From the NCBI RefSeq assembly GCF_037935975.1, contig NZ_CP149817.1, positions 4,216,001 through 4,280,000 on the forward strand: DNA of 64,000 nt. The letters are read 5' to 3'. The notes under the pieces were generated by a model that made no database searches, had not been told where the DNA came from, and worked only from the letters and a program-made list of their open reading frames with translations. Shown here one piece after another: positions 1 to 64,000 of the stretch; positions within the stretch are counted from its first letter, which is position 1, and every line of letters begins with the position of its first letter. Both the position numbers and the translations under genes were made by a program. The stretch comes from Teredinibacter turnerae. Lineage in GTDB: Bacteria; Pseudomonadota; Gammaproteobacteria; Pseudomonadales; Cellvibrionaceae.

Positions 1-360
1 CTTACTCTTGGCTTCGTGAGAGAAGGCATCGCCATTCATATTTTTTGACCAGAGCCCGGCCTTTTCAGCAGCCTCCTGGAACGCGGCGACATTATAGAAG
101 CCTGCGGTACCGGTTTTGCGCTCAGTACCGGGCTTTTCGAAAAACAAACCGAGGGTTTTTGCACCACAACCAAATGCAGCGACAATACGGGACGCCAAGC
201 CATAGCCTGTAGATGCGCCTACAACCAGCACATTCTTGGGACCATTCTCAATTTTGCCCTGTGCCTGGGTGTATTCGATCTGCGCCTGCACGTTGGCAGC
301 ACAGCCTTTTGGGTGCGCATTCGTACAGATAAAGCCACGAACTTTGGGTTTTATAATCAT
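1..360 (-). CDS. fabV: Enoyl-[acyl-carrier-protein] reductase FabV, N-terminal part
   Basis: NADH-dependent enoyl-ACP/trans-2-enoyl-CoA reductase, the last reduction of each fatty acid elongation cycle, cytosolic. Only the first 120 codons are inside the window; the gene runs off the left edge. The start [20 protein letters not shown] is the hallmark of FabV, and the nucleotide-binding glycine motif [13 protein letters not shown] lies around residues 48-60. The ATG is preceded by AGGAAG at a spacing of about 5. Catalytic Tyr/Lys residues lie beyond the edge. FabV is the large, generally triclosan-insensitive enoyl reductase type and is unrelated in sequence detail to FabI. It is divergent from miaE. 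Confidence 0.93.
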
Positions 361-417
361 GCTTTCTTCCTGCAGTTAACTTTGAGGGAGCCAGGCCATA
401 TACTGGCTAAGCGGCGC

Positions 418-423
418 ATTATA
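418..423 (-). promoter_or_regulatory. Candidate -10 element of fabV
   Basis: A perfect TATAAT reads on the minus strand about 60 bases upstream of the fabV start. No convincing -35 hexamer is seen at 16-18 bases, so this is a weak call. A 6-bp inverted repeat (389-394 with 403-408) lies just downstream, in the leader. Confidence 0.35.
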
Positions 424-455
424 TACCAAAGCTCAATAACTACTGTAACCACCCC

Positions 456-1028
456 ATGTTTGAATTGCGATACACCACCACACCCGCCTGGACCGAGGCG
501 GTACTCAACGACTTCAATGCTTTTCTCATCGACCATGCGGCAGCGGAAAAAAAAGCCTCTGGCATGGCGGTGTCGATGCTCTCCCATTACCCGGATAAAC
601 CGGATATTGTGTTGGCAATGAGTGATCTCGCGATTGAAGAAATGGCCCACTTTCGCGAAGTGATCAAAATTATGATAGAGCGCGGATTGCAGCTAGCGCC
701 CGACACGCGCGACCCCTACGTTAACCAGCTGCGCAAGCTCTCCCGCGCAGGTACTGACGTGTACCTGCTCGACCGCCTGCTGCTTGGCAGTGTGATTGAG
801 GCGCGGGGCTGCGAACGGTTTGGCCTTATTGCACAAGCGCTGCCGGCTGGAAGCATGAAAGATTTCTACATTGCGATTGCAGAGTCTGAGTCGCGCCACG
901 AGGATTTGTTCTTGACCTTGGCGCTCAAGTATTTCGCAGAGCAGACAGTGACAGAAAGGCTGGATGAAATCCTCGATGCGGAAGCGGAAATCGTACGCCA
1001 ACTGCCGATTGTAGCGGCCTTACACTGA
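456..1028 (+). CDS. miaE: tRNA-(ms[2]io[6]A)-hydroxylase MiaE
   Basis: Di-iron oxygenase that hydroxylates the isopentenyl group of 2-methylthio-N6-isopentenyladenosine at position 37 of tRNAs. The 190-residue protein is ferritin-like: the carboxylate/histidine ligand motifs EEMAH (61-65) and ESESRHED (143-150) and the intervening GSVIEARGCERF helix (from 111) are those expected for the compact MiaE family. It is the first gene of a plus-strand run; the next gene starts 12 bases downstream. No clear ribosome binding site precedes the ATG. Its neighbours do not suggest a tRNA role, so co-transcription may be incidental. Confidence 0.93.
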   Translation: MFELRYTTTPAWTEAVLNDFNAFLIDHAAAEKKASGMAVSMLSHYPDKPDIVLAMSDLAIEEMAHFREVIKIMIERGLQLAPDTRDPYVNQLRKLSRAGTDVYLLDRLLLGSVIEARGCERFGLIAQALPAGSMKDFYIAIAESESRHEDLFLTLALKYFAEQTVTERLDEILDAEAEIVRQLPIVAALH

Positions 1029-1040
1029 TCGCATAGATTA

Positions 1041-2297
1041 ATGTCTCGCGCGCAAACCCCGCTGCAGAAATATCTCGCACAGTATGCCGAAGCCGAAAGC
1101 AGTGAACTAAATGAACTGCCGGATCTTGCGTGGCAGCGGGTAGTGGTGATTCCCGCTTTCCGGGAAAGCGACCAGTTTCTGCGGCGGTTTAAACACACTT
1201 TCGGCACGCCTGCCGCGCCGACCACCATCCTGATACTGGTGGTCAATCGGCCAGATACTTCTAGCCACTGCCCGGAAAACCATCAACTGATCGAAGCCTG
1301 CATCCAACACTTTGGCCCGCCACTCTGGCAAAACAACAACCTAAGTATGATGAGTGAAGGCCCACTCACGTTGTTGCTGGTTGACCGCGAAACTCTGCCG
1401 ATTCCGATGAAGCAAGGTGTCGGCCTCGCGCGAAAAATCGGCTGCGACCTGGCAGCAGCGCTGTTTGAAAAAAGACGGCTCAATACGCCCTGGATCCACT
1501 CCACCGACGCAGATACACACCTGCCCGAAAACTACTTCTCGCCACCCGACCACAGCATAAATTGTGGCGCTCAGGTGTTTAACTTTCGCCATCTCGGTAA
1601 CCATGCCGATCCAGATTGCGCAGAGGCGACCCACATTTACGAACAGCACCTTAACTACTATCGCGACGGACTCAGTTGGGCCGGGTCACCCTACAACTTT
1701 TCTACCCTCGGCAGTAGCCTCGCCATCCACGCGGAAACCTACGCGCAGGTGCGTGGATTTCCAAGAAAAGCGGGGGGAGAAGATTTTTATCTGCTAAATA
1801 AAGCCGCGAAATTACAACCAATAGCGGAGCGCCAGGAGATCACGCTTCAGATTAGCGCCCGGCACTCGGATCGCGTGCCCTTTGGCACCGGCCCCGCCGT
1901 CGCAAAAATACTGGACCAGCAAGCGAAGGGACGTGCGTTTGTGACTTACGACCCACGCGTGTTTATTTACTTAAAAAACTGGCTTGCCTACGCACCCTCA
2001 CTTTGGACAATTCTGCAAGGTTTTCCGAAGTTTCCACTCGATGCTGCCAACCTGAACGCCTGCAGGGCAGCGATCCCCGACGCGCTCTACCCTGCGATCT
2101 CCACCCTGAATGTCGATGCGTTTTTGCAACACGCCGCTAAGCAATGCCATACGGACAACAGCTTCCGGCAACACTTTCACTCCTGGTTCGACGCATTTGC
2201 GACGCTAAAATTTATTCACACTCTACAATCGTCCGACTTTCCTCCGATTTCTCTCGACCAGGCATTGCGCGATTTTGCCGAGGTTACCCGTGCTTAA
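1041..2297 (+). CDS. GT-A-like family 2 glycosyltransferase of unknown specificity
   Basis: Cytosolic 418-residue protein without membrane segments. The N-terminal part reads like a nucleotide-sugar-binding Rossmann-type domain (VVVIPAFRES at about 35-43), followed by a DxD-like metal site TDADTHLP at 155-162 and a GGEDFY motif at 245-250, the usual layout of GT-A family 2 enzymes (metal-binding DxD, then an ED acceptor/base motif). The acceptor and donor cannot be read from sequence. The last 8 bases overlap the preferred start of the TauE/SafE gene, implying translational coupling. The C-terminal 130 residues match nothing I recognise. Confidence 0.6.
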   Translation: MSRAQTPLQKYLAQYAEAESSELNELPDLAWQRVVVIPAFRESDQFLRRFKHTFGTPAAPTTILILVVNRPDTSSHCPENHQLIEACIQHFGPPLWQNNNLSMMSEGPLTLLLVDRETLPIPMKQGVGLARKIGCDLAAALFEKRRLNTPWIHSTDADTHLPENYFSPPDHSINCGAQVFNFRHLGNHADPDCAEATHIYEQHLNYYRDGLSWAGSPYNFSTLGSSLAIHAETYAQVRGFPRKAGGEDFYLLNKAAKLQPIAERQEITLQISARHSDRVPFGTGPAVAKILDQQAKGRAFVTYDPRVFIYLKNWLAYAPSLWTILQGFPKFPLDAANLNACRAAIPDALYPAISTLNVDAFLQHAAKQCHTDNSFRQHFHSWFDAFATLKFIHTLQSSDFPPISLDQALRDFAEVTRA

Positions 2298-3057
2298 TAT
2301 TTTCGATCAACTCGTGTTATTAACGATATCGCTTATCGCCAACACCCTTTCGGCGCTAGCGGGCGGCGGCGCGGGGCTACTGCAGTTTCCTGCACTTCTA
2401 TTTTTGGGCCTGCCTTTTACCACTGCGCTGGCCACCCACAAAATCGCTACGGTCGCACTCGGCGCAGGCGCCACGCTCAAGCACTGGCGGCAAGGCAATA
2501 CGCAGTGGTTTTTCGCCATTCTAATGCTAATTAGCGGGCTGCCCGGCGTGATTCTGGGCGCTCGCATAATCATCGAAATTCCCGAGACAATCGCAAAATT
2601 CAGCCTTGGTGTGCTCACCATCGGTCTCAGTATTTACTCCTTGTGTAAACCGCAACTCGGGCAGGACCACACCCCCATCAACCGCAATATGGGGGGGTAT
2701 TTTATTGGCGCCGCCATGCTGTTTACGCTCGGGGTGCTCAACGGTTCACTGACATCCGGCACCGGACTGTTTGTAACCCTTTGGCTGATTCTCTGGTTCG
2801 GCTTCGACTACCAGCGCGCTGTCGCCTACACAATGATCCTGGTGGGGTTATTTTGGAACGGTACCGGCGCACTCACGCTCGCACTACTCACGCCGGTTAA
2901 ATGGGAATGGTTGCCCGCTTTATTAATAGGTTCTGCGCTGGGCGGTTATTGCGGCGCCCATTTTGCAGTGAAGTATGGAAACCCTGTAATTAAACGGATT
3001 TTCGAGGGCGTCACGATGCTCGTGGGCCTGTCGCTGATACTGAGTGTAACCTTTTGA
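2290..3057 (+). CDS. TauE/SafE-family membrane permease
   Basis: Integral inner-membrane protein of about 255 residues with roughly eight hydrophobic segments. The N-terminal repeat motif ANTLSALAGGGAGLLQFPAL and the matching LNGSLTSGTGLF in the second half are the duplicated glycine-rich repeats of the TauE/SafE/DUF81 family, which exports or imports small sulfur-containing or organic anions. I chose the GTG at 2290 because a GAGG lies 6 bases upstream and because an earlier TTG at 2275 would add a non-family extension. It overlaps the genes on both sides by a few bases. The substrate is unknown. Confidence 0.85.
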   Translation: MLNIFDQLVLLTISLIANTLSALAGGGAGLLQFPALLFLGLPFTTALATHKIATVALGAGATLKHWRQGNTQWFFAILMLISGLPGVILGARIIIEIPETIAKFSLGVLTIGLSIYSLCKPQLGQDHTPINRNMGGYFIGAAMLFTLGVLNGSLTSGTGLFVTLWLILWFGFDYQRAVAYTMILVGLFWNGTGALTLALLTPVKWEWLPALLIGSALGGYCGAHFAVKYGNPVIKRIFEGVTMLVGLSLILSVTF

Positions 3058-4055
3058 CCCCGAACCTGCTTACAACCCGCGCGTGCGGCCTGGCTCTCAC
3101 TGTTTTTGCGTTTTTTGCGTTGCTACCGAGCGCAGCATTTTGCAACGACATTGAAAAATCTACAGACCAAGCTCCTCACGAGGACATTTTTGACAAGAGT
3201 CGCGACGCCATTGGCGATGCGTACATCAATCTCGCAGACAGAGTCGATCTGTTTGTATCTCGCCGGGATTATGCTCGCAATCGCAATAACAGCCGTTTGG
3301 CGCTGTCGCTGGGCAACACCTGGTTTGAGGGCGGCGACCAGGAATACGACATAAAACTGCGTACCCGTGTCGATTTACCCGGCACCGAAGAAAAATTCAA
3401 ACTGTTTTTCGAGTCCGACCCGGACGAAGGAAAAAGTCTCGCCGATAGAAATCGTTCTGTCGCACGCAATGATCGCGTCACTCGCAGCCAATCGGTTGCT
3501 GGTATCGAGTACTCAAAACCCACCGAACCCGATCGTTGGAAACACTCGGGAAGCGTTGGCGGCAACTATAATGAGGGTATCGATTTGTTGCTGCGCTATC
3601 GCCTGCGGCGATACTGGCAGGTCGGTGAAGACACCACCTTCCTGTTCCGTCAGGATCTATGGCACAAAAGCAGTGTCGGTTGGGGCGAGACCACCCATCT
3701 TGAACTTACCAAGCCATTAAAATCCTATCTTTGGTTAAATGTTACCGCGGAGCTAGAAGTACGCGATCACGACAAACCCATGGAGTATGCCAATATCTGG
3801 CGAATGGACCATCAACTCACAGATCAATGGAGCTTGACCTACAAGCTCGGCCTGCTCGGTGAAAGTGATGAAGATGACAATAACCACCTCTTCGACGACC
3901 GCTTTATCAGTACAACTTTGGGCTACACGCTTGACCGACGCTGGGTAAGCATCTATTTCACACCCGAGATATACTACCCGGAAGACAGCGACTACAAGCC
4001 AGAGTATTCTTTTACTCTAACCTGCTCACTCCAGTTTACTGACGACAAAAATTAA
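3054..4055 (+). CDS. Predicted outer-membrane beta-barrel protein, function unknown
   Basis: 333 residues beginning with a signal peptide (hydrophobic core LALTVFAFFALLPSAAFC, likely cut before NDIE). The mature part is rich in alternating polar/aromatic strands such as LWLNVTAELEVRD and RWVSIYFTPEIYY and is strongly charged between strands, which suggests a beta-barrel. No enzymatic motif is visible. The TTG start overlaps the stop of the permease gene (TTGA), and the stop overlaps the following ATG (TAATGA), so expression is coupled to both neighbours. Barrel topology is inference; I do not recognise the family. Confidence 0.6.
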   Translation: MTPNLLTTRACGLALTVFAFFALLPSAAFCNDIEKSTDQAPHEDIFDKSRDAIGDAYINLADRVDLFVSRRDYARNRNNSRLALSLGNTWFEGGDQEYDIKLRTRVDLPGTEEKFKLFFESDPDEGKSLADRNRSVARNDRVTRSQSVAGIEYSKPTEPDRWKHSGSVGGNYNEGIDLLLRYRLRRYWQVGEDTTFLFRQDLWHKSSVGWGETTHLELTKPLKSYLWLNVTAELEVRDHDKPMEYANIWRMDHQLTDQWSLTYKLGLLGESDEDDNNHLFDDRFISTTLGYTLDRRWVSIYFTPEIYYPEDSDYKPEYSFTLTCSLQFTDDKN

Positions 4056-4894
4056 TGAGCCAACGATTCTTCCTACACCCGAAAAATATATTCACTGCGC
4101 TCGACGACATAGACAACACCCCGCCCTCTTACACCCTAGACCGCGCACAAAGCCTGCGGCGGATATTCTGGACGCTGGCGTGCGTCAGTGTGAGCCTGCT
4201 GATCATTCACTACCTGAAATACTTCAGTGCGCTGCAAAGCTTCCTCGCTTTCATCTCCACTTTCCAGGGGCGACCGGAAAACGACGTTTTGTCGCAGCTA
4301 CAGAAGCATGAATACTTCCACCTGTTGAGATACTGCTGGTGGACGTTCTGGCACGTTATTGGTTACGTATTACTGCCATTTTTAGTGATACGTTACCAGC
4401 TGAAAACCTCATTCGTGCAGATGGGATGGCAGTTCAACGATACGGCGAAGCACTGGAAAGGCTATGTATTGTTGATCAGTCCGATTTTACTGTTTGTTTT
4501 TCTGGTATCGTTTCGCCCGGATTTTCTGCAACACTACCCATTCTATAAGCTAGCCGGGCGCAGTTTCTTTGACCTTATCGCCTGGGAAATCCTCTACCTC
4601 ATACAGTTCTTGTGTCTGGAATTTTTCTTTCGCGGCTTTATGATTAACGCATTGCGGCCCGCAGTAGGCGCCAACGCAGTATGGATCATGTGCGTACCTT
4701 ACTTGATGATACACTTCCCGAAACTCTGGCCGGAGGCGACAGGCGCTATACTGTTTGGGTTGTTTCTCGGTATTCTAGCGCTACGATCCCGTTCCATTTG
4801 GGGCGGTTTTTTGGTTCACGCCGGAATCGCGGTAAGCATGGATATTGCCTCGCTTCTGCGCCAAGGCCTGTTGCCGCAACAGTTTTGGCCCTAA
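4055..4894 (+). CDS. CPBP-family intramembrane protease homologue
   Basis: 279-residue polytopic membrane protein of the CPBP/Abi family (relatives of CAAX prenyl proteases and of bacteriocin immunity proteins). Motif 1 reads CLEFFFRGF with E189 and R193, motif 2 contains H220 (LMIHFPK) and motif 3 H255 (FLVHAGIAVSMD). The canonical first motif is EExxxR; here the first Glu is Leu188, so only one of the two acidic residues is present. About seven membrane segments can be seen. Its ATG overlaps the stop of the preceding barrel gene by one base. Whether it is proteolytically active cannot be told. Confidence 0.78.
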   Translation: MSQRFFLHPKNIFTALDDIDNTPPSYTLDRAQSLRRIFWTLACVSVSLLIIHYLKYFSALQSFLAFISTFQGRPENDVLSQLQKHEYFHLLRYCWWTFWHVIGYVLLPFLVIRYQLKTSFVQMGWQFNDTAKHWKGYVLLISPILLFVFLVSFRPDFLQHYPFYKLAGRSFFDLIAWEILYLIQFLCLEFFFRGFMINALRPAVGANAVWIMCVPYLMIHFPKLWPEATGAILFGLFLGILALRSRSIWGGFLVHAGIAVSMDIASLLRQGLLPQQFWP

Positions 4895-4980
4895 CCAGGG
4901 CAGGTTTATCACTGTTGGCTCACAGCCAGATGATCTCAACCACAGAACTTCAACTACAGAATGTCAACTACAGGTGCCCC

Positions 4981-5514
4981 ATGAGCAGCTTACAAGACCA
5001 ACTGTTAAAGGCGGGGCTTGTCGATAAAAAGCAAGCTAAAAAAGCCAAAAAAGATAAAGTTAAACAACAACGCGTCCAGAATAAATCGAGCCAGCCTCAG
5101 GTTGACGAGAACAAAGCGCTTGCGCGCAAAGCTCAGGCCGAAAAAGCAGAACGCGACCGCCAGTTAAACGCTGAGCGTGATGCACAGGCAATGCGTAAAG
5201 CAATTGCCGCGCAAATAAAGCAACTGGTAAATCTAAATGCGGTGAAGCGCGAAGGCGACGTGGCGTACAATTTTACTGATGGCAAAACCATTAAAAAAAT
5301 TTACGTTAGCCAAAAACTGGTGGACCAACTGGCACGGGGCCAGTTGGCGATTGCCAGCGTAGGCGAAGAATATCAGGTGATTCCAGCAAAAATCGCGGAC
5401 AAAATTGCCGAACGCGATGCTTCATTTATTGTTTCGCAGGCGAGCAATACGCAAGCGATAGATGAAGATGATCCATATGCGGATTATCAAATCCCAGATG
5501 ATTTAATGTGGTAG
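4981..5514 (+). CDS. DUF2058 (YaiL-like) protein
   Basis: 177-residue soluble protein. The N-terminus (MSSLQDQLLKAGLVDKKQAK) and the very basic, lysine-rich helical segment that follows are characteristic of the DUF2058 family; the C-terminal half contains the conserved YNFTDGKTIKKIYV region. Function is unknown; the basic N-terminus suggests nucleic acid or ribosome association, which is inference. The ATG at 4981 is preferred over an in-frame upstream extension because the family begins here and AGG lies just upstream. It closes the plus-strand run that starts with miaE. Confidence 0.85.
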   Translation: MSSLQDQLLKAGLVDKKQAKKAKKDKVKQQRVQNKSSQPQVDENKALARKAQAEKAERDRQLNAERDAQAMRKAIAAQIKQLVNLNAVKREGDVAYNFTDGKTIKKIYVSQKLVDQLARGQLAIASVGEEYQVIPAKIADKIAERDASFIVSQASNTQAIDEDDPYADYQIPDDLMW

Positions 5515-5540
5515 GCATTTAGCCACCCGTTTACTACGAA

Positions 5541-5569
5541 CACAGGCTGACGCACGCCGTCAGCCTGTG
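5541..5569. terminator. Hairpin between two convergent genes
   Basis: Perfect 12-bp stem (5541-5552 with 5558-5569) and a 5-base loop, placed between the convergent ends of the DUF2058 and metallopeptidase genes. There is no T-tract on either side, so it is not a classic intrinsic terminator; it may stop transcription with Rho or protect both 3' ends. Confidence 0.6.
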
Positions 5570-5588
5570 CCCAACTGGCGCTAATCGG

Positions 5589-6854
5589 TTAATCGATCTT
5601 ATAAGTATCGAATACCGCGAGACTTTCTGGCGCAACACCTTCTACTGCGCTTTTCAAATCCGCAAGACTCACCCTCCCTTTCTTCATTAAGACCTGCACC
5701 ACATCATCCACACTGGCCTTGCCCGACGTTCTCTGGCGAATGCTTTTATCCAGCGCATCGAAAAAGTTAGCGGCACCGGCCTTAACTGCCGAGGACTTTT
5801 TTGCCTTTCGGAAATCTTTATGAGAGCCGGCGCGACGCGCCTGACTCACCAGTAACTTGTCGTATCTTGCTGGCGTTAAACCACCGGCGCGCAACAACAG
5901 GTTGCTGGAATAAAACTCGGCTATGCCCTCCACAATCCAATCGTCTTTTTTGGTAGCGTGAATTCCAGTAATAACATGAGTAAGCTCATGAATGAGCGTA
6001 CTGGACCCGTTTTCACTCACCATCGGTCGGTCGCTGTGCAGATATAGTGAGTTACCTGCAGACAACCCGCCGCGCCATAAAGGGCTGCCACTACTCACAA
6101 TTAGAATTTTGGCGGGCAGCTTTTGAAAGGCCCGCTCTAACTGTGGCCAAAGCATATTGAGCAGCACCAGCGCGTCCATGCGACTGTAATCCGCGACCAC
6201 CGGCGCACTCACCGCCAGTTGAGTGTGCGAGCCTGTGCCGAGAGAATCCCGGCGTGTACCCAGCTCCCCGGCGATCATCCATCCGGTAGGCCGCGAGAAC
6301 CGCCGCTCAGGATTATCAAGCAAAAACCCTTCGCTAACACCTTTCGGCAATTCTTTGGCTGCTATCGCCTGCCACCCGGTGTTCACGTGTGGCCAGGCTT
6401 CGGGCAGTGTGAAATACAGCTTGCTTTGAGCAACGGCCCCCTTACGCGCGACTACGCGGGCTGGCGGCACCATATCGTCGCCGCGAAACAGCGCATAACT
6501 CTCCTCCCACCAGGCGTCGTAGGCCTTCGCAGCCAGCCGCGAAGCACGAGGGTGTTTAATCGGGCAGCGAAATGTCAGCTTTGCGGCTTTGGCACCCGGG
6601 CGCCAGAGCAAACGATCGCCATCACGCTCAAGCGACTGTTCGCTCGCGAAGTCGACACACTGGGAGTGCGCCAGATTAAAATCCAACAACTTAACCGCCT
6701 CCGCCTCTGGTAGCGCGAGACTGACCACGACCTCCCCGGGTCTGGCTGCCATATCAAAGTAGTAATTGACCGGGTATTGAGTATTTGCCATGACCTTGAT
6801 ACAGAACAGAAGGCTGGCACAAAAAATCATTATTCTACGAATGAATGTAGTCAT
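5589..6854 (-). CDS. Secreted HExxH zinc metallopeptidase-like protein
   Basis: 421 residues with an N-terminal signal peptide (IRRIMIFCASLLFCIKVMA, cut near residue 23). The core carries HELTH at 289-293 followed by WIVEGIAEFYSS at 306-317; HExxH with a downstream Glu in an EGxAE context is the gluzincin arrangement (peptidase_MA-like), in which two His and the Glu bind zinc. It is therefore probably a periplasmic or extracellular peptidase, perhaps one acting on host or envelope protein, but no substrate can be assigned. Two Cys (66 and 97) could form a disulfide. It is monocistronic and convergent with the DUF2058 gene. Confidence 0.72.
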   Translation of the reverse strand: MTTFIRRIMIFCASLLFCIKVMANTQYPVNYYFDMAARPGEVVVSLALPEAEAVKLLDFNLAHSQCVDFASEQSLERDGDRLLWRPGAKAAKLTFRCPIKHPRASRLAAKAYDAWWEESYALFRGDDMVPPARVVARKGAVAQSKLYFTLPEAWPHVNTGWQAIAAKELPKGVSEGFLLDNPERRFSRPTGWMIAGELGTRRDSLGTGSHTQLAVSAPVVADYSRMDALVLLNMLWPQLERAFQKLPAKILIVSSGSPLWRGGLSAGNSLYLHSDRPMVSENGSSTLIHELTHVITGIHATKKDDWIVEGIAEFYSSNLLLRAGGLTPARYDKLLVSQARRAGSHKDFRKAKKSSAVKAGAANFFDALDKSIRQRTSGKASVDDVVQVLMKKGRVSLADLKSAVEGVAPESLAVFDTYKID

Positions 6855-7087
6855 AGTTGCGCATCGATTTTATTAATGAAACTTCGGCATATGTACATGC
6901 ATCGGCAAGTTTTTCAAGCGAGAGACCCAATGGCATCGCCTGCATAGCACGCGATTTACGCCACCAAAAACTGGCGCCATTTTCATCCACTCAATCGCTA
7001 ATTCTTGATCTTGCTCTGTGTACACGCACGACTCCGCTTCTATGATCAAAAAAACTCGCAATTTATCCGTTGCCAGGAGGTAGCATC

Positions 7088-7540
7088 ATGGCAATTACCT
7101 GGAATTCAGAACTGGAACTTGGTATTCCGGTGATCGATTCACAACATCGTCGCATTGTCGAATACATCAACGCTGTCTACCATGCGCGCAATACCCACAG
7201 CCTCGAGGAGATTGTGGAGGTGTTGGACGAACTCGTCGACTACACCTTGTCTCACTTCGCTTTCGAAGAAAATCTCATGGAAGAGGCAGGCTACCCTTTT
7301 CTAAATGCTCACAAGAAGGTACACCGCCTTTTTGCGCGGAGGGTCGGCAGCTTCCAGCAACGTGTTAAGACCGGCGAAGACATTACCGAAGAGTTGTTAC
7401 ATGTGCTCAAGGCCTGGCTTATTAATCACATAAAATGTGACGACAGAGACTACTCAGAAGTGGTTCGCGCAAACATGGTAGAGGCAACCCGACGAACCAA
7501 AGCCAAAAAAGGCAGTTGGTTCAATAGATTGTTCGGTTGA
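7088..7540 (+). CDS. Bacteriohemerythrin (first of a tandem pair)
   Basis: 150-residue single-domain hemerythrin, a four-helix bundle with a non-heme di-iron O2-binding site. All seven expected ligands are present: H20, H56, E60, H75, H79, H114 and D119 (HFAFEENLM, HKKVH and HIKCDD motifs). Members of this family carry or sense oxygen, NO or iron. The ATG at 7088 follows AGGAGG with a spacing of 7, an unusually strong site. The C-terminus ends in a basic, aromatic tail (SWFNRLFG). The paralogue follows 14 bases downstream. Confidence 0.93.
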   Translation: MAITWNSELELGIPVIDSQHRRIVEYINAVYHARNTHSLEEIVEVLDELVDYTLSHFAFEENLMEEAGYPFLNAHKKVHRLFARRVGSFQQRVKTGEDITEELLHVLKAWLINHIKCDDRDYSEVVRANMVEATRRTKAKKGSWFNRLFG

Positions 7541-7554
7541 GAGGAGCTACGCCC

Positions 7555-8013
7555 ATGATCGCCTGGTCTTCCGCGTTCGAAATCGGTATACCCGTCATCG
7601 ATAAGCAGCATCAGCGCATCATCGAATACATAAACCGTGTTGAGCAACTAAAGTGCGAGTCCAGCAATCGCGAGCAAACGTCGGAAATACTGGCCATGCT
7701 GGTGGACTACACCTTGTCTCATTTCGAGTTTGAGGAAGCGTTGATGGAAGAAGCGGGGTATCGCGAACTTGAAGAGCATCAGCTCACTCATCGCGCGTTC
7801 GTACAACAACTGGAATCGCTGCACGCGCGTTTTAAGAGCGGCGAACCTATCGCCAGCCAGTTAGCGCACATGCTGATGCATTGGCTGCTGGAGCATATTA
7901 AAGAAGACGACTCCAGCTACGCGCCCATTGTGAAAGAAAACATTCTTGGTAAGGAGCCAGACTACCACCTGAATTGGGTGCAGCAGATGTCACAGCGAAT
8001 ATTTCGGCACTGA
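7555..8013 (+). CDS. Bacteriohemerythrin (second of a tandem pair)
   Basis: 152-residue hemerythrin with the complete ligand set H19, H56, E60, H75, H79, H114 and D119. It clearly arose by duplication of the preceding gene (shared ELGIPVID/EIGIPVID start, DYTLSHF and EEAGY blocks) but has diverged to perhaps half identity and has a different tail. GAGGAG lies 8 bases before the ATG. The two genes form a bicistronic unit placed just upstream of a two-component system, 80 bases away; a role in redox or oxygen signalling linked to that system is possible but not shown. Confidence 0.93.
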   Translation: MIAWSSAFEIGIPVIDKQHQRIIEYINRVEQLKCESSNREQTSEILAMLVDYTLSHFEFEEALMEEAGYRELEEHQLTHRAFVQQLESLHARFKSGEPIASQLAHMLMHWLLEHIKEDDSSYAPIVKENILGKEPDYHLNWVQQMSQRIFRH

Positions 8014-8092
8014 TCCCCGGGTCTGTCGCAAATCTGCGTTCGCTGGTAAGCTGGCTCCACTTTAAATAACCGAGCGTCAAGTACCAAGTACC

Positions 8093-8791
8093 ATGCAACG
8101 CCACGTCGCCATCGTCGAAGACGAAGAAGCCATCGCCCAAAACTATTGTGATGCCCTGCGCCGGCAGGGTTATAAGGTGTCCCACTACCGCAGCCGCCCC
8201 GAAGCAACTGCCGCATTCGCCACGCGGTTGCCGGATCTGGCCATTATTGATGTCGGCCTCGGTGATGAAATCGAAGGTGGCTTTGAGCTCTGTCGCGATT
8301 TGCGCAGCCGCGCGCCGTCATTGCCGATTATCTTTCTCACTGCCCGCGACAGTGAGTTCGACGTTGTCAGCGGCTTGCGGCTCGGCGCCGATGACTATCT
8401 CACCAAAGATATCTCCCAGCCACACATGCTGGCCCGTATCACCGCCCTGTTTCGCCGCATCGATGCCTTGCAACAGCCATTATCGCAGGACCGCGAAATG
8501 GTGCGCGGCAAGCTCGCCATGAATATGGACCGCATGACAGCGCAATGGCAGGGGCATTTGCTTGATCTTACCGTAACAGAGTTGTGGATAGTCCACTCTC
8601 TGGCACAACATCCTGGGCACGTCAAAAACCGACAGCAACTGATGGATGCCGCGAACGTTGTGCTGGATGACAATACCATCACCTCTCACATCAAGCGTAT
8701 CCGCAAGAAATTCAAAGAAAGGGACGCGACCTTCGACTGTATTCACACCGCATATGGCATGGGCTACCGCTGGGTGAGCGAAGCCAGCTAG
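8093..8791 (+). CDS. OmpR-type response regulator, PdsR-like
   Basis: 232-residue DNA-binding response regulator. The receiver domain (1-120) has the acidic pair E9/D10, phospho-acceptor D53, T83 and K105; the C-terminal winged helix (about 135-230) ends with the usual VWGVGYRF-like block, here TAYGMGYRWV. Sequence style and pairing with the following kinase recall the response regulator of proteobacterial dedicated sortase systems (PdsR, TIGR03787), recognised from memory only. The kinase gene starts 4 bases after the stop, so the pair is co-transcribed. Confidence 0.85.
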   Translation: MQRHVAIVEDEEAIAQNYCDALRRQGYKVSHYRSRPEATAAFATRLPDLAIIDVGLGDEIEGGFELCRDLRSRAPSLPIIFLTARDSEFDVVSGLRLGADDYLTKDISQPHMLARITALFRRIDALQQPLSQDREMVRGKLAMNMDRMTAQWQGHLLDLTVTELWIVHSLAQHPGHVKNRQQLMDAANVVLDDNTITSHIKRIRKKFKERDATFDCIHTAYGMGYRWVSEAS

Positions 8792-8795
8792 CCTT

Positions 8796-10838
8796 GTGAA
8801 ACTGCGTAAACAACTGCTGATTGTCAGCCTGATCACTCTCACCCTGCCCTGGGTTGGCTGCCGCTACATTGGTGAAATGGAGCAGACACTTCGCGACAGT
8901 CAGTCAGAAGCTCTGATCGCCATGGCCAAAGCCATTGCGGCACGGATGGGTAGCGACAGCACAATCGTAGCGGAGTTGGAGCGTCTCAACCCGCCGCGCG
9001 ACTCAAGCCCGGTATTCGCGCACAACTTGCCTGTAGCCCCTCTGGTGGACGGTTATCAAACCGATTGGCAGGAACAACAATTGGCGAGCCAGTCCCTGCG
9101 CGGGCCTGGCGGCGCGCTGCGAGCGCAGTTTACGGCCGGCAGTTTTGGCGGGAGCCTCTACCTGGTGCTGGTGGTGCACGACGACACCCGCAGCTATTAC
9201 CAGCCCACACAACCAACGCCGTTGGTGGTGGATCACCTGCTGCTGCAACTGCCCGATTCGGAAGGCGCGATACAGACACTGCTTATCGCCGCCAGCGGCC
9301 AGGGGCGAGTGACTGCGGGGTGGCTTAGCGGAGCGCAGCTGGAACCCGAATACCAATTGACCGGGGTACTCAGCGAGACCGCCACTGGCTATCTTCTGGA
9401 ACTGAAAATGCCACTTGCATGGGCGGCCAACGGTCTCGGCCTTCGCTTGGTGGACCAATCCAAAGCCGACGATGCCTCTAATTTCACCAATGGAATTCCT
9501 CCGCTGGTAACGGAGTCAGCGTTGTTGACACGGGAACTCGGCATTTTTGCCCGCGATGGCGTGCGCTTGCAGATAGCTACCCGCGGCACACGGCCGGTAG
9601 CGGGTGAAGGAGAGCTTAACCGTGGTCACACCAAGCCAGGCGTTGAAAATCACGGTCTTTTCCACTGGCTTTATCTGCTCTCCGTAGGCAACAGAGAATT
9701 GCCAGCGCTTGACGACAGCATCCACACAGGGTTATTGGATACACCGGAAATTCACCGCGCCCTTGCGTCCACACAAGCCGCACCCAGTGGTTGGTATCAA
9801 ACGGGAGCCCAGCAGTTAGTGCGCATCGCAGCCCCCATTTACACCAGCAGCCACCCCCACCCCCTGGCCGTGGTGGTCGCTGAACAAAGTTCGGAAAGCC
9901 TCGCACGCCTCACCTCGTCTGCGTTCTACCGGCTGATGATGTATTCCATTCTGGTGACGCTCGCGGCGAGCCTGACACTTATTCTGTATGCTTCCTGGTT
10001 AAGCTTTCGTATTCGCAAGCTCAGCCGCGCGGCGGCAAACGCAATCTCCGATCAGGGGCGCATCAGTGAACAGTTTCCGGTGTTTGCGAGTCGCGACGAG
10101 CTGGGTGACCTGTCGCGCAACTACGCCACCCTGTTAGCCCGTCTGCGGGAGTACACCAACTATTTGCGCACACTGTCGAGCAAGCTCTCCCACGAATTGC
10201 GAACCCCGCTGGCGATTGTGCGCAGCTCACTCGACAATCTGGAATTTGAAGAGCTTCCTGCCGGCGCCAAGATTTATGCCGAACGCGCCAGAGAAGGCAC
10301 CAGCCGGTTATCCAATATCCTCAATGCAATGAGCGCGGCCAGCCGCGTCGAACAGGCGATCGGGGCCGCCGAAGTGGAATTGATTCCCTGCGACGAGCTG
10401 CTCACCAATCTCAAAGCCGCGTATGAAGACGTGTATCAGCACGCAAATTTCAGCCTGAATATTCGCCGGGAAGATGGCCCCCTCACCCTCCAGGGATCGG
10501 GTGAACTTCTCGTGCAGATGCTGGATAAGCTCGTGGACAACGCGGCCGACTTTTGCCCTCGTGACGGCCGCATCGAGCTGGGCTTATATCGTGCACAAGG
10601 GCATTTGGTATTTACGGTTCACAATGAGGGGCCGCCGCTTCCCACTAGCATGCACGGTCAGCTGTTCGACTCCATGGTATCGGTGCGCGATCAGTCTGCC
10701 GGCCAAGCAGGTCAGCACCTCGGGTTGGGGCTGTACATCGTGCGCTTAATCGTCGATTTCCATCGCGGGCAGGTGCATTGTTATAACCTGCCGGACAACA
10801 GCGGCGTAATCTTCGAAATTCGTTTGCCCGCGGCTTGA
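8796..10838 (+). CDS. Membrane sensor histidine kinase with CBM9-like sensor domain, PdsS-like
   Basis: 680-residue inner-membrane kinase. One membrane segment near 5-21 and another at about 379-400 flank a periplasmic region; its first part (about 75-240) has the look of a CBM9/DOMON-like beta-sandwich (APLVDGYQTDW opening, then alternating strands). The cytoplasmic part has a HAMP-like linker, HisKA with H466 in KLSHELRTPL, an N-box with N582 (DKLVDNAADF) and a GLGLYIVR ATP lid. The PWVGC near the N-terminus, large sensor and adjacent regulator resemble PdsS (TIGR03785) of proteobacterial sortase systems. GTG start. No sortase or LPXTG target gene lies in the window. Confidence 0.82.
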   Translation: MKLRKQLLIVSLITLTLPWVGCRYIGEMEQTLRDSQSEALIAMAKAIAARMGSDSTIVAELERLNPPRDSSPVFAHNLPVAPLVDGYQTDWQEQQLASQSLRGPGGALRAQFTAGSFGGSLYLVLVVHDDTRSYYQPTQPTPLVVDHLLLQLPDSEGAIQTLLIAASGQGRVTAGWLSGAQLEPEYQLTGVLSETATGYLLELKMPLAWAANGLGLRLVDQSKADDASNFTNGIPPLVTESALLTRELGIFARDGVRLQIATRGTRPVAGEGELNRGHTKPGVENHGLFHWLYLLSVGNRELPALDDSIHTGLLDTPEIHRALASTQAAPSGWYQTGAQQLVRIAAPIYTSSHPHPLAVVVAEQSSESLARLTSSAFYRLMMYSILVTLAASLTLILYASWLSFRIRKLSRAAANAISDQGRISEQFPVFASRDELGDLSRNYATLLARLREYTNYLRTLSSKLSHELRTPLAIVRSSLDNLEFEELPAGAKIYAERAREGTSRLSNILNAMSAASRVEQAIGAAEVELIPCDELLTNLKAAYEDVYQHANFSLNIRREDGPLTLQGSGELLVQMLDKLVDNAADFCPRDGRIELGLYRAQGHLVFTVHNEGPPLPTSMHGQLFDSMVSVRDQSAGQAGQHLGLGLYIVRLIVDFHRGQVHCYNLPDNSGVIFEIRLPAA

Positions 10839-10862
10839 CTTTAGTTTCGAAAGTCGCATAAT
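10835..10862 (+). promoter_or_regulatory. Sigma-70 promoter of rpsT
   Basis: TTGACT at 10835-10840 and CATAAT at 10857-10862 with a 16-base spacer. It overlaps the stop codon of the histidine kinase gene, so rpsT has its own strong promoter buried in the end of the upstream operon. Confidence 0.75.
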
Positions 10863-10927
10863 AGCGCACCCTTAAACCGCCCTCGGGCGTTAAACTAAGA
10901 CTTTTCTGATTTTACAGGAGCAACGCG

Positions 10928-11194
10928 GTGGCAAATTCACCTCAAGCAAAGAAGCGTGCGCGCCAGAACGATAAGGCTCGTGCTCACAATGCTAGCCTGC
11001 GCTCCATGGTTCGCACATACCTTAAGAAAGTGGTTGCGGCGATTGAAGCAGGCGACGCTGAAGCAGCAAAAAAAGCTTATGTAGCAGCTGTGCCCGTTCT
11101 TGATCGCATGGCTGACAAGGGCATCATCCACAAAAATAAGGCCGCTCGTCATAAGAGCCGTCTTAATGCCCAAGTCAAAGGCCTCGCAGCCTAA
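10928..11194 (+). CDS. rpsT: 30S ribosomal protein S20
   Basis: 88-residue basic protein of the small subunit, binding the 5' domain of 16S rRNA. The sequence [20 protein letters not shown] is typical of S20. It starts with GTG, preceded by ACAGGAG at a spacing of 7; a rare start codon is also usual for rpsT in enterobacteria, where S20 represses its own translation. It is monocistronic, with its own promoter and intrinsic terminator. Confidence 0.98.
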
Positions 11195-11198
11195 GATT

Positions 11199-11228
11199 AA
11201 AAAAACCGGCAATCGCCGGTTTTTTTTC
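11199..11228 (+). terminator. Intrinsic terminator of rpsT
   Basis: Stem ACCGGC/GCCGGT (11205-11210 with 11215-11220), a 4-base loop, an A-run before and eight T after. It begins a few bases downstream of the rpsT stop. Confidence 0.93.
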
Positions 11229-11317
11229 GCCTGCACTTTTTGGTTCAGGCCAGCGACCGCCCACCACCATTGGGACGGCCACGACAACATCGCCAACCGC
11301 CCAACTGCACGTCCAGT

Positions 11318-12376
11318 CTAAAAGCCCCCAGCGCCCTCCAGCACAGCCAGGAGGTGCTCCGTTTGTACCAGGGTACCCAAGGTTATACGCAACCCCAACC
11401 GCCCGTCTCCATCCATCTTCGGGCGCACCAGAATGCCCGCCGCTTGCAGGCGCGCCTCAGTGCTAACCGGGTCAGCAAAGAATACCCATAGAAAATTACC
11501 GCCACTGGGCCAGAATTCGATTCCCTTACTGTCCAGGTAGGATTCCAAACGCGGCTTGGACTGTTGCATGACCTCGTCAACATAGGACTCCACGCCATCC
11601 AGATTCGCCAGCGCCGCGCGAATCGCCACGATAGCCAGCTGGTTTATATCGTATGGTCCACGCACATTTAGCAGCGGCAAAATATTTTCCCGCGCGGAAA
11701 TAATGTACCCCAGGCGGAGCGATGGAATCCCCCAGGTTTTGGAAAAGGTGCGAGTAATAACGATATTGGGGTACTGAGCCACCAAGTCAGCAACCGTGAC
11801 CGAGCAGTATTCAAAATAGCACTCATCCACCAGAATCACCGCTTCGGGAGCCGCTTTGGCGAGAACAACAATCTCTTCGCGGGACAAAATAGTTCCGCTC
11901 GGATTATTGGGATTCGCGACTGTAATCAGGCGGGTTTTTTCGTTGATCAAGCCCAGCACTTCCTGCAGCGGATAGCCTTTTTCGCGGGTGTACTGGGGCT
12001 GATGAACGTCCAGATTTTCGACTTTGGCACACTGCAGGTACATAGCAAATGATGGGCCGGGAATTATCGCTTCATCTCCCTCGCGACAACTCGCACGAAT
12101 CACCAGGTCAATGCCCTGGTCTGAACCATTGGTAATCATCACCTGATCCGGCTCGACCTTGGCGTAGCGTGCGATTTGCTCGGCAATATCGCCATAAGCC
12201 GGATACATCTGCAATCTGCCGTCGCGGATATAGGCCACCAGCGCATCTTCAACTGCCGCACTCACGGGCAAGGTACGCTCGTTAAAATCCAGCAGCAGAT
12301 GTTGCTTGGGGTCGCGCCCGTCCAATGGCGGCTTGTACGCACTCATTCGGTTGATGTGCTCTTTAAAAATCGACAT
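11318..12376 (-). CDS. HisC-like PLP-dependent aminotransferase
   Basis: 352-residue class I/II fold aminotransferase of the histidinol-phosphate aminotransferase group. N157 (ANPNNPSG), D184 and Y187 (VDECYFEY) contact PLP, K213 in TFSKTWGIPSLRLGY forms the Schiff base, and the C-terminal arginine is present in GLRITLG. It would transfer an amino group between histidinol phosphate (or an aromatic amino acid/other phosphorylated alcohol) and 2-oxoglutarate. It stands outside a his operon, downstream of proB but separated from it by a strong terminator, so histidine biosynthesis is only one option. Confidence 0.78.
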   Translation of the reverse strand: MSIFKEHINRMSAYKPPLDGRDPKQHLLLDFNERTLPVSAAVEDALVAYIRDGRLQMYPAYGDIAEQIARYAKVEPDQVMITNGSDQGIDLVIRASCREGDEAIIPGPSFAMYLQCAKVENLDVHQPQYTREKGYPLQEVLGLINEKTRLITVANPNNPSGTILSREEIVVLAKAAPEAVILVDECYFEYCSVTVADLVAQYPNIVITRTFSKTWGIPSLRLGYIISARENILPLLNVRGPYDINQLAIVAIRAALANLDGVESYVDEVMQQSKPRLESYLDSKGIEFWPSGGNFLWVFFADPVSTEARLQAAGILVRPKMDGDGRLGLRITLGTLVQTEHLLAVLEGAGGF

Positions 12377-12416
12377 GAACTACTCCCCAAACTCATCCAC
12401 AAATCTACAGTTAAAC

Positions 12417-12450
12417 ACAAAAAAACCCGGCAAATTGCCGGGTTTTTTTT
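12417..12450. terminator. Bidirectional intrinsic terminator between proB and the aminotransferase gene
   Basis: Stem AACCCGGCAA/TTGCCGGGTT flanked by A-run and T-run. It can end proB transcripts on the minus strand and separates proB from the HisC-like gene. Confidence 0.93.
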
Positions 12451-12474
12451 CACATTATTGATGCGGCAAAAAAA

Positions 12475-13608
12475 TTACGACAAAACGAGATTATCGCGAT
12501 GAATCAGCTCATCAAAATCTTTATAGCCCAACAGGGTTTCGATTTTCGTCGTCGGCTGCCCCATAATTTTACGCGCATCGTCACTGTTATAGTTGACCAG
12601 ACCACGCGCGATTTCCGAACCGCGGGCATCTTTGCAAACAACCATATCACCGCGCGTAAAATGGCCACTCACTGCTTTAACACCTACCGGCAGCAAGCTC
12701 TTGCCCTTGTCTCGCAGTACACTCACCGCGCCATCATCCACCGTGACGACACCGCGCGATTGGAGTTGGCCCGCGAGCCAGCGCTTACGCGCAGCGATAG
12801 GCTGTTGATCGGCATACAACAGAGTGCCAATCATGTCGCCATTGGCGACCTTTGGCAAGACATCCGGAATTTTACCGCCAACTATCACGGTGCTTGCGCC
12901 AGAACGTGCCGCCAAACGGGCTGCACGAACTTTCGAAATCATTCCACCGCGACCCAGTGCGCCGCCGGATGTTGCCATATTATCCAGTTCAGGCGAGAGC
13001 GCAGGTTTTTCGAATAACAGTTCTGCCAGCGCGTTCTGCCGAGGATCGCTGTCGAACATACCTTTCTGATCCGTCAATATACAAAGGGTATCGGCTTCAA
13101 TCAGGTTGGCGACCAACGCCGCCAGGGTATCGTTATCGCCGAAGCGAATCTCGTCGGTTACGACCGTGTCATTTTCGTTGATAATTGGAATAACATCCAA
13201 ATTCATTAACGTGCGAAGTGTTGAGCGCGCGTTAAGATAGCGCTGTCGACTCGATAAGTCGTCGTGGTCGAGCAGCACCTGCGCAATCTTTTTGCTGTAG
13301 CGCTGAAACTCCTGCTCGTACGCCTGAATGAGCAGCGATTGGCCCACTGCAGCGGCGGCTTGCTGTTCGTGTATCGCTTTCGGGCGAGATTTCCATCCCA
13401 GCCGGGTCATACCCGCCGCTACGGCGCCCGACGAAACGAGAACAACCTCATAACCTTTTTTAGACAAAGCGGCGATTTGCTCAACCCAGGCAGCCATTGC
13501 CTTTTGGTCCAGCCCGCGGCCATTGTCGGTTAGTAGTGCGCTGCCGATTTTTATAACCCAGCGGCGACTTTGGGTGACTAACTGCCTTTTGCTCATGGTT
13601 GTATGCAA
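12475..13608 (-). CDS. proB: Glutamate 5-kinase
   Basis: Catalyses ATP-dependent phosphorylation of glutamate, the first and proline-inhibited step of proline synthesis. The 377-residue protein has an amino acid kinase domain ([10 protein letters not shown] at the start, [20 protein letters not shown] and [12 protein letters not shown]) and a C-terminal PUA domain from about 280, as in the E. coli enzyme. A second in-frame ATG lies four codons downstream (start 13596); neither start has a clear ribosome binding site. It follows obgE by 26 bases in the usual rplU-rpmA-obgE-proB order. Confidence 0.95.
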
Positions 13609-13634
13609 CGATTTTATTAGTGAGAAGAAAGAAG

Positions 13635-14917
<1,283 letters not shown>

Positions 14918-14937
14918 CAGAATCAGTATTACTGAAA

Positions 14938-15195
14938 TTATGCCGCTACGATACTAACGTACTTGCGGTTTTTTGGGCCTTTAACTTCGAACTTCACCTT
15001 GCCAGCTGTTTTTGCAAACAAAGTGTGGTCTTTACCCATACCAACGTTTTCACCACCGTGAAACTTGGTACCACGCTGACGAACGAGAATGTTTCCAGCT
15101 TTTACTTCCTGGCCGCCAAACAGCTTAACACCAAGACGTTTACTTTCGGAATCGCGTCCGTTACGCGTACTACCACCTGCTTTTTTATGAGCCAT
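14938..15195 (-). CDS. rpmA: 50S ribosomal protein L27
   Basis: 85 residues, starting [20 protein letters not shown], the flexible N-terminus that reaches the peptidyl transferase centre. No extra N-terminal cleavage segment of the Firmicutes type is present. It is 29 bases downstream of rplU. Confidence 0.98.
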
Positions 15196-15224
15196 GATTT
15201 ACTCCGCTATAAATTCTGTGATTC

Positions 15225-15536
15225 TTAACCTTGGATACCAGTGATCTTCACTTCGGTATACCACTGGCGATGACCCTGACGCTTCATGTGATGCTTACGA
15301 CGCTTGAACTTGATAATAGTTACCTTGTCCGCGCGGCCGTGGCTGACCACTTCAGCAGTGACCTTAGCGCCTTCAACTACTGGAGTACCGATTTTGACGT
15401 CGGCACCGGAACCAACCAGCAAAACCTGATCAAAATCAACGGTTTCACCAGTAGCCACTTCAATTTTTTCCAAGCGAAGAACTTCGCCTTCTTCAACGCG
15501 GTGCTGTTTACCACCGGCAGCAATTACTGCGTACAT
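15225..15536 (-). CDS. rplU: 50S ribosomal protein L21
   Basis: 103-residue large-subunit protein that binds 23S rRNA domain I near L20. [18 protein letters not shown] at the start and the basic [16 protein letters not shown] block near residue 80 are diagnostic. First gene of rplU-rpmA, read from the promoter at 15673-15701 with a leader of about 130 bases. Confidence 0.98.
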
Positions 15537-15672
15537 TTATTAATGCTCCACTGTGCATTGGACGACACGAAGCAGAGGAGGACCTCTTTCAACTACCAAA
15601 CCCATCTGTCTGGCAGCACAAAGCTTGCGTCGTTTTCTTTACAACCTGCAACCCCAGGTCGCAGGGGCGCGA

Positions 15673-15701
15673 ATTGTACTCGAACTTATAGGCCTGTTCA
15701 A
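15673..15701 (-). promoter_or_regulatory. Sigma-70 promoter of rplU-rpmA
   Basis: On the minus strand TTGAAC (15696-15701) and TACAAT (15673-15678) are separated by exactly 17 bases. Transcription would start near 15666, leaving a leader of about 130 bases with a short GAGG/CCTC pairing near the gene. Confidence 0.8.
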
Positions 15702-15947
15702 GCTGTAACCAAAACTTTCGTCATGAGGTTTAATTCCGCCTATTCAGACTGCCTGAAATGCACCATTTATCACCGCCTGGCACCATGAAGGTTTGATTTT
15801 ACGCAACGCCACCGGCGACCAACCGCAGAAATGGCGGCAGTGTCCTCAGGTATCGAGTAAAATCCCCCACAATCCCATTCTCAAGCAGATTGCAGCGCTC
15901 TCAAAGTGGGCTGATGCTTGCAAGATACAAAAACGACCTCATTACCG

Positions 15948-15969
15948 TATAATGCCGCCCCGACGGGGC
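15948..15969 (+). promoter_or_regulatory. Candidate -10 and leader hairpin of fbaA
   Basis: TATAAT at 15948-15953 is a perfect -10; the -35 at 17 bases (ATACAA) is poor. A GCCCC/GGGGC hairpin with a 3-base loop (15957-15969) follows at once and would lie at the 5' end of the transcript, where it could stabilise the mRNA. Confidence 0.5.
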
Positions 15970-16035
15970 ACCCGAAGCGCCTGGCTCTCCAAGGACAGGC
16001 ACGCCCTATTAATGTTAACGACAGGAATCCACACT

Positions 16036-17112
16036 ATGTCCAAAGTTTTAGAAGCCGTTAAGCCTGGTGTTGCCACTGGTGACGATGTACAAAAGATATT
16101 CGAAATAGCCAAAGCCAACAACTTCGCGCTTCCAGCGGTCAACTGTGTTGGTACTGATTCTGTCAACGCAGTATTGGAAGCCGCTGCAAAAGTAAAATCC
16201 CCGGTTGTAATTCAGTTCTCCAACGGTGGCGCCGCGTTTTTTGCGGGTAAAGGCATGAAAGCGGAAGGCCAGCAGGCGCAAATCCTGGGCGCTATCTCCG
16301 GTGCCAAGCACGTGCATCAGGTAGCTGAAGCCTACGGCGTTCCTGTGATCCTGCACACTGACCACGCCGCTAAAAAGCTGCTGCCATGGATTGATGGCCT
16401 GCTCGACGCAGGCGAAAAGCATTTTGAAGAAACCGGCAAGCCCTTGTTCAGCTCCCACATGATCGACCTGTCAGAGGAAAGCCTCGAAGAAAATATTGAA
16501 ATCTGCGCTAAATACCTCGAGCGTATGAGCAAGATGGGAATGACCCTGGAAATCGAATTGGGTTGCACTGGCGGTGAAGAAGATGGTGTGGACAACACCG
16601 GTATGGACAGCTCAGAGCTATACACCCAGCCGGAAGATGTCGCTTTTGCCTACGAAAAGCTCAACGCTGTCAGCCCGCGCTTCACGATCGCTGCAGCCTT
16701 CGGTAACGTTCACGGTGTGTACAAGCCAGGCAACGTGCAGCTCACCCCGAAAATTCTGGACAACTCGCAAAAATACTGTTCTGAAAAATTCGGCCTGGGT
16801 GTAAACAGTTTGAATTTCGTTTTCCACGGCGGTTCCGGCTCATCGCAAGAGGAAATAAAAGAAGCGATCAGCTATGGCGTGATCAAAATGAACATCGATA
16901 CCGATACCCAATGGGCAACCTGGGAAGGTGTTATGAACTACTATAAAGAGAACGAAGGCTACCTGCAGGGCCAGATCGGTAACCCTGAAGGCGAAGACAA
17001 GCCCAACAAAAAGTACTACGATCCTCGCGTTTGGTTGCGCAAAGGTCAGGATGCCATGATTGCTCGTCTGGAGCAGGCATTCGGCGATCTTAACGCGGTA
17101 GACGTACTCTAA
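16036..17112 (+). CDS. fbaA: Class II fructose-1,6-bisphosphate aldolase
   Basis: Zinc-dependent cleavage of fructose 1,6-bisphosphate to dihydroxyacetone phosphate and glyceraldehyde 3-phosphate, in glycolysis and gluconeogenesis. 358 residues, E. coli-like class IIA: zinc-site LHTDHAAKKLLPW at about 107-119, ELGCTGGEEDG loop, and the NFVFHGGSGS phosphate-binding loop. The ATG at 16036 has AGGA upstream; the family N-terminus MSKVLEAVKPGV starts here. A terminator follows, so it is monocistronic and separated from ispB. Confidence 0.97.
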   Translation: MSKVLEAVKPGVATGDDVQKIFEIAKANNFALPAVNCVGTDSVNAVLEAAAKVKSPVVIQFSNGGAAFFAGKGMKAEGQQAQILGAISGAKHVHQVAEAYGVPVILHTDHAAKKLLPWIDGLLDAGEKHFEETGKPLFSSHMIDLSEESLEENIEICAKYLERMSKMGMTLEIELGCTGGEEDGVDNTGMDSSELYTQPEDVAFAYEKLNAVSPRFTIAAAFGNVHGVYKPGNVQLTPKILDNSQKYCSEKFGLGVNSLNFVFHGGSGSSQEEIKEAISYGVIKMNIDTDTQWATWEGVMNYYKENEGYLQGQIGNPEGEDKPNKKYYDPRVWLRKGQDAMIARLEQAFGDLNAVDVL

Positions 17113-17155
17113 GCGTCCGCGGCTTCCCGCAGACAATATCACGATGTATGTAGAG

Positions 17156-17184
17156 TGCCCGGTTTTCCGGGCATTTTGTTTTTG
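17156..17184 (+). terminator. Intrinsic terminator of fbaA
   Basis: Stem TGCCCGG/CCGGGCA with a TTTT loop, followed by a T-rich tract. Confidence 0.92.
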
Positions 17185-17201
17185 GCGCCATAGTTGGCAT
17201 C

Positions 17202-17230
17202 TTGACACCCCAGCGGTGGCCGCCTAGCAT
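17202..17230 (+). promoter_or_regulatory. Sigma-70 promoter of ispB
   Basis: Perfect TTGACA (17202-17207), 17-base spacer, TAGCAT (17225-17230). It lies 33 bases before the ispB ATG. Confidence 0.82.
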
Positions 17231-17262
17231 CGCCCCCTCTAAAAAACAGGTAACCCGACCCG

Positions 17263-18225
17263 ATGCAGTCATTCCACAAAGTTGTTGAGGCCGACTTTGA
17301 CGCCGTAAACCGGCTTATCGTTGCTAAATTGCATTCCGATGTAGACCTCGTAGAAAACATAGGCCAATACATAGTCGATGCCGGCGGCAAACGCCTGCGA
17401 CCACTATTGGTACTGCTCGCCGCAAAAGCACTGGGTTACCAGGGCCAGCAGCACATCGAGCTGGCCGCCATCATTGAGTTCATTCACACTGCCACTTTGC
17501 TGCACGACGACGTTGTCGACGTCTCGGCATTGCGCCGTGGGCGCCCCAGTGCCAATGCACAGTGGGGCAATGCACCGAGCGTACTGGTTGGTGACTTCCT
17601 GTACTCCCGCGCCTTCCAGATGATGGTGGCCGTGGGTAACATTGATGTCATGGCCATCATGTCCGACACCACAAACGTCATCTCCGAAGGCGAGGTGCAG
17701 CAACTGGTTAATGCGAAAGATCCGGATGTCACTGAACAAAATTACATGGCAGTGATCCATAAGAAAACTGCCGCGCTATTCGAAGCCGCATGTGAAACTG
17801 GCGCCGTTATTGCTGGAGTAAGCTCTGAGCAGCGCGCCAACATTAAGCAGATCGGGTATCACCTGGGTGTCGCGTTCCAACTGGTGGACGACGCTCTGGA
17901 TTACCACGGCAATACCGAGTCTCTCGGTAAAAATGTCGGCGACGATCTTGCGGAAGGTAAACCGACGCTACCCCTGATCTACACCATGGCACAGGGAACA
18001 CCCCAGGAAGCCGCGCTTATCCGCACCGCCATCCAGCGGGGCGGCGTCGACAAACTGCAACACATTATCTCTATCGTGCGCGAGCGCGGTGGTCTGGAGT
18101 ACACCATGCGATGTGCCAATCGGCACGCCGACGAAGCTTTAACGTTGATAGACCAACTACCGACCTCGCCCTTTCAATCCGCACTGGCGGATCTCACTCG
18201 CTTTTCCGTTAGTCGCAGCATCTAG
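17263..18225 (+). CDS. ispB: All-trans polyprenyl (octaprenyl) diphosphate synthase
   Basis: Makes the long prenyl side chain of ubiquinone from farnesyl diphosphate and isopentenyl diphosphate. 320 residues with the first aspartate-rich motif DDVVD (82-86) and the second DDALD (209-213), plus GGKRLRP at 41-47, the signature of trans-prenyltransferases. Chain length cannot be fixed from sequence, so octaprenyl is by similarity to E. coli IspB. Usually ispB lies directly divergent from rplU; here fbaA sits between them. Confidence 0.93.
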   Translation: MQSFHKVVEADFDAVNRLIVAKLHSDVDLVENIGQYIVDAGGKRLRPLLVLLAAKALGYQGQQHIELAAIIEFIHTATLLHDDVVDVSALRRGRPSANAQWGNAPSVLVGDFLYSRAFQMMVAVGNIDVMAIMSDTTNVISEGEVQQLVNAKDPDVTEQNYMAVIHKKTAALFEAACETGAVIAGVSSEQRANIKQIGYHLGVAFQLVDDALDYHGNTESLGKNVGDDLAEGKPTLPLIYTMAQGTPQEAALIRTAIQRGGVDKLQHIISIVRERGGLEYTMRCANRHADEALTLIDQLPTSPFQSALADLTRFSVSRSI

Positions 18226-18265
18226 CGAAAAGCACATGGTTGTATGGAGCACAGAGAGCCTAACA

Positions 18266-19906
18266 ATGCAAAAGAAATTATCTGACCTTTTCAGCAATTG
18301 GGACCAATTGAACACCGCCGCCAACGAATGGCAAAACCGCACTCTGGCCGAGGCATTTCAACAGGACACCAACCGTGCCGCTCGCTTTTCGGTTACCGCC
18401 GCAGGCCTGCAATTGGACTATTCCAAAAATCACGTGGACGAAAACACGCTGAGCCAGCTGGTCGCAGCAGCAGAAAAAGCCGACCTGAGTGGCGCCATCA
18501 AGCGGTTAATGCGCGGTGATCATGTCAACAATACTGAAGACCGCCCCGCGCTGCATTCTGCACTGCGCTACCTGGGCGAGGCGAGTACCGAGGAAGAAAA
18601 AGCGGTTGCAGCAACCCTCGATAAGATGGCTGGCCTCATCGAATCTGTCCACAGTGGTGAATGGAAAGGCTACACTGGCGAAAAAATTACCGACGTGGTC
18701 AACATCGGTATCGGCGGCTCAGACCTTGGACCGCGCATGGTCACTAAAGCCCTGACCCCGTTCCACACCGGGCATGTGAATGTTCACTTTGTTGCCAACG
18801 TCGACGGTGCTGAAATTTACGATCTCACCCAGAAACTGAACCCAGCTACCACGCTGTTTTTAGTCGCATCGAAGTCCTTTTCTACGTTGGAAACCCTGGA
18901 AAACTCCCTGACCGCCCGCAAATGGATACTCGACAGCGGTTGTGCACAAGATCAGCTGAAACACCACTTCGTCGCGATTTCATCCAAGGTCGACAAAGCG
19001 GTTGAATTCGGTATCGACGCTGAGAACGTCTACCCCCTGTGGGACTGGGTCGGAGGTCGCTACTCACTCTGGTCTGCGATCGGTATGCCCATCGCATTTG
19101 CAGTGGGAATGGAAAACTTTAATAAACTGCGCGCTGGTGCAGGCGCAATGGATCAGCACTTTGCCACCGCGCCGCTGGATAAAAACATCCCTGTGCTCAT
19201 GGGCCTGTTGATGTTCTGGTACAGCAATTTCCTCGGCACTGACACACAAGCCATTTTGCCCTACGCCTACCACCTGCAGCTGCTGCCGGCTTATCTGCAA
19301 CAGTTGGAAATGGAAAGTAATGGCAAAAGCGTTACCCGCGACGGCGCGAAAGTCGATTACCAAACCGGATCTATCGTGTGGGGTACAGAGGGCACTAACG
19401 GGCAGCATTCGTTCCACCAGTTGCTGCATCAGGGAACCACGATGGTTCCAATCGACTTTATCGCGACCCTGCAAGCGCACCACCCAATTGCGCACCAGCA
19501 CAAATACCTGTTTGCCAATTGTGTTGCACAGAGCCAGGCATTGATGACCGGGCGCGACCTCGCCACCACGGAAGCCGAGTTGCGCGCAGCTGGCGTAAGC
19601 GAAGAAGAAATCGCCTCGCTAGCGCCGCACAAGGTACATCCCGGTAACCGCCCCAGCAACGTCATTTTGATGGACAAGCTGACCCCGGAAACACTGGGTG
19701 CACTGATTGCGGCCTATGAGCACAAGGTTTATACCCTGGGCGTGCTGTGGAATATCAACTCGTACGATCAATGGGGCGTGGAACTTGGCAAGCTGCTGGG
19801 CACCCACATTGCCAACGCGATCACGACCACCGATATTCCCGGCGATTGGGATTCGTCGACCCAGACTCTGGTACGCAAATTTAACGAGGCAAATAAATCG
19901 CTCTAA
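18266..19906 (+). CDS. pgi: Glucose-6-phosphate isomerase
   Basis: Interconverts glucose 6-phosphate and fructose 6-phosphate. 546 residues from the ATG at 18266, which has GAGAG at a suitable distance; an upstream in-frame ATG at 18236 would add ten non-family residues. Motifs VNIGIGGSDLGPRM, ESNGKSVTRDG (catalytic Glu), GTNGQHSFHQLLHQGT (catalytic His) and HKVHPGNRPSN are all present, as in the E. coli enzyme. It follows ispB by 40 bases and may be co-transcribed with it. Confidence 0.97.
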   Translation: MQKKLSDLFSNWDQLNTAANEWQNRTLAEAFQQDTNRAARFSVTAAGLQLDYSKNHVDENTLSQLVAAAEKADLSGAIKRLMRGDHVNNTEDRPALHSALRYLGEASTEEEKAVAATLDKMAGLIESVHSGEWKGYTGEKITDVVNIGIGGSDLGPRMVTKALTPFHTGHVNVHFVANVDGAEIYDLTQKLNPATTLFLVASKSFSTLETLENSLTARKWILDSGCAQDQLKHHFVAISSKVDKAVEFGIDAENVYPLWDWVGGRYSLWSAIGMPIAFAVGMENFNKLRAGAGAMDQHFATAPLDKNIPVLMGLLMFWYSNFLGTDTQAILPYAYHLQLLPAYLQQLEMESNGKSVTRDGAKVDYQTGSIVWGTEGTNGQHSFHQLLHQGTTMVPIDFIATLQAHHPIAHQHKYLFANCVAQSQALMTGRDLATTEAELRAAGVSEEEIASLAPHKVHPGNRPSNVILMDKLTPETLGALIAAYEHKVYTLGVLWNINSYDQWGVELGKLLGTHIANAITTTDIPGDWDSSTQTLVRKFNEANKSL

Positions 19907-19932
19907 TTTGCACCATCGAAGTGTAGCTGTGC

Positions 19933-19962
19933 AAAAAGCGTGACCTCGGTCGCGCTTTTTTT
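19933..19962 (+). terminator. Intrinsic terminator of pgi
   Basis: Stem AAAGCGTGACC/GGTCGCGCTTT with one T-G pair and a T-run. Confidence 0.88.
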
Positions 19963-20022
19963 ATACACTCGAAGAACCTTTTCCCCGCGGGACTAGTCAA
20001 AACCTCGAGCTCCAAGATTAAC

Positions 20023-20063
20023 TTGGGGCAGCCCCCAACGACCCAGTTCCAGAGGAGGAACTG
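20023..20063 (+). promoter_or_regulatory. Two leader hairpins ahead of the bufferin operon
   Basis: TTGGGG/CCCCAA (20023-20028 with 20033-20038) and CAGTTCC/GGAACTG (20044-20050 with 20057-20063). The second stands 8 bases before the AGGAG of the first gene, close enough to influence ribosome access. No convincing sigma-70 hexamers are seen upstream; related operons are often under ECF sigma factors. Confidence 0.5.
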
Positions 20064-20082
20064 ACCTTCGCAGGAGTTTGTA

Positions 20083-20361
20083 ATGAAAAATATGAATAAA
20101 TCCGTTGTAATTTCCAGCGCAATCGCCGCTGGCGTGATGATGGCGACAGCAGGAACCGGCGCACATGCAGCTAAGCCCACGATGGAAAAGTGCTACGGTA
20201 TTGTCAAAGCGGGTAAAAACGACTGTGCTATTGCCAGCCAGGGAACGAGCTGTGCAGGACAGGCCAAAAAAGACTCTATCGGCGACGCCTGGATTTATGT
20301 CCCCAAAGGCAAATGCGACGCGATTGTCGGCGGTAGCTTAACCCCCAAAAAAGACAAGTAA
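20083..20361 (+). CDS. bufA1: Bufferin-type precursor peptide BufA1 (DUF2282)
   Basis: 92-residue secreted peptide. The signal peptide (residues 1 to about 30, with a [13 protein letters not shown] core) directs it to the periplasm; the mature part carries four cysteines, C37, C48, C57 and C78, in the DUF2282 pattern (MEKCYG, KNDC, GTSC, PKGKC). In the bufferin family, MNIO enzymes modify such cysteines and the product binds copper. ATG at 20083 follows AGGAG with a 6-base spacing. First gene of the bufA-bufB-bufC-doxX operon. The specific modification and metal here are by family inference. Confidence 0.88.
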
Positions 20362-20370
20362 CCCGAGCAT

Positions 20371-20399
20371 CGGCCCCGCGGCCCAGTCTGGCGGGGCCG
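20371..20399 (+). other. Strong GC hairpin between bufA and bufB
   Basis: Perfect 9-bp stem CGGCCCCGC/GCGGGGCCG with an 11-base loop and no T-tract. It is placed right after the precursor gene and 13 bases before the enzyme gene; it could hold the precursor mRNA level above that of the enzyme by partial termination or 3'-end protection. Confidence 0.7.
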
Positions 20400-20412
20400 G
20401 TCGACCACCAGT

Positions 20413-21258
20413 ATGACCGCCAACCTCCCCCGCCGCGCAGGCATTGGACTTAAACCCGTCCACTATCACGAAATCCTGGATCACCGGCCAGACATCGGCT
20501 GGTTCGAGATTCACCCGGAAAATTACCTCTGCGATGGTGGACCGCCGCACCGTTACCTGGAAGCGATAGCGGCACACTACCCGATTTCCTTTCACGGTGT
20601 AGGCATGTCGCTTGGCAGTGCGGAGGGCGTATGCAACACGCATTTGAAAGCGATTCGCCAGTTGTGTGATCGATATCAACCGGCCCAGTTTTCGGAACAC
20701 CTCGCCTGGAGCAGGAACGACAGCCGTTTTTTGAACGACCTGCTACCCCTACCCTACACGATCGAATCGCTTGACGTTGTGAGCTCGAATATACAGCAGG
20801 TTCAGGACACCTTACAGCGGCAGGTTTTTATAGAGAACCCATCAAGCTACATCGATTTTAAACAGTCAGATTACAGCGAACCCGAATTTCTAAACCGCCT
20901 TGCCAGACAAACAGGGTGTGGTTTACTCCTCGACATCAACAATATCTACGTTTCAGCCTGTAACAATGGTTTCGACCCTTACCGCTATATCGACTCAGTA
21001 GACTTGGCCTGCGTGGGCGAAATTCACCTGGCAGGTCACCGTATTGAATCCCTGCCGAACGGACAAAAACTGCGCCTGGACGACCACGGTTCGGAGATCT
21101 GTAAGCCTGTGTGGCAGCTCTACAAACACGCGAACACCAAATTGGCGGCTCACCTTCCCGTATTAATCGAGTGGGACAACAACATTCCCTCGCTTGCGAC
21201 ACTTATAGCTGAGGCCGCTGAAGCCGACCGCATACAACAGGAATATTGCAAGACGTGA
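20413..21258 (+). CDS. bufB: MNIO-family oxidative enzyme BufB (DUF692)
   Basis: 281-residue TIM-barrel enzyme of the DUF692 multinuclear non-heme iron family, which modifies cysteines of the partner peptide with O2. Visible conserved blocks include HYHEIL, WFEIHPENYL, GVGMSLGS, EHLAW, IENPSSYI, LLDINNIYVSA, EIHLAGH, DDHGSE and LIEWDNNIPS, supplying the His/Glu/Asp metal ligands. It is cytosolic and requires the precursor before export. It overlaps the next gene by 4 bases (GTGA). Confidence 0.9.
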   Translation: MTANLPRRAGIGLKPVHYHEILDHRPDIGWFEIHPENYLCDGGPPHRYLEAIAAHYPISFHGVGMSLGSAEGVCNTHLKAIRQLCDRYQPAQFSEHLAWSRNDSRFLNDLLPLPYTIESLDVVSSNIQQVQDTLQRQVFIENPSSYIDFKQSDYSEPEFLNRLARQTGCGLLLDINNIYVSACNNGFDPYRYIDSVDLACVGEIHLAGHRIESLPNGQKLRLDDHGSEICKPVWQLYKHANTKLAAHLPVLIEWDNNIPSLATLIAEAAEADRIQQEYCKT

Positions 21259-22037
21259 CGCTGCAGGAATTTCAGAAGCAATTCACCGCCCAAGTCCTCG
21301 AAAATAATCATGCATTTGGTGTCGAAAGCGCACTGTCTGATTATCCTCGAGAAGAATTCGAGGCTCGCTTGGCAATCTACAGGAACAACGTGTTTCGCGG
21401 CCTTATCGACACCCTCGGCTCGCACTTTCCCGCAACGAAAAACCTGGTGGGAGACACCTACTTTGACAGTATAGGAAAAGCCTATCTGGAAAAAAACCCT
21501 CCTCAAAGCGCTGCCAGCACAGCATTCGGCGAAACCTTTCCGGACTTTATAAATGCATTTCCGCCCCTTGAGACCTTGCCCTATTTAACCGATGTTGCAC
21601 GCCTGGATTGGGCCTACCACAGTGCTTACCACGCTCGAGAAGCGGTAGCACTCGAACCCACCGCATTTCAATTGATTCATCCGGATGCGCTAGGCAAAGC
21701 CAAATTTGAACTTCATCCCAGCTGTAGAATGGTTCAATCAGATTACGCGGTCTTCACCCTGTGGGAGTTTGCGCGGGATTCAGTAAAAAAGACACTCGAA
21801 GACGACATTGAGCAAGCACAAGCCGCCCTCGTTCTGCGGCCAGACGCAGAAGTGAATGTGTACCATTTAACCGCAGGTCTCACGGCATTTTTTGACCGCT
21901 TGATTGGCGGGGCGGCGCTTTCTCAGGCGCTGACTGCTGGCATCGACCAAAGTGACGAATTTAACCCGAGCGAGGCAGTAGCATTTTTTGTAAACTCGCG
22001 TATTGTTCACCGCATTGACGAGCCAACTCACTTATGA
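21255..22037 (+). CDS. bufC: BufC-like partner protein (DUF2063, putative DNA-binding-domain family)
   Basis: 260-residue protein of the DUF2063 family, found with DUF692 enzymes and thought to help recognise or hold the precursor peptide. The N-terminal LQEFQKQFTAQVL and IYRNNVFRGLIDTLGSHFP blocks are typical, and a second domain with a winged-helix-like fold (about 150-260) follows. The GTG at 21255 gives a 4-base overlap with bufB; a TTG at 21246 is the alternative. Its stop overlaps the start of the doxX gene, so all three are translationally coupled. DNA binding is not supported by anything visible. Confidence 0.82.
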   Translation: MTLQEFQKQFTAQVLENNHAFGVESALSDYPREEFEARLAIYRNNVFRGLIDTLGSHFPATKNLVGDTYFDSIGKAYLEKNPPQSAASTAFGETFPDFINAFPPLETLPYLTDVARLDWAYHSAYHAREAVALEPTAFQLIHPDALGKAKFELHPSCRMVQSDYAVFTLWEFARDSVKKTLEDDIEQAQAALVLRPDAEVNVYHLTAGLTAFFDRLIGGAALSQALTAGIDQSDEFNPSEAVAFFVNSRIVHRIDEPTHL

Positions 22038-22495
22038 ATATTTTTCTACTCACAGATCGCTACGCCAAAAAGTTAGCTGACGTCATTCCCGAGGCGGTAC
22101 TGCAACTGGCAGCACGCGTATCCATGTTTATGGTGTTCTGGTTTTCGGCACAAACCAAACTTGCAGGAAGCGAAGTACTCGGGCAAAAGTGGATGTTTTG
22201 GAATTTATCCAGTAGCACATTTGCGCTGTTTGAGTACGACTACGCGATTCCTTTACTGCCCCCTGTTATCGCGGCCTATCTAGCAACAATTAGCGAGTTT
22301 TTCTTTTCTCTTTTTATATTGTGCGGCTTGCTAACCAGACTTAGCGCCCTGGCTCTTCTGATAATCACATTGGTTATCCAAATCTTCGTTTACCCTTCGT
22401 CCTGGCCGCAACATTTACTGTGGGGTACCGCATTACTGTATTTGCTCAGCGCGGGCGCCGGCGCTGTTTCTGTAGATCGATTAATTGGGCGATAG
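22034..22495 (+). CDS. DoxX-family inner-membrane protein
   Basis: 153 residues with about four membrane helices and the DoxX-type start (AARVSMFMVFWFSAQTKL, GLLTRLSALAL). DoxX proteins are frequent companions of DUF692/DUF2282 operons, and redox or metal-handling roles are proposed for the family. Its ATG overlaps the bufC stop (ATGA). It is the last gene of the operon and is followed by the shared terminator at 22620-22670. Confidence 0.82.
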   Translation: MNIFLLTDRYAKKLADVIPEAVLQLAARVSMFMVFWFSAQTKLAGSEVLGQKWMFWNLSSSTFALFEYDYAIPLLPPVIAAYLATISEFFFSLFILCGLLTRLSALALLIITLVIQIFVYPSSWPQHLLWGTALLYLLSAGAGAVSVDRLIGR

Positions 22496-22619
22496 ATTAG
22501 TAGAATATGCCAACGCAGAATGCCTGTTTCCAGCGCTTGCAATTTCCGCAGCCGCAGACAGGCTTCGTTCAGCCTAACGAGTCGACGAAGTGAAAACGTT
22601 TAGCGAATTAGCCCCTGTA

Positions 22620-22670
22620 CTCAAGACACAAAAAAAGCCGGTAAATTACCGGCTTTTTTTGTGTCTTGAG
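22620..22670. terminator. 51-bp perfect palindrome, bidirectional terminator
   Basis: A 25-base arm, one central A, and the exact complementary 25-base arm. The inner part is GCCGGTAA/TTACCGGC with A7 and T7 tracts (a bidirectional intrinsic terminator); the pairing continues nine bases beyond the tracts (CTCAAGACAC and GTGTCTTGAG). It lies between the convergent bufferin operon and the outer-membrane barrel gene. Confidence 0.95.
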
Positions 22671-22682
22671 TTCCCGCAGATT

Positions 22683-23297
22683 TTAAAAAACATAACCCGT
22701 ACTAATTTGTGCGCTACTCTCAACATCTCCAGTCAAATAACTCTGGTAACTTAACGCGATCATCCAATGCTCCCAGGGTGTAAACCTGAGGCGTGGCGCA
22801 ACGAAAAGGCCGGAATCTATCTCAATATCCTCAGAATAACAGTCAGAACAATAACTGATGGACCGCTCCGAAGAAAGCACCATCTCATAACCCGCGAGAA
22901 GATCCAGACTCACCGTTGGCGCGAGGTCAACACCGTACCCCAACTCGCCGTATAAGTTATACGCGGTTGCTGATGAACTGGAATTGCGCTCGTTACCACC
23001 CCAACTTGATTCAGTCAGCTGCTCAAAGGCCTCATTGTCCGAGTAATCGTATAAAGAGATACCTGCGCCAACAATCAAATTGCTTCGGTAACGTCCTTCC
23101 CAGCCCGCCACTACGTACAATGCAGAGTCGTCTACGCCTTCTCGAGCAGCTACCTCGCTGTCAAAAGATACCTGGCCAATAGACAACAGCACGCCATTTT
23201 CTTTTAAATAGCTCTCGTTCGGCGCTGCCAGAGCCTCATCTGCGTGAAGTGAATTCGCCGCAACCAGCAGCGCAATGAAACTCAACGTCTTTGTCAT
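22683..23297 (-). CDS. Small outer-membrane beta-barrel protein, function unknown
   Basis: 204 residues with a signal peptide (LSFIALLVAANSLHA, cut near 19). The rest is made of alternating strands (LIVGAGISLYDY, TVSLDLLAGYEM, HWMIALSYQSYL) and ends in YVF with a C-terminal Phe, the usual BAM recognition end; this is a likely eight-stranded barrel of the OmpW/OprF-N-like size class. A CSDC pair in a loop may form a disulfide or bind metal. It converges on the bufferin operon, but no functional link is shown. GGAG lies before the ATG. Confidence 0.65.
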   Translation of the reverse strand: MTKTLSFIALLVAANSLHADEALAAPNESYLKENGVLLSIGQVSFDSEVAAREGVDDSALYVVAGWEGRYRSNLIVGAGISLYDYSDNEAFEQLTESSWGGNERNSSSSATAYNLYGELGYGVDLAPTVSLDLLAGYEMVLSSERSISYCSDCYSEDIEIDSGLFVAPRLRFTPWEHWMIALSYQSYLTGDVESSAQISTGYVF

Positions 23298-23396
23298 AAC
23301 ACATCTCCATGGACTTCCGTTTCAATAAGCGCCCCGGTACGAAGCGCTACTATTAACCCGGCGATTAAACAGATGATCCTATCTATTGAATCGCGC

Positions 23397-23444
23397 CCCT
23401 TGAAATACTGACGAAAATGTGTGAGTTTTCTGGTATTTCAAGGG
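23397..23444. repeat. 12-bp inverted repeat with 24-base spacer
   Basis: CCCTTGAAATAC pairs exactly with GTATTTCAAGGG. Lies about 100-150 bases upstream of the barrel gene start, so it could be a regulator-binding site or a folded RNA element. Confidence 0.85.
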
Positions 23445-23539
23445 TTTACATTGCCCATCGGGCAATGGCGGTGCTTCCCTGCCCCGCCTATTAACTTCGC
23501 AATTTTCGTTGCCAAGTTAATAAATCAAGAGAGGGAATC

Positions 23540-23569
23540 ATGCCGATTCTATTATCAAAAATCTACTAA
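23540..23569 (+). other. Possible nine-codon leader peptide ORF
   Basis: ATG to TAA encoding MPILLSKIY, with GAGAGGGA a few bases upstream. No regulated gene follows on the plus strand, so this may be chance. Confidence 0.2.
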
Positions 23570-23655
23570 GCTGCAAATGATTTAAGTAACGCTTTGTAAC
23601 GGGTCAGCACAAGAAATATGGAACATGTTTTACAGCCCTGGCAAGCGAAAAAAGC

Positions 23656-25023
23656 TTAGCTTGTAGCATCAAACTCTTTGACGAAATCCAACAGTTCGCG
23701 CGTTTTTAATTCCATCAGCGCAGTGTCTGCACGGCTTTCAACATTCAGGCGCAACACGGGTTCGGTGCTGGACATACGAATATTCAAACGCCATTCAGAA
23801 AAGCTCATCGATAGGCCATCGGTCTTTTCGACAGCCAACGCACTCGATGCATAATGCTTTTCAATGCTATCAATGATTTTGCGCGGATCGTTTACCGTGT
23901 TATTTATCTCACCGCTACACGGGTATTTCGCCATGCGGTCTGCCACCAGTTCCGACAGCGATTTTCCTGTTACACAGAGCAACTCTGTAACTAACAGCCA
24001 CGGGATAGAGCCATTATCGCAATACGCGAAGTCTCGGAAATAATGGTGTGCACTCATTTCACCACCATATACCGCGTCCTCAGCACGCATCTTCTCTTTG
24101 ATAAAAGCGTGGCCGGTTTTACTCATGACCGGACGCCCACCACCGGCTTGCACAATATCGATCGTGTTCCAGGTTAAGCGCGGATCATGAACAATTTTCG
24201 CACCGGGGTATTTCTGAATAAACGCTTCAGCTAACAGGCCAACGACATAGTAGCCTTCAATAAAGTTGCCCTTTTCATCAAAGAAAAAGCAGCGATCGAA
24301 GTCGCCATCCCAGGCAATACCCAAATCTGCGCCGGATTCTTTTACAGCAGTAATGGTTGCGTCGCGGCGTTCCGGTAACAGAGGGTTCGGAATTCCATTT
24401 GGGAAGGCGCCATCAGGCTGGTGGTGAACTTTAATAAATTCAAACGGCAGATGTGGCTCTAGCGCATCAACTACAGCACCTGCACCACCATTACCTGCGT
24501 TGCACACGATTTTCATCGGTTTTAATTGCTTGGTATCCACATACTCCAACAAATGGGAGACATAGACCTCACGTAGATTGCGATGTTCGACTTGCCCTTT
24601 GCGAGTGGCATCCTTGAACTCGCCAGCTTCAGCCATTGCCTTAATATCATTCAGCCCAGTATCGCCGGATATCGGTTTTGAGTTTTCCCGGACCAACTTC
24701 ATGCCGTTGTAGTCCATTGGATTGTGACTGGCAGTTACGCAAATACCGCCATCCGCGTTCAGATGAAATGTCCCAAAATATACCTCCTCGGTGCCCACCT
24801 GGCCAATGTGTATAACATCGCAGCCGGCGTCCGTAATACCGCGCACCAACGCATCGGTTAAGGTTGCGCTAGTCAATCGAATATCGTGCCCCACAACGAC
24901 TTTACTCGCGTCCAGGTAGTCGGCGTAGGCGCGACCGACTCGATAGGCAACATCCTCATTTAGCTCCTCAGGCACCCGACCACGAATGTCGTATGCCTTG
25001 AAGCAGGTGATATCAATTTTCAT
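23656..25023 (-). CDS. cpsG: Phosphomannomutase/phosphoglucomutase, CpsG/ManB type
   Basis: Interconverts hexose 1- and 6-phosphates for GDP-mannose or polysaccharide precursor synthesis. 455 residues from [20 protein letters not shown]. Active-site phosphoserine loop [11 protein letters not shown], metal loop DGDFDRC, sugar-binding GEMSAHHYF, and phosphate-binding [10 protein letters not shown] are present. The chosen ATG is the family start; an upstream ATG would add 18 unrelated residues. Closely followed upstream by galU (110 bases), so the two probably supply nucleotide sugars together. Confidence 0.93.
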
Positions 25024-25133
25024 CAACAAAAGGTCCCAATAATAAACCGCCGTGTGTGCGGCGGTTTCCGTGAGCAAGGGTAGTCACCCCGAATCACACG
25101 AAAACGTGCGCCAGGGTGATAAATGTGGCGGGA

Positions 25134-25967
25134 TTATTCCTGGCTATAAACGTTCTCGTACACGAAGTTAGTCGCATCAACAAAGCCTGCAACACTACCA
25201 CAGTCGAAACGGCGACCTTTAAATTTGTACGCAAGAACGCAGCCGTTTTTGGCCTGGGTCATGAGTGCGTCAGTCAATTGCACTTCGTCGTTTTTACCAG
25301 GAGGTGTATTTTCGATAATTTCGAAAATATCCGGGGTGAGAATGTAACGGCCGATAATCGCCAAATTACTTGGCGCGTCTTCGGGGGCAGGTTTCTCGAC
25401 CATTTCATTAACCTGATAAATATTATCCTTGATCGGGTTGCCAGCAATAACACCAAATTTGCTGATTTGGTCCTGCGGAACTTCTTGAACGGCTACAATG
25501 CTGCAACGAAACTGGTTAAACAGTTTTACCATTTGCGTCAAAACGCCTTCACCATCTTCATCGGCAACACACAAATCGTCGGAAAGCACAACACCGAAGG
25601 GTTGGTTGCCGATCAAACGACGCCCATTGAGAATGGCATCACCCAAACCGCGCATTTCGCTCTGACGGGTAAAAGAGAAAGACCCCTTGGCAATAACCTC
25701 GCGAATCGAGGTGAGGTACTGCTCTTTGCTGGAACCAGCAATTTGATGCTCCAGCTCGTAACTCACGTCAAAATGGTCCGCAATAGCACGTTTGCCACGG
25801 CCAGTGACGAATCCGATTTCGTGCAAGCCTGCCTCGAGCGACTCTTCAACACCATACTGCACCAGTGGCTTATTGACGATAGGCAGCATTTCTTTGGGCA
25901 TTGACTTAGTAGCTGGCAGAAATCGGGTTCCATACCCTGCGACCGGGAATAAACACTTGCTGATCAT
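25134..25967 (-). CDS. galU: UTP-glucose-1-phosphate uridylyltransferase
   Basis: Forms UDP-glucose from UTP and glucose 1-phosphate. 277 residues starting MISKCLFPVAGYGTRFLPAT, the nucleotide-binding loop of GalU; KSMPKEMLP, LSDDLCVAD and the EKPAPEDAPSN block are also present. The ATG at 25967 has AAGGTG 9 bases upstream; an upstream in-frame ATG would add 34 residues that look non-coding. Transcription probably continues into cpsG. Confidence 0.95.
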   Translation of the reverse strand: MISKCLFPVAGYGTRFLPATKSMPKEMLPIVNKPLVQYGVEESLEAGLHEIGFVTGRGKRAIADHFDVSYELEHQIAGSSKEQYLTSIREVIAKGSFSFTRQSEMRGLGDAILNGRRLIGNQPFGVVLSDDLCVADEDGEGVLTQMVKLFNQFRCSIVAVQEVPQDQISKFGVIAGNPIKDNIYQVNEMVEKPAPEDAPSNLAIIGRYILTPDIFEIIENTPPGKNDEVQLTDALMTQAKNGCVLAYKFKGRRFDCGSVAGFVDATNFVYENVYSQE

Positions 25968-26107
25968 AATTAACGACACCTTGTTATCTATTGGAAAGGA
26001 AAAGGGGTTAAGATCCTTTAAGAACCTGCGATTCTTATAGGCACGAAATATACCACAATTGAATGGCACTTTTTTTTACAGCCATCCCGTTTTAATAACA
26101 GCTACAC

Positions 26108-26135
26108 TGGACAAGCGGTACCCAACGGGTAGAAT
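26108..26135 (+). promoter_or_regulatory. Sigma-70 promoter of fabA
   Basis: TGGACA (26108-26113), 16-base spacer, TAGAAT (26130-26135), 50 bases before the fabA start. Confidence 0.7.
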
Positions 26136-26147
26136 GGCGCCTTTTTC

Positions 26148-26165
26148 AGAGGAAATCCTCTTTTT
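26148..26165 (+). promoter_or_regulatory. Attenuator-like hairpin in the fabA leader
   Basis: AGAGG/CCTCT stem with a 4-base loop followed by a run of T, just downstream of the promoter and 20 bases before the ATG. Short stem, so weak. Confidence 0.4.
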
Positions 26166-26185
26166 AGCCAGGAAGTTTTCAACTT

Positions 26186-26710
26186 ATGCAAGATTTCGTT
26201 CCAAACTCATCCTACACTCGCGAAGAGCTCATTGCCTGCGGCAACGGCGAATTGTTTGGCCCTGGCAATGCGCAGCTCCCTGTGCCAAATATGCTGATGC
26301 TCGACCGTATCGCCCACATTAGCACGACTGGCGGCGAATACGGCAAAGGCGAAATCATCGCTGAGTTAGATATTCACAAAGACCTGTGGTTTTTTGGCTG
26401 CCACTTCCCTGGCGACCCAGTTATGCCGGGCTGTCTGGGCCTGGATGCCATGTGGCAGCTGGTAGGCTTTTTCCTGGCCTGGAAAGGCAACCCCGGTCGC
26501 GGGCGAGCACTGGGTTCTGGCGAAGTGAAGTTTACTGGCCAGATTCTGCCAACCGCCAAACAAGTGACTTATCACATCCATCTAAAACGTGTTATCGAAC
26601 GTAAATTGATCATGGGTATCGCCGATGGTCGTGTCGCTGTAGACGGCAAAGAAATTTACTTCGCTAAAGATCTTCGTGTCGGATTATTTAGCAATACTGA
26701 CACCTTTTAA
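26186..26710 (+). CDS. fabA: 3-hydroxydecanoyl-ACP dehydratase/isomerase
   Basis: Dehydrates beta-hydroxydecanoyl-ACP and isomerises the 2-trans bond to 3-cis, the branch point to unsaturated fatty acids. 174 residues; catalytic His and Asp are in [21 protein letters not shown] (H about 71, D about 85). Pairs with fabB 84 bases downstream, the classic anaerobic unsaturated fatty acid pathway of gammaproteobacteria. fabV at the left edge supplies the enoyl reductase step. Confidence 0.98.
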
Positions 26711-26743
26711 GAAAACCAACCTCATCTCGGATACAATGCAAGT

Positions 26744-26764
26744 AGCGCCGCACAGAACGGCGCT
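26744..26764 (+). promoter_or_regulatory. Hairpin in the fabA-fabB spacer
   Basis: AGCGCCG/CGGCGCT (26744-26750 with 26758-26764), 7-base loop, followed by TTTCC. Could reduce read-through into fabB or stabilise the fabA message. A TACAAT at 26732-26737 just upstream could be a separate fabB -10, without a clear -35. Confidence 0.45.
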
Positions 26765-26794
26765 TTCCGATCTAGTCGATTTAAGAGGAAAACT

Positions 26795-28009
26795 ATGAAA
26801 CGCGTTGTCGTGACAGGCATGGGCATTGTCTCGTGTATAGGTAACGATCTGGACACAGTGCTGTCTTCGCTGAAAACCGGTAAATCCGGCATTAGCGCTA
26901 ACGAAAGCTACAAAGAGCATGGCTTCCGCAGCCTGGTATCCGGTTCTGTCAATCTCGACCTGAGCGAACATATTGATCGCAAAGTATTGCGTTTCATGGG
27001 TGATGCCGCGGGTTACGCCTATGTTGCCATGCAACAGGCGATAGCACACGCAGGCTTGACCGACGATATGGTGTCCAATGAACGAACCGGCATCATCATG
27101 GGGTCCGGTGGCGCCTCCACCAAAAGCGTGGTCGATTCAGCCGACGTTATGCGTGAGCGTGGGGTCAAGCGCGCCGGTCCTTACCGCGTGACCCAGACAA
27201 TGGGCAGCACCACCTCTGCCTGCCTCGCCACCCCGTTCAAAATCAAGGGGGTCAATTATTCTCTTTCCTCTGCTTGCGCCACATCCGCGCACTGCATTGG
27301 CAACGCGATGGAGTTAATTCAGCTCGGCAAACAAGACATTGTGTTCGCTGGCGGCGGCGAAGAAGAACACTGGACACTCACCGGCCTTTTCGATGCCATG
27401 GGCGCCTTGTCGACCAAATACAACGACACGCCTGAAACGGCATCCCGCCCATACGACGCCACCCGCGATGGCTTCGTTATCGCTGGCGGCGGTGGCTGTA
27501 TGGTTATTGAGTCGCTGGATCACGCTCTCGCTCGCGGCGCCACTATTTACGGTGAGCTCGTCGGCTACGGTGCAACGTCTGATGGTTACGACATGGTGGC
27601 ACCGTCTGGCGAAGGCGCTTCGCGCTGCATGCGCCAGGCGATGGCCAATGTTGAAGGCTCTATCGACTACATCAACTCTCACGGTACCAGCACGCCTGTG
27701 GGCGACCTCGCTGAATTGCGTGCGGTGCGGGAAGTCTTTGGTAGCAATACACCTGCGATCAGTTCAACGAAATCGCTGACAGGTCACTCGCTCGGCGCAA
27801 CCGGGGTTCAGGAAGCGATCTACACGGCGCTGATGATGCACCACGGCTTTATCGCCGGGTCTGCCAACATCGCAGAAATTGATCCAGAAGCCGCGGATTT
27901 GAATATTGTGAAAAACGCGGTAGATGCGGAAATTAATTTGGCGATGTCGAACAGCTTTGGCTTTGGCGGTACCAATGCCACCCTGATCTTAAGCAAATAC
28001 ACTGGCTAG
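26795..28009 (+). CDS. fabB: 3-oxoacyl-ACP synthase I
   Basis: Condensing enzyme that extends the cis-3-decenoyl chain. 404 residues; the Cys-His-His triad lies in [13 protein letters not shown] (Cys about 163), [11 protein letters not shown] and [12 protein letters not shown]. The start is preceded by AGAGGA. Forms the fabA-fabB unit. A long GC hairpin follows the stop. Confidence 0.98.
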
Positions 28010-28033
28010 CAACTGCCGTTTCCAGATCATCCA

Positions 28034-28063
28034 CCGACGCAGGTATCCATTAACCTGCGTCGG
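28034..28063 (+). terminator. Long hairpin downstream of fabB, no T-tract
   Basis: Perfect 11-bp stem CCGACGCAGGT/ACCTGCGTCGG and an 8-base loop. No U-tract follows; likely a 3'-end stabiliser or Rho-assisted terminator. Confidence 0.6.
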
Positions 28064-28146
28064 AGCTACATCCGACCCTGAACTCCCGCCCTGCAAAACT
28101 CTTCGACACACCAAACCTCATACAGCCCGTACCAGTTTACCGCGCA

Positions 28147-29025
28147 CTAACTCCGCTTTACCTTACGCAAGTCGGGTACAAGATCGTTTTTATGTAGCCA
28201 TCGTTTAATTTGGCTTTTAAAGCCGTGACGCCAGGAAGGGAATTGAATTCCAAAATCGTCAGTGCAACGCCGCCCTAAAAAGTTAGCGGAGCCCGCTAGT
28301 AACCGCTCACTTTCTCTTCCTGCGCTGACATTAGGCATCGCAATATCAAGATCGGCTTCGCTGTTGATCATGCGGATAATGGTGTCCACCAGCTCGGCCT
28401 CGGAACAACTATCTGAGGCGCGGAGGTTGAAAACACCCCAGTTTTCTGCCGAGCAGAAGATTTGCTGAGTGATAGCAACAAGACACTGGACCACGTAGCT
28501 CGAGTGAACCAGCGTAAGGTCGTGGTGATCGGAAACGGTTTTTAAATTGCCCGCGAGCAGCGCTGGGTTAATCTCATCAAACAAACAACCGCGCACGCTA
28601 TCCAGTACCCACGGCAAACGCAAGACCAGCGCTTTTTCTGCTGCCACCGCAGCTTGCTCCGAACGGGCAAATGACGTGGCCGCCCCCTCAACAAGTTCCT
28701 CGCCGACACCCGCGTCCCGATAGAACGGCCCGAGCGCTTCGAAAGAAGACAGCTGAATAACGGGCAAAGCGCGATCCTTTGCGGCCTGCGCGATAGCAGA
28801 TGCAGCATCTATGTCGCGCTCGCTGGCAGTACGGTATTGTTCTGTAAAGTTTACAACCAGGTTTGGACTTTTTTCTCGGATGTAACCGGTTATCGCCGAA
28901 GTATCGGTCCAATCCAGGTTATCTTCGCTCGGGGTGAGCAGGACGAAAGGGTGATCCTCCATTGCTGCCAGGAATAAGGCAGCGAGATCTGACTGTTGCT
29001 GGCGCACCAGAATCCGATAACTCAA
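28147..29025 (-). CDS. RmlD-like short-chain dehydrogenase fold protein, probably not a reductase
   Basis: 292 residues resembling dTDP-4-dehydrorhamnose reductase (RmlD)/sugar nucleotide-binding proteins: LVVNFTEQYRTASERD corresponds to the NCAAYTAVDKAE region, and RLPWVLDS to the RTSWVY block. The N-terminal glycine loop is absent (RILVRQQQSDLA), and the catalytic YxxxK is F119xxxE123 (SFARSEQAA), so NAD(P)-dependent reduction is unlikely. It may bind a sugar nucleotide or act as a regulatory subunit. It follows ssb on the same strand with a gap of about 74 bases. Confidence 0.62.
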   Translation of the reverse strand: MSYRILVRQQQSDLAALFLAAMEDHPFVLLTPSEDNLDWTDTSAITGYIREKSPNLVVNFTEQYRTASERDIDAASAIAQAAKDRALPVIQLSSFEALGPFYRDAGVGEELVEGAATSFARSEQAAVAAEKALVLRLPWVLDSVRGCLFDEINPALLAGNLKTVSDHHDLTLVHSSYVVQCLVAITQQIFCSAENWGVFNLRASDSCSEAELVDTIIRMINSEADLDIAMPNVSAGRESERLLAGSANFLGRRCTDDFGIQFPSWRHGFKSQIKRWLHKNDLVPDLRKVKRS

Positions 29026-29099
29026 GCAGGCTCCTCAAGTGATAGTTGAATTAACGTGCCGAAACCTTCGCGGTTTCGGCAGCCAAAGCAGTGCGCTTC

Positions 29100-29603
29100 T
29101 TAGAAGGGGATATCGTCGTCGAAGCTGTCCATTGACGGTGGCGCCGAAGGTGGCGCTTGCTGCGGAGCCGGAGCCTGCCGGGGTGCCTGCGGCTGATGCT
29201 GCTGTGGTGCGGGAGCATCGTAGCCACCGCCGCCGCCGCCATATCCTTGCCCCTCGCCAGCGCCGCGCGCGTCTAACATTTGCATTTCGCTTGCAACAAT
29301 TTCCGTAGAATACCGATCCTGACCCTGCTGATCCTGCCACTTGCGCGTGCGCAGAGAGCCCTCTACATAAACTTTGCTACCTTTACGCAGATATTCTCCT
29401 GCGATCTCAGCCAGACGACCAAAGAATGCAACACGATGCCACTCTGTTCGCTCCTGGTTCTGTCCTGTTTGCTTATCCTTCCAGCTCTCGGAAGTCGCGA
29501 TACTGATATTCGTTACTGCGCCGCCTGAAGGCATATAGCGCGTTTCCGGGTCCTGGCCGAGATTACCAACCAAAATTACCTTGTTAACACCTCTCGTAGC
29601 CAC
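29100..29603 (-). CDS. ssb: Single-stranded DNA-binding protein
   Basis: 167 residues: OB fold (1 to about 110, with [18 protein letters not shown] and [19 protein letters not shown]), a Gly/Pro/Gln-rich linker and the acidic tip DSFDDDIPF that recruits repair and replication partners. It starts with GTG, preceded by AGGAGG with a 5-base spacing. Follows the YajR-like gene and lies near uvrA, as in many gammaproteobacteria. No LexA box of the CTGT-N8-ACAG type was seen upstream. Confidence 0.97.
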
Positions 29604-29693
29604 ATTGCCCTCCTACTGTTTCAATGACTAAATTCTCATGTGCAAGCGATCAATTTTAACGGCTTTTTACCGTCAAAGCTTGCTTTTATATGC

Positions 29694-31040
29694 CTAAACT
29701 TCTGTACCCACTACGTGCGCGAGCTGCTGTTGGTCCAACGCTTGGCGATCTACCTTCAGGTATAGCAAACCTTCCTCGGGCACCATGAGTGCTTCCGCAA
29801 CGCCGGTTACCGAGAGTACAGCGGGCGTGCGGGCAAAGTCACCCCCCACATTAATACAGATACTGGTTAAATAACGCGGCGCCTGCATAAAAATTGCGAC
29901 CAACAACCATACCGCGGTTACCGTGGCGGCAACAAACAAAACGGCTGTAGCCGAATGTTGCTCGAGTAGCCAACCGCCCAAGGTGCCGCCAGCAAAAGCG
30001 CCGAGAAACTGACTGGTAGAGTACAGGCCCATAGCCGTGCCTTTAGCGCCCGCCGGCGCGACCTTAGAAACAAGCGATGGCAGCGTGGCCTCCAACAGGT
30101 TAAACGCGACAAAAAACAACAGCAGCAACGTAATAACCACCATTGCAGTCGCGTGCCACAGCGCCAATGCCACTAGCGCTACCCCTAGCAAAAAGATAGC
30201 GAGCAGAAAAACCTGCTTGACCATGCGTTTGCGCTCGGCGAGCATCATAAACGGCATCATGATAATTAGAGCGCCCAACAACAGGCCGAGATAAATATGC
30301 CAGTGGCTTTCCCTCGCGATACCTAAGCCACTCTCCAGAATACGCGGTACCACCACGAATGCCGACATAAGCACAAAATGGAGGCTGAAGATGCCTAAAT
30401 TTAGCCGCAACAACTGAGGGTTCTGTGCTGTTTTGCCCATCAAGGCTGGAATCGCTCCAGAATCCCTATGACTCTTACCCGCGGGCTGTGCAGGCTTGGG
30501 CACCACGAACAAAAGCACCAGCACGCCCAGCAATGCCAACCCGCAAGTGACAAAAAAGACACCTGACAAACCGGCGACGGACGCCAATACCGGCCCGAGT
30601 ACCATCGCAATGGAAAATGACAGCCCGATAGAAGCCCCGATAGCCGCCATCGCTTTCGTGCGGTTGTCCTCCGTTGTGAGATCCGCCACCATGGCCATGA
30701 TCGCGCTGGCGATTGCTCCGGCACCTTGTAGCGCCCGCCCGATGATCAGCCCTTCAATCGAAGTCGCGGAGCCTGCCACCAGACTGCCGATGGCAAAAAT
30801 AAGCAACCCTATTAAGATCACAGGTTTGCGGCCAAAGAGATCAGACAGTAAGCCGAGTGGAATCTGAAAAACAGCCTGAGTAAGCCCGTAAGCCCCAAGT
30901 GCAACACCAAGCAGAAACGGGGTCGCTCCTGCGTATCCATCGCCATAAAGCATCATAACCGGCAGGACCATAAACAGACCTAGCATCCGGAATGCGTAAA
31001 GCAGGGAAAGTGACGCAACAGATTTAACCTGTGAGTGCAA
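29694..31040 (-). CDS. YajR-like MFS transporter
   Basis: 448-residue major facilitator with 12 membrane helices and a C-terminal soluble domain (from about residue 390) like the YAM domain of E. coli YajR. The first helices, FRMLGLFMVLPVMMLYGDGY and QAVFQIPLGLLSDLFGRKP (motif A), align closely with YajR, as does RALQGAGAIASAIMA. I chose TTG at 31040, 9 bases after AGGA; a longer frame would add 37 residues with no family resemblance. A proton-coupled drug or metabolite exporter; the substrate is unknown. Confidence 0.85.
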   Translation of the reverse strand: MHSQVKSVASLSLLYAFRMLGLFMVLPVMMLYGDGYAGATPFLLGVALGAYGLTQAVFQIPLGLLSDLFGRKPVILIGLLIFAIGSLVAGSATSIEGLIIGRALQGAGAIASAIMAMVADLTTEDNRTKAMAAIGASIGLSFSIAMVLGPVLASVAGLSGVFFVTCGLALLGVLVLLFVVPKPAQPAGKSHRDSGAIPALMGKTAQNPQLLRLNLGIFSLHFVLMSAFVVVPRILESGLGIARESHWHIYLGLLLGALIIMMPFMMLAERKRMVKQVFLLAIFLLGVALVALALWHATAMVVITLLLLFFVAFNLLEATLPSLVSKVAPAGAKGTAMGLYSTSQFLGAFAGGTLGGWLLEQHSATAVLFVAATVTAVWLLVAIFMQAPRYLTSICINVGGDFARTPAVLSVTGVAEALMVPEEGLLYLKVDRQALDQQQLAHVVGTEV

Positions 31041-31321
31041 AATATGGCTTCCTGTGAAAATGGAAAAGGAGGCGATTTTAGCAGCCTGATGCCCTAGGTA
31101 ACACAGAACTGTTTTACCCCGCGAGAAATTGGACACCAAATATGCTAACAATTATATACGCGCCACCTTAAAACCAGAGGTATTAGGACTCTGTGAAAAG
31201 CGCGTTTTTTTCAACACTTAAGAATTAGATAAATGCGGAATTGGCACGTTTTTAATAATCCTTTTTGGTACTGCATGAAACAAATATGGGTTACAATGCT
31301 TTGTGATTCCGTCCCTAAAAG

Positions 31322-32062
31322 GTGGAAGAGATAACAACAATAAACAATTCGGACGCTGGCTGCGAAGTCAGTTGTACCCCAAGCTACTCAGGTATTCACG
31401 TGTCTTTACTAGAATCGGACACCACAGGACAAGGTCAACAGATCGTTTTATTCTCAGCGAACAGCAGCCTGCAAACTGGCCTGCTGGCGAAGCTTATTGG
31501 TGACGAGCTGAAGCTGGATTGCAGTGTGCACAGGGAGCTGAAAAGCGTTCCAGGTAACACATCCGTACTGCTTATAGATTGCAATGGCCAGGATTTAGAA
31601 AACCTCAGCAAGTATGTTCGCGAAATTCAGGATTCTTTCGAGTCAGTAACCGCCGCGTTGCTGAACGCAGAATACGAAAGCGAGCAGGAAAGCCTGCTGG
31701 AATGGCCATGTGTTTCGGGCCTGTTTTATGTTGATACAGAGCAGGAGCAGCTGATCCGCGGCTTGAAGTGCCTGCTCGATGGCGATTTCTGGGTGCCCAG
31801 GCGCCTGCTCCATACCTTCCTGGACAAAAACAGGAAAGCGCCATCTAACATTAAGCGCCCTAATGTGAAACTCACTAAGCGTGAAAAACAGATACTTAAA
31901 CTGATAAAAGATGGCGCGACAAACGCCGACATATCAGAAGCGCTATCGGTAAGTGAGCACACAGTTAAAAGCCATTTGTACAACGTGTACAAGAAAATTG
32001 GCGTGCGCAACCGTCTCGAAGCCAGTAATTGGGTGCGGGACATGGATGACCTCGAAGACTGA
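31322..32062 (+). CDS. CsgD/VpsT-like LuxR-family transcriptional regulator
   Basis: 246-residue regulator. An atypical receiver-like N-terminal domain (about 38-165, with D86 at the usual phospho-Asp place but without the full acidic set) is joined to a LuxR helix-turn-helix (about 183-245, KLTKREKQILKLIKDGATNA and SEHTVKSHLYNVYKKI). It matches CsgD over the WPxxSGLFY and HTH blocks. At the position of the VpsT c-di-GMP motif W[FLM][TS]R this protein reads WVPR (157-160); CsgD has YFTQ. Members control biofilm matrix genes. GTG start, ribosome binding site weak. It is divergent from the YajR-like gene. Confidence 0.85.
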   Translation: MEEITTINNSDAGCEVSCTPSYSGIHVSLLESDTTGQGQQIVLFSANSSLQTGLLAKLIGDELKLDCSVHRELKSVPGNTSVLLIDCNGQDLENLSKYVREIQDSFESVTAALLNAEYESEQESLLEWPCVSGLFYVDTEQEQLIRGLKCLLDGDFWVPRRLLHTFLDKNRKAPSNIKRPNVKLTKREKQILKLIKDGATNADISEALSVSEHTVKSHLYNVYKKIGVRNRLEASNWVRDMDDLED

Positions 32063-32102
32063 CCCTCCCCCGGGCAGCACACGCTCCCACCTGTCCTAGT
32101 GG

Positions 32103-32132
32103 AAAAAAACCCGGCTCAGTGCCGGGTTTTTT
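32103..32132 (+). terminator. Intrinsic terminator after the CsgD-like gene
   Basis: AACCCGGC/GCCGGGTT stem with a 5-base loop and A-run/T-run flanks. Confidence 0.92.
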
Positions 32133-32197
32133 ACGCTCACGACTCACCGCAACTTCTGCCTGTGGTGGGTAATTAAACTTCATCACTCTCAACAGCG

Positions 32198-32203
32198 TAT
32201 AAT
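32198..32203 (+). promoter_or_regulatory. Candidate -10 of uvrA
   Basis: TATAAT 33 bases before the uvrA start, with no good -35. No LexA box found. Confidence 0.35.
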
Positions 32204-32236
32204 TCTCGTTTACGCCAACATTCGACGGAATTTTAA

Positions 32237-35065
32237 GTGGACAGCATAGTAGTACGCGGTGCCCGCACCCATAACCTGAAAAATATCGACCTGCAACTTC
32301 CGCGGGACAAACTCATCGTCATTACCGGTCTGTCCGGATCCGGGAAGTCATCCCTTGCGTTCGACACCCTTTATGCAGAGGGGCAGCGACGGTATGTTGA
32401 GTCCCTATCGACATATGCTCGACAATTCCTTTCCATGATGGACAAGCCCGATGTCGATCATATCGAAGGTTTGAGCCCCGCAATTTCGATCGAACAAAAG
32501 TCCACTTCCCACAACCCCCGGTCAACTGTCGGCACTATCACAGAGATATACGACTACCTGCGCTTGTTGTTTGCCCGCGTTGGTGAACCACGCTGTCCAG
32601 AACATGGTGAACCTCTTGCCGCACAGACAGTTTCTGAAATGGTCGACCAGGTGCTGACCATGCCCGAAGGCAGTAAAACGATGCTGTTGGCACCGATTAT
32701 TCGCGAGCGCAAGGGAGAGCATTTACACGTATTCGAAAATTTACGTAGAGACGGTTTTATCCGCGCGCGCATTAACGGTTTAGTCGTCGACCTGGATGAT
32801 ACACCCAAACTGGACAAGCGAAAAAAGCACACCATCGAAGTTGTTGTCGACCGTTTTAAAATACGGGAAGACATTAAAATCCGTCTGGCAGAATCCTTCG
32901 AGACCGCGCTTAACCTCGCTGAAGGCATCGCGATAATTGCAGATATGGACGGCACCGCGCCAGACCAGATTTTTTCGGCGAAACACTCGTGTCCAATATG
33001 CGACTACTCTCTCGCAGAACTGGAACCGCGCCTTTTTTCTTTTAATAATCCAGCGGGGGCTTGCAGCACCTGCGATGGCTTGGGTGTTAAACAGTTTTTC
33101 TCTGAAGGCAAGCTCATTCAATTTCCGGAGTCATCACTCGCAGAAGGTGCAATTCGCGGGTGGGACAGGCGCAACCTGTATTATTTTCATATGCTCACGT
33201 CGCTCGCCGAGCACTACGGATTTGACATTGACAAACCCTGGAAAAAACTCGCAAAAAAACACCGCGAAGTCATTCTTCATGGTTCGAATGGCGAAACAAT
33301 CGACTTTAGTTATGCCAATGATCGTGGCGATGTCTACCACCGCAATCATGCGTTTGAAGGTGTTATCCCGAACCTTGAGCGGCGTTACCGCGATACCGAC
33401 TCTAATTCAGTACGTGAGGAACTGGCTAAATTCTTGTCCACCATGAATTGCCCAAGTTGCGATGGGGCGCGTTTGAAAAAAGATGCCCGGCATGTGTTTA
33501 TCGATGAACACAACCTGCCAGACATTACCAGCTTTCCTGTGGCAGAAGCCTGCGACTATTTCGCAGCCCTGACATTTACCGGCAGCCGCCAGGAAATCGC
33601 TGAAAAAATTCTAAAAGAAATACGCGACCGCTACAAATTCCTGAATGACGTCGGCTTAAATTACTTAACATTAAATCGCAGTGCCGACACACTTTCTGGT
33701 GGTGAGGCACAACGTATACGACTAGCCAGTCAAATTGGTGCCGGGCTGGTTGGCGTAATGTACATACTCGATGAGCCATCTATAGGACTGCACCAACGAG
33801 ACAACGATCGCCTACTCCAAACACTCACTCACTTGCGCGACCTGGGCAACACCGTGATCGTTGTCGAGCACGATGAAGATGCCATCCGCACTGCCGATTA
33901 CGTGGTCGATATTGGCCCTGGGGCAGGCGTGCACGGTGGTGAAGTCATTGCCCAGGGCACATTTAAACAGGTACTCAAGAACAAGCATTCTCTCACTGCC
34001 GACTATCTTTCCGGACGCAAGCAAATTGCTATCCCCCAGATACGACATAAGGGCGACCCGGAAAAGCAGCTCGTTTTAACCGGCGCACGGGGGAACAATC
34101 TACAGAACGTCGATCTTAAAATTCCGATTGGAGTTATGACCTGTATTACCGGCGTGTCAGGTTCTGGCAAATCAACTTTAATCAATGCCACCCTTTACCC
34201 TCTGGCCGCAACTGAACTAAACGGGGCCACCACCCTAACCCCGGCAGACCACGACAGCATCGCGGGTTTGGACCTGCTCGATAAGTGTGTCGATATCGAT
34301 CAAAGTCCTATAGGCCGTACGCCGCGTTCTAACCCCGCAACCTATACCGGCATTTTTACGCCTATGCGGGAGCTTTTTTCCGGAACACAAGAAGCTCGCT
34401 CCAGGGGATACAAACCCGGCAGATTCAGTTTTAATGTTAAAGGTGGCCGATGTGAAGCCTGCCAGGGCGACGGCGTGGTAAAAGTGGAAATGCACTTCCT
34501 GCCCGACGTGTATGTGCCGTGCGATGTGTGTAAAGGCAAACGCTACAATCGCGAAACATTAGAAATTCGTTACAAGGGGAAAAATATTCACGAATGTCTT
34601 GATATGACAGTCGAAGATGCCCGCGAATTTTTTGATGCGATACCCGCAATTTCAAAAAAATTGCAAACACTCATGGACGTAGGTTTGTCCTACATTCGTC
34701 TTGGGCAAGCCGCAACTACGCTGTCTGGTGGCGAAGCTCAACGGGTTAAACTGAGCCGGGAACTATCCAAAAGAGACACCGGGAAAACGCTATACATTCT
34801 TGATGAGCCGACCACTGGCCTGCATTTTCACGATATTCAACAGCTGCTTTCGGTACTTCATAAACTCCGTGATCACGGCAATACCATCGTTGTTATTGAG
34901 CACAACCTGGATGTGATCAAAACTGCGGACTGGATTGTCGATTTGGGGCCAGAAGGCGGGAGCGGTGGAGGCCAAATAATCGCTGAAGGCACGCCCGAAC
35001 AGGTCGCTAAAAAACGCGTTTCCCATACCGGGCGATTTCTAAAACCACTGCTGAGCAACAGCTAG
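32237..35065 (+). CDS. uvrA: Excinuclease ABC subunit A
   Basis: Damage-recognition ATPase of nucleotide excision repair. 942 residues with two ABC modules: Walker [10 protein letters not shown] at about 33-41 and GVSGSGKST near 640, signature [12 protein letters not shown] and [15 protein letters not shown], Walker [11 protein letters not shown] and [10 protein letters not shown], and zinc-binding Cys clusters (CPIC...CSTC; CEAC...CDVC). GTG start, GGAA upstream. Its terminator overlaps the end of the convergent lipoprotein gene. Confidence 0.98.
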
Positions 35066-35073
35066 GCTGGCAT

Positions 35074-35100
35074 TGGGCGTTTATTTAACGCCCAGCTTTT
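35074..35100 (+). terminator. Terminator of uvrA overlapping the convergent gene end
   Basis: Stem TGGGCGTT/AACGCCCA (35074-35081 with 35087-35094) followed by GCTTTT. The loop and right arm contain the stop codon and last codons of the minus-strand gene. Confidence 0.75.
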
Positions 35101-35449
35101 CGTGGAACTCTTTACGAAACTCTCCAACTTTTTTCAGCGCTTCGGCAATGGCAGCGTCATTACCGCTGGCAATTGCCGCTTCAAGTTGGGCCAGAACATC
35201 TTGCGTTTTTTCCATGCCCTCATCAAAAACCGGCTGGTCTTCCGGCATAATTTTTTGCTGAATCGCAATATCCAGTGCACCTTTGAACGCAGCCAGTTCT
35301 TCTTGTAGCTTCGCTTTATCAGTTTCGTTCCGCATGGCTTTAAAAGAATCGCCCATGGTTTCCATCGCTTCATGAAGTTCACTATGACGGGAACAGCCCG
35401 CTATCACAGTAAAAACAAGTGCAATGACTAAAAGTGCACGCTTGTGCAT
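35081..35449 (-). CDS. Cytochrome b562-like lipoprotein
   Basis: 122 residues. The signal peptide ends in the lipobox VIAGC with C19; Ser at +2 would allow transport to the outer membrane. The mature part is a four-helix bundle like cytochrome b562: the N-terminal heme-ligand Met context NMETL is matched by AMETM (M29), and the C-terminal His context YHQKY by FHEKLG (H116), so both axial ligands appear conserved. No CxxCH is present, so heme would be non-covalent. A periplasmic electron carrier or heme buffer is likely; the function of b562 is itself unsettled. Downstream of glgA's end on the same strand? No: glgA lies upstream of it only in coordinate order and transcription of glgA runs toward this gene, 28 bases away. 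Confidence 0.75.
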   Translation of the reverse strand: MHKRALLVIALVFTVIAGCSRHSELHEAMETMGDSFKAMRNETDKAKLQEELAAFKGALDIAIQQKIMPEDQPVFDEGMEKTQDVLAQLEAAIASGNDAAIAEALKKVGEFRKEFHEKLGVK

Positions 35450-35477
35450 GGTGGTATCTCCCCAGTTATTAAAAAGA

Positions 35478-37040
35478 TTAATTAGTTTCTATATATAATT
35501 CGTTAACGTAGCGTTCAGCAACCGCTTGCCAGTCAAAGCGAACCTCGGCAGCTGCCGCCCCCACATCTTTTACCGACTTGGGATCGCTCTCGTGCACGGA
35601 CAGTATACGACAGAATTCTATCAGCATCGCCTGCGCCTGAGCTTGAGCGTTTTCTCCGTTAAAACAAAAACCGGTCTTTTGATGATCGACAGTGTCCCGC
35701 AAACCACCCACGCCATTCACCAAACAAGGTTGCCCTGCGCGCATTGCCAACATTTGACTTATTCCGCAGGGTTCGAATGAGCTTGGCATCAAAAAGAGGT
35801 CGCCATACCGATAAATGTTCAATGACAATTCTGCAGAGAAACCGTTGAGAAAAATAAAATTTTCATAATCTCCGCTAAGTTTAAGCATCGCCTCTTCGAG
35901 ATAACTCGAACCGCTACCCAACATAATAAATTGGCCGCGATCACCGAGCGCATCCAGCATTTCTTCCAACGCGAGCTTACCTGAAGGAAGACGGGTAACC
36001 AGCAGAGCCGCCTTTTGTTCCGTTAAACGGCCCACAAAAGTAACATTAAAACCGCGAGTCTTTTTCGCAGCCCACTGATGCAACCGTTTGCTCGCCACAA
36101 AATGAGCGCTTGCCAGCACAGGCGAGCGACTCGCCCATTGCACCAGACTTTCTTGCGCGACAGAGACCAGTTTCTTCTTCGCAGGCGCGGCATAACGCAC
36201 ACCTTTGGGGTATTCGCAACCGTTAATAATCCCTATTAATTCACCCGCATCGCTACGTTGCTGAAGGTCGCCCTCCAAGCCCTCACCGCCGTATATGCCC
36301 AACGGGTGATTGCTGGGGCGGAGTATCTCTTCTGCGTAGGTGGGAGACACGGTATGCACCCGATCTGCAAGGCGAATTGCAGCGCGCATCGGGTTCACGC
36401 AAAATGGATTGTGGGTGTCACAGATTTGCAGTCCGTCATAGTAAAGCTGGGGATACCATGCTTCTAACGATGAGGGGTCGTTTTTAAATGGCCTGACGCC
36501 TTGCATCGCGAGATTATGAATGGTGTATACCGTACGAATCTCATCGAAACTTTTGTATTCAGGCGCAAAACGAAGCAGAATCAGCAAGAAAGCCGAATGC
36601 CAGTCGTGGCAATGAATTACATCGGGACGCGCAATTGCGCCTAAACGTAGCGCTTCTGCTACGGCCAAGCAAAAAAACGCGAATTTAGTTGCATCCGTAG
36701 CGAAAGGCTGATGTTCGTCGTTGCAATACACCACCTCCCCCTGTGGCGCGAATGCGGGATGGTGAAGAACATAATTGCTAACGCCAGATTCGGACGGGAC
36801 TTTGAATAGCTGGACACGAGAGTTCACACCGCCAAAAAATACATTGAATTCCGTACATATTTCTATATCGGGAAGCCGTGCTAAAAAACCGTAAGAGGGA
36901 ATGATCACGTCGACAGAGGTACCGATTCCCGTAAGCGCAGCGGGTATATCCCGCAACACATCTGCCACTCCGCCAACTTTTGCCCCACGCAGCGCATCAT
37001 TCTCCGCTGCGATCATTAAAACTCGTTTGTCGTAATTCAT
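35478..37040 (-). CDS. glgA: Glycogen synthase (ADP-glucose)
   Basis: Extends alpha-1,4-glucan from ADP-glucose. 520-residue GT5 enzyme; the KxGG ADP-glucose loop is AKVGGVADV at about 20-28, and the C-terminal E-x7-E-like region SFEPCGISQMLAMRAGQPCL holds the retaining-GT motif. Last gene of the malQ-glgB-glgX-glgP-glgC-glgA run, 37 bases after glgC. Confidence 0.95.
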   Translation of the reverse strand: MNYDKRVLMIAAENDALRGAKVGGVADVLRDIPAALTGIGTSVDVIIPSYGFLARLPDIEICTEFNVFFGGVNSRVQLFKVPSESGVSNYVLHHPAFAPQGEVVYCNDEHQPFATDATKFAFFCLAVAEALRLGAIARPDVIHCHDWHSAFLLILLRFAPEYKSFDEIRTVYTIHNLAMQGVRPFKNDPSSLEAWYPQLYYDGLQICDTHNPFCVNPMRAAIRLADRVHTVSPTYAEEILRPSNHPLGIYGGEGLEGDLQQRSDAGELIGIINGCEYPKGVRYAAPAKKKLVSVAQESLVQWASRSPVLASAHFVASKRLHQWAAKKTRGFNVTFVGRLTEQKAALLVTRLPSGKLALEEMLDALGDRGQFIMLGSGSSYLEEAMLKLSGDYENFIFLNGFSAELSLNIYRYGDLFLMPSSFEPCGISQMLAMRAGQPCLVNGVGGLRDTVDHQKTGFCFNGENAQAQAQAMLIEFCRILSVHESDPKSVKDVGAAAAEVRFDWQAVAERYVNELYIETN

Positions 37041-37077
37041 TAACTGCGTTTGCCGTATTGCTGGAATCTTAAGAGGA

Positions 37078-38343
37078 TTATTTTGGCGTTAATTGACCTA
37101 GCATCTCGCGAGTAACCAGCACCACGCCTTTTTTCGTAACGCGGAAACCGCGCGCGGTATCATGCTCGTGATCGTGTCCTATCACCATACCTTCAGGAAT
37201 TTCACATCCGCTATCGATGATTGCGCGTTTTATTTTCGCATGGCGATGAATTTGCACATTGGGCAGGACCACCGATTCTTCAATATCGGTGTAAGAGTGA
37301 ACATGCACATCGGAAAACAACAGCGATTTGCTCACCTTTCCACCCGATACGATACAACCGCCCGATACCATCGAATCCACTGCATAACCTCTGCGGTCGT
37401 CGTCGTCAAAAACGAACTTGGCGGGAGGCAGGTGTGTCTGATAAGTCCAAATCGGCCAATCTTGATTATAAAGATTCAATTGCGGCGAGGGCTCAACCAG
37501 TTCCATATTCGCTAGCCAGAAAGAGTCCAGCGTACCAACATCTCGCCAATAAGAAGCTTTGTCTGTTTCATGATCCCGAAAGCGATACGCGCGAACGTTA
37601 GAGTTCTTGATGATGGCCGGAATAATGTTTTTTCCAAAGTCGTGCTCAGACTCGGGATTTTCAGCGTCGGCACGGAGTTGTTCAAACAGAAACTCCGTAT
37701 TAAAAATATAATTACCCATGGATGCAAGTGTCATCCCCGGCATATCATTTAGCTCAGTGGGGTGCTTCGGCTTTTCATCAAATCGAAGAATGCGGTTATT
37801 GTCGTCAACGGTCATAACACCAAAAGCACCAGCCGCTTCTTCAATAGGAACTTCAATGCAGGAAACCGTTAAATCCGCCCCCGTTTCCACGTGGTAAGCG
37901 AGCATTGAACCATAATCCATTTGATAGACATGATCACCCGAGAGCACCATGACGTATTTTGGCGCTTCATCCAGAATAATATCCAGATTCTGGTAAATAG
38001 CATCTGCAGTTCCCTGATACCAGTTTGGAGAATAACGCTGTGAGGCTGGAAGTATTTCTACGTATTCGCCCAGTTCTTTTTTGAAATGACTCCAGCCTCG
38101 TACCAGATGGCGAATTAATGAATGCGCTTTGTATTGTGTTAATACCCCTACCCGCCTTATGCCCGAGTTAACACAGTTCGACAGCGGAAAATCAATAATG
38201 CGAAATTTTCCACCAAAATGGAGCGCAGGTTTCGCCCTCCAATCGGTTAGCTCGTGCAAACGACTACCACGTCCGCCAGCGAGAATTAGCGCCATGGTAT
38301 CGCGCGTTAGACGACTGACATAACGAGAATTAGGGTCTAACAT
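37078..38343 (-). CDS. glgC: Glucose-1-phosphate adenylyltransferase
   Basis: Makes ADP-glucose from ATP and glucose 1-phosphate, the regulated step of glycogen synthesis. 421 residues with the nucleotidyl-transfer loop [15 protein letters not shown] near the start, [16 protein letters not shown] and FDEKPKHP (substrate lysine), and a left-handed beta-helix C-terminus for allosteric effectors. AGGAGGAAA-like site (GGAGGAAA) upstream of the ATG. Followed by glgA. Confidence 0.97.
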
Positions 38344-38444
38344 CGGTTTCCTCCAATCATTTTTTGCCGAGAAACCTCTATTTAAAAAGACTAGACGCCA
38401 ACATGTACGTCCCCTCCAAACAGGCAGGCTTCAAATAAAGATTT

Positions 38445-40892
38445 TTATATTTTCCAAATTTCACGAGCATAATCGGCAATCGTGCGATCGCTGGAAAAAT
38501 ACCCGCTTGCTGCTGTATTAAGAATACTGGAACGCAACCAGCTCGATTTGTCGGTATACGCAGCAGCGACCTGCTTTTGCGCATCCACATAACTACGAAA
38601 ATCTGCCGCAACCATCCATGGGTCCAATGGGCTGCGAATTGAGCGAACAATAGGTTCAAACAGTCCTGGCTCGAACATATTGAAGTGGCCACACTCCAGT
38701 AATCGCATCACGCGCTGTAAATCTTCATCTTGCTCAATGATGTGATTGGGATCATTGTGAAGCCGAAACTCGGGAATATCTTCGACGCGCAAGCCAAACA
38801 AGAAAAAGTGCTCCTGACCTACCGCATCAAGAATTTCAATATTGGCGCCATCGTAGGTGCCGATTGTCAGCGCACCGTTCATCATGAACTTCATGTTTCC
38901 GGTCCCTGACGCCTCCTTCCCCGCAGTGGAAATTTGCTCCGATAAGTCTGCAGCGGGGCAAATTATCTCCATCGATTTAACACGGTAATTTGGCAAAAAT
39001 ACCAACTTGAGTAAGGGTGAAACCTTATCGTCCGCATTGACCACCTTGGCGACATTATTGGCCAACTTGATAATAAGTTTGGCTAGCGCATAGCCAGGCG
39101 CAGCTTTACCGCCAATTAACACCGAACGCGGTACCATTCCCTCAGTGTCACCACGCGTAATCCGGTCATACAGATGAATAACATGTAAAATATTCAGCAA
39201 CTGTCTTTTGTATTCATGGATTCGCTTTACTTGCACATCGAACAAACTGTGGGTATCGAATTCGACACCACACTTTTGCAATACACGGTTGCGCAATACT
39301 TCTTTGTTTTGCAGCTTCACTTGCGCCCAACGCTCCTGAAACGCGGGATCTTCAGCGTACGGTTTCAGTTTTTCCAGTAACGACAAGTCAGTTTTCCACC
39401 CCGGGCCAATGACATCAGTGAGAATATCACCCAGACCTCGGTTACAGTGCGCAAGCCAGCGGCGAGGCGTAACGCCGTTGGTTTTGTTGTTGAATTTTTC
39501 CGGCCAAAGTTCGTAAAAATCCTTGAACAAACCGCTTGTCAGCAACTGCGAATGTAGTTCAGCCACGCCATTAACAGAAAAACTACCAACAATAGCCAGG
39601 TAGGCCATCCTTACTTGAGGTTGCCCCCCTTCTTCAATCAGCGACATCCGACGCTGACGATCAGTATCGCCAGGCCAACGTTTTGCTACTAGTGCTAAAA
39701 ATCGGGCGTTAATTTCGTAAATAATTTGCAATAGACGAGGCAGAAGCTCGCCCATCATGTGCACAGACCACCTTTCCAGTGCTTCCGGCAGCAGGGTATG
39801 GTTTGTGTACGCCATGGTTTTACAGGTAATTGTCCAGGCTTTCTCCCACTCTAAACCATAGATATCGACTAACAGTCGCATTAATTCAGCGACGGCAAGC
39901 GTTGGGTGTGTATCATTCAGTTGGAAGCAATTAAATTCAGCAAAGCTTGAGAAATCGGCGCCACGCTCCTTAATCCACTCAGCAATAACATCCTGCAAGC
40001 TGGCCGATGCCAAAAAATATTGTTGGCGCAGGCGAAGCTCTTTTCCATTTTCGCTGGCATCGTTCGGGTAGAGAACCATGGTTATTTGCTCTGCCAGATT
40101 CTTTTGCGCAACTGCGTCAGCGTAATCGCCTTCGTTAAACTCCTGCAGATTAAATTCTTCTGTGGCTGCGGCTTTCCATAAACGTAGCGTGTTCACCTTA
40201 TCGTTTTTGTAGCCGGGAATCGGCATATCATATGGAACAGCAAGTACATCCTGAGTATCGACCCAGCGCACACAGGTCTCGCCCGAATGATTTTTATAAA
40301 ATTCCGAATGGCCGTAAAATCGTACGACCTGCGAATGCCCTGGTCGTTCAATTTCCCAAGGGTTACCCGCAATTAACCAGTGATCGGGTTGCTCAACCTG
40401 GCGCCCTTCGACTATATTTTGTTGGAACATACCGTATTCGTAACGAATACCGTAACCGACGACAGGCAAACCAAGCGTGGCGCAGGAGTCCATAAAACAC
40501 GCGGCCAGGCGACCAAGGCCACCGTTGCCGAGCCCTGCGTCTTTTTCATCCATCTCTATGTGTTCGAGCGAACAGCAATAATCTGCCAAAGCCTGCCGAA
40601 CTGAATCCTGCATATTCAAATTAAGAATAGCGTTACCTAAACTTCGACCTAACAAAAACTCTAAAGACAAGTAAAATACTTTGCGGCTTTTGTTTGCCAC
40701 CTCAGCTTCTTTGGTTAAGCGCCATCGCTCCATCAGCCGATCCCGAACAGTCAGCGCAAGCGCAGTCAGCATGTATCCGCTTATATCGTCGGTATCGAAA
40801 CGCCCCAGAGTAAAATTAAAATGCCGGTGCAGATCTTTGTTGACCTGTTCATGGTCATTACTTAAAACAGGTGTTTTTATTTCACTTGCCAT
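38445..40892 (-). CDS. glgP: Glycogen phosphorylase
   Basis: Phosphorolysis of alpha-1,4-glucan ends to glucose 1-phosphate. 815 residues of GT35; the PLP lysine lies in EASGTGNMKFMMNGALTIGT, and GNGGLGRLAACFMDS and NDTHPTLAVAELMR are typical. AGAGGA upstream of the ATG. Lies between glgX and glgC, so synthesis and breakdown genes are in one transcript. Confidence 0.97.
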   Translation of the reverse strand: MASEIKTPVLSNDHEQVNKDLHRHFNFTLGRFDTDDISGYMLTALALTVRDRLMERWRLTKEAEVANKSRKVFYLSLEFLLGRSLGNAILNLNMQDSVRQALADYCCSLEHIEMDEKDAGLGNGGLGRLAACFMDSCATLGLPVVGYGIRYEYGMFQQNIVEGRQVEQPDHWLIAGNPWEIERPGHSQVVRFYGHSEFYKNHSGETCVRWVDTQDVLAVPYDMPIPGYKNDKVNTLRLWKAAATEEFNLQEFNEGDYADAVAQKNLAEQITMVLYPNDASENGKELRLRQQYFLASASLQDVIAEWIKERGADFSSFAEFNCFQLNDTHPTLAVAELMRLLVDIYGLEWEKAWTITCKTMAYTNHTLLPEALERWSVHMMGELLPRLLQIIYEINARFLALVAKRWPGDTDRQRRMSLIEEGGQPQVRMAYLAIVGSFSVNGVAELHSQLLTSGLFKDFYELWPEKFNNKTNGVTPRRWLAHCNRGLGDILTDVIGPGWKTDLSLLEKLKPYAEDPAFQERWAQVKLQNKEVLRNRVLQKCGVEFDTHSLFDVQVKRIHEYKRQLLNILHVIHLYDRITRGDTEGMVPRSVLIGGKAAPGYALAKLIIKLANNVAKVVNADDKVSPLLKLVFLPNYRVKSMEIICPAADLSEQISTAGKEASGTGNMKFMMNGALTIGTYDGANIEILDAVGQEHFFLFGLRVEDIPEFRLHNDPNHIIEQDEDLQRVMRLLECGHFNMFEPGLFEPIVRSIRSPLDPWMVAADFRSYVDAQKQVAAAYTDKSSWLRSSILNTAASGYFSSDRTIADYAREIWKI

Positions 40893-40982
40893 ACCGCCAT
40901 CCTCTAAATTTTAACTGCGAACTACTGAGCTAAATAGTCTTACGAAACTTTTGCAATATTCCACGATAAAAGGCCAATGAGA

Positions 40983-43187
40983 TTAGAACTTGGCCACCAA
41001 CATTTGTAGCGAGCGCGGCCGCAATAAGACTTTGCCACCCTTTTTCTGGATCAACGTTTTTGGAATTCCATCGCTTTCATAGGTATCGAGTACACAGTTC
41101 CAATAACTTGCCTCAATGCCATCGGCATCCGGTGTTCCGATAGGAATCGTAAAAATCTTATCTGCATCTTCTGCATTGAACAAAATAAGGATGCGGCATT
41201 TAGCTTGTTCTACAAAGAGTGAATCGCTCTCTTCGTCTTCCGGCATAATTTTGCAAAACACTGGATATTGCTCGAGTATCCAACCTACCGCTTTAAATTC
41301 AGGGTTATTCCAATCTTTTTCCTGCATTTCCGCGCCGGTGGCGGAAACCCACCGCACCACACTTTTAATTTCGTCCTCAACTTCCCCTGGACGATGGATA
41401 TAACGGTGTGACGTTAACAAAGGATATTGACGTCGCAATGACAAAACGTAGCGAACAAAATTTTGTAGCGCGCGACCGGCTTCGTCTATTTTGTCCCAAT
41501 TGATCCAGTTGAGCTCGTTATCCTGACAGTAGGCATTGTTATTACCGTCTTGGGTACGACCAAATTCATCACCAGCCAATAGCATTGGAGTACCTTGAGA
41601 GAGCAATAAGGTCGCGAGCATATTACGCTTCTGACGCGAACGGATAGCCAACAACTGACGGTCGTTGGTTTCCCCTTCTACGCCATAGTTGTAGCTGTAG
41701 TTGCCATCGTGCCCGTCTCGATTGTTCTCTTTGTTTCGCTCATTGTGCTTCTGGTTGTACGTCACAATATCGTGCAGTGTAAAGCCGTCGTGACTAGTAA
41801 TGAAATTAACGCTGGCTGCAGGCCCCCGACCAGACAACTCAAAAAAATCAGCGCTACCATGAATTCTACGTGCAAATTCCGGCAACACGCCTTTATCCCC
41901 TTTCCAGTATTGACGGCAGGTATCCCGATAACGGTCATTCCATTCGGACCATCCACTGGGGAAATTACCGACCTGGTATCCACCTGGGCCGATATCCCAG
42001 GGCTCGGCAATCAACTTGCAACCGGCCAACTGTGGGTCTTGGCGTAACGAATCAAAAAATCCGCAACCGGCATCGAAACCATAAGACTCGCGGCCCAACA
42101 CTATGGCCAGGTCAAACCGAAACCCATCGACTCCCATCACGCAGTACCAATAACGCAAACTGTCCATCACCATCTGGTTAACCCGCGGATGACGGATATT
42201 CAACGTGTTGCCACACCCTGTATCGTTCACGTAATAGCGCTTGTCGTGCGCTTGCAGCGAATAGTAGCTAAGGTTATCGATACCTCTGAAGCTCATGGTG
42301 GGGCCGAGCTCATTACCTTCCGCTGTGTGGTTGTAAACCACATCCAGGATAATTTCCAAGCCTGCGCGATGGTATGCGTCGACCATATCGCGAAATTCGC
42401 TGGCTTCACCGGTTGCGAGATATGCCTGGTGCGGCATAAAAAAATTGAGCGTGTTGTAGCCCCAATAATTGGTGAGACCATTTCCTATGAGAAAATACTC
42501 CGATACAAATCCGTGAACCGGCAGCAACTCGACACTGGTAATACCAAGGTCCCTTATGTAGTTAACAACGGATTCGTGTCCCATCCCTTTTGCAGTGCCT
42601 TGCAGCTCCACAGGCACGTCCTCATGCATTTGGGTGTAGCCTTTGAGGTGCGTTTCGTAGACTACGGTATCGGCCCAGTTCACATGCGGTCGAGGTGGAC
42701 GCTCCCCGACCCCGGGAGAGACTATGTCACGCTCATCCACCACCACGCACTTGGGAAGGCTGGGAGCGCTGTCGACGACACTCGCACTCAGATCGAGGTC
42801 TTTGTGGTCAAGCTCGTGGCCATATAAGCTATTCGCCCAAGAAAACTGCCGCGACTGTTTTTTCGCGTACGGATCGAGCACCAGTTTCGCAGAGTTGAAG
42901 CGCTGCCCCTCGGCAGGCTTAAACGGGCCGTCTACCCGGTAACCGTAGTAGGCTCCATCGCTAACCCCCTCCACAAACACATGCCACACCTGTTCGTCCG
43001 GCCCGTGCATTTCTATCCGAGCGATTTCTTCCTCGGTGGCGCGATCAAACAGACACAATTGCACACTCGTCGCGTTGGCCGAGAAGAGTGCAAAATTAAC
43101 CCCTCCTTCAAAAACCGTCGCCCCCAGTGGATAAGCTATCCCCGGGCGTGAGTTCGCATAAAGCTTGTTCTTAAATGTATCGCTCAC
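40983..43187 (-). CDS. glgX: Glycogen debranching enzyme, GlgX/isoamylase type
   Basis: GH13 enzyme that hydrolyses alpha-1,6 branches of limit dextrins. About 734 residues with an N-terminal CBM48 domain (GATVFEGGVNFALFSANAT), then the GH13 barrel: VVYNHT, GFRFDLA (nucleophile Asp), LIAEPWDIG (acid Glu) and FITSHDGF. The GTG start (43187) has GGA 8 bases upstream; a TTG four codons earlier is possible. Gaps to glgB and glgP are about 68 and 90 bases. Confidence 0.93.
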   Translation of the reverse strand: MSDTFKNKLYANSRPGIAYPLGATVFEGGVNFALFSANATSVQLCLFDRATEEEIARIEMHGPDEQVWHVFVEGVSDGAYYGYRVDGPFKPAEGQRFNSAKLVLDPYAKKQSRQFSWANSLYGHELDHKDLDLSASVVDSAPSLPKCVVVDERDIVSPGVGERPPRPHVNWADTVVYETHLKGYTQMHEDVPVELQGTAKGMGHESVVNYIRDLGITSVELLPVHGFVSEYFLIGNGLTNYWGYNTLNFFMPHQAYLATGEASEFRDMVDAYHRAGLEIILDVVYNHTAEGNELGPTMSFRGIDNLSYYSLQAHDKRYYVNDTGCGNTLNIRHPRVNQMVMDSLRYWYCVMGVDGFRFDLAIVLGRESYGFDAGCGFFDSLRQDPQLAGCKLIAEPWDIGPGGYQVGNFPSGWSEWNDRYRDTCRQYWKGDKGVLPEFARRIHGSADFFELSGRGPAASVNFITSHDGFTLHDIVTYNQKHNERNKENNRDGHDGNYSYNYGVEGETNDRQLLAIRSRQKRNMLATLLLSQGTPMLLAGDEFGRTQDGNNNAYCQDNELNWINWDKIDEAGRALQNFVRYVLSLRRQYPLLTSHRYIHRPGEVEDEIKSVVRWVSATGAEMQEKDWNNPEFKAVGWILEQYPVFCKIMPEDEESDSLFVEQAKCRILILFNAEDADKIFTIPIGTPDADGIEASYWNCVLDTYESDGIPKTLIQKKGGKVLLRPRSLQMLVAKF

Positions 43188-43255
43188 ACAATTATCCAAT
43201 CAGACTCGAAATAAATTATTAATCGGGGATCCAGTTATTGGGTATCACTTCACTT

Positions 43256-45457
43256 TTAGGCATCTACCTCAACAGAAAAGATGACGGCGGCCAGCGGAGG
43301 TAATGTTATGGCAATGGAATTATCGCGAAAATGCCACGGCTCTTTCTCGCTCTTGAGCGGTTTAGCGTTGCCAATATTTCCACCACCATAGCGGGAATTA
43401 TCTGAGTTAAGCACCTCTGTATACGTACCCGGCTCATTCACACCTACACGGTAATTTTCCCGCACCACTGGGGTAAAGTTACAAACGACAAGGACTTTGT
43501 CTTTTGGCTTTTTCCCTTTGCGGTAAAAAGCAAACACGGAGTTGTGCCGGTCATCAGCCTCTACCCATTCAAAACCGTCACCTTCGCCATCGACTTCGTA
43601 GAGAGCCGGCGTATTAACATAGAAGCGATTCAGATCGGCGACCAGGCGCTGTATACTCGCGTGTTCATCTACGTCCAGTTGATGCCAGTCAAGCGAGTGA
43701 TTGTGATTCCACTCCGCACCCTGCGCAAACTCACTCCCCATAAACAATAATTTTTTACCTGGGTGCGCCCACATAAACGCGTAGTATGCCCGCATATTGG
43801 CGAATTGCTGCCAGCTGTCTCCCGGCATACGACCCAGAATAGACCGCTTGCCATGCACAACTTCATCGTGACTCAAAGGCAAAATGAAATTTTCGCTGAA
43901 CGCGTAATACAGGCTAAAGGTCATGTCGTGGTGGTGGTACTGCCGGTGTATCGACTCTTTCGAGATATACTCGAGTGAATCGTTCATCCAGCCCATATTC
44001 CACTTAAAGCCAAAGCCCAATCCACCAAAATGCGTTGGTTTCGACACACCAGGCCATGCTGTTGACTCCTCGGCTACCATCATGGCATCCGGGAAATGGC
44101 GATAAACTCGTTCATTGACATGCTTTAAAAAGTCGATCGCTTCCAGGTTCTCGCGACCACCGTAGGCATTCGGCAACCACTCACCTTCCTTGCGGCTGTA
44201 ATCCAAATACAACATCGACGCGACCGCGTCAACGCGCAGGCCATCGATATGAAAAACATCAAACCAGAACAGCGCATTTGCCATGAGGTAGGTAGTTACC
44301 TCTTTGCGACCGTAATTGTAAATGTACGTGTTCCAGTCGGGATGAAAACCCTGGCGCGCATCCGCGTGCTCGTATAGCGGTGTTCCATCAAAACGGCCAA
44401 GCCCGTGCTCGTCAGTAGGAAAATGACCGGGCACCCAATCGATTAATACAGCAATTTCAGCCTGGTGGCATTGGTCAACAAAATATTTAAAATCGTCGGG
44501 TGTTCCAAACCGGCTGGTCGGAGCAAAAAGACCAACAGGTTGATAACCCCATGAACCATCAAACGGAAATTCGCTGACAGGCATGAGTTGAATATGAGTA
44601 AAGCCCATATCTTTAACGTAGGGAATGAGCTCTTGCGCCAACTCCCGGTAACTCAGATAGCGGTTATCTTCCTGCGGCTTACGCTTCCACGAGCCGAGAT
44701 GAACTTCATAGATCGAGACCGCGCAATCGCGCTTAGTAAAACGGTGTTTTGTTGTATGCCAAGCGCCGTCTTGCCACTGGTATCGCTGATTATCGTAAAT
44801 ACGCGAGGCCTTTTCTGGCGGATGCTGCGCGTAGAACCCGTATGGATCGGCTTTGTGTGGCAGCAAGTGGCCTTCACGGGTTTTTATTTCGTATTTATAA
44901 TGCGCTCCCTCACTTACACCGGGAATGAAAATCTCCCATATACCGCTGGGTATATGTTTGCGCATCATATGCTTGCGGCCATCCCAAAGGTTGAAATCGC
45001 CAACGACAGATACTCTCCGTGCATTCGGAGCCCAAACAGCAAACTGGCAACCCTCGACCCCATCTACAGTTTTCATTTGAGCACCCATGAAATGGTATGC
45101 CCGCTCGTGTGTACCTTCACCAAATAAATAAAGGTCTTGCTCGCCAATCGCACTGCCAAATCGATACGGATCTTCCAAAAGATAAAAATCCGCGCCATAT
45201 TTAACATTCACACAATATTTTTCCAGTCGCTCTCCCTGCATGCGGCCACAGAACAAACCGTCCGGATGTACTTTGGCCAGGGGCAATATCAGTGTCTGAT
45301 CTTCGTAATTAAATATTTCTACCAGATCTGCGTCCGGCATAAATACACGAAACTCTATTTCGTGCTGGTTGATTTGATGGCAACCTAAAACAGAAAAAAC
45401 ATCTTCACAATCGGAGTTAACAATCGACGCAATTACATCGTCAGTCAAAATACCCAT
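43256..45457 (-). CDS. glgB: 1,4-alpha-glucan branching enzyme
   Basis: Transfers glucan segments to create alpha-1,6 branches. 733 residues: N-terminal N1 domain plus CBM48 (QFAVWAPNARRVSVVGDFN), GH13 barrel with GLRVDAVASMLYLDYSR (nucleophile), MVAEESTAWP (acid) and LPLSHDEVVHGK. The ATG at 45457 has GGAGA about 11 bases upstream; a TTG at 45475 would add six residues. The malQ stop is only about 20 bases upstream, so the two are co-transcribed. Confidence 0.96.
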   Translation of the reverse strand: MGILTDDVIASIVNSDCEDVFSVLGCHQINQHEIEFRVFMPDADLVEIFNYEDQTLILPLAKVHPDGLFCGRMQGERLEKYCVNVKYGADFYLLEDPYRFGSAIGEQDLYLFGEGTHERAYHFMGAQMKTVDGVEGCQFAVWAPNARRVSVVGDFNLWDGRKHMMRKHIPSGIWEIFIPGVSEGAHYKYEIKTREGHLLPHKADPYGFYAQHPPEKASRIYDNQRYQWQDGAWHTTKHRFTKRDCAVSIYEVHLGSWKRKPQEDNRYLSYRELAQELIPYVKDMGFTHIQLMPVSEFPFDGSWGYQPVGLFAPTSRFGTPDDFKYFVDQCHQAEIAVLIDWVPGHFPTDEHGLGRFDGTPLYEHADARQGFHPDWNTYIYNYGRKEVTTYLMANALFWFDVFHIDGLRVDAVASMLYLDYSRKEGEWLPNAYGGRENLEAIDFLKHVNERVYRHFPDAMMVAEESTAWPGVSKPTHFGGLGFGFKWNMGWMNDSLEYISKESIHRQYHHHDMTFSLYYAFSENFILPLSHDEVVHGKRSILGRMPGDSWQQFANMRAYYAFMWAHPGKKLLFMGSEFAQGAEWNHNHSLDWHQLDVDEHASIQRLVADLNRFYVNTPALYEVDGEGDGFEWVEADDRHNSVFAFYRKGKKPKDKVLVVCNFTPVVRENYRVGVNEPGTYTEVLNSDNSRYGGGNIGNAKPLKSEKEPWHFRDNSIAITLPPLAAVIFSVEVDA

Positions 45458-45477
45458 GTTTTTATTTTTCTCCAAAC

Positions 45478-47706
45478 CTAGCGGTTTCTTTCAGAATGAA
45501 CGCGTGCCAGTAACACTTGAGTCTGTGGTTGGTTAAAAATGGTGTCCAGCGCCTGTGACAGTTTTCGTTGCCAATTGGGATACTCCTTAAATGTACCCGG
45601 CACATTCACCGGCGCATCCATGAGCAACACATCTTCCAGCTGAATAACGTATAAGCGAGATGCCACCCGGGAAACCGTTGCCAGAATGGCGCTAATCAGT
45701 GTTGGCTCCGCTTCTCGCTCTATATTTAAATCGAGCCACTGAGGCGGTAGCTCTCCCTGCTTCAGGAGAAAATCCAGAACCTGTTGTTTTTCGAGGCGCC
45801 GCTGCTCGACCATCGTCTCATAATCCACACCTTCCTCGAAGATACCCAGCTTGTCCCGCAAGACCAGGTCGTTACCATTCCACCAACTGGTCAGCGTAGG
45901 AACATCATGGTTATTGACCATTGCCAGCGCGTGGACGTCGTAGTTTTCCGGTGGTTTGAAATATGAGTAATTTTCTTTTTCGAAATAAAAGACACGATTG
46001 GTAAATATGCCTGCTCGCGTAATCGCTTCCCTGAATTCTGGCGGCACAACACCAAGGTCTTCGCCTACAATAGCGCATTGATTTAGATGACTCTCCAGAC
46101 ACAGAAGCGCCAACATGTCTTCAAATGGATAATAGACGTAGGCACCGTGGTCTGCCGTCGTTCCTGGCGGGCACCACCACAACCGCATCAGGCTCATCGC
46201 ATGATCTATCCGCAAGGCACCACACAGCGACATATTCTCGCGCAATATTTGAATGAAATGCGCGTAGCCTGTCTCCCGTAAAAACGCGGGGTCCATGGGG
46301 GGCAAGCCCCAGTTCTGCCCTTGCTCTGCAAGTGGGTCTGGTGGTGCGCCAACAGATGCTCGCGTACAAAACTGGCCAGGTTGAGAAAACACTTCCGCAC
46401 CGCCGCCCTCTGCGCCAACCGCCAGATCGCGAACCAGGCCCACTTTCATACCGCAGTTTATCGCCTGAATCTGACACGCTTCCAGTTGCACATGCGCCAC
46501 CCATTGCAGATAACAGTGAAACAACACAGTCTTCTGAGTGCGCTCGGGGAGTGTAATAAGCCGGTCCAGGCTTTCAATCCCATCCGGTATATCCGATTCA
46601 CTGAGATCGGCGAGGGCGCTGTTTTGCCAGCGGTTTCGAGTCGATTCAAAACGAGCAAACTGGAAGAGTGGCTCCCCGGCTTTTTCCAGGAAGCAACAAA
46701 ATTCGGTGTAGCGGCTGTCCTTATTCGCATAGGACGCCTCATAAAAATGGTTAAACAGCACCTCGAAGACGGGATACTTGATGTTTTTTACGTTTGCATA
46801 GTCAACAAAATCCGCGTCGCGCAATGCGCTCAACAGGGACGCGTTTTCCGCGTAAAGATTGCGTCCAGTCGCCCCCTCCACTCCGGTAAATTCATGCACG
46901 GCGGAGGGATCGATATATAACGTATTAATAAATCGTCGATCACTAGGGCTGTATGGACTGTTGTTAGTACCTACATCCGGAAGCAATGCGTGCAGAGGGT
47001 TCAAACCTATTAGGTCAGCGCCGGCATCCGCGGCATGAGTTATAAGCGCCTTCAAGTCTGAAAAATCGCCTATTCCCCAGTCGTTGGCCGAGCGAAGTGT
47101 GTAAAGCTGTACAATAAACCCCCACAGCTTCTCTCCAGTTTCCAACCAGGATGGCTGATGGACAGCACTTGGCGCTACGGCGAGACATGCCTCTATCTCG
47201 GTCAGTTCCTCTGCATCGGACAGTTTGACTGCGGGGTCATCGGGTGACGATGACATTGACAATGTAAGCGTGTAATACCCAGGTTCGATAACATTGGTAG
47301 CAATCTGTCTGCGCGAGTAGCGCGCATTCTCGTAAACGTAGTCGCCTACCTCTGGCACATCCTTAGGCAGTGATGCTCCCTTATCGATCACCTTTTGATT
47401 GTTGTCACGTAACTCCCAAGAGAGCTCTTTGGCCAATCGCGCAGGATGGAGATTGACGTAAAAACTCGCTGGCTGACTCGGATCGCAAAGTACGCAGGTC
47501 TGCAGCGGCGGTAGGAAGTGGCGCCAGGGGCCTACGTCCAGTTCATAAGCCGCTTGCGCTATCGCTTGCGGGTTGGAGATGTCCTGCCCCATCGTTTCGA
47601 GCAGATTTAGCCTGTTTTCGACGGGCACCGTGACGTGTTCGCCTCGATAGTTAAAATAATCACTAGCGATTCCGCGCCAGTAAAACAGACGATCCAAGTC
47701 ACTCAT
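45478..47706 (-). CDS. malQ: 4-alpha-glucanotransferase (amylomaltase)
   Basis: Disproportionates malto-oligosaccharides by transferring glucan segments (GH77). 742 residues, the long form with an N-terminal beta domain (about 1-150). Active-site blocks LRIDHAMSLMRLWW (nucleophile), AIVGEDLGVVPPEFR (acid) and VNNHDVPTLTSWW are present. First gene of the glycogen operon; the 378 bases upstream contain its control region. Its position at the head of glg genes suggests processing of short glucans released by glgX/glgP. Confidence 0.95.
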   Translation of the reverse strand: MSDLDRLFYWRGIASDYFNYRGEHVTVPVENRLNLLETMGQDISNPQAIAQAAYELDVGPWRHFLPPLQTCVLCDPSQPASFYVNLHPARLAKELSWELRDNNQKVIDKGASLPKDVPEVGDYVYENARYSRRQIATNVIEPGYYTLTLSMSSSPDDPAVKLSDAEELTEIEACLAVAPSAVHQPSWLETGEKLWGFIVQLYTLRSANDWGIGDFSDLKALITHAADAGADLIGLNPLHALLPDVGTNNSPYSPSDRRFINTLYIDPSAVHEFTGVEGATGRNLYAENASLLSALRDADFVDYANVKNIKYPVFEVLFNHFYEASYANKDSRYTEFCCFLEKAGEPLFQFARFESTRNRWQNSALADLSESDIPDGIESLDRLITLPERTQKTVLFHCYLQWVAHVQLEACQIQAINCGMKVGLVRDLAVGAEGGGAEVFSQPGQFCTRASVGAPPDPLAEQGQNWGLPPMDPAFLRETGYAHFIQILRENMSLCGALRIDHAMSLMRLWWCPPGTTADHGAYVYYPFEDMLALLCLESHLNQCAIVGEDLGVVPPEFREAITRAGIFTNRVFYFEKENYSYFKPPENYDVHALAMVNNHDVPTLTSWWNGNDLVLRDKLGIFEEGVDYETMVEQRRLEKQQVLDFLLKQGELPPQWLDLNIEREAEPTLISAILATVSRVASRLYVIQLEDVLLMDAPVNVPGTFKEYPNWQRKLSQALDTIFNQPQTQVLLARVHSERNR

Positions 47707-48085
47707 AGAGTTTCAGCCCGCATATCGTTTTATCGTGGAATACTGCAAACTAAGCGCCAAATATTACAAAACGCTTATCACGTGTCTACCGTGTAACACC
47801 CGAAGCCAGCATACCGAAGCCATCCAGGAGGAAAAACACGGGTTATAGGGACAAGCAGTTGCAATCGCAAATCAACAAACGCTTAGAACGTTTTACACCT
47901 AGACCGTTCACTATGCGCCCGACTAACGGGCTTTGGCAATATTGCGCTGACATTTTTATTCTAATAAGCCATAGATAATGTCCTATAACGCTTATGAATA
48001 TTAGCAAAACTCTGTAGCTTTATTTGTTAAGCATCGGGTTTGCGAATAACGCAACTCGCGTTCGGAGGCTAACCACAAATACGAG
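47707..48085. other. Control region upstream of the glycogen operon
   Basis: About 380 bases without a gene. It contains three direct copies of AACGCTTA starting at 47770, 47878 and 47987, spaced 108 and 109 bases. A TAATAT-like -10 reads on the minus strand near 47761-47766, with no clear -35. No plus-strand gene fits. Confidence 0.5.
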
Positions 48086-48118
48086 GCAAAAAAAAACGCC
48101 GGATGCGATCCGGCGTTT
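48086..48118 (-). terminator. Terminator of the ribosomal protein cluster
   Basis: Perfect 10-bp stem AACGCCGGAT/ATCCGGCGTT with a 3-base loop and, on the minus strand, a run of nine T. It ends the transcript after rplQ. Confidence 0.95.
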
Positions 48119-48141
48119 CTTATGAGAGGCTAAGAGCGAAA

Positions 48142-48537
48142 TTAATCTTCCGCGCTTACGTCCGTTTCAGCAACTGGCTCAGGGCGACCAACCAGCTCTA
48201 CGTAAGCCATTGGTGCTTTATCACCAGCGCGGAACCCGCACTTCATAATTCGCAAATATCCGCCTGGACGACCTTCGTAACGAGGACCCAGCTCATTAAA
48301 GAGCTTACCAACGGTGGATTTATTGCGAAGGCGATCGAAAGCCAAACGACGATTAGCGACGCTATCCACTTTAGATAAAGTGATCAGCGGTTCGGCGTAA
48401 CGACGCAGTTCTTTCGCTTTCGGCAGTGTTGTTTTAATCAGCTCGTGTTCAACCAGCGAAGACACCATGTTGCGGAACATCGCCTTTCGGTGCGAGCTGT
48501 TTCTGTTTAATTGACGTCCACTATGACGATGACGCAT
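48142..48537 (-). CDS. rplQ: 50S ribosomal protein L17
   Basis: 131 residues starting [20 protein letters not shown]; the C-terminal tail is acidic ([10 protein letters not shown]). Last gene of the alpha operon, 69 bases after rpoA. Confidence 0.98.
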
Positions 48538-48606
48538 GATTCTTACCCTTTACCTGATTGCTATCTCAGCAAGTCAATCTCTACATCCAGCCAACGGCTG
48601 AACATC

Positions 48607-49596
48607 TTAGTCGTTGTTTTTCAAACTGGCTGGAGGCCAGTTCTCGAGTCGCATTCCCAAAGACAGCCCGCGTGAAGCAAGAATATCTTTGATTTCTGTA
48701 AGCGACTTTTTACCAAGGTTTGGCGTTTTCAACAGCTCAACTTCAGTACGCTGGATAAGATCGCCAATGTAGTAAATGTTTTCCGCTTTCAGACAGTTGG
48801 CCGAACGTACTGTCAGTTCGAGGTCGTCTACCGGACGCAGAAGTACTGGATCGATTTGATCTTCCTTCTGTTCTGGTTCAACTTCCTTCTCACCTTCCAG
48901 ATCAACGAACACCGCCAGCTGCTGCTGAAGGATGGTCGCTGCACGACGGATAGCCTCTTCTGGATCGATAGTACCGTTGGTCTCCAGATCCAGCACCAGC
49001 TTGTCCAAGTCGGTACGCTGTTCAACACGCGCACTTTCAACCGTGTAAGCCAAACGGCGAACCGGGCTGAACGATGCGTCTAACTGCAACCGGCCAATTG
49101 CGCGAGTTTCGTCTTCATCAGACTGGCGCGCATCAACCGGCTGGTAGCCGCGACCACGGGCAATCGTGAGTTTCATGTCGAGCGTCACGTCACCAGTGAT
49201 GTTGGCAATAACCAGCTCAGGGTTCGCGATTTCAACATCGTGATCCAGCTGAATGTCTGCACCCGTTACGACACCGGGACCCTGCTTAACAAGCGACAGG
49301 GTAGTGGTGTCCTTGCCGTGCATAACAACAGCGAGATTTTTGATGTTGAGAAGAATCTCGATTACATCTTCGCGAACGCCTTCAATAGCACTGTACTCGT
49401 GCTGAACTCCAGCGATCTCAACTTCGGTTACTGCGCAACCTGGCATGGAAGACAGCAGAATTCTGCGCAACGCATTACCCAGGGTATGACCGAAACCGCG
49501 CTCCAATGGCTCGAGAACCACCTTCGCTCGAGTCGGCGCGAGCTCTGTTACATCAATATGACGAGGTGTCAAAAATTCGTTCACTGCGCTCTGCAT
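48607..49596 (-). CDS. rpoA: RNA polymerase alpha subunit
   Basis: 329 residues. The N-terminal assembly domain (to about 235) contains [20 protein letters not shown]; the C-terminal domain (from about 250) has [17 protein letters not shown], which contacts UP elements and activators. Follows rpsD by 49 bases. Confidence 0.99.
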
Positions 49597-49645
49597 ATAA
49601 GTACCTGTAGTTGAAATATTCCTATAAAAAACTCAATGGAGAGAA

Positions 49646-50266
49646 TTACTTAGAGTAAAGCTCAACAATGAGGTTTTCGTTAATATCGGCTGGCAAGTCA
49701 ACGCGATCAGGAACTCGTTTAAAAGTACCCTCTTTTTTATCTGCGTTTACATCGACCCACTCGACATCAGGACGCTGAGCAGCAATACCTAACGCATTTT
49801 GGATGCGAAGCTGATTTTTGGACTTCTCGCGAACCGCAATGACATCACCTTCACTAACTTTGTAGGAAGGGATATTCAAGGCTTTACCGTTAACCAGAAT
49901 AGCCTTGTGAGAAACCAACTGACGAGACTCAGCGCGAGTTGCACCGAAACCCATACGATAAACAACGTTATCGAGACGGCTTTCGAGCAATTTCAGCAGG
50001 TTCTCACCCGTTGCGCCCTTAAGACGTGCAGCTTCTTTATAGTAGCTACGGAATTGCTTTTCCAGCAATCCATAGGTACGACGTACTTTTTGCTTTTCGC
50101 GCAACTGAACACCGTAGTCAGACAAACGACCACGACGCTGGCCATGCTGACCAGGAGCAGTTTCGGCTTTGCATTTGCTTTCTAAAGGTCTTACACCACT
50201 TTTCAGGAACAGATCTGTTCCTTCGCGGCGAGACAGTTTACAAGTTGGACCTAAATAACGTGCCAC
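49646..50266 (-). CDS. rpsD: 30S ribosomal protein S4
   Basis: 206 residues, 16S assembly initiator. [16 protein letters not shown] and the S4 domain ([18 protein letters not shown]) are clear. In E. coli S4 represses the alpha operon by binding the rpsM leader; the long leader seen here (209 bases upstream of rpsM) would allow that. Confidence 0.99.
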
Positions 50267-50278
50267 GGGGACTCCTCC

Positions 50279-50671
50279 TTATACTCGACGCTTCTTGGGT
50301 GGACGACAACCGTTATGAGGAATAGGCGTCACATCAGTAATGTTGGTAATTTTATAGCCAACATTGTTCAGTGCGCGTACGGCGGATTCACGACCAGGAC
50401 CAGGGCCCTTAACTTCTACGTCGAGATTCTTCAGACCGTATTCCTGCGCTGCTTGACCAGCGCGCTCGGCTGCAACCTGTGCGGCGAACGGAGTGCTCTT
50501 ACGAGAACCGCGGAAACCTGAACCACCAGCAGTGGCCCAAGACAGTGTATTACCCTGACGATCAGTGATCGTCACGATAGTGTTATTAAACGAGGCATGA
50601 ATATGCGCAATACCATCGACAACCGTCTTTTTGACTTTCTTCTTTGTCGTGGTTTTACTTGGCTTAGCCAT
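50279..50671 (-). CDS. rpsK: 30S ribosomal protein S11
   Basis: 130 residues; [20 protein letters not shown] and the C-terminal [12 protein letters not shown] are diagnostic. Located between rpsM and rpsD, with gaps of 49 and 12 bases. Confidence 0.99.
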
Positions 50672-50720
50672 AGCATTATTTCCCGAACAATATAAATGAA
50701 TTTACAAATATCCGCTGCGA

Positions 50721-51077
50721 TTACTTTTTAATCGGCTTACGAGGACCTTTACGTGTACGTGCATTGGTTTTGCTGCGCTGACCACGAACTGGCAAGCTGC
50801 GACGATGACGTAACCCACGGTAGCAACCGAGGTCCATCAAGCGCTTGATATTCATGGAAATTTCACGGCGCAAATCACCTTCAACCGTGTGCTTGGCGAC
50901 TTCTGCGCGGATCTCATCCATTTTTGCGTCGTCGAGAGCACTGATTTTGGTGGATTCCGCAACGCCGGTAGCAGCACAAATCTGCTTGGCGGTTGTTTTA
51001 CCAATCCCGAACACGTAAGTCAGGGAAATAACGGCATGCTTATGGTCTGGTATGTTGACACCAGCTATACGAGCCAT
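50721..51077 (-). CDS. rpsM: 30S ribosomal protein S13
   Basis: 118 residues starting [20 protein letters not shown] and ending in the basic [13 protein letters not shown] tail. The ATG at 51077 has GGAG upstream; the open frame extends further but with no homology. First gene of the alpha operon. Confidence 0.98.
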
Positions 51078-51152
51078 CCAATTTACTCCAAAAAGATACG
51101 ATATGCAGTGTTGACGGCGGTTAATACCACCCACTACGCCGAAAGGGCGCGA

Positions 51153-51181
51153 AGGATAGCGATAAAACCACCAAATTGCAA
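51153..51181 (-). promoter_or_regulatory. Sigma-70 promoter of the alpha operon
   Basis: On the minus strand TTGCAA (51176-51181) and TATCCT (51153-51158) with a 17-base spacer, inside the 209-base rpmJ-rpsM gap. Transcripts would have a leader of about 70 bases, a size compatible with an S4-binding structure. Confidence 0.65.
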
Positions 51182-51286
51182 TAGCAAAGCCGTTTCCAGC
51201 CATGCGACAGTCAACACCTCCAATTTATCAGAGCAGGAACTCTGAAAGGCTCTGCGCGGAGCGCAGCACCCAAGTACACCAATCGC

Positions 51287-51403
51287 TTAACCTTGACGCT
51301 GCTTATGACGGGGCTCTGCGCTACAAATTACACGCAGAACGCCTTTGCGACGTACGATTTTGCAATTACGGCAAACTTTTTTTACTGATGCACGAACTTT
51401 CAT
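51287..51403 (-). CDS. rpmJ: 50S ribosomal protein L36
   Basis: 38 residues, too short for standard gene callers' cut-offs. It is the zinc-ribbon (C+) form: [34 protein letters not shown] with Cys11, Cys14, Cys27 and His33. Lies between secY and rpsM, 26 bases after secY, as in E. coli. Confidence 0.97.
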
Positions 51404-51429
51404 TGTATTGACCTCAAACTAGGCGCGGC

Positions 51430-52773
51430 TTAGCGGCCGCGTCCATAACTCTGCAAATTAGCCTTTTTCATCACAGAATCGTACTGGTGAGACATCAGGT
51501 GAGATTGCACCTGAGACATAAAGTCCATCACAACCACGACTACGATCAGCAATGAGGTACCACCAAGATAGAAAGGCACGTTGGCAGACACCATTAAAAA
51601 CTGTGGCAGCAGCGCTACAGCAGCAATATAAACCGAGCCTACCACTGTCAGTCGGGTAAGCACGTTGTCGATGTATTTAGCCGACTGCTCGCCCGGACGT
51701 ATGCCTGGAATGTAGGCTCCGCCGCGCTTGAGGTTATCGGCAACCTCTTTCGGGTTATACATCATCGCGGTATAAATGAAGCAAAATGCAACAATCAATA
51801 CAGCGAAAATAACGAAGTTAAGCGGTTGACCAGGACCGATCATCAGCGCGACTTCTTGCAGAATTTCTGCGGCCTTGCCTTCGCTCGCATTGCCAAACCA
51901 CTGAGCGATGGACGCAGGAAACAGAAGTATACTGCTGGCAAAAATGACAGGAATAACACCCGCCATATTGATCTTAAGTGGTAAATGGCTGGTTTGCGCT
52001 GGCCCCTGCCCCATTCGTCCCGCGGCCTGCCGACGCGCGTACTGAATGGTGATGCGACGCTGACCACGCTCCATTCGAACCACAAACCAAACAATTGCAA
52101 CAGCCGCAAACAACAAAGCCAACAACATCAGTACGTGGAGATCACCTTGTCGCGCGCTTTCGAATGCTTGACCAACGGCAGAAGGTAAACCTGCAACAAT
52201 CCCGGCAAAAATCAGCATGGATATGCCGTTACCGATACCACGCTCGGTTACCTGCTCGCCCAGCCACATCATAAAGACAGAACCAGTAACCAGCGAGGTA
52301 ACCGCGATCAGGTAAAAGCTGAACACTGGCATTCCAGCGTACGCCATACCCTGACCGGACATTCCAGCAACCATTACAAACGCCTGCACCGTAGCTAAAG
52401 CAACGGTTAGGTAGCGCGTGTACTGGCTAATCTTGCGACGGCCGGATTCACCTTCTTTCTTGAGCGCTTCTAACGATGGGGTTACCGAGCTCATCATCTG
52501 CATAATGATAGATGCAGAAATGTAGGGCATGATTCCCAGCGCGAGAATACTCATACGCTCAAGGGCACCACCTGAGAACATGTTGAACATGCCCAGGATA
52601 GTACCCTGATTCTGGTTGAACAGCTGCGCTACCTGCTCCGGGTCAATCCCCGGTACAGGAATGTGCGTTCCCAGACGATAAACAACAATCGCCAAAAATA
52701 AAAATTTTAGGCGAGCCCAAAGCTCGCCTAAACCTTTCTGACCACCTAGAGGCATGTTACCCGGCGTTGCCAT
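51430..52773 (-). CDS. secY: Preprotein translocase subunit SecY
   Basis: 447-residue, ten-helix channel subunit of the Sec translocon. Recognised by [20 protein letters not shown] at the N-terminus, the plug region [12 protein letters not shown] and the cytoplasmic loop [15 protein letters not shown]. Follows rplO by 39 bases. Confidence 0.99.
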
Positions 52774-52812
52774 TCAACCCTCTCTATTCTGTCGGTTACG
52801 ACTCTAAGCCGC

Positions 52813-53247
52813 TTATTCTTCTATTTTACCACCAGCCGCTTCAATGGCTGCTTTGGCGCCTTTGGTTACCGCCAGACCTTTTACAGTAACGGCTTTCTTC
52901 AGCTCACCAGACAAAAAGATTTTTGCTCGTTTGATGCTTGCAGTGATCAGGTCGGCTTTAAGCAGCGCATCCAGATCAATCACATCCGCCTCAACTTTGT
53001 TGAGCTCAGACAAACGGATTTCAGCGGAAACGCGGCCAATACGGCTGGTAAAACCGTACTTAGGCAGACGCTTCTGCAAAGGCATCTGACCACCTTCAAA
53101 GCCTGGCTTCACACTACCGCCGGAACGAGACTTCAAACCTTTGTGACCACGGCCAGCTGTTTTGCCCAGACCGGAACCAATACCGCGACCAACGCGCTTG
53201 CGCGATGTTACACGGCCAGGAGCTGGACTCAAAGTGTTTAAACGCAT
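52813..53247 (-). CDS. rplO: 50S ribosomal protein L15
   Basis: 144 residues from [20 protein letters not shown], with the glycine-rich [19 protein letters not shown] segment. The ATG at 53247 uses GAGGAAGAG, which overlaps the rpmD stop region; the two genes are one base apart. Confidence 0.98.
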
Positions 53248-53248
53248 C

Positions 53249-53434
53249 TTACTCTTCCTCAACCTTAACCATGTAATTCACTTTGTTGATCATACCGCGT
53301 ACAGAAGGCGTATCTTCAACCTCCACGGTGTGACCAATACGACGCAAGCCAAGACCGCGTACGCAAGCCTTGTGCGCTTCGAGGCGACCTGAAGCGCTTT
53401 TATACTGAGTTACTTTAAGCGTTTTCTTAGCCAT
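53249..53434 (-). CDS. rpmD: 50S ribosomal protein L30
   Basis: 61 residues; [20 protein letters not shown] and the [19 protein letters not shown] end are typical of bacterial L30. Confidence 0.98.
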
Positions 53435-53483
53435 GATTTTCTCACTTTAAATCGGCGCTGACTCTAGTATCGCAATCGCGATA

Positions 53484-53996
53484 TTAGTTCAAAATATCTT
53501 CTACTGATTTACCACGCTTGGCAGCAACAGCATCAGGAGAGGCCATCGCACGCAGCGCTTCGAAGGTTGCACGAACCACGTTTACCGGGTTGGTCGAGCC
53601 GTAGCACTTTGCCAATACGTTCTGTACACCAGCGATTTCCAATACCGAGCGCATGGCACCACCAGCAATTACACCGGTACCTTGCGATGCAGGCTGCATA
53701 TACACCTTAGATGCACCGTGACGGCCTTTAGTTGGGTACTGGATGGTATCACCGTTCAGTTCAACCTGGATCATGTTGCGGCGTGCGGATTCCATTGCCT
53801 TTTGAATCGCGATAGGCACTTCACGCGCTTTACCACGACCAAAACCCACTTTTCCGTTGCCATCGCCAACCACTGTCAGAGCGGTGAAGGCAAAGATACG
53901 GCCACCTTTTACAGTTTTTGCTACGCGGTTCACCTGAACCAGCTTTTCCTGTAAACCTTCGGCGGTGCTCTCTTCTTTTTTAATCTGCTGCGACAT
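53484..53996 (-). CDS. rpsE: 30S ribosomal protein S5
   Basis: 170 residues; [20 protein letters not shown] and [12 protein letters not shown] identify the double-stranded RNA-binding and fidelity domain. Follows rplR by 10 bases. Confidence 0.99.
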
Positions 53997-54006
53997 AATC
54001 TAACCT

Positions 54007-54357
54007 TTAGAATTCCAAGCCGCTTTCACGAGCGGCGTCTGCCAGTGCTTTAACTCGACCGTGGAATTTGAAACCACTACGGTCAAACGCGACTTTGGTA
54101 ACACCCGCGGCCTTAGCGCGCTCGGCAATTAATTTGCCCACGGCTGTAGCAGCTTCTATATTACCGGTTGCACCACTGCGCAAGTCTTTGTCCAGCGTGG
54201 ACGCGCTGGCAAGAACCTTGTCACTTTCCGGGGAGATAATCTGCGCGTAAATGTGACGAGGAGTTCTGTTGACGCAAAGACGAGTTTCACGCAGCTCACG
54301 AATTTTTGAGCGGCTGCGTGTTGCACGGCGTATTCTGGATTGCTTCTTAGCGTTCAT
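54007..54357 (-). CDS. rplR: 50S ribosomal protein L18
   Basis: 116 residues, binds 5S rRNA with L5. [20 protein letters not shown] and [20 protein letters not shown] are typical. Confidence 0.98.
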
Positions 54358-54392
54358 ATCTAAAACCTACTGTTAGCTTACCGATCTACGGC

Positions 54393-54926
54393 TTACTTCT
54401 TCTTAGCTTCTTTACGACGTACAAATTCGTCAGCGTAACGCACACCCTTACCTTTGTAAGGCTCTGGCGGACGGAAAGCACGCACTTCGCTAGCAACCTG
54501 CCCTAGCAACTGCTTATTTGCACTCTTCAGCAAGATTTCGGTTTGCGAAGGAGTTTCTGCAGTTACGCCTTCTGGCAAGTCGTAATCGATTGGGTGAGAA
54601 AAACCCAGTGTCAGGTTCAGCGTACTACCGGATGCTTTAGCACGGTAACCAACGCCGTTCAGGACAAGTTTTCTCTCAAAGCCCTGGCTCACGCCAGTGA
54701 CCATATTGTTTACCAGGGCACGCATGGTACCAGCCATCGCACGCGAAGCTTTGGCGCCATCACGAGCGGCAAACGTAACTACGTTATCTTCAATTTTCAG
54801 CTCAACGCTATCGTGGATCTGAATCGCCAACTGGCCTTTACCACCTTTTACAGTGACGTCCTGACCGTTTTGCTTTAATTCAACACCGCTAGGCAGTTGA
54901 ACTGGACTCTTTGCAACGCGAGACAT
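54393..54926 (-). CDS. rplF: 50S ribosomal protein L6
   Basis: 177 residues starting [15 protein letters not shown], with the C-terminal [20 protein letters not shown] block. Near the factor-binding site of the 50S subunit. Confidence 0.99.
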
Positions 54927-54962
54927 ATTGGTTACCCGTCTTAATACTTTTCCTAAAACTGT

Positions 54963-55355
54963 TTAGAAAACAGTACAAATAATTTCGCCACCAACGCCAG
55001 CTGCGCGAGCTGCGCGATCGGTCATGACACCCTTACTGGTGGACACGATGGCAATTCCCAAGCCGCCGCGAACAGTTGGCAGCTCGTCTTTACCTGCGTA
55101 AGCACGCAATCCAGGACGGCTAATGCGATCCAATTCTGCGATTACCGGCTTACCTTCGAAATATTTAAGGTCAATGGTCAATTCAGCTTTAACGCCGTCT
55201 GTAGCGGAAAAGCCCGCAACATAACCTTCTTCTGTCAAAACGTTTGCGACGCTCTTCTTCAACTTGGAAGAAGGCATAGTCACAGAGGTTTTACCGACCA
55301 TTTGTGCATTGCGAATGCGCGTCAGCATATCCGCGATAGGGTCTTGCATACTCAT
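54963..55355 (-). CDS. rpsH: 30S ribosomal protein S8
   Basis: 130 residues, [20 protein letters not shown]. The first of two nearby ATGs is chosen because AGGAG lies 9 bases before it. In E. coli S8 represses the spc operon at the rplE region; the same gene order is kept here. Confidence 0.98.
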
Positions 55356-55383
55356 AAAATTCTGCTCCTACTCGTAGCCTGGA

Positions 55384-55689
55384 TTACCAGCTAGCTTTAA
55401 CCAGGCCTGGTACGTCGCCGCGCATTGCAGCTTCGCGCAATTTGTTTCGACACAGACCGAACTTGCGGTAAACCGCATGAGGACGACCAGTAACACGACA
55501 ACGACGCTGACCGCGCGCTGCACTGCTGTCACGCGGCAGCTTCTGCAGCTTGATCATTGCTTCCCAAACTTGATCATCGGAAGACTCAACGCTGCTGATA
55601 ATCGCTTTCAGCTCTTCGCGCTTTGCAGCGTATTTATCGACAGCTTTCGCGCGCTTAACTTCACGGGCGATCATTGATTTCTTAGCCAT
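55384..55689 (-). CDS. rpsN: 30S ribosomal protein S14
   Basis: 101 residues, the long zinc-free form (no CxxC pair). [20 protein letters not shown] is diagnostic. Confidence 0.98.
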
Positions 55690-55702
55690 TTATAATCAAC
55701 TC

Positions 55703-56242
55703 CTAACCTTTGAACGGGAAGCTAAACGCTTTAAGTAAAGCGCGGCCTTCTTCGTTAGTACGAGCAGTAGTAGAGATACAGATATCCAAACCACGCAGCT
55801 TGTCCACTTTGTCGTAATCGATCTCTGGGAAAATGATTTGCTCATTTACACCCATAGAGAAGTTTCCGCGACCGTCAAACTGCTTGGGGCTGATACCGCG
55901 AAAGTCGCGCACTCGAGGAATCGCGATACTTACCAGGCGATCCAGGAATTCGTACATACGCTCGCGACGCAGAGTCACTTTACAGCCAACCGGCCAACCT
56001 TCACGTACTTTAAAACCAGCGATAGATTTGCGTGCTTTGGTAATAACCGGCTTTTGACCTGCGATTTTCTCGAGGTCAGCAACAGCGTTTTCCAAAACTT
56101 TCTTATCGCCGATAGCTTCACCAACACCCATGTTAAGAGTGATTTTGGTAATGCGCGGAATTTCCATTACGTTTGCTACACCAAGCTCTTCTTTAAGCTT
56201 GGGAGCGATTTCGTTGAGATACTTTTCTTTAAGCCTTGCCAT
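55703..56242 (-). CDS. rplE: 50S ribosomal protein L5
   Basis: 179 residues; 5S rRNA-binding. [20 protein letters not shown] and [20 protein letters not shown] are typical. Confidence 0.99.
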
Positions 56243-56261
56243 TCTTCTTCACCCAGTACGC

Positions 56262-56579
56262 TTATGCGTCAATAGCATTGCCGTCGGATTTGAAAACTCG
56301 AATTTTGTTTCCGTCTTCCAACACTTTAAATCCAACACGATCCGCTTTTTGGGTGCTTGGATTGTAGATAGCGACGTTTGATACCTGAATCGGGGCTTCT
56401 TTCTCAACGATACCACCAGCTACGCCTAGCTGAGGGTTCGGCTTCTGATGTTTTTTGATCATCTGAATGCCGGAGACGATGACTCGATTATCAGGCAGTA
56501 CGCGGGTCACTTTTCCGCGCTTACCTTTATCACGACCGGTGATTACCACCACTTCGTCATTACGTTTAATTTTGCGCAT
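56262..56579 (-). CDS. rplX: 50S ribosomal protein L24
   Basis: 105 residues with a KOW motif ([20 protein letters not shown]). Assembly initiator of the 50S subunit. Confidence 0.98.
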
Positions 56580-56614
56580 AACCTTAAATATCCTCTTGAC
56601 CTCGGTGCAGCCGA

Positions 56615-56983
56615 TTACAGTACTTCGGGTGCCAGAGAGATAATCTTCATAAACTTTTCACCACGCAGTTCACGGGTTACCGGGCCGAAGATACGAGTAC
56701 CTACAGGGGCTTCCTGATTGTTCAGCAGTACCGCTGCGTTGTCGTCGAAACGGATAATGGAACCGTCCGGGCGACGCACACCTTTTTTGGTGCGCACAAC
56801 AACTGCCTTCATTACTTGGCCTTTTTTAACCTTACCGCGAGGAATCGCTTCCTTGACGGTAACTTTAATAACATCGCCGACGCGGGCATAGCGACGGTGG
56901 GAGCCACCCAACACCTTGATACACATTACGCGACGCGCGCCACTGTTATCGGCTACGTCCAAATAAGTTTCTGTTTGAATCAT
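56615..56983 (-). CDS. rplN: 50S ribosomal protein L14
   Basis: 122 residues, [20 protein letters not shown]. First gene of the classical spc part; 60 bases separate it from rpsQ, but no separate promoter stands out there. Confidence 0.99.
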
Positions 56984-57043
56984 CGTCTTTCTCCGAAACT
57001 CTAACTCGGCGGGTGACTGTTACACCGGCCGCTGCCGATTCAC

Positions 57044-57310
57044 TTAAATTCGCGTCGCGCGCTCTTCGATCTTAACCAAAGTCCAGGACTTGGTTTTCGA
57101 AAGAGGACGTGACTCAGCGATAGTTACGGTATCGCCCTGGTTACATTCGTTGTTTTCGTCATGAGCTTTAATCTTGGTAGATTTGCTCACGTATTTGCCG
57201 TAGACCGGGTGCTTTACGCGACGCTCAATCAAAACAACAACGGATTTATCCATTTTGTCGCTAACAACCTTGCCAGTTAGCGTACGTACCAATTTTTCTG
57301 CTTCAGCCAT
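57044..57310 (-). CDS. rpsQ: 30S ribosomal protein S17
   Basis: 88 residues; [20 protein letters not shown] and the [20 protein letters not shown] block are typical. Confidence 0.98.
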
Positions 57311-57327
57311 TCTCGTTACCTACGCTC

Positions 57328-57522
57328 TTACTTAGTTGCCGCTTTCTGGCGCAGAACCGTTTTAATGCGAGCAATGTCGCGACGGGTTTGCTTCACCAAA
57401 TGGGTTTGATTCAGCTGGCCAGTAGACTTTTGCATGCGAAGCTTAAATTGCGCTTCCAACTGAGTGAGCAGTTCTTGCTTCAGCTCATCAACTGACTTTT
57501 CGTTAAGTTCACTTGCTTTCAT
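57328..57522 (-). CDS. rpmC: 50S ribosomal protein L29
   Basis: 64 residues, [20 protein letters not shown]. The ATG overlaps the rplP stop by one base (TGATG arrangement); a GTG codon before it is not needed. Confidence 0.97.
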
Positions 57523-57935
57523 CACATCACCGACCGCTTAACAAAAGTTGTGTTCAAAGGCAGTTTTGCTGCTGCCAGCGCAAAAGCTTCGCGGGCCAGT
57601 TCTTCAGAAACACCTTCCATTTCATAAAGAACTTTTCCTGGCTGGATTTGCGCTACCCAGTACTCAACGTTACCTTTACCTTTACCCTGACGAACTTCCA
57701 GCGGCTTTTCAGTAATAGGTTTGTCTGGAAATACTCGGATCCAGATTTTACCGCCACGCTTAACGTGACGAGTCATTGCACGACGGGCCGCTTCGATTTG
57801 ACGCGCAGTAATGCGTCCACGAGCTACCGCTTTGAGTCCGAATTCACCAAAGCTAACTTTGGAGCCGCGTTGCGCCAAGCCGCGATTGCGCCCCTTCATT
57901 TGCTTACGGAATTTTGTACGCTTTGGTTGCAGCAT
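57522..57935 (-). CDS. rplP: 50S ribosomal protein L16
   Basis: 137 residues, [20 protein letters not shown]. It organises the A-site tRNA region of 23S rRNA. Translationally coupled to rpmC. Confidence 0.99.
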
Positions 57936-57976
57936 TTGCCTAACCCTTATTCGTCAAAACTGTTAACTTCGAGCGC

Positions 57977-58651
57977 TTACTTAGCGCCTTTTTTCTTAGG
58001 AGCAGACTCGGCTTCTTCCAGTCCACCAATAATTTCGCCTTTGAAGATCCACACTTTTACACCAATGATGCCGTAAGTGGTGGACGCTTCTGCAGTAGCG
58101 TAGTCGATATCTGCACGCAGAGTGTGCAGAGGTACACGACCTTCACGGTACCATTCGGTACGCGCAATCTCAGCACCGCCGAGACGACCGCTAACCTGGA
58201 TTTTCACACCTTCTGCACCCTGACGCATTGCGTTCTGCACGGCACGCTTCATAGCGCGACGAAACATTACGCGACGCTCGAGCTGCTGAGCAACGCTTTG
58301 CGCTACCAGTACGCCATCCAGATCGGGCTTGCGAATTTCTTCGATGTTGATGTGAACGGGAACACCCATCTGCTTGCTGATTTGAGCACGCAGCTTTTCT
58401 ACATCTTCACCTTTTTTACCAATAACGATGCCTGGACGCGCAGTGTGAATGGTTACACGCGCAGTGTTTGCAGGACGCTCGATATCTACACGACTCACCG
58501 AAGCGTGAGACAATACCTTTTGGATATAGGCACGCACTTTCAAGTCTTCGTTCAGCTTATCTGCATAGTCACCCTTGCTGGCATACCAGGTAGAGGTGTG
58601 CTTCTTAACAATGCCGAGACGGATGCCTGTTGGATGTACTTTCTGACCCAT
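57977..58651 (-). CDS. rpsC: 30S ribosomal protein S3
   Basis: 224 residues with a KH domain ([20 protein letters not shown]) and the C-terminal S3 domain ([12 protein letters not shown]). Forms part of the mRNA entry channel. Confidence 0.99.
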
Positions 58652-58663
58652 AAGTCTTCTCTC

Positions 58664-58996
58664 TTACTGATCCGCTACTTTAACGGTGATGTGGCATGTA
58701 CGCTTGAAGATACGGTCAGCACGACCCTTCGCGCGCGGACGAATGCGCTTCATCGTTAAACCTTCATCCACGAAAATAGTGGACACCTTCAGCTCATCAA
58801 CGTCGGCACCTTCGTTGTGCTCGGCATTGGCAATCGCCGATTCCAAAACCTTCTTGATGACTGCAGCACCTTTTTTAGTGCTGAACGCCAACAAATCCAA
58901 CGCTTCTTCAACTGATTTACCGCGAATCTGGTCTGCCACCAAGCGCGCCTTTTGCGCAGACAAGCCAGCACCGCGTAATTTAGCTGCAACTTCCAT
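58664..58996 (-). CDS. rplV: 50S ribosomal protein L22
   Basis: 110 residues, [20 protein letters not shown]; its beta-hairpin lines the exit tunnel. The ATG at 58996 has GAGGA seven bases upstream; the GTG just before it is less likely. Confidence 0.98.
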
Positions 58997-59020
58997 CACT
59001 AATTCCTCGCTGACGCGCGC

Positions 59021-59296
59021 TTAGCGCTTCGCTTTCTTATCTGCAACATGACCACGGTAAGTGCGGGTAGCCGCAAACTCACCCAATTTGTGTCCGACCA
59101 TCTCTTCGCTAACCAGGACAGGCACGTGTTGACGTCCATTGTGGACAGCGATAGTCAGACCCACCATCTCTGGCAGAATCATCGAACGACGAGACCAGGT
59201 TTTAATGGGACGACGATCATTTTTTTCCGCCGCAACTTCCACTTTTTTCAAAAGATGGTGGTCAATAAAAGGACCTTTCTTCAGTGAACGTGGCAC
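59021..59296 (-). CDS. rpsS: 30S ribosomal protein S19
   Basis: 91 residues, [36 protein letters not shown] is the conserved block. 33 bases after rplB. Confidence 0.99.
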
Positions 59297-59329
59297 TGCA
59301 CTTTCCTCTTTTAGCTATTTAGTCGGCGC

Positions 59330-60157
59330 TTATTTCTTGTTGCGACGACGAACAATCATCTTGTCAGTACGCTTATTGCTGCGTGTTTTATAACCCTTGG
59401 TAGGAGTACCCCATGGAGACACAGGATGACGACCACCAGAGGTACGTCCCTCACCACCACCATGTGGGTGATCAACCGGGTTCATCGCAACACCGCGAAC
59501 GGTTGGGCGTACACCACGCCAGCGCTTAGCACCAGCCTTACCCAGCGAACGCAAACTGTGTTCGCTGTTTGAAACTTCGCCCAGAGTCGCGCGACACTCA
59601 ACTTCTACTTTACGCATCTCACCGGAGCGTAAACGCAGAGTGGCGTACTGACCTTCGCGAGCAACCAACTGTACCGAAGCACCCGCAGAGCGAGCCAACT
59701 GAGCACCTTTACCAGGCTTCAGTTCGATACAGTGAATAACGCTACCCACTGGAACATTGCGCAGCGGCAGAGTGTTGCCCACTTTGATCGCAGCCGCATC
59801 ACCAGACTCAATGACGTCGCCAGCTTTCAGGCCTTTCGGCGCAATGATGTAACGACGCTCACCATCGGCGTAACACACCAGAGCGATATGCGCGGTACGG
59901 TTCGGATCGTATTCCAAACGTTCAACTTTTGCCGGAATACCGTCTTTGTTGCGTTTGAAATCAATTTTTCGGTAATGCTGCTTATGACCACCACCCACGT
60001 GACGAGTGGTAATACGGCCATTATTGTTACGACCACCGGTTTTCGACTTTTTCTCGAGCAAAGGCGCGTAGGGAGCGCCCTTGTGGAGATCAGGATTAAC
60101 AACGCTTACTACGAAGCGTCGACCGGCTGAAGTTGGCTTACGTTTTTGAATAGGCAT
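59330..60157 (-). CDS. rplB: 50S ribosomal protein L2
   Basis: 275 residues; the peptidyl-transferase-associated motif [20 protein letters not shown] is intact. 11 bases after rplW. Confidence 0.99.
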
Positions 60158-60168
60158 CAGTCGGCTCC

Positions 60169-60465
60169 TTACTCACCAGACTCAAAGTCGATCTCGGACC
60201 CTTCGGCCAGAGTGACATAAGCCTTTTTCCAATCGCTGCGACGGCCCATGCCATAGCGAGTGCGTTTGGTTTTGCCTTTAACGTTGAGAACGCGAACACC
60301 CTCAACACTTACATTAAACAGCTTTTCTACAGCAGCTTTGATCTCGGACTTGCTCGCATCACTGACAACTTTAAACACTGCCTGATTAGCGATTTCAGCA
60401 GCCATTGCCGCCTTTTCGGAAATTACCGGCCCAAGCAAAACTTTGTACAGGCGCTCCTGGTTCAT
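60169..60465 (-). CDS. rplW: 50S ribosomal protein L23
   Basis: 98 residues; docking site for trigger factor and SRP at the tunnel exit. [20 protein letters not shown] and [20 protein letters not shown] are typical. Overlaps rplD by 4 bases. Confidence 0.98.
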
Positions 60466-61076
60466 GCCAGCACCTCCTCAAGTTTTTTAACAGCAGACAC
60501 AGTCATTACAACCTTTTCGAAACGAATCAGGCTGACCGGATCAATGGCCTGAACATCGCGCACATCAACTTTATGTAAGTTACGAGCGGCGAGGTACAGA
60601 TTTTCGCTAACCTGCTCACTAACGATCAATACGTCAGCCAGATCAAACTCAGCAAGCTTCTGAACCAGAACTTTGGTTTTTGGCGTTTCGAGATCAAACT
60701 CTTCAACCACAACCAAACGCTCTTGACGAGCCAGCTCAGAAAGAATGCAACGCAGAGCAGCGCGATACATTTTCTTGTTCAGCTTCTGTTCAAAATCGCG
60801 AGGCTGAGCAGCGAAAGAAACACCACCTGCACGCCAGATCGGACTGCGAATGGTACCTGCTCGCGCACGACCAGTACCTTTTTGACGCCAAGGCTTTTTA
60901 CCGCCACCAGATACCGCTGCGCGGTTTTTCTGTGCTTTGGTACCCTGACGCGAGCTCGCCATATAGGCGACAACCGCCTGATGAACAAGATCTTGATTAA
61001 ATTCTTTACCAAAGGCCACTTCGGAAACCGCAACGGTACCTTTAGCGCCCTGTGGAGTAACAATACTTAATTCCAT
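60462..61076 (-). CDS. rplD: 50S ribosomal protein L4
   Basis: 204 residues with the long basic tunnel loop [20 protein letters not shown]. In E. coli L4 represses the S10 operon through its leader; the leader before rpsJ is short here (see the rpsJ-rplC spacer). Confidence 0.99.
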
Positions 61077-61096
61077 GGTCGATTCCCCCGGGTGAC

Positions 61097-61741
61097 TTAA
61101 CCGTTGTTACGCAGCTTGACAGCGGGACGAATAAACACGTCACCACCAGGAGCACCCGGAACAGCGCCCTTGATCAACAACAAATTGCGTTCAACATCGA
61201 CCCTAACCACTTCAAGATTCTGAGTCGTTACACGCTCAGCACCCATATGGCCGGACATCTTTTTGCCTTTCATTACGCGCCCTGGAGTTTGACATTGGCC
61301 AATAGAACCAGGGGCTCGATGCGAGAGAGAGTTACCGTGAGTAGCGTCTTGCGTGCGGAAATTCCAACGCTTAACAGTACCGGCAAAACCCTTACCTTTA
61401 GAAGTGCCCGTAACATCAACCATTTGACCAGCTTCGAAAGCTTCTACGGTCAGTTGACCACCAACTTCAAAAGCTTCGCCAGCTTCGTTGCGCAATTCCC
61501 AAACGCCGCGACCGGCTTCGGTTTGCGCTTTAGCAAAGTGACCTGCTTCAGCTTTGGTGACACGGGAGGCTCGACGAGACCCTACGGTTACTTGCACAGC
61601 GGCATAACCGTCGGTTTCTACGCTCTTAACCTGAGTGATGCGATTGGGATCAACCTCAATCACAGTGACAGGAACGGATAAACCATCGTCAGTAAAAATG
61701 CGTGTCATGCCGCTCTTGCGGCCGACAATTCCAATCGTCAT
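61097..61741 (-). CDS. rplC: 50S ribosomal protein L3
   Basis: 214 residues; [20 protein letters not shown] at the start and the [20 protein letters not shown] methylation-region block are typical. Separated from rpsJ by an unusually long 136-base spacer. Confidence 0.99.
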
Positions 61742-61877
61742 TTTTTTAACCTCTCAGTGTACGGGGCTTTCCCCTACCAACCTTAAAGAAGTGTTGGTGG
61801 ACCCGCTACGGCCGCCCATTTCAGAGCGTTACACAAAAATGGCTCCCACATATCGTGGAAGAATTCTATCTGAAGCT
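61742..61877 (-). promoter_or_regulatory. Structured spacer between rpsJ and rplC
   Basis: 136 bases, read on the minus strand. ACCAAC pairs with GTTGGT around an 11-base loop, followed by a GGGG-AAAG-CCCC hairpin directly ahead of the rplC ribosome binding site (GAGAGG). A TAGAAT near its upstream end could be a -10, with a poor -35. Possible site of regulation for rplC onward. Confidence 0.4.
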
Positions 61878-62222
<345 letters not shown>

Positions 62223-62266
62223 TCAGCAGTGAACAAAAAATATGCCCCGGCTGAAATGAGGGCGCA

Positions 62267-62295
62267 ATTCTAATGAGCGCAGGGAGGGCTGTCAA
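62267..62295 (-). promoter_or_regulatory. Consensus sigma-70 promoter of the S10 operon
   Basis: On the minus strand TTGACA (62290-62295), 17-base spacer and TAGAAT (62267-62272), with a GC-rich discriminator after the -10 as expected for stringently controlled genes. The leader to rpsJ is about 70 bases. Confidence 0.9.
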
Positions 62296-62340
62296 CCGCA
62301 AAATCGATTATTTTTTAGCTGCCAGTTACAGTGGGGAGAG

Positions 62341-62365
62341 GCGCCAGACAAAGGTTGTCTGGCGC
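62341..62365 (-). terminator. Hairpin downstream of the OmpA-domain gene, no T-tract
   Basis: Perfect 11-bp stem GCGCCAGACAA/TTGTCTGGCGC with a 3-base loop, 11 bases after the stop of the OmpA-domain gene and upstream of the S10 promoter. Lacks a T-tract. Confidence 0.6.
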
Positions 62366-62375
62366 GCCAAAGATA

Positions 62376-63806
62376 CTAGATTCCAGGGGCTTTCAGCAAC
62401 ACGTCAATGCGGCGATTCCGTTTGCGCCCCTCGCGCGTTTCGTTGTTGGCAATCGGCTGTGACTCGCCGTAGCCATAGGCCTCAATTGCTCCCGCCGCAA
62501 GATCATTCATATTTACCAGCAGATACTGACGAACCGCGTTAGCCCGGTCCTCGGACAACGTCTGGTTGGCTTGCGTACTGCCAAAAGAATCCGTATGACC
62601 CTCCACTACAACGGTGTACCCCGGATACATGCGCACAGCCTGCTCAACTTTTTGCAAGAGTGCGTAGTTAGAGGCATTTACCTGCGCACTGCCCGGATCA
62701 AAGTTTAAGCCCACCATGCGAATTAAAACATTGTCACCCTGGCTTAGCACCATCGCTTCATCCCGACGAAAATAATCGGATACGCGCCGCAGCCGTTCGC
62801 GTGCTTCTTCCTCCTGTTTTAGCCGCTCTGATTGAATACCTAATTTGGTTTCCAATGCAGCAAACTCCTGGTCCAGCTGTGCGTAGCGTGCTTTGAGCTC
62901 ATCCAGTTCATGGGAATCCGCCGTCAGCTGTTGGATTCTTTTTACAATTGCAGCAACCGGAGCGTCAAAGCCCTGGTCAAATTCCGCAACCAGGTCCAGC
63001 TCGCCCGCTATGGTGGCGACCGGAAGCTCCTGCTGCAGCAACAATTGCTCTGGCGTGATCTCTTTGCGTTTTAGTGCTTCAAGCTGATCAGCCAGATAAA
63101 TGGCGTGCTTGGCTTCATAGAACGCTTCTTTCACCAAGGCGCGCGGCTTGTCTGTATCGTACCGGTTTTCGCTCAGTTCTGTTTCCGCTGCCGCCAGTAG
63201 ATCATTAGCCTTGGCGAAGGTTTCGGGAGCGTAGCGTTTCACTTTTAACGCCGCGGCTTCGTCGATCTTGGCTCGCGTCTGATTGAGGTAGTTGCCTTTA
63301 ATCGCGATCAGCTCAGCCTCGCGATAGAGCGTTTCTGCGTCATCCGCTTTACCTTGCGCCCGCTCAAGACTGCCGGTTTCGAGGGTTTTGGTTGCGAGCA
63401 GGAAACGTGTTTCCGCCTTCTCCCAGGTTTCGGTTGCCAACGCCATTGCATCGACACCTTTAGCGTCGGTACGCGCTTGCAAGGCCGCTTTAAACGACAT
63501 TTGAGCAACCTTTGCGGTCTTGGTTGCCAACCGCAGGAACTGAGTCGCCTCATCCAGGTCTTTCTCTACCTTGCTGACATTCTGTTTGCGTTCATACCGC
63601 GTTCGTGCACTTTGATAGGCGGCAACGCCTTTACCGTAGCTGACAGGCGCCAGCACATCAGCAAGCTCGTTCTGCGCTTCCGCGAGCGCACTGCGGGCAG
63701 ACGCGAACAGGGTATTTTCCAGCTCGTCGGCAAAGCCTGGCGCGGCAGAAATAGAAATAGAAATAGAGAAAAACAAAAATAACAAAGATAAAAAGCGGTT
63801 GCGCAT
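62376..63806 (-). CDS. OmpA-domain envelope protein with DUF4398-like helical region
   Basis: 476 residues. Signal peptide (LSLLFLFFSISISISAAPGFA), a long alpha-helical/coiled-coil region (about 25-345) of the DUF4398 type with repeated AxxxLxxAExE patterns, then a C-terminal OmpA domain (about 360-476) with NFDPGSAQVN, VVEGHTDSFGS and NQTLSEDRANAVRQYL that binds peptidoglycan. ATG at 63806 has AGAGGTG upstream; an upstream in-frame start would spoil the signal peptide. No lipobox. It probably links the outer membrane or periplasm to the cell wall; exact role unknown. Confidence 0.85.
   Translation of the reverse strand: MRNRFLSLLFLFFSISISISAAPGFADELENTLFASARSALAEAQNELADVLAPVSYGKGVAAYQSARTRYERKQNVSKVEKDLDEATQFLRLATKTAKVAQMSFKAALQARTDAKGVDAMALATETWEKAETRFLLATKTLETGSLERAQGKADDAETLYREAELIAIKGNYLNQTRAKIDEAAALKVKRYAPETFAKANDLLAAAETELSENRYDTDKPRALVKEAFYEAKHAIYLADQLEALKRKEITPEQLLLQQELPVATIAGELDLVAEFDQGFDAPVAAIVKRIQQLTADSHELDELKARYAQLDQEFAALETKLGIQSERLKQEEEARERLRRVSDYFRRDEAMVLSQGDNVLIRMVGLNFDPGSAQVNASNYALLQKVEQAVRMYPGYTVVVEGHTDSFGSTQANQTLSEDRANAVRQYLLVNMNDLAAGAIEAYGYGESQPIANNETREGRKRNRRIDVLLKAPGI
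63748..63765. repeat. Three tandem hexamers GAAATA within a signal peptide
   Basis: In-frame hexanucleotide repeat coding Ser-Ile dipeptides (SISISI) in the hydrophobic core of the OmpA-domain protein's signal peptide. Confidence 0.85.
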
Positions 63807-63869
63807 TTCAGCACCTCTTAGGGTGGGAATTGTCGTTATAGATCGGAATAAAGCAACGCTCCTTGCCAC

Positions 63870-64000
63870 AAGCGAGCAGGATACCTATGTACTTTAACGG
63901 AAAAGCACCCCACTAAAAAAACGTCAGGGTGTGTCGTTATTCACAAAAGCGCACGTTTTCAGCGGATATCACGCCGCGCCGCTATTTCCCGGAAAGTTGC
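63870..64000. other. Right edge, no gene seen
   Basis: About 130 bases upstream of the OmpA-domain gene, probably holding its promoter; no clear hexamers or open frame. Confidence 0.4.

Follow-up and report, generated by a model that had tools for sequence, protein, structure and literature searches.

Bufferins are peptides in which cysteines are converted to thiooxazoles; they sequester copper in the periplasm and are reported to improve growth under copper stress (PMC12452194). The core of a bufferin cluster is a set of four genes, for the precursor, an MNIO enzyme, a DUF2063 protein and a DoxX protein, and the DUF2063 proteins are described as partners of the MNIO in peptide modification. 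In Buf1, whose DUF2282 precursor has four conserved cysteines, the central cysteines are modified and the outer two are joined in a disulphide (PMC12452194). Copper and gold both induce the gigPABT operon of Cupriavidus metallidurans, whose part in copper resistance is small (PMC10304878). The GIG operon of Legionella pneumophila likewise responds to gold and copper (PMC5413113). In Caulobacter, chromate, dichromate and cadmium induce those genes of such operons that depend on sigmaF, which uses the promoter form GTAACC-N16-CGAA (PMC3511200). DoxX clusters are also under ECF sigma factors elsewhere, SigE in Neisseria and RpoE2 in Haemophilus (PMC7907618). A 2026 paper groups the products of such operons as captophorins (PMC13097082).

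Two further systems share part of this machinery. The mmr cluster of the marine bacterium Microbulbifer has an MNIO and a DUF2063 protein and makes bulbicupramide, a copper-binding peptide to which thiooxazoles are tentatively assigned; its precursor carries EGKCG repeats, and the main text mentions neither DUF2282 nor DoxX (PMC12538549). The product of this EGKCG-type cluster was not detected when copper was added (PMC12538549), so induction by copper cannot be assumed. The Hvf operon of Haemophilus influenzae, which makes oxazolin, also encodes an MNIO, a DUF2063-type partner and the DoxX-like HvfX (PMC13419390), and the DoxX cluster of this organism is the one controlled by an ECF sigma factor (PMC7907618). 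The Hvf precursor is again built of EGKCG repeats.

Here we describe an operon of the Buf1 type in Teredinibacter turnerae. Its four open reading frames lie one after another on the forward strand at positions 20083-22495 of the 64,000-nucleotide stretch of DNA that was analysed (the window), and in profile searches each protein scores above the curated Pfam cut-off for its family. bufA (20083-20361) encodes the Buf1 precursor of 92 amino acids (PF10048, DUF2282; 89.2 bits, cut-off 22.4). bufB (20413-21258) encodes the MNIO maturase of 281 amino acids (PF05114, MbnB_TglH_ChrH/DUF692; 347.2 bits, cut-off 25). bufC, which starts at a GTG at 21255 or a TTG at 21246 and ends at 22037, encodes the partner protein, with DUF2063 and an RRE-like part (PF09836; 78.9 bits, cut-off 27.2). 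doxX (22034-22495) encodes a DoxX-family protein of 153 amino acids, similar to GigT and HvfX (PF07681; 54.9 bits, cut-off 23.6). The original prediction had named these four families at this place and had proposed a Pfam search of the small protein against DUF2282; both the gene set and the identity of the small protein are borne out. It had also called the genes translationally coupled. This holds for the two downstream junctions: bufB and bufC overlap by four bases (GTGA) if the GTG is the start, or by 13 nt if the TTG is, and bufC and doxX overlap by four bases (ATGA). It does not hold for bufA and bufB, which are 51 nt apart, with a possible stem-loop in the gap.

The families and their order are those of gigPABT and the Legionella operon (PMC10304878, PMC5413113), of Caulobacter CC3254-3257 (PMC3511200) and of the published bufferin core, so DoxX is an expected member. 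The DoxX partner, which the original prediction had left open, thus has its placement answered in print (PMC12452194). The surroundings differ: in Cupriavidus the ECF sigma/anti-sigma pair rpoQ-rsqA divergently adjoins gig (PMC10304878), whereas the neighbours in the window are pgi, a beta-barrel gene and a phosphomannomutase gene. An assignment to the Hvf/oxazolin type was considered and rejected: a search of the BufA sequence found no EGKCG, BufB scores 230 bits against the NCBIfam HvfB model (cut-off 360) and BufC 32 bits against HvfC (cut-off 142). The DoxX protein is also below the cut-off of the HvfX family (34.8 against 80 bits).

BufA has a basic start, a hydrophobic stretch and an AHA site at residues 27-29, as judged by inspection of the sequence, and its sole NCBIfam match is a weak one to the BufA2 model (19.8 bits, cut-off 60). 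Its cysteines stand at C37, C48, C57 and C78, where they had been predicted, with a spacing of 11-9-21. All four columns are kept in 104/104 compared precursors, a count that is valid only for precursors like the two BufA queries because sequences with more cysteines were filtered out. The first and second cysteines are 11 residues apart and the third and fourth 21 apart in every row, the central spacing ranges from 7 to 9, and a fifth cysteine occurs once among the 104.

The comparison began with 113 loci, and the 104 rows were picked by similarity to the BufA of the window or of a second operon in the same genome, duplicates included. Nine loci (L073, L075, L086, L088, L112, L118, L119, L134 and L135) were dropped for want of a bufA match or of an adjacent pair on one strand. 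Two of these, L118 and L119, have DUF2282-like reading frames with more than four cysteines upstream of MNIO genes; they carry KGHNDCK-type motifs, in one case in repeated units, and apparently represent another precursor subtype. Nor are the 104 rows independent: L122 is nearly identical to the window, each of the pairs L109/L138 and L110/L139 represents a single place, L024/L136 are very probably one contig, and several rows from Thalassospira and from Thiodiazotropha are close. One locus, L011 (record CAMDWI010000023.1), comes from a metagenome bin titled Klebsiella pneumoniae; its precursor resembles that of another such bin (L010), and the title may be a misassignment.

BufB scores 372.4 bits against the NCBIfam model for this very enzyme (NF050167, MNIO_BufB; cut-off 310). 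Residues H61, H96, E141, D174, N177, H205, D223, H225 and E253 are kept in 104/104 rows, and the window's BufB agrees with the consensus at every position conserved in at least 93% of them. In an alignment to 3bww, read by eye, N177 falls on N175, and D223 and H225 on D241 and H243. HvfB is 72% identical to 3bww, and a preprint reports its residues N175, D242 and H244 to be the predicted third-iron (site-3) residues, essential for function (PMC13419390). N177, D223 and H225 of BufB presumably correspond to these three.

The partner protein is recognized more readily by its predicted fold. A sequence profile of BufC searched against solved structures found nothing relevant up to E = 1 and missed both TglI and NGO1945. 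An AlphaFold2 model built from 19 sequences (pLDDT 88.5) matched, in a Foldseek search with E up to 0.001, the solved structures of TglI (8hci, 8hi7) and NGO1945 (3dee), with TglI the best. As modelled, then, BufC has a fold that resembles TglI and NGO1945, both MNIO-type partners.

Gene families, gene order, the kept cysteines and enzyme residues and the BufB equivalog score support the predicted match to the bufferin operons, and the modelled partner fold agrees with it. We are highly confident that this is an intact, ordinary Buf1 bufferin operon, a confidence that applies to its membership in the operon type. From the studied relatives we infer the following course of events. BufA would be made as a Sec-type precursor, and in the cytoplasm BufC, through its DUF2063 and RRE parts, would present it to the iron enzyme BufB. 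BufB would oxidize the two central cysteines, C48 and C57, to 5-thiooxazoles; after export, C37 and C78 would be joined in a disulphide, and the mature peptide would bind excess copper in the periplasm. DoxX would serve as a membrane partner, perhaps a redox-related one.

How widely is the operon kept? Loci were chosen solely for a match to the MNIO, and a tblastn hit anywhere in the locus (E up to 1e-3) was scored as presence of a gene. The complete set of four was present in 18/20 loci of the relatives set, for which the 20 best-scoring were taken from the 64 other genomes that match the window's MNIO. Of the loci from named genomes, for which the best 80 of 85 relatives were kept, 67/80 have the complete set. 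Among the 13 named loci in which no doxX was found, at least four (L028, L059, L070 and L083) end shortly past the enzyme or partner gene. Since these loci were picked by the MNIO match, the co-occurrence of all four genes is not a chance line-up. In the genus, 8/8 genomes have both a gene for DUF2282 and one for an MNIO, and the seven genus loci fetched besides the window all have the four genes. Across 77 genomes, including the window's own, DUF2282 was found in 35 and a match to the window's MNIO in 65, so that MNIO genes are commoner in this set than the DUF2282 precursor type.

The position of the operon is also kept. In the window, pgi lies on one side; on the other, past a beta-barrel gene, lie phosphomannomutase and galU-like genes. 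Between pgi and the phosphomannomutase and galU-like genes is also where the operon lies in 10/20 fetched relatives, among them 6/7 genus loci, and in L012, a MAG of Saccharophagus. The neighbourhood shared with Saccharophagus is in keeping with Cellvibrionaceae as the probable family of this lineage. This fixed position beside pgi favours vertical descent, and the operon looks old and vertically kept in the family. The outer-membrane beta-barrel gene (22683-23297, reverse strand), convergent with doxX, was matched in 1/7 fetched genus loci and therefore looks variable within an otherwise fixed neighbourhood.

Two loci show the enzyme and its partner by themselves. In genome G033 (L135, 4246-5936), bufB and bufC adjoin pgi with no match to bufA or doxX in the locus and none to DUF2282 in the genome, and the MNIO and its partner are thus without the expected substrate. 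In the draft genome G028 (L134, 5038-6730), the only MNIO match and its partner likewise have no bufA or doxX match beside them, and other contigs carry three DUF2282 genes. It is possible that this MNIO acts at a distance on those precursors.

A second Buf1 operon, likewise complete with DUF2282, MNIO, DUF2063 and DoxX genes, lies elsewhere in the window's own genome (L004, 6066-8662; near C1:1293149). Its bufA and bufB are 12 nt apart, its precursor has a GTHSCAGQ motif unlike that of the window, and its MNIO reaches 301 with the BufB model, below the cut-off of 310. Upstream lie genes of the carboxymuconolactone decarboxylase family and with a YHS domain. A third and distant MNIO gene (L005, 6346-7916; near C1:12435) is followed by a gene for a protein of 210 amino acids that has no Pfam or NCBIfam match at E up to 0.001. 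No Cys-rich secreted reading frame was recognized by eye beside this MNIO, which may act on another substrate. One example of a PME-type 2 partner, a protein of 215 amino acids, is from Cellvibrio (PMC12452194), and the 210-residue protein possibly resembles partners of that type.

What controls the operon? The regions upstream of bufA in relatives have the sequence GAACTT-N16-TC in common, though the surrounding DNA hardly aligns. We take this form to be typical of RpoE-type promoters. The motif was first spotted by eye in an alignment of 14 upstream sequences and then counted on 19 loci (the window and relatives) that include those 14. The strict form is found upstream of bufA in 9/19 loci, compared with a mean of 0.09 and a maximum of 2 in 200 shuffles, and in 6/1393 control tiles of 300 nt from the same 19 loci. 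By origin, the hits are 7/14 in the discovery sequences and 2/5 in those held out (L129 and L131 have it; L132, L136 and L138 do not). A looser form, in which GAACCT and spacers of 15-17 are allowed, occurs in 11/19 loci (shuffle mean 0.48, maximum 3). All nine strict hits are within the window's family, and the order-level loci have 0/3. Among the other 85 loci there are three, against a shuffle mean of 0.4 and a maximum of 3, and hence no clear signal of the motif outside the relatives set.

The window is one of the 19 loci but lacks the strict motif. Its candidate RpoE-type promoter, at 19974-19998 on the forward strand, is a degenerate copy, GAACCT-N17-TC, that departs from the family form and recurs in the nearest relative (L122). 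By itself this copy is not significant, with four matches in the 64 kb against 6.2 expected. The 300-nt region upstream of the second operon does not have the GAACTT motif. The genome does encode RpoE (TIGR02939; 329.9 bits, cut-off 236), adjoining RseA, and GAACTT-N16-TC is present upstream of rpoE itself; in the rpoE locus (L140) the looser pattern occurs twice, with 0.34 expected. From these upstream sequences it is probable that bufA of this genus is transcribed by means of an RpoE-type sigma factor.

Control by sigmaF and NrsF, as in Caulobacter, was considered as well and rejected: a search of the window's genome gave 0 matches to PF06532, and the Caulobacter control was positive. The Caulobacter promoter, GTAACC-N16-CGAA (PMC3511200), also differs from the GAACTT-N16-TC of the relatives. 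Scans around the operon for sigma-70 promoters and simple terminators gave no excess over shuffles. In a literature search that combined bufferin or DUF2282 with RpoE or AlgU, the matches listed contained no assignment of a Buf1 operon to canonical RpoE.

Two stem-loops may bear on expression. One possible stem-loop follows the bufA stop codon (20364-20403, forward strand), in the 51-nt gap, which folds with an MFE of -24.2 kcal/mol. In the window it is not significant by itself: 50/200 shuffles of the 60 nt after the stop fold as well, and positions 20350-20440 folded alone give z -0.77 (38/200). The same is true of the nearest relative (26/200). Across the relatives set, 14/19 loci have 60 nt after bufA that at most 10/200 shuffles equal, compared with 1/19 for the coding control. 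The corresponding figures for the other loci are 18/47 where the gap is at least 40 nt (control 3/47) and 9/38 where it is shorter (control 1/38) and the 60 nt tested extend into bufB. The second operon shows no such signal after its bufA (z 0.3). A stem-loop in this place may favour the mRNA of the precursor over that of the enzyme. The other, a symmetric stem-loop with runs of A and T in its arms, lies past doxX at 22620-22670 and is visible by eye in the sequence; a single fold of 22610-22680 gives an MFE of -43.9 kcal/mol. It is likely the terminator after the operon, although it was not among the hits of the simple terminator scan.

What is the peptide for? We think it probable that copper is its main job. 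Bufferins are reported to chelate copper and to enhance growth under copper stress (PMC12452194), and gig contributes weakly to copper resistance (PMC10304878). The same modified peptide could instead serve mainly against another envelope stress, such as gold, chromate, cadmium, hypochlorite or thiol oxidation, with copper binding secondary. We consider this rather unlikely, although it is compatible with membership in Buf1 and has several observations in its favour: the response of the Caulobacter genes to chromate, dichromate and cadmium (PMC3511200), that of the Legionella and Cupriavidus operons to gold besides copper (PMC5413113, PMC10304878), the control of the H. influenzae DoxX cluster by RpoE2, a sigma factor of the hypochlorite response (PMC7907618), and the RpoE-type motif upstream of bufA in relatives.

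That the operon is a relic whose expression or activity has been lost seems very improbable. Its promoter-like box is a degenerate one that lacks significance by itself, and a related cluster in Microbulbifer was silent under the conditions tested (PMC12538549), but all four frames are open, the conserved enzyme residues are in place, and all four genes are kept in 8/8 genomes of the genus. Early annotation suggests yet another reading, in which the DUF2063 protein regulates by binding DNA and the operon serves for regulation or to protect DNA. Pfam describes DUF2063 as a 'Putative DNA-binding domain', the paper on the NGO1945 structure points the same way (PMC2954202), and a DNA-protection role has been floated for GigA and GigB (PMC10304878). 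Against this, the best match of the BufC model is TglI, a known MNIO partner, and DUF2063 proteins are described as acting with MNIOs in peptide modification (PMC12452194); we regard a DNA-binding role as extremely improbable.

We suggest, tentatively and at somewhat short of even chances, that in this family the bufferin operon belongs to the canonical RpoE/RseA envelope-stress regulon, in which vertical descent has fixed it, and has no dedicated sigma factor of its own. The peptide would then serve against envelope stress in general, and copper would be one trigger among several.

The operon type is already in print, and what this locus adds to it is small: a probable RpoE-type promoter, a stem-loop and a fixed position beside pgi. 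It is a clear further case, in one gammaproteobacterial family, of the recently described modified peptides that handle copper. It also suggests a connection, open to test, with the canonical RpoE response to envelope stress, as against the sigma factors so far known for such operons.
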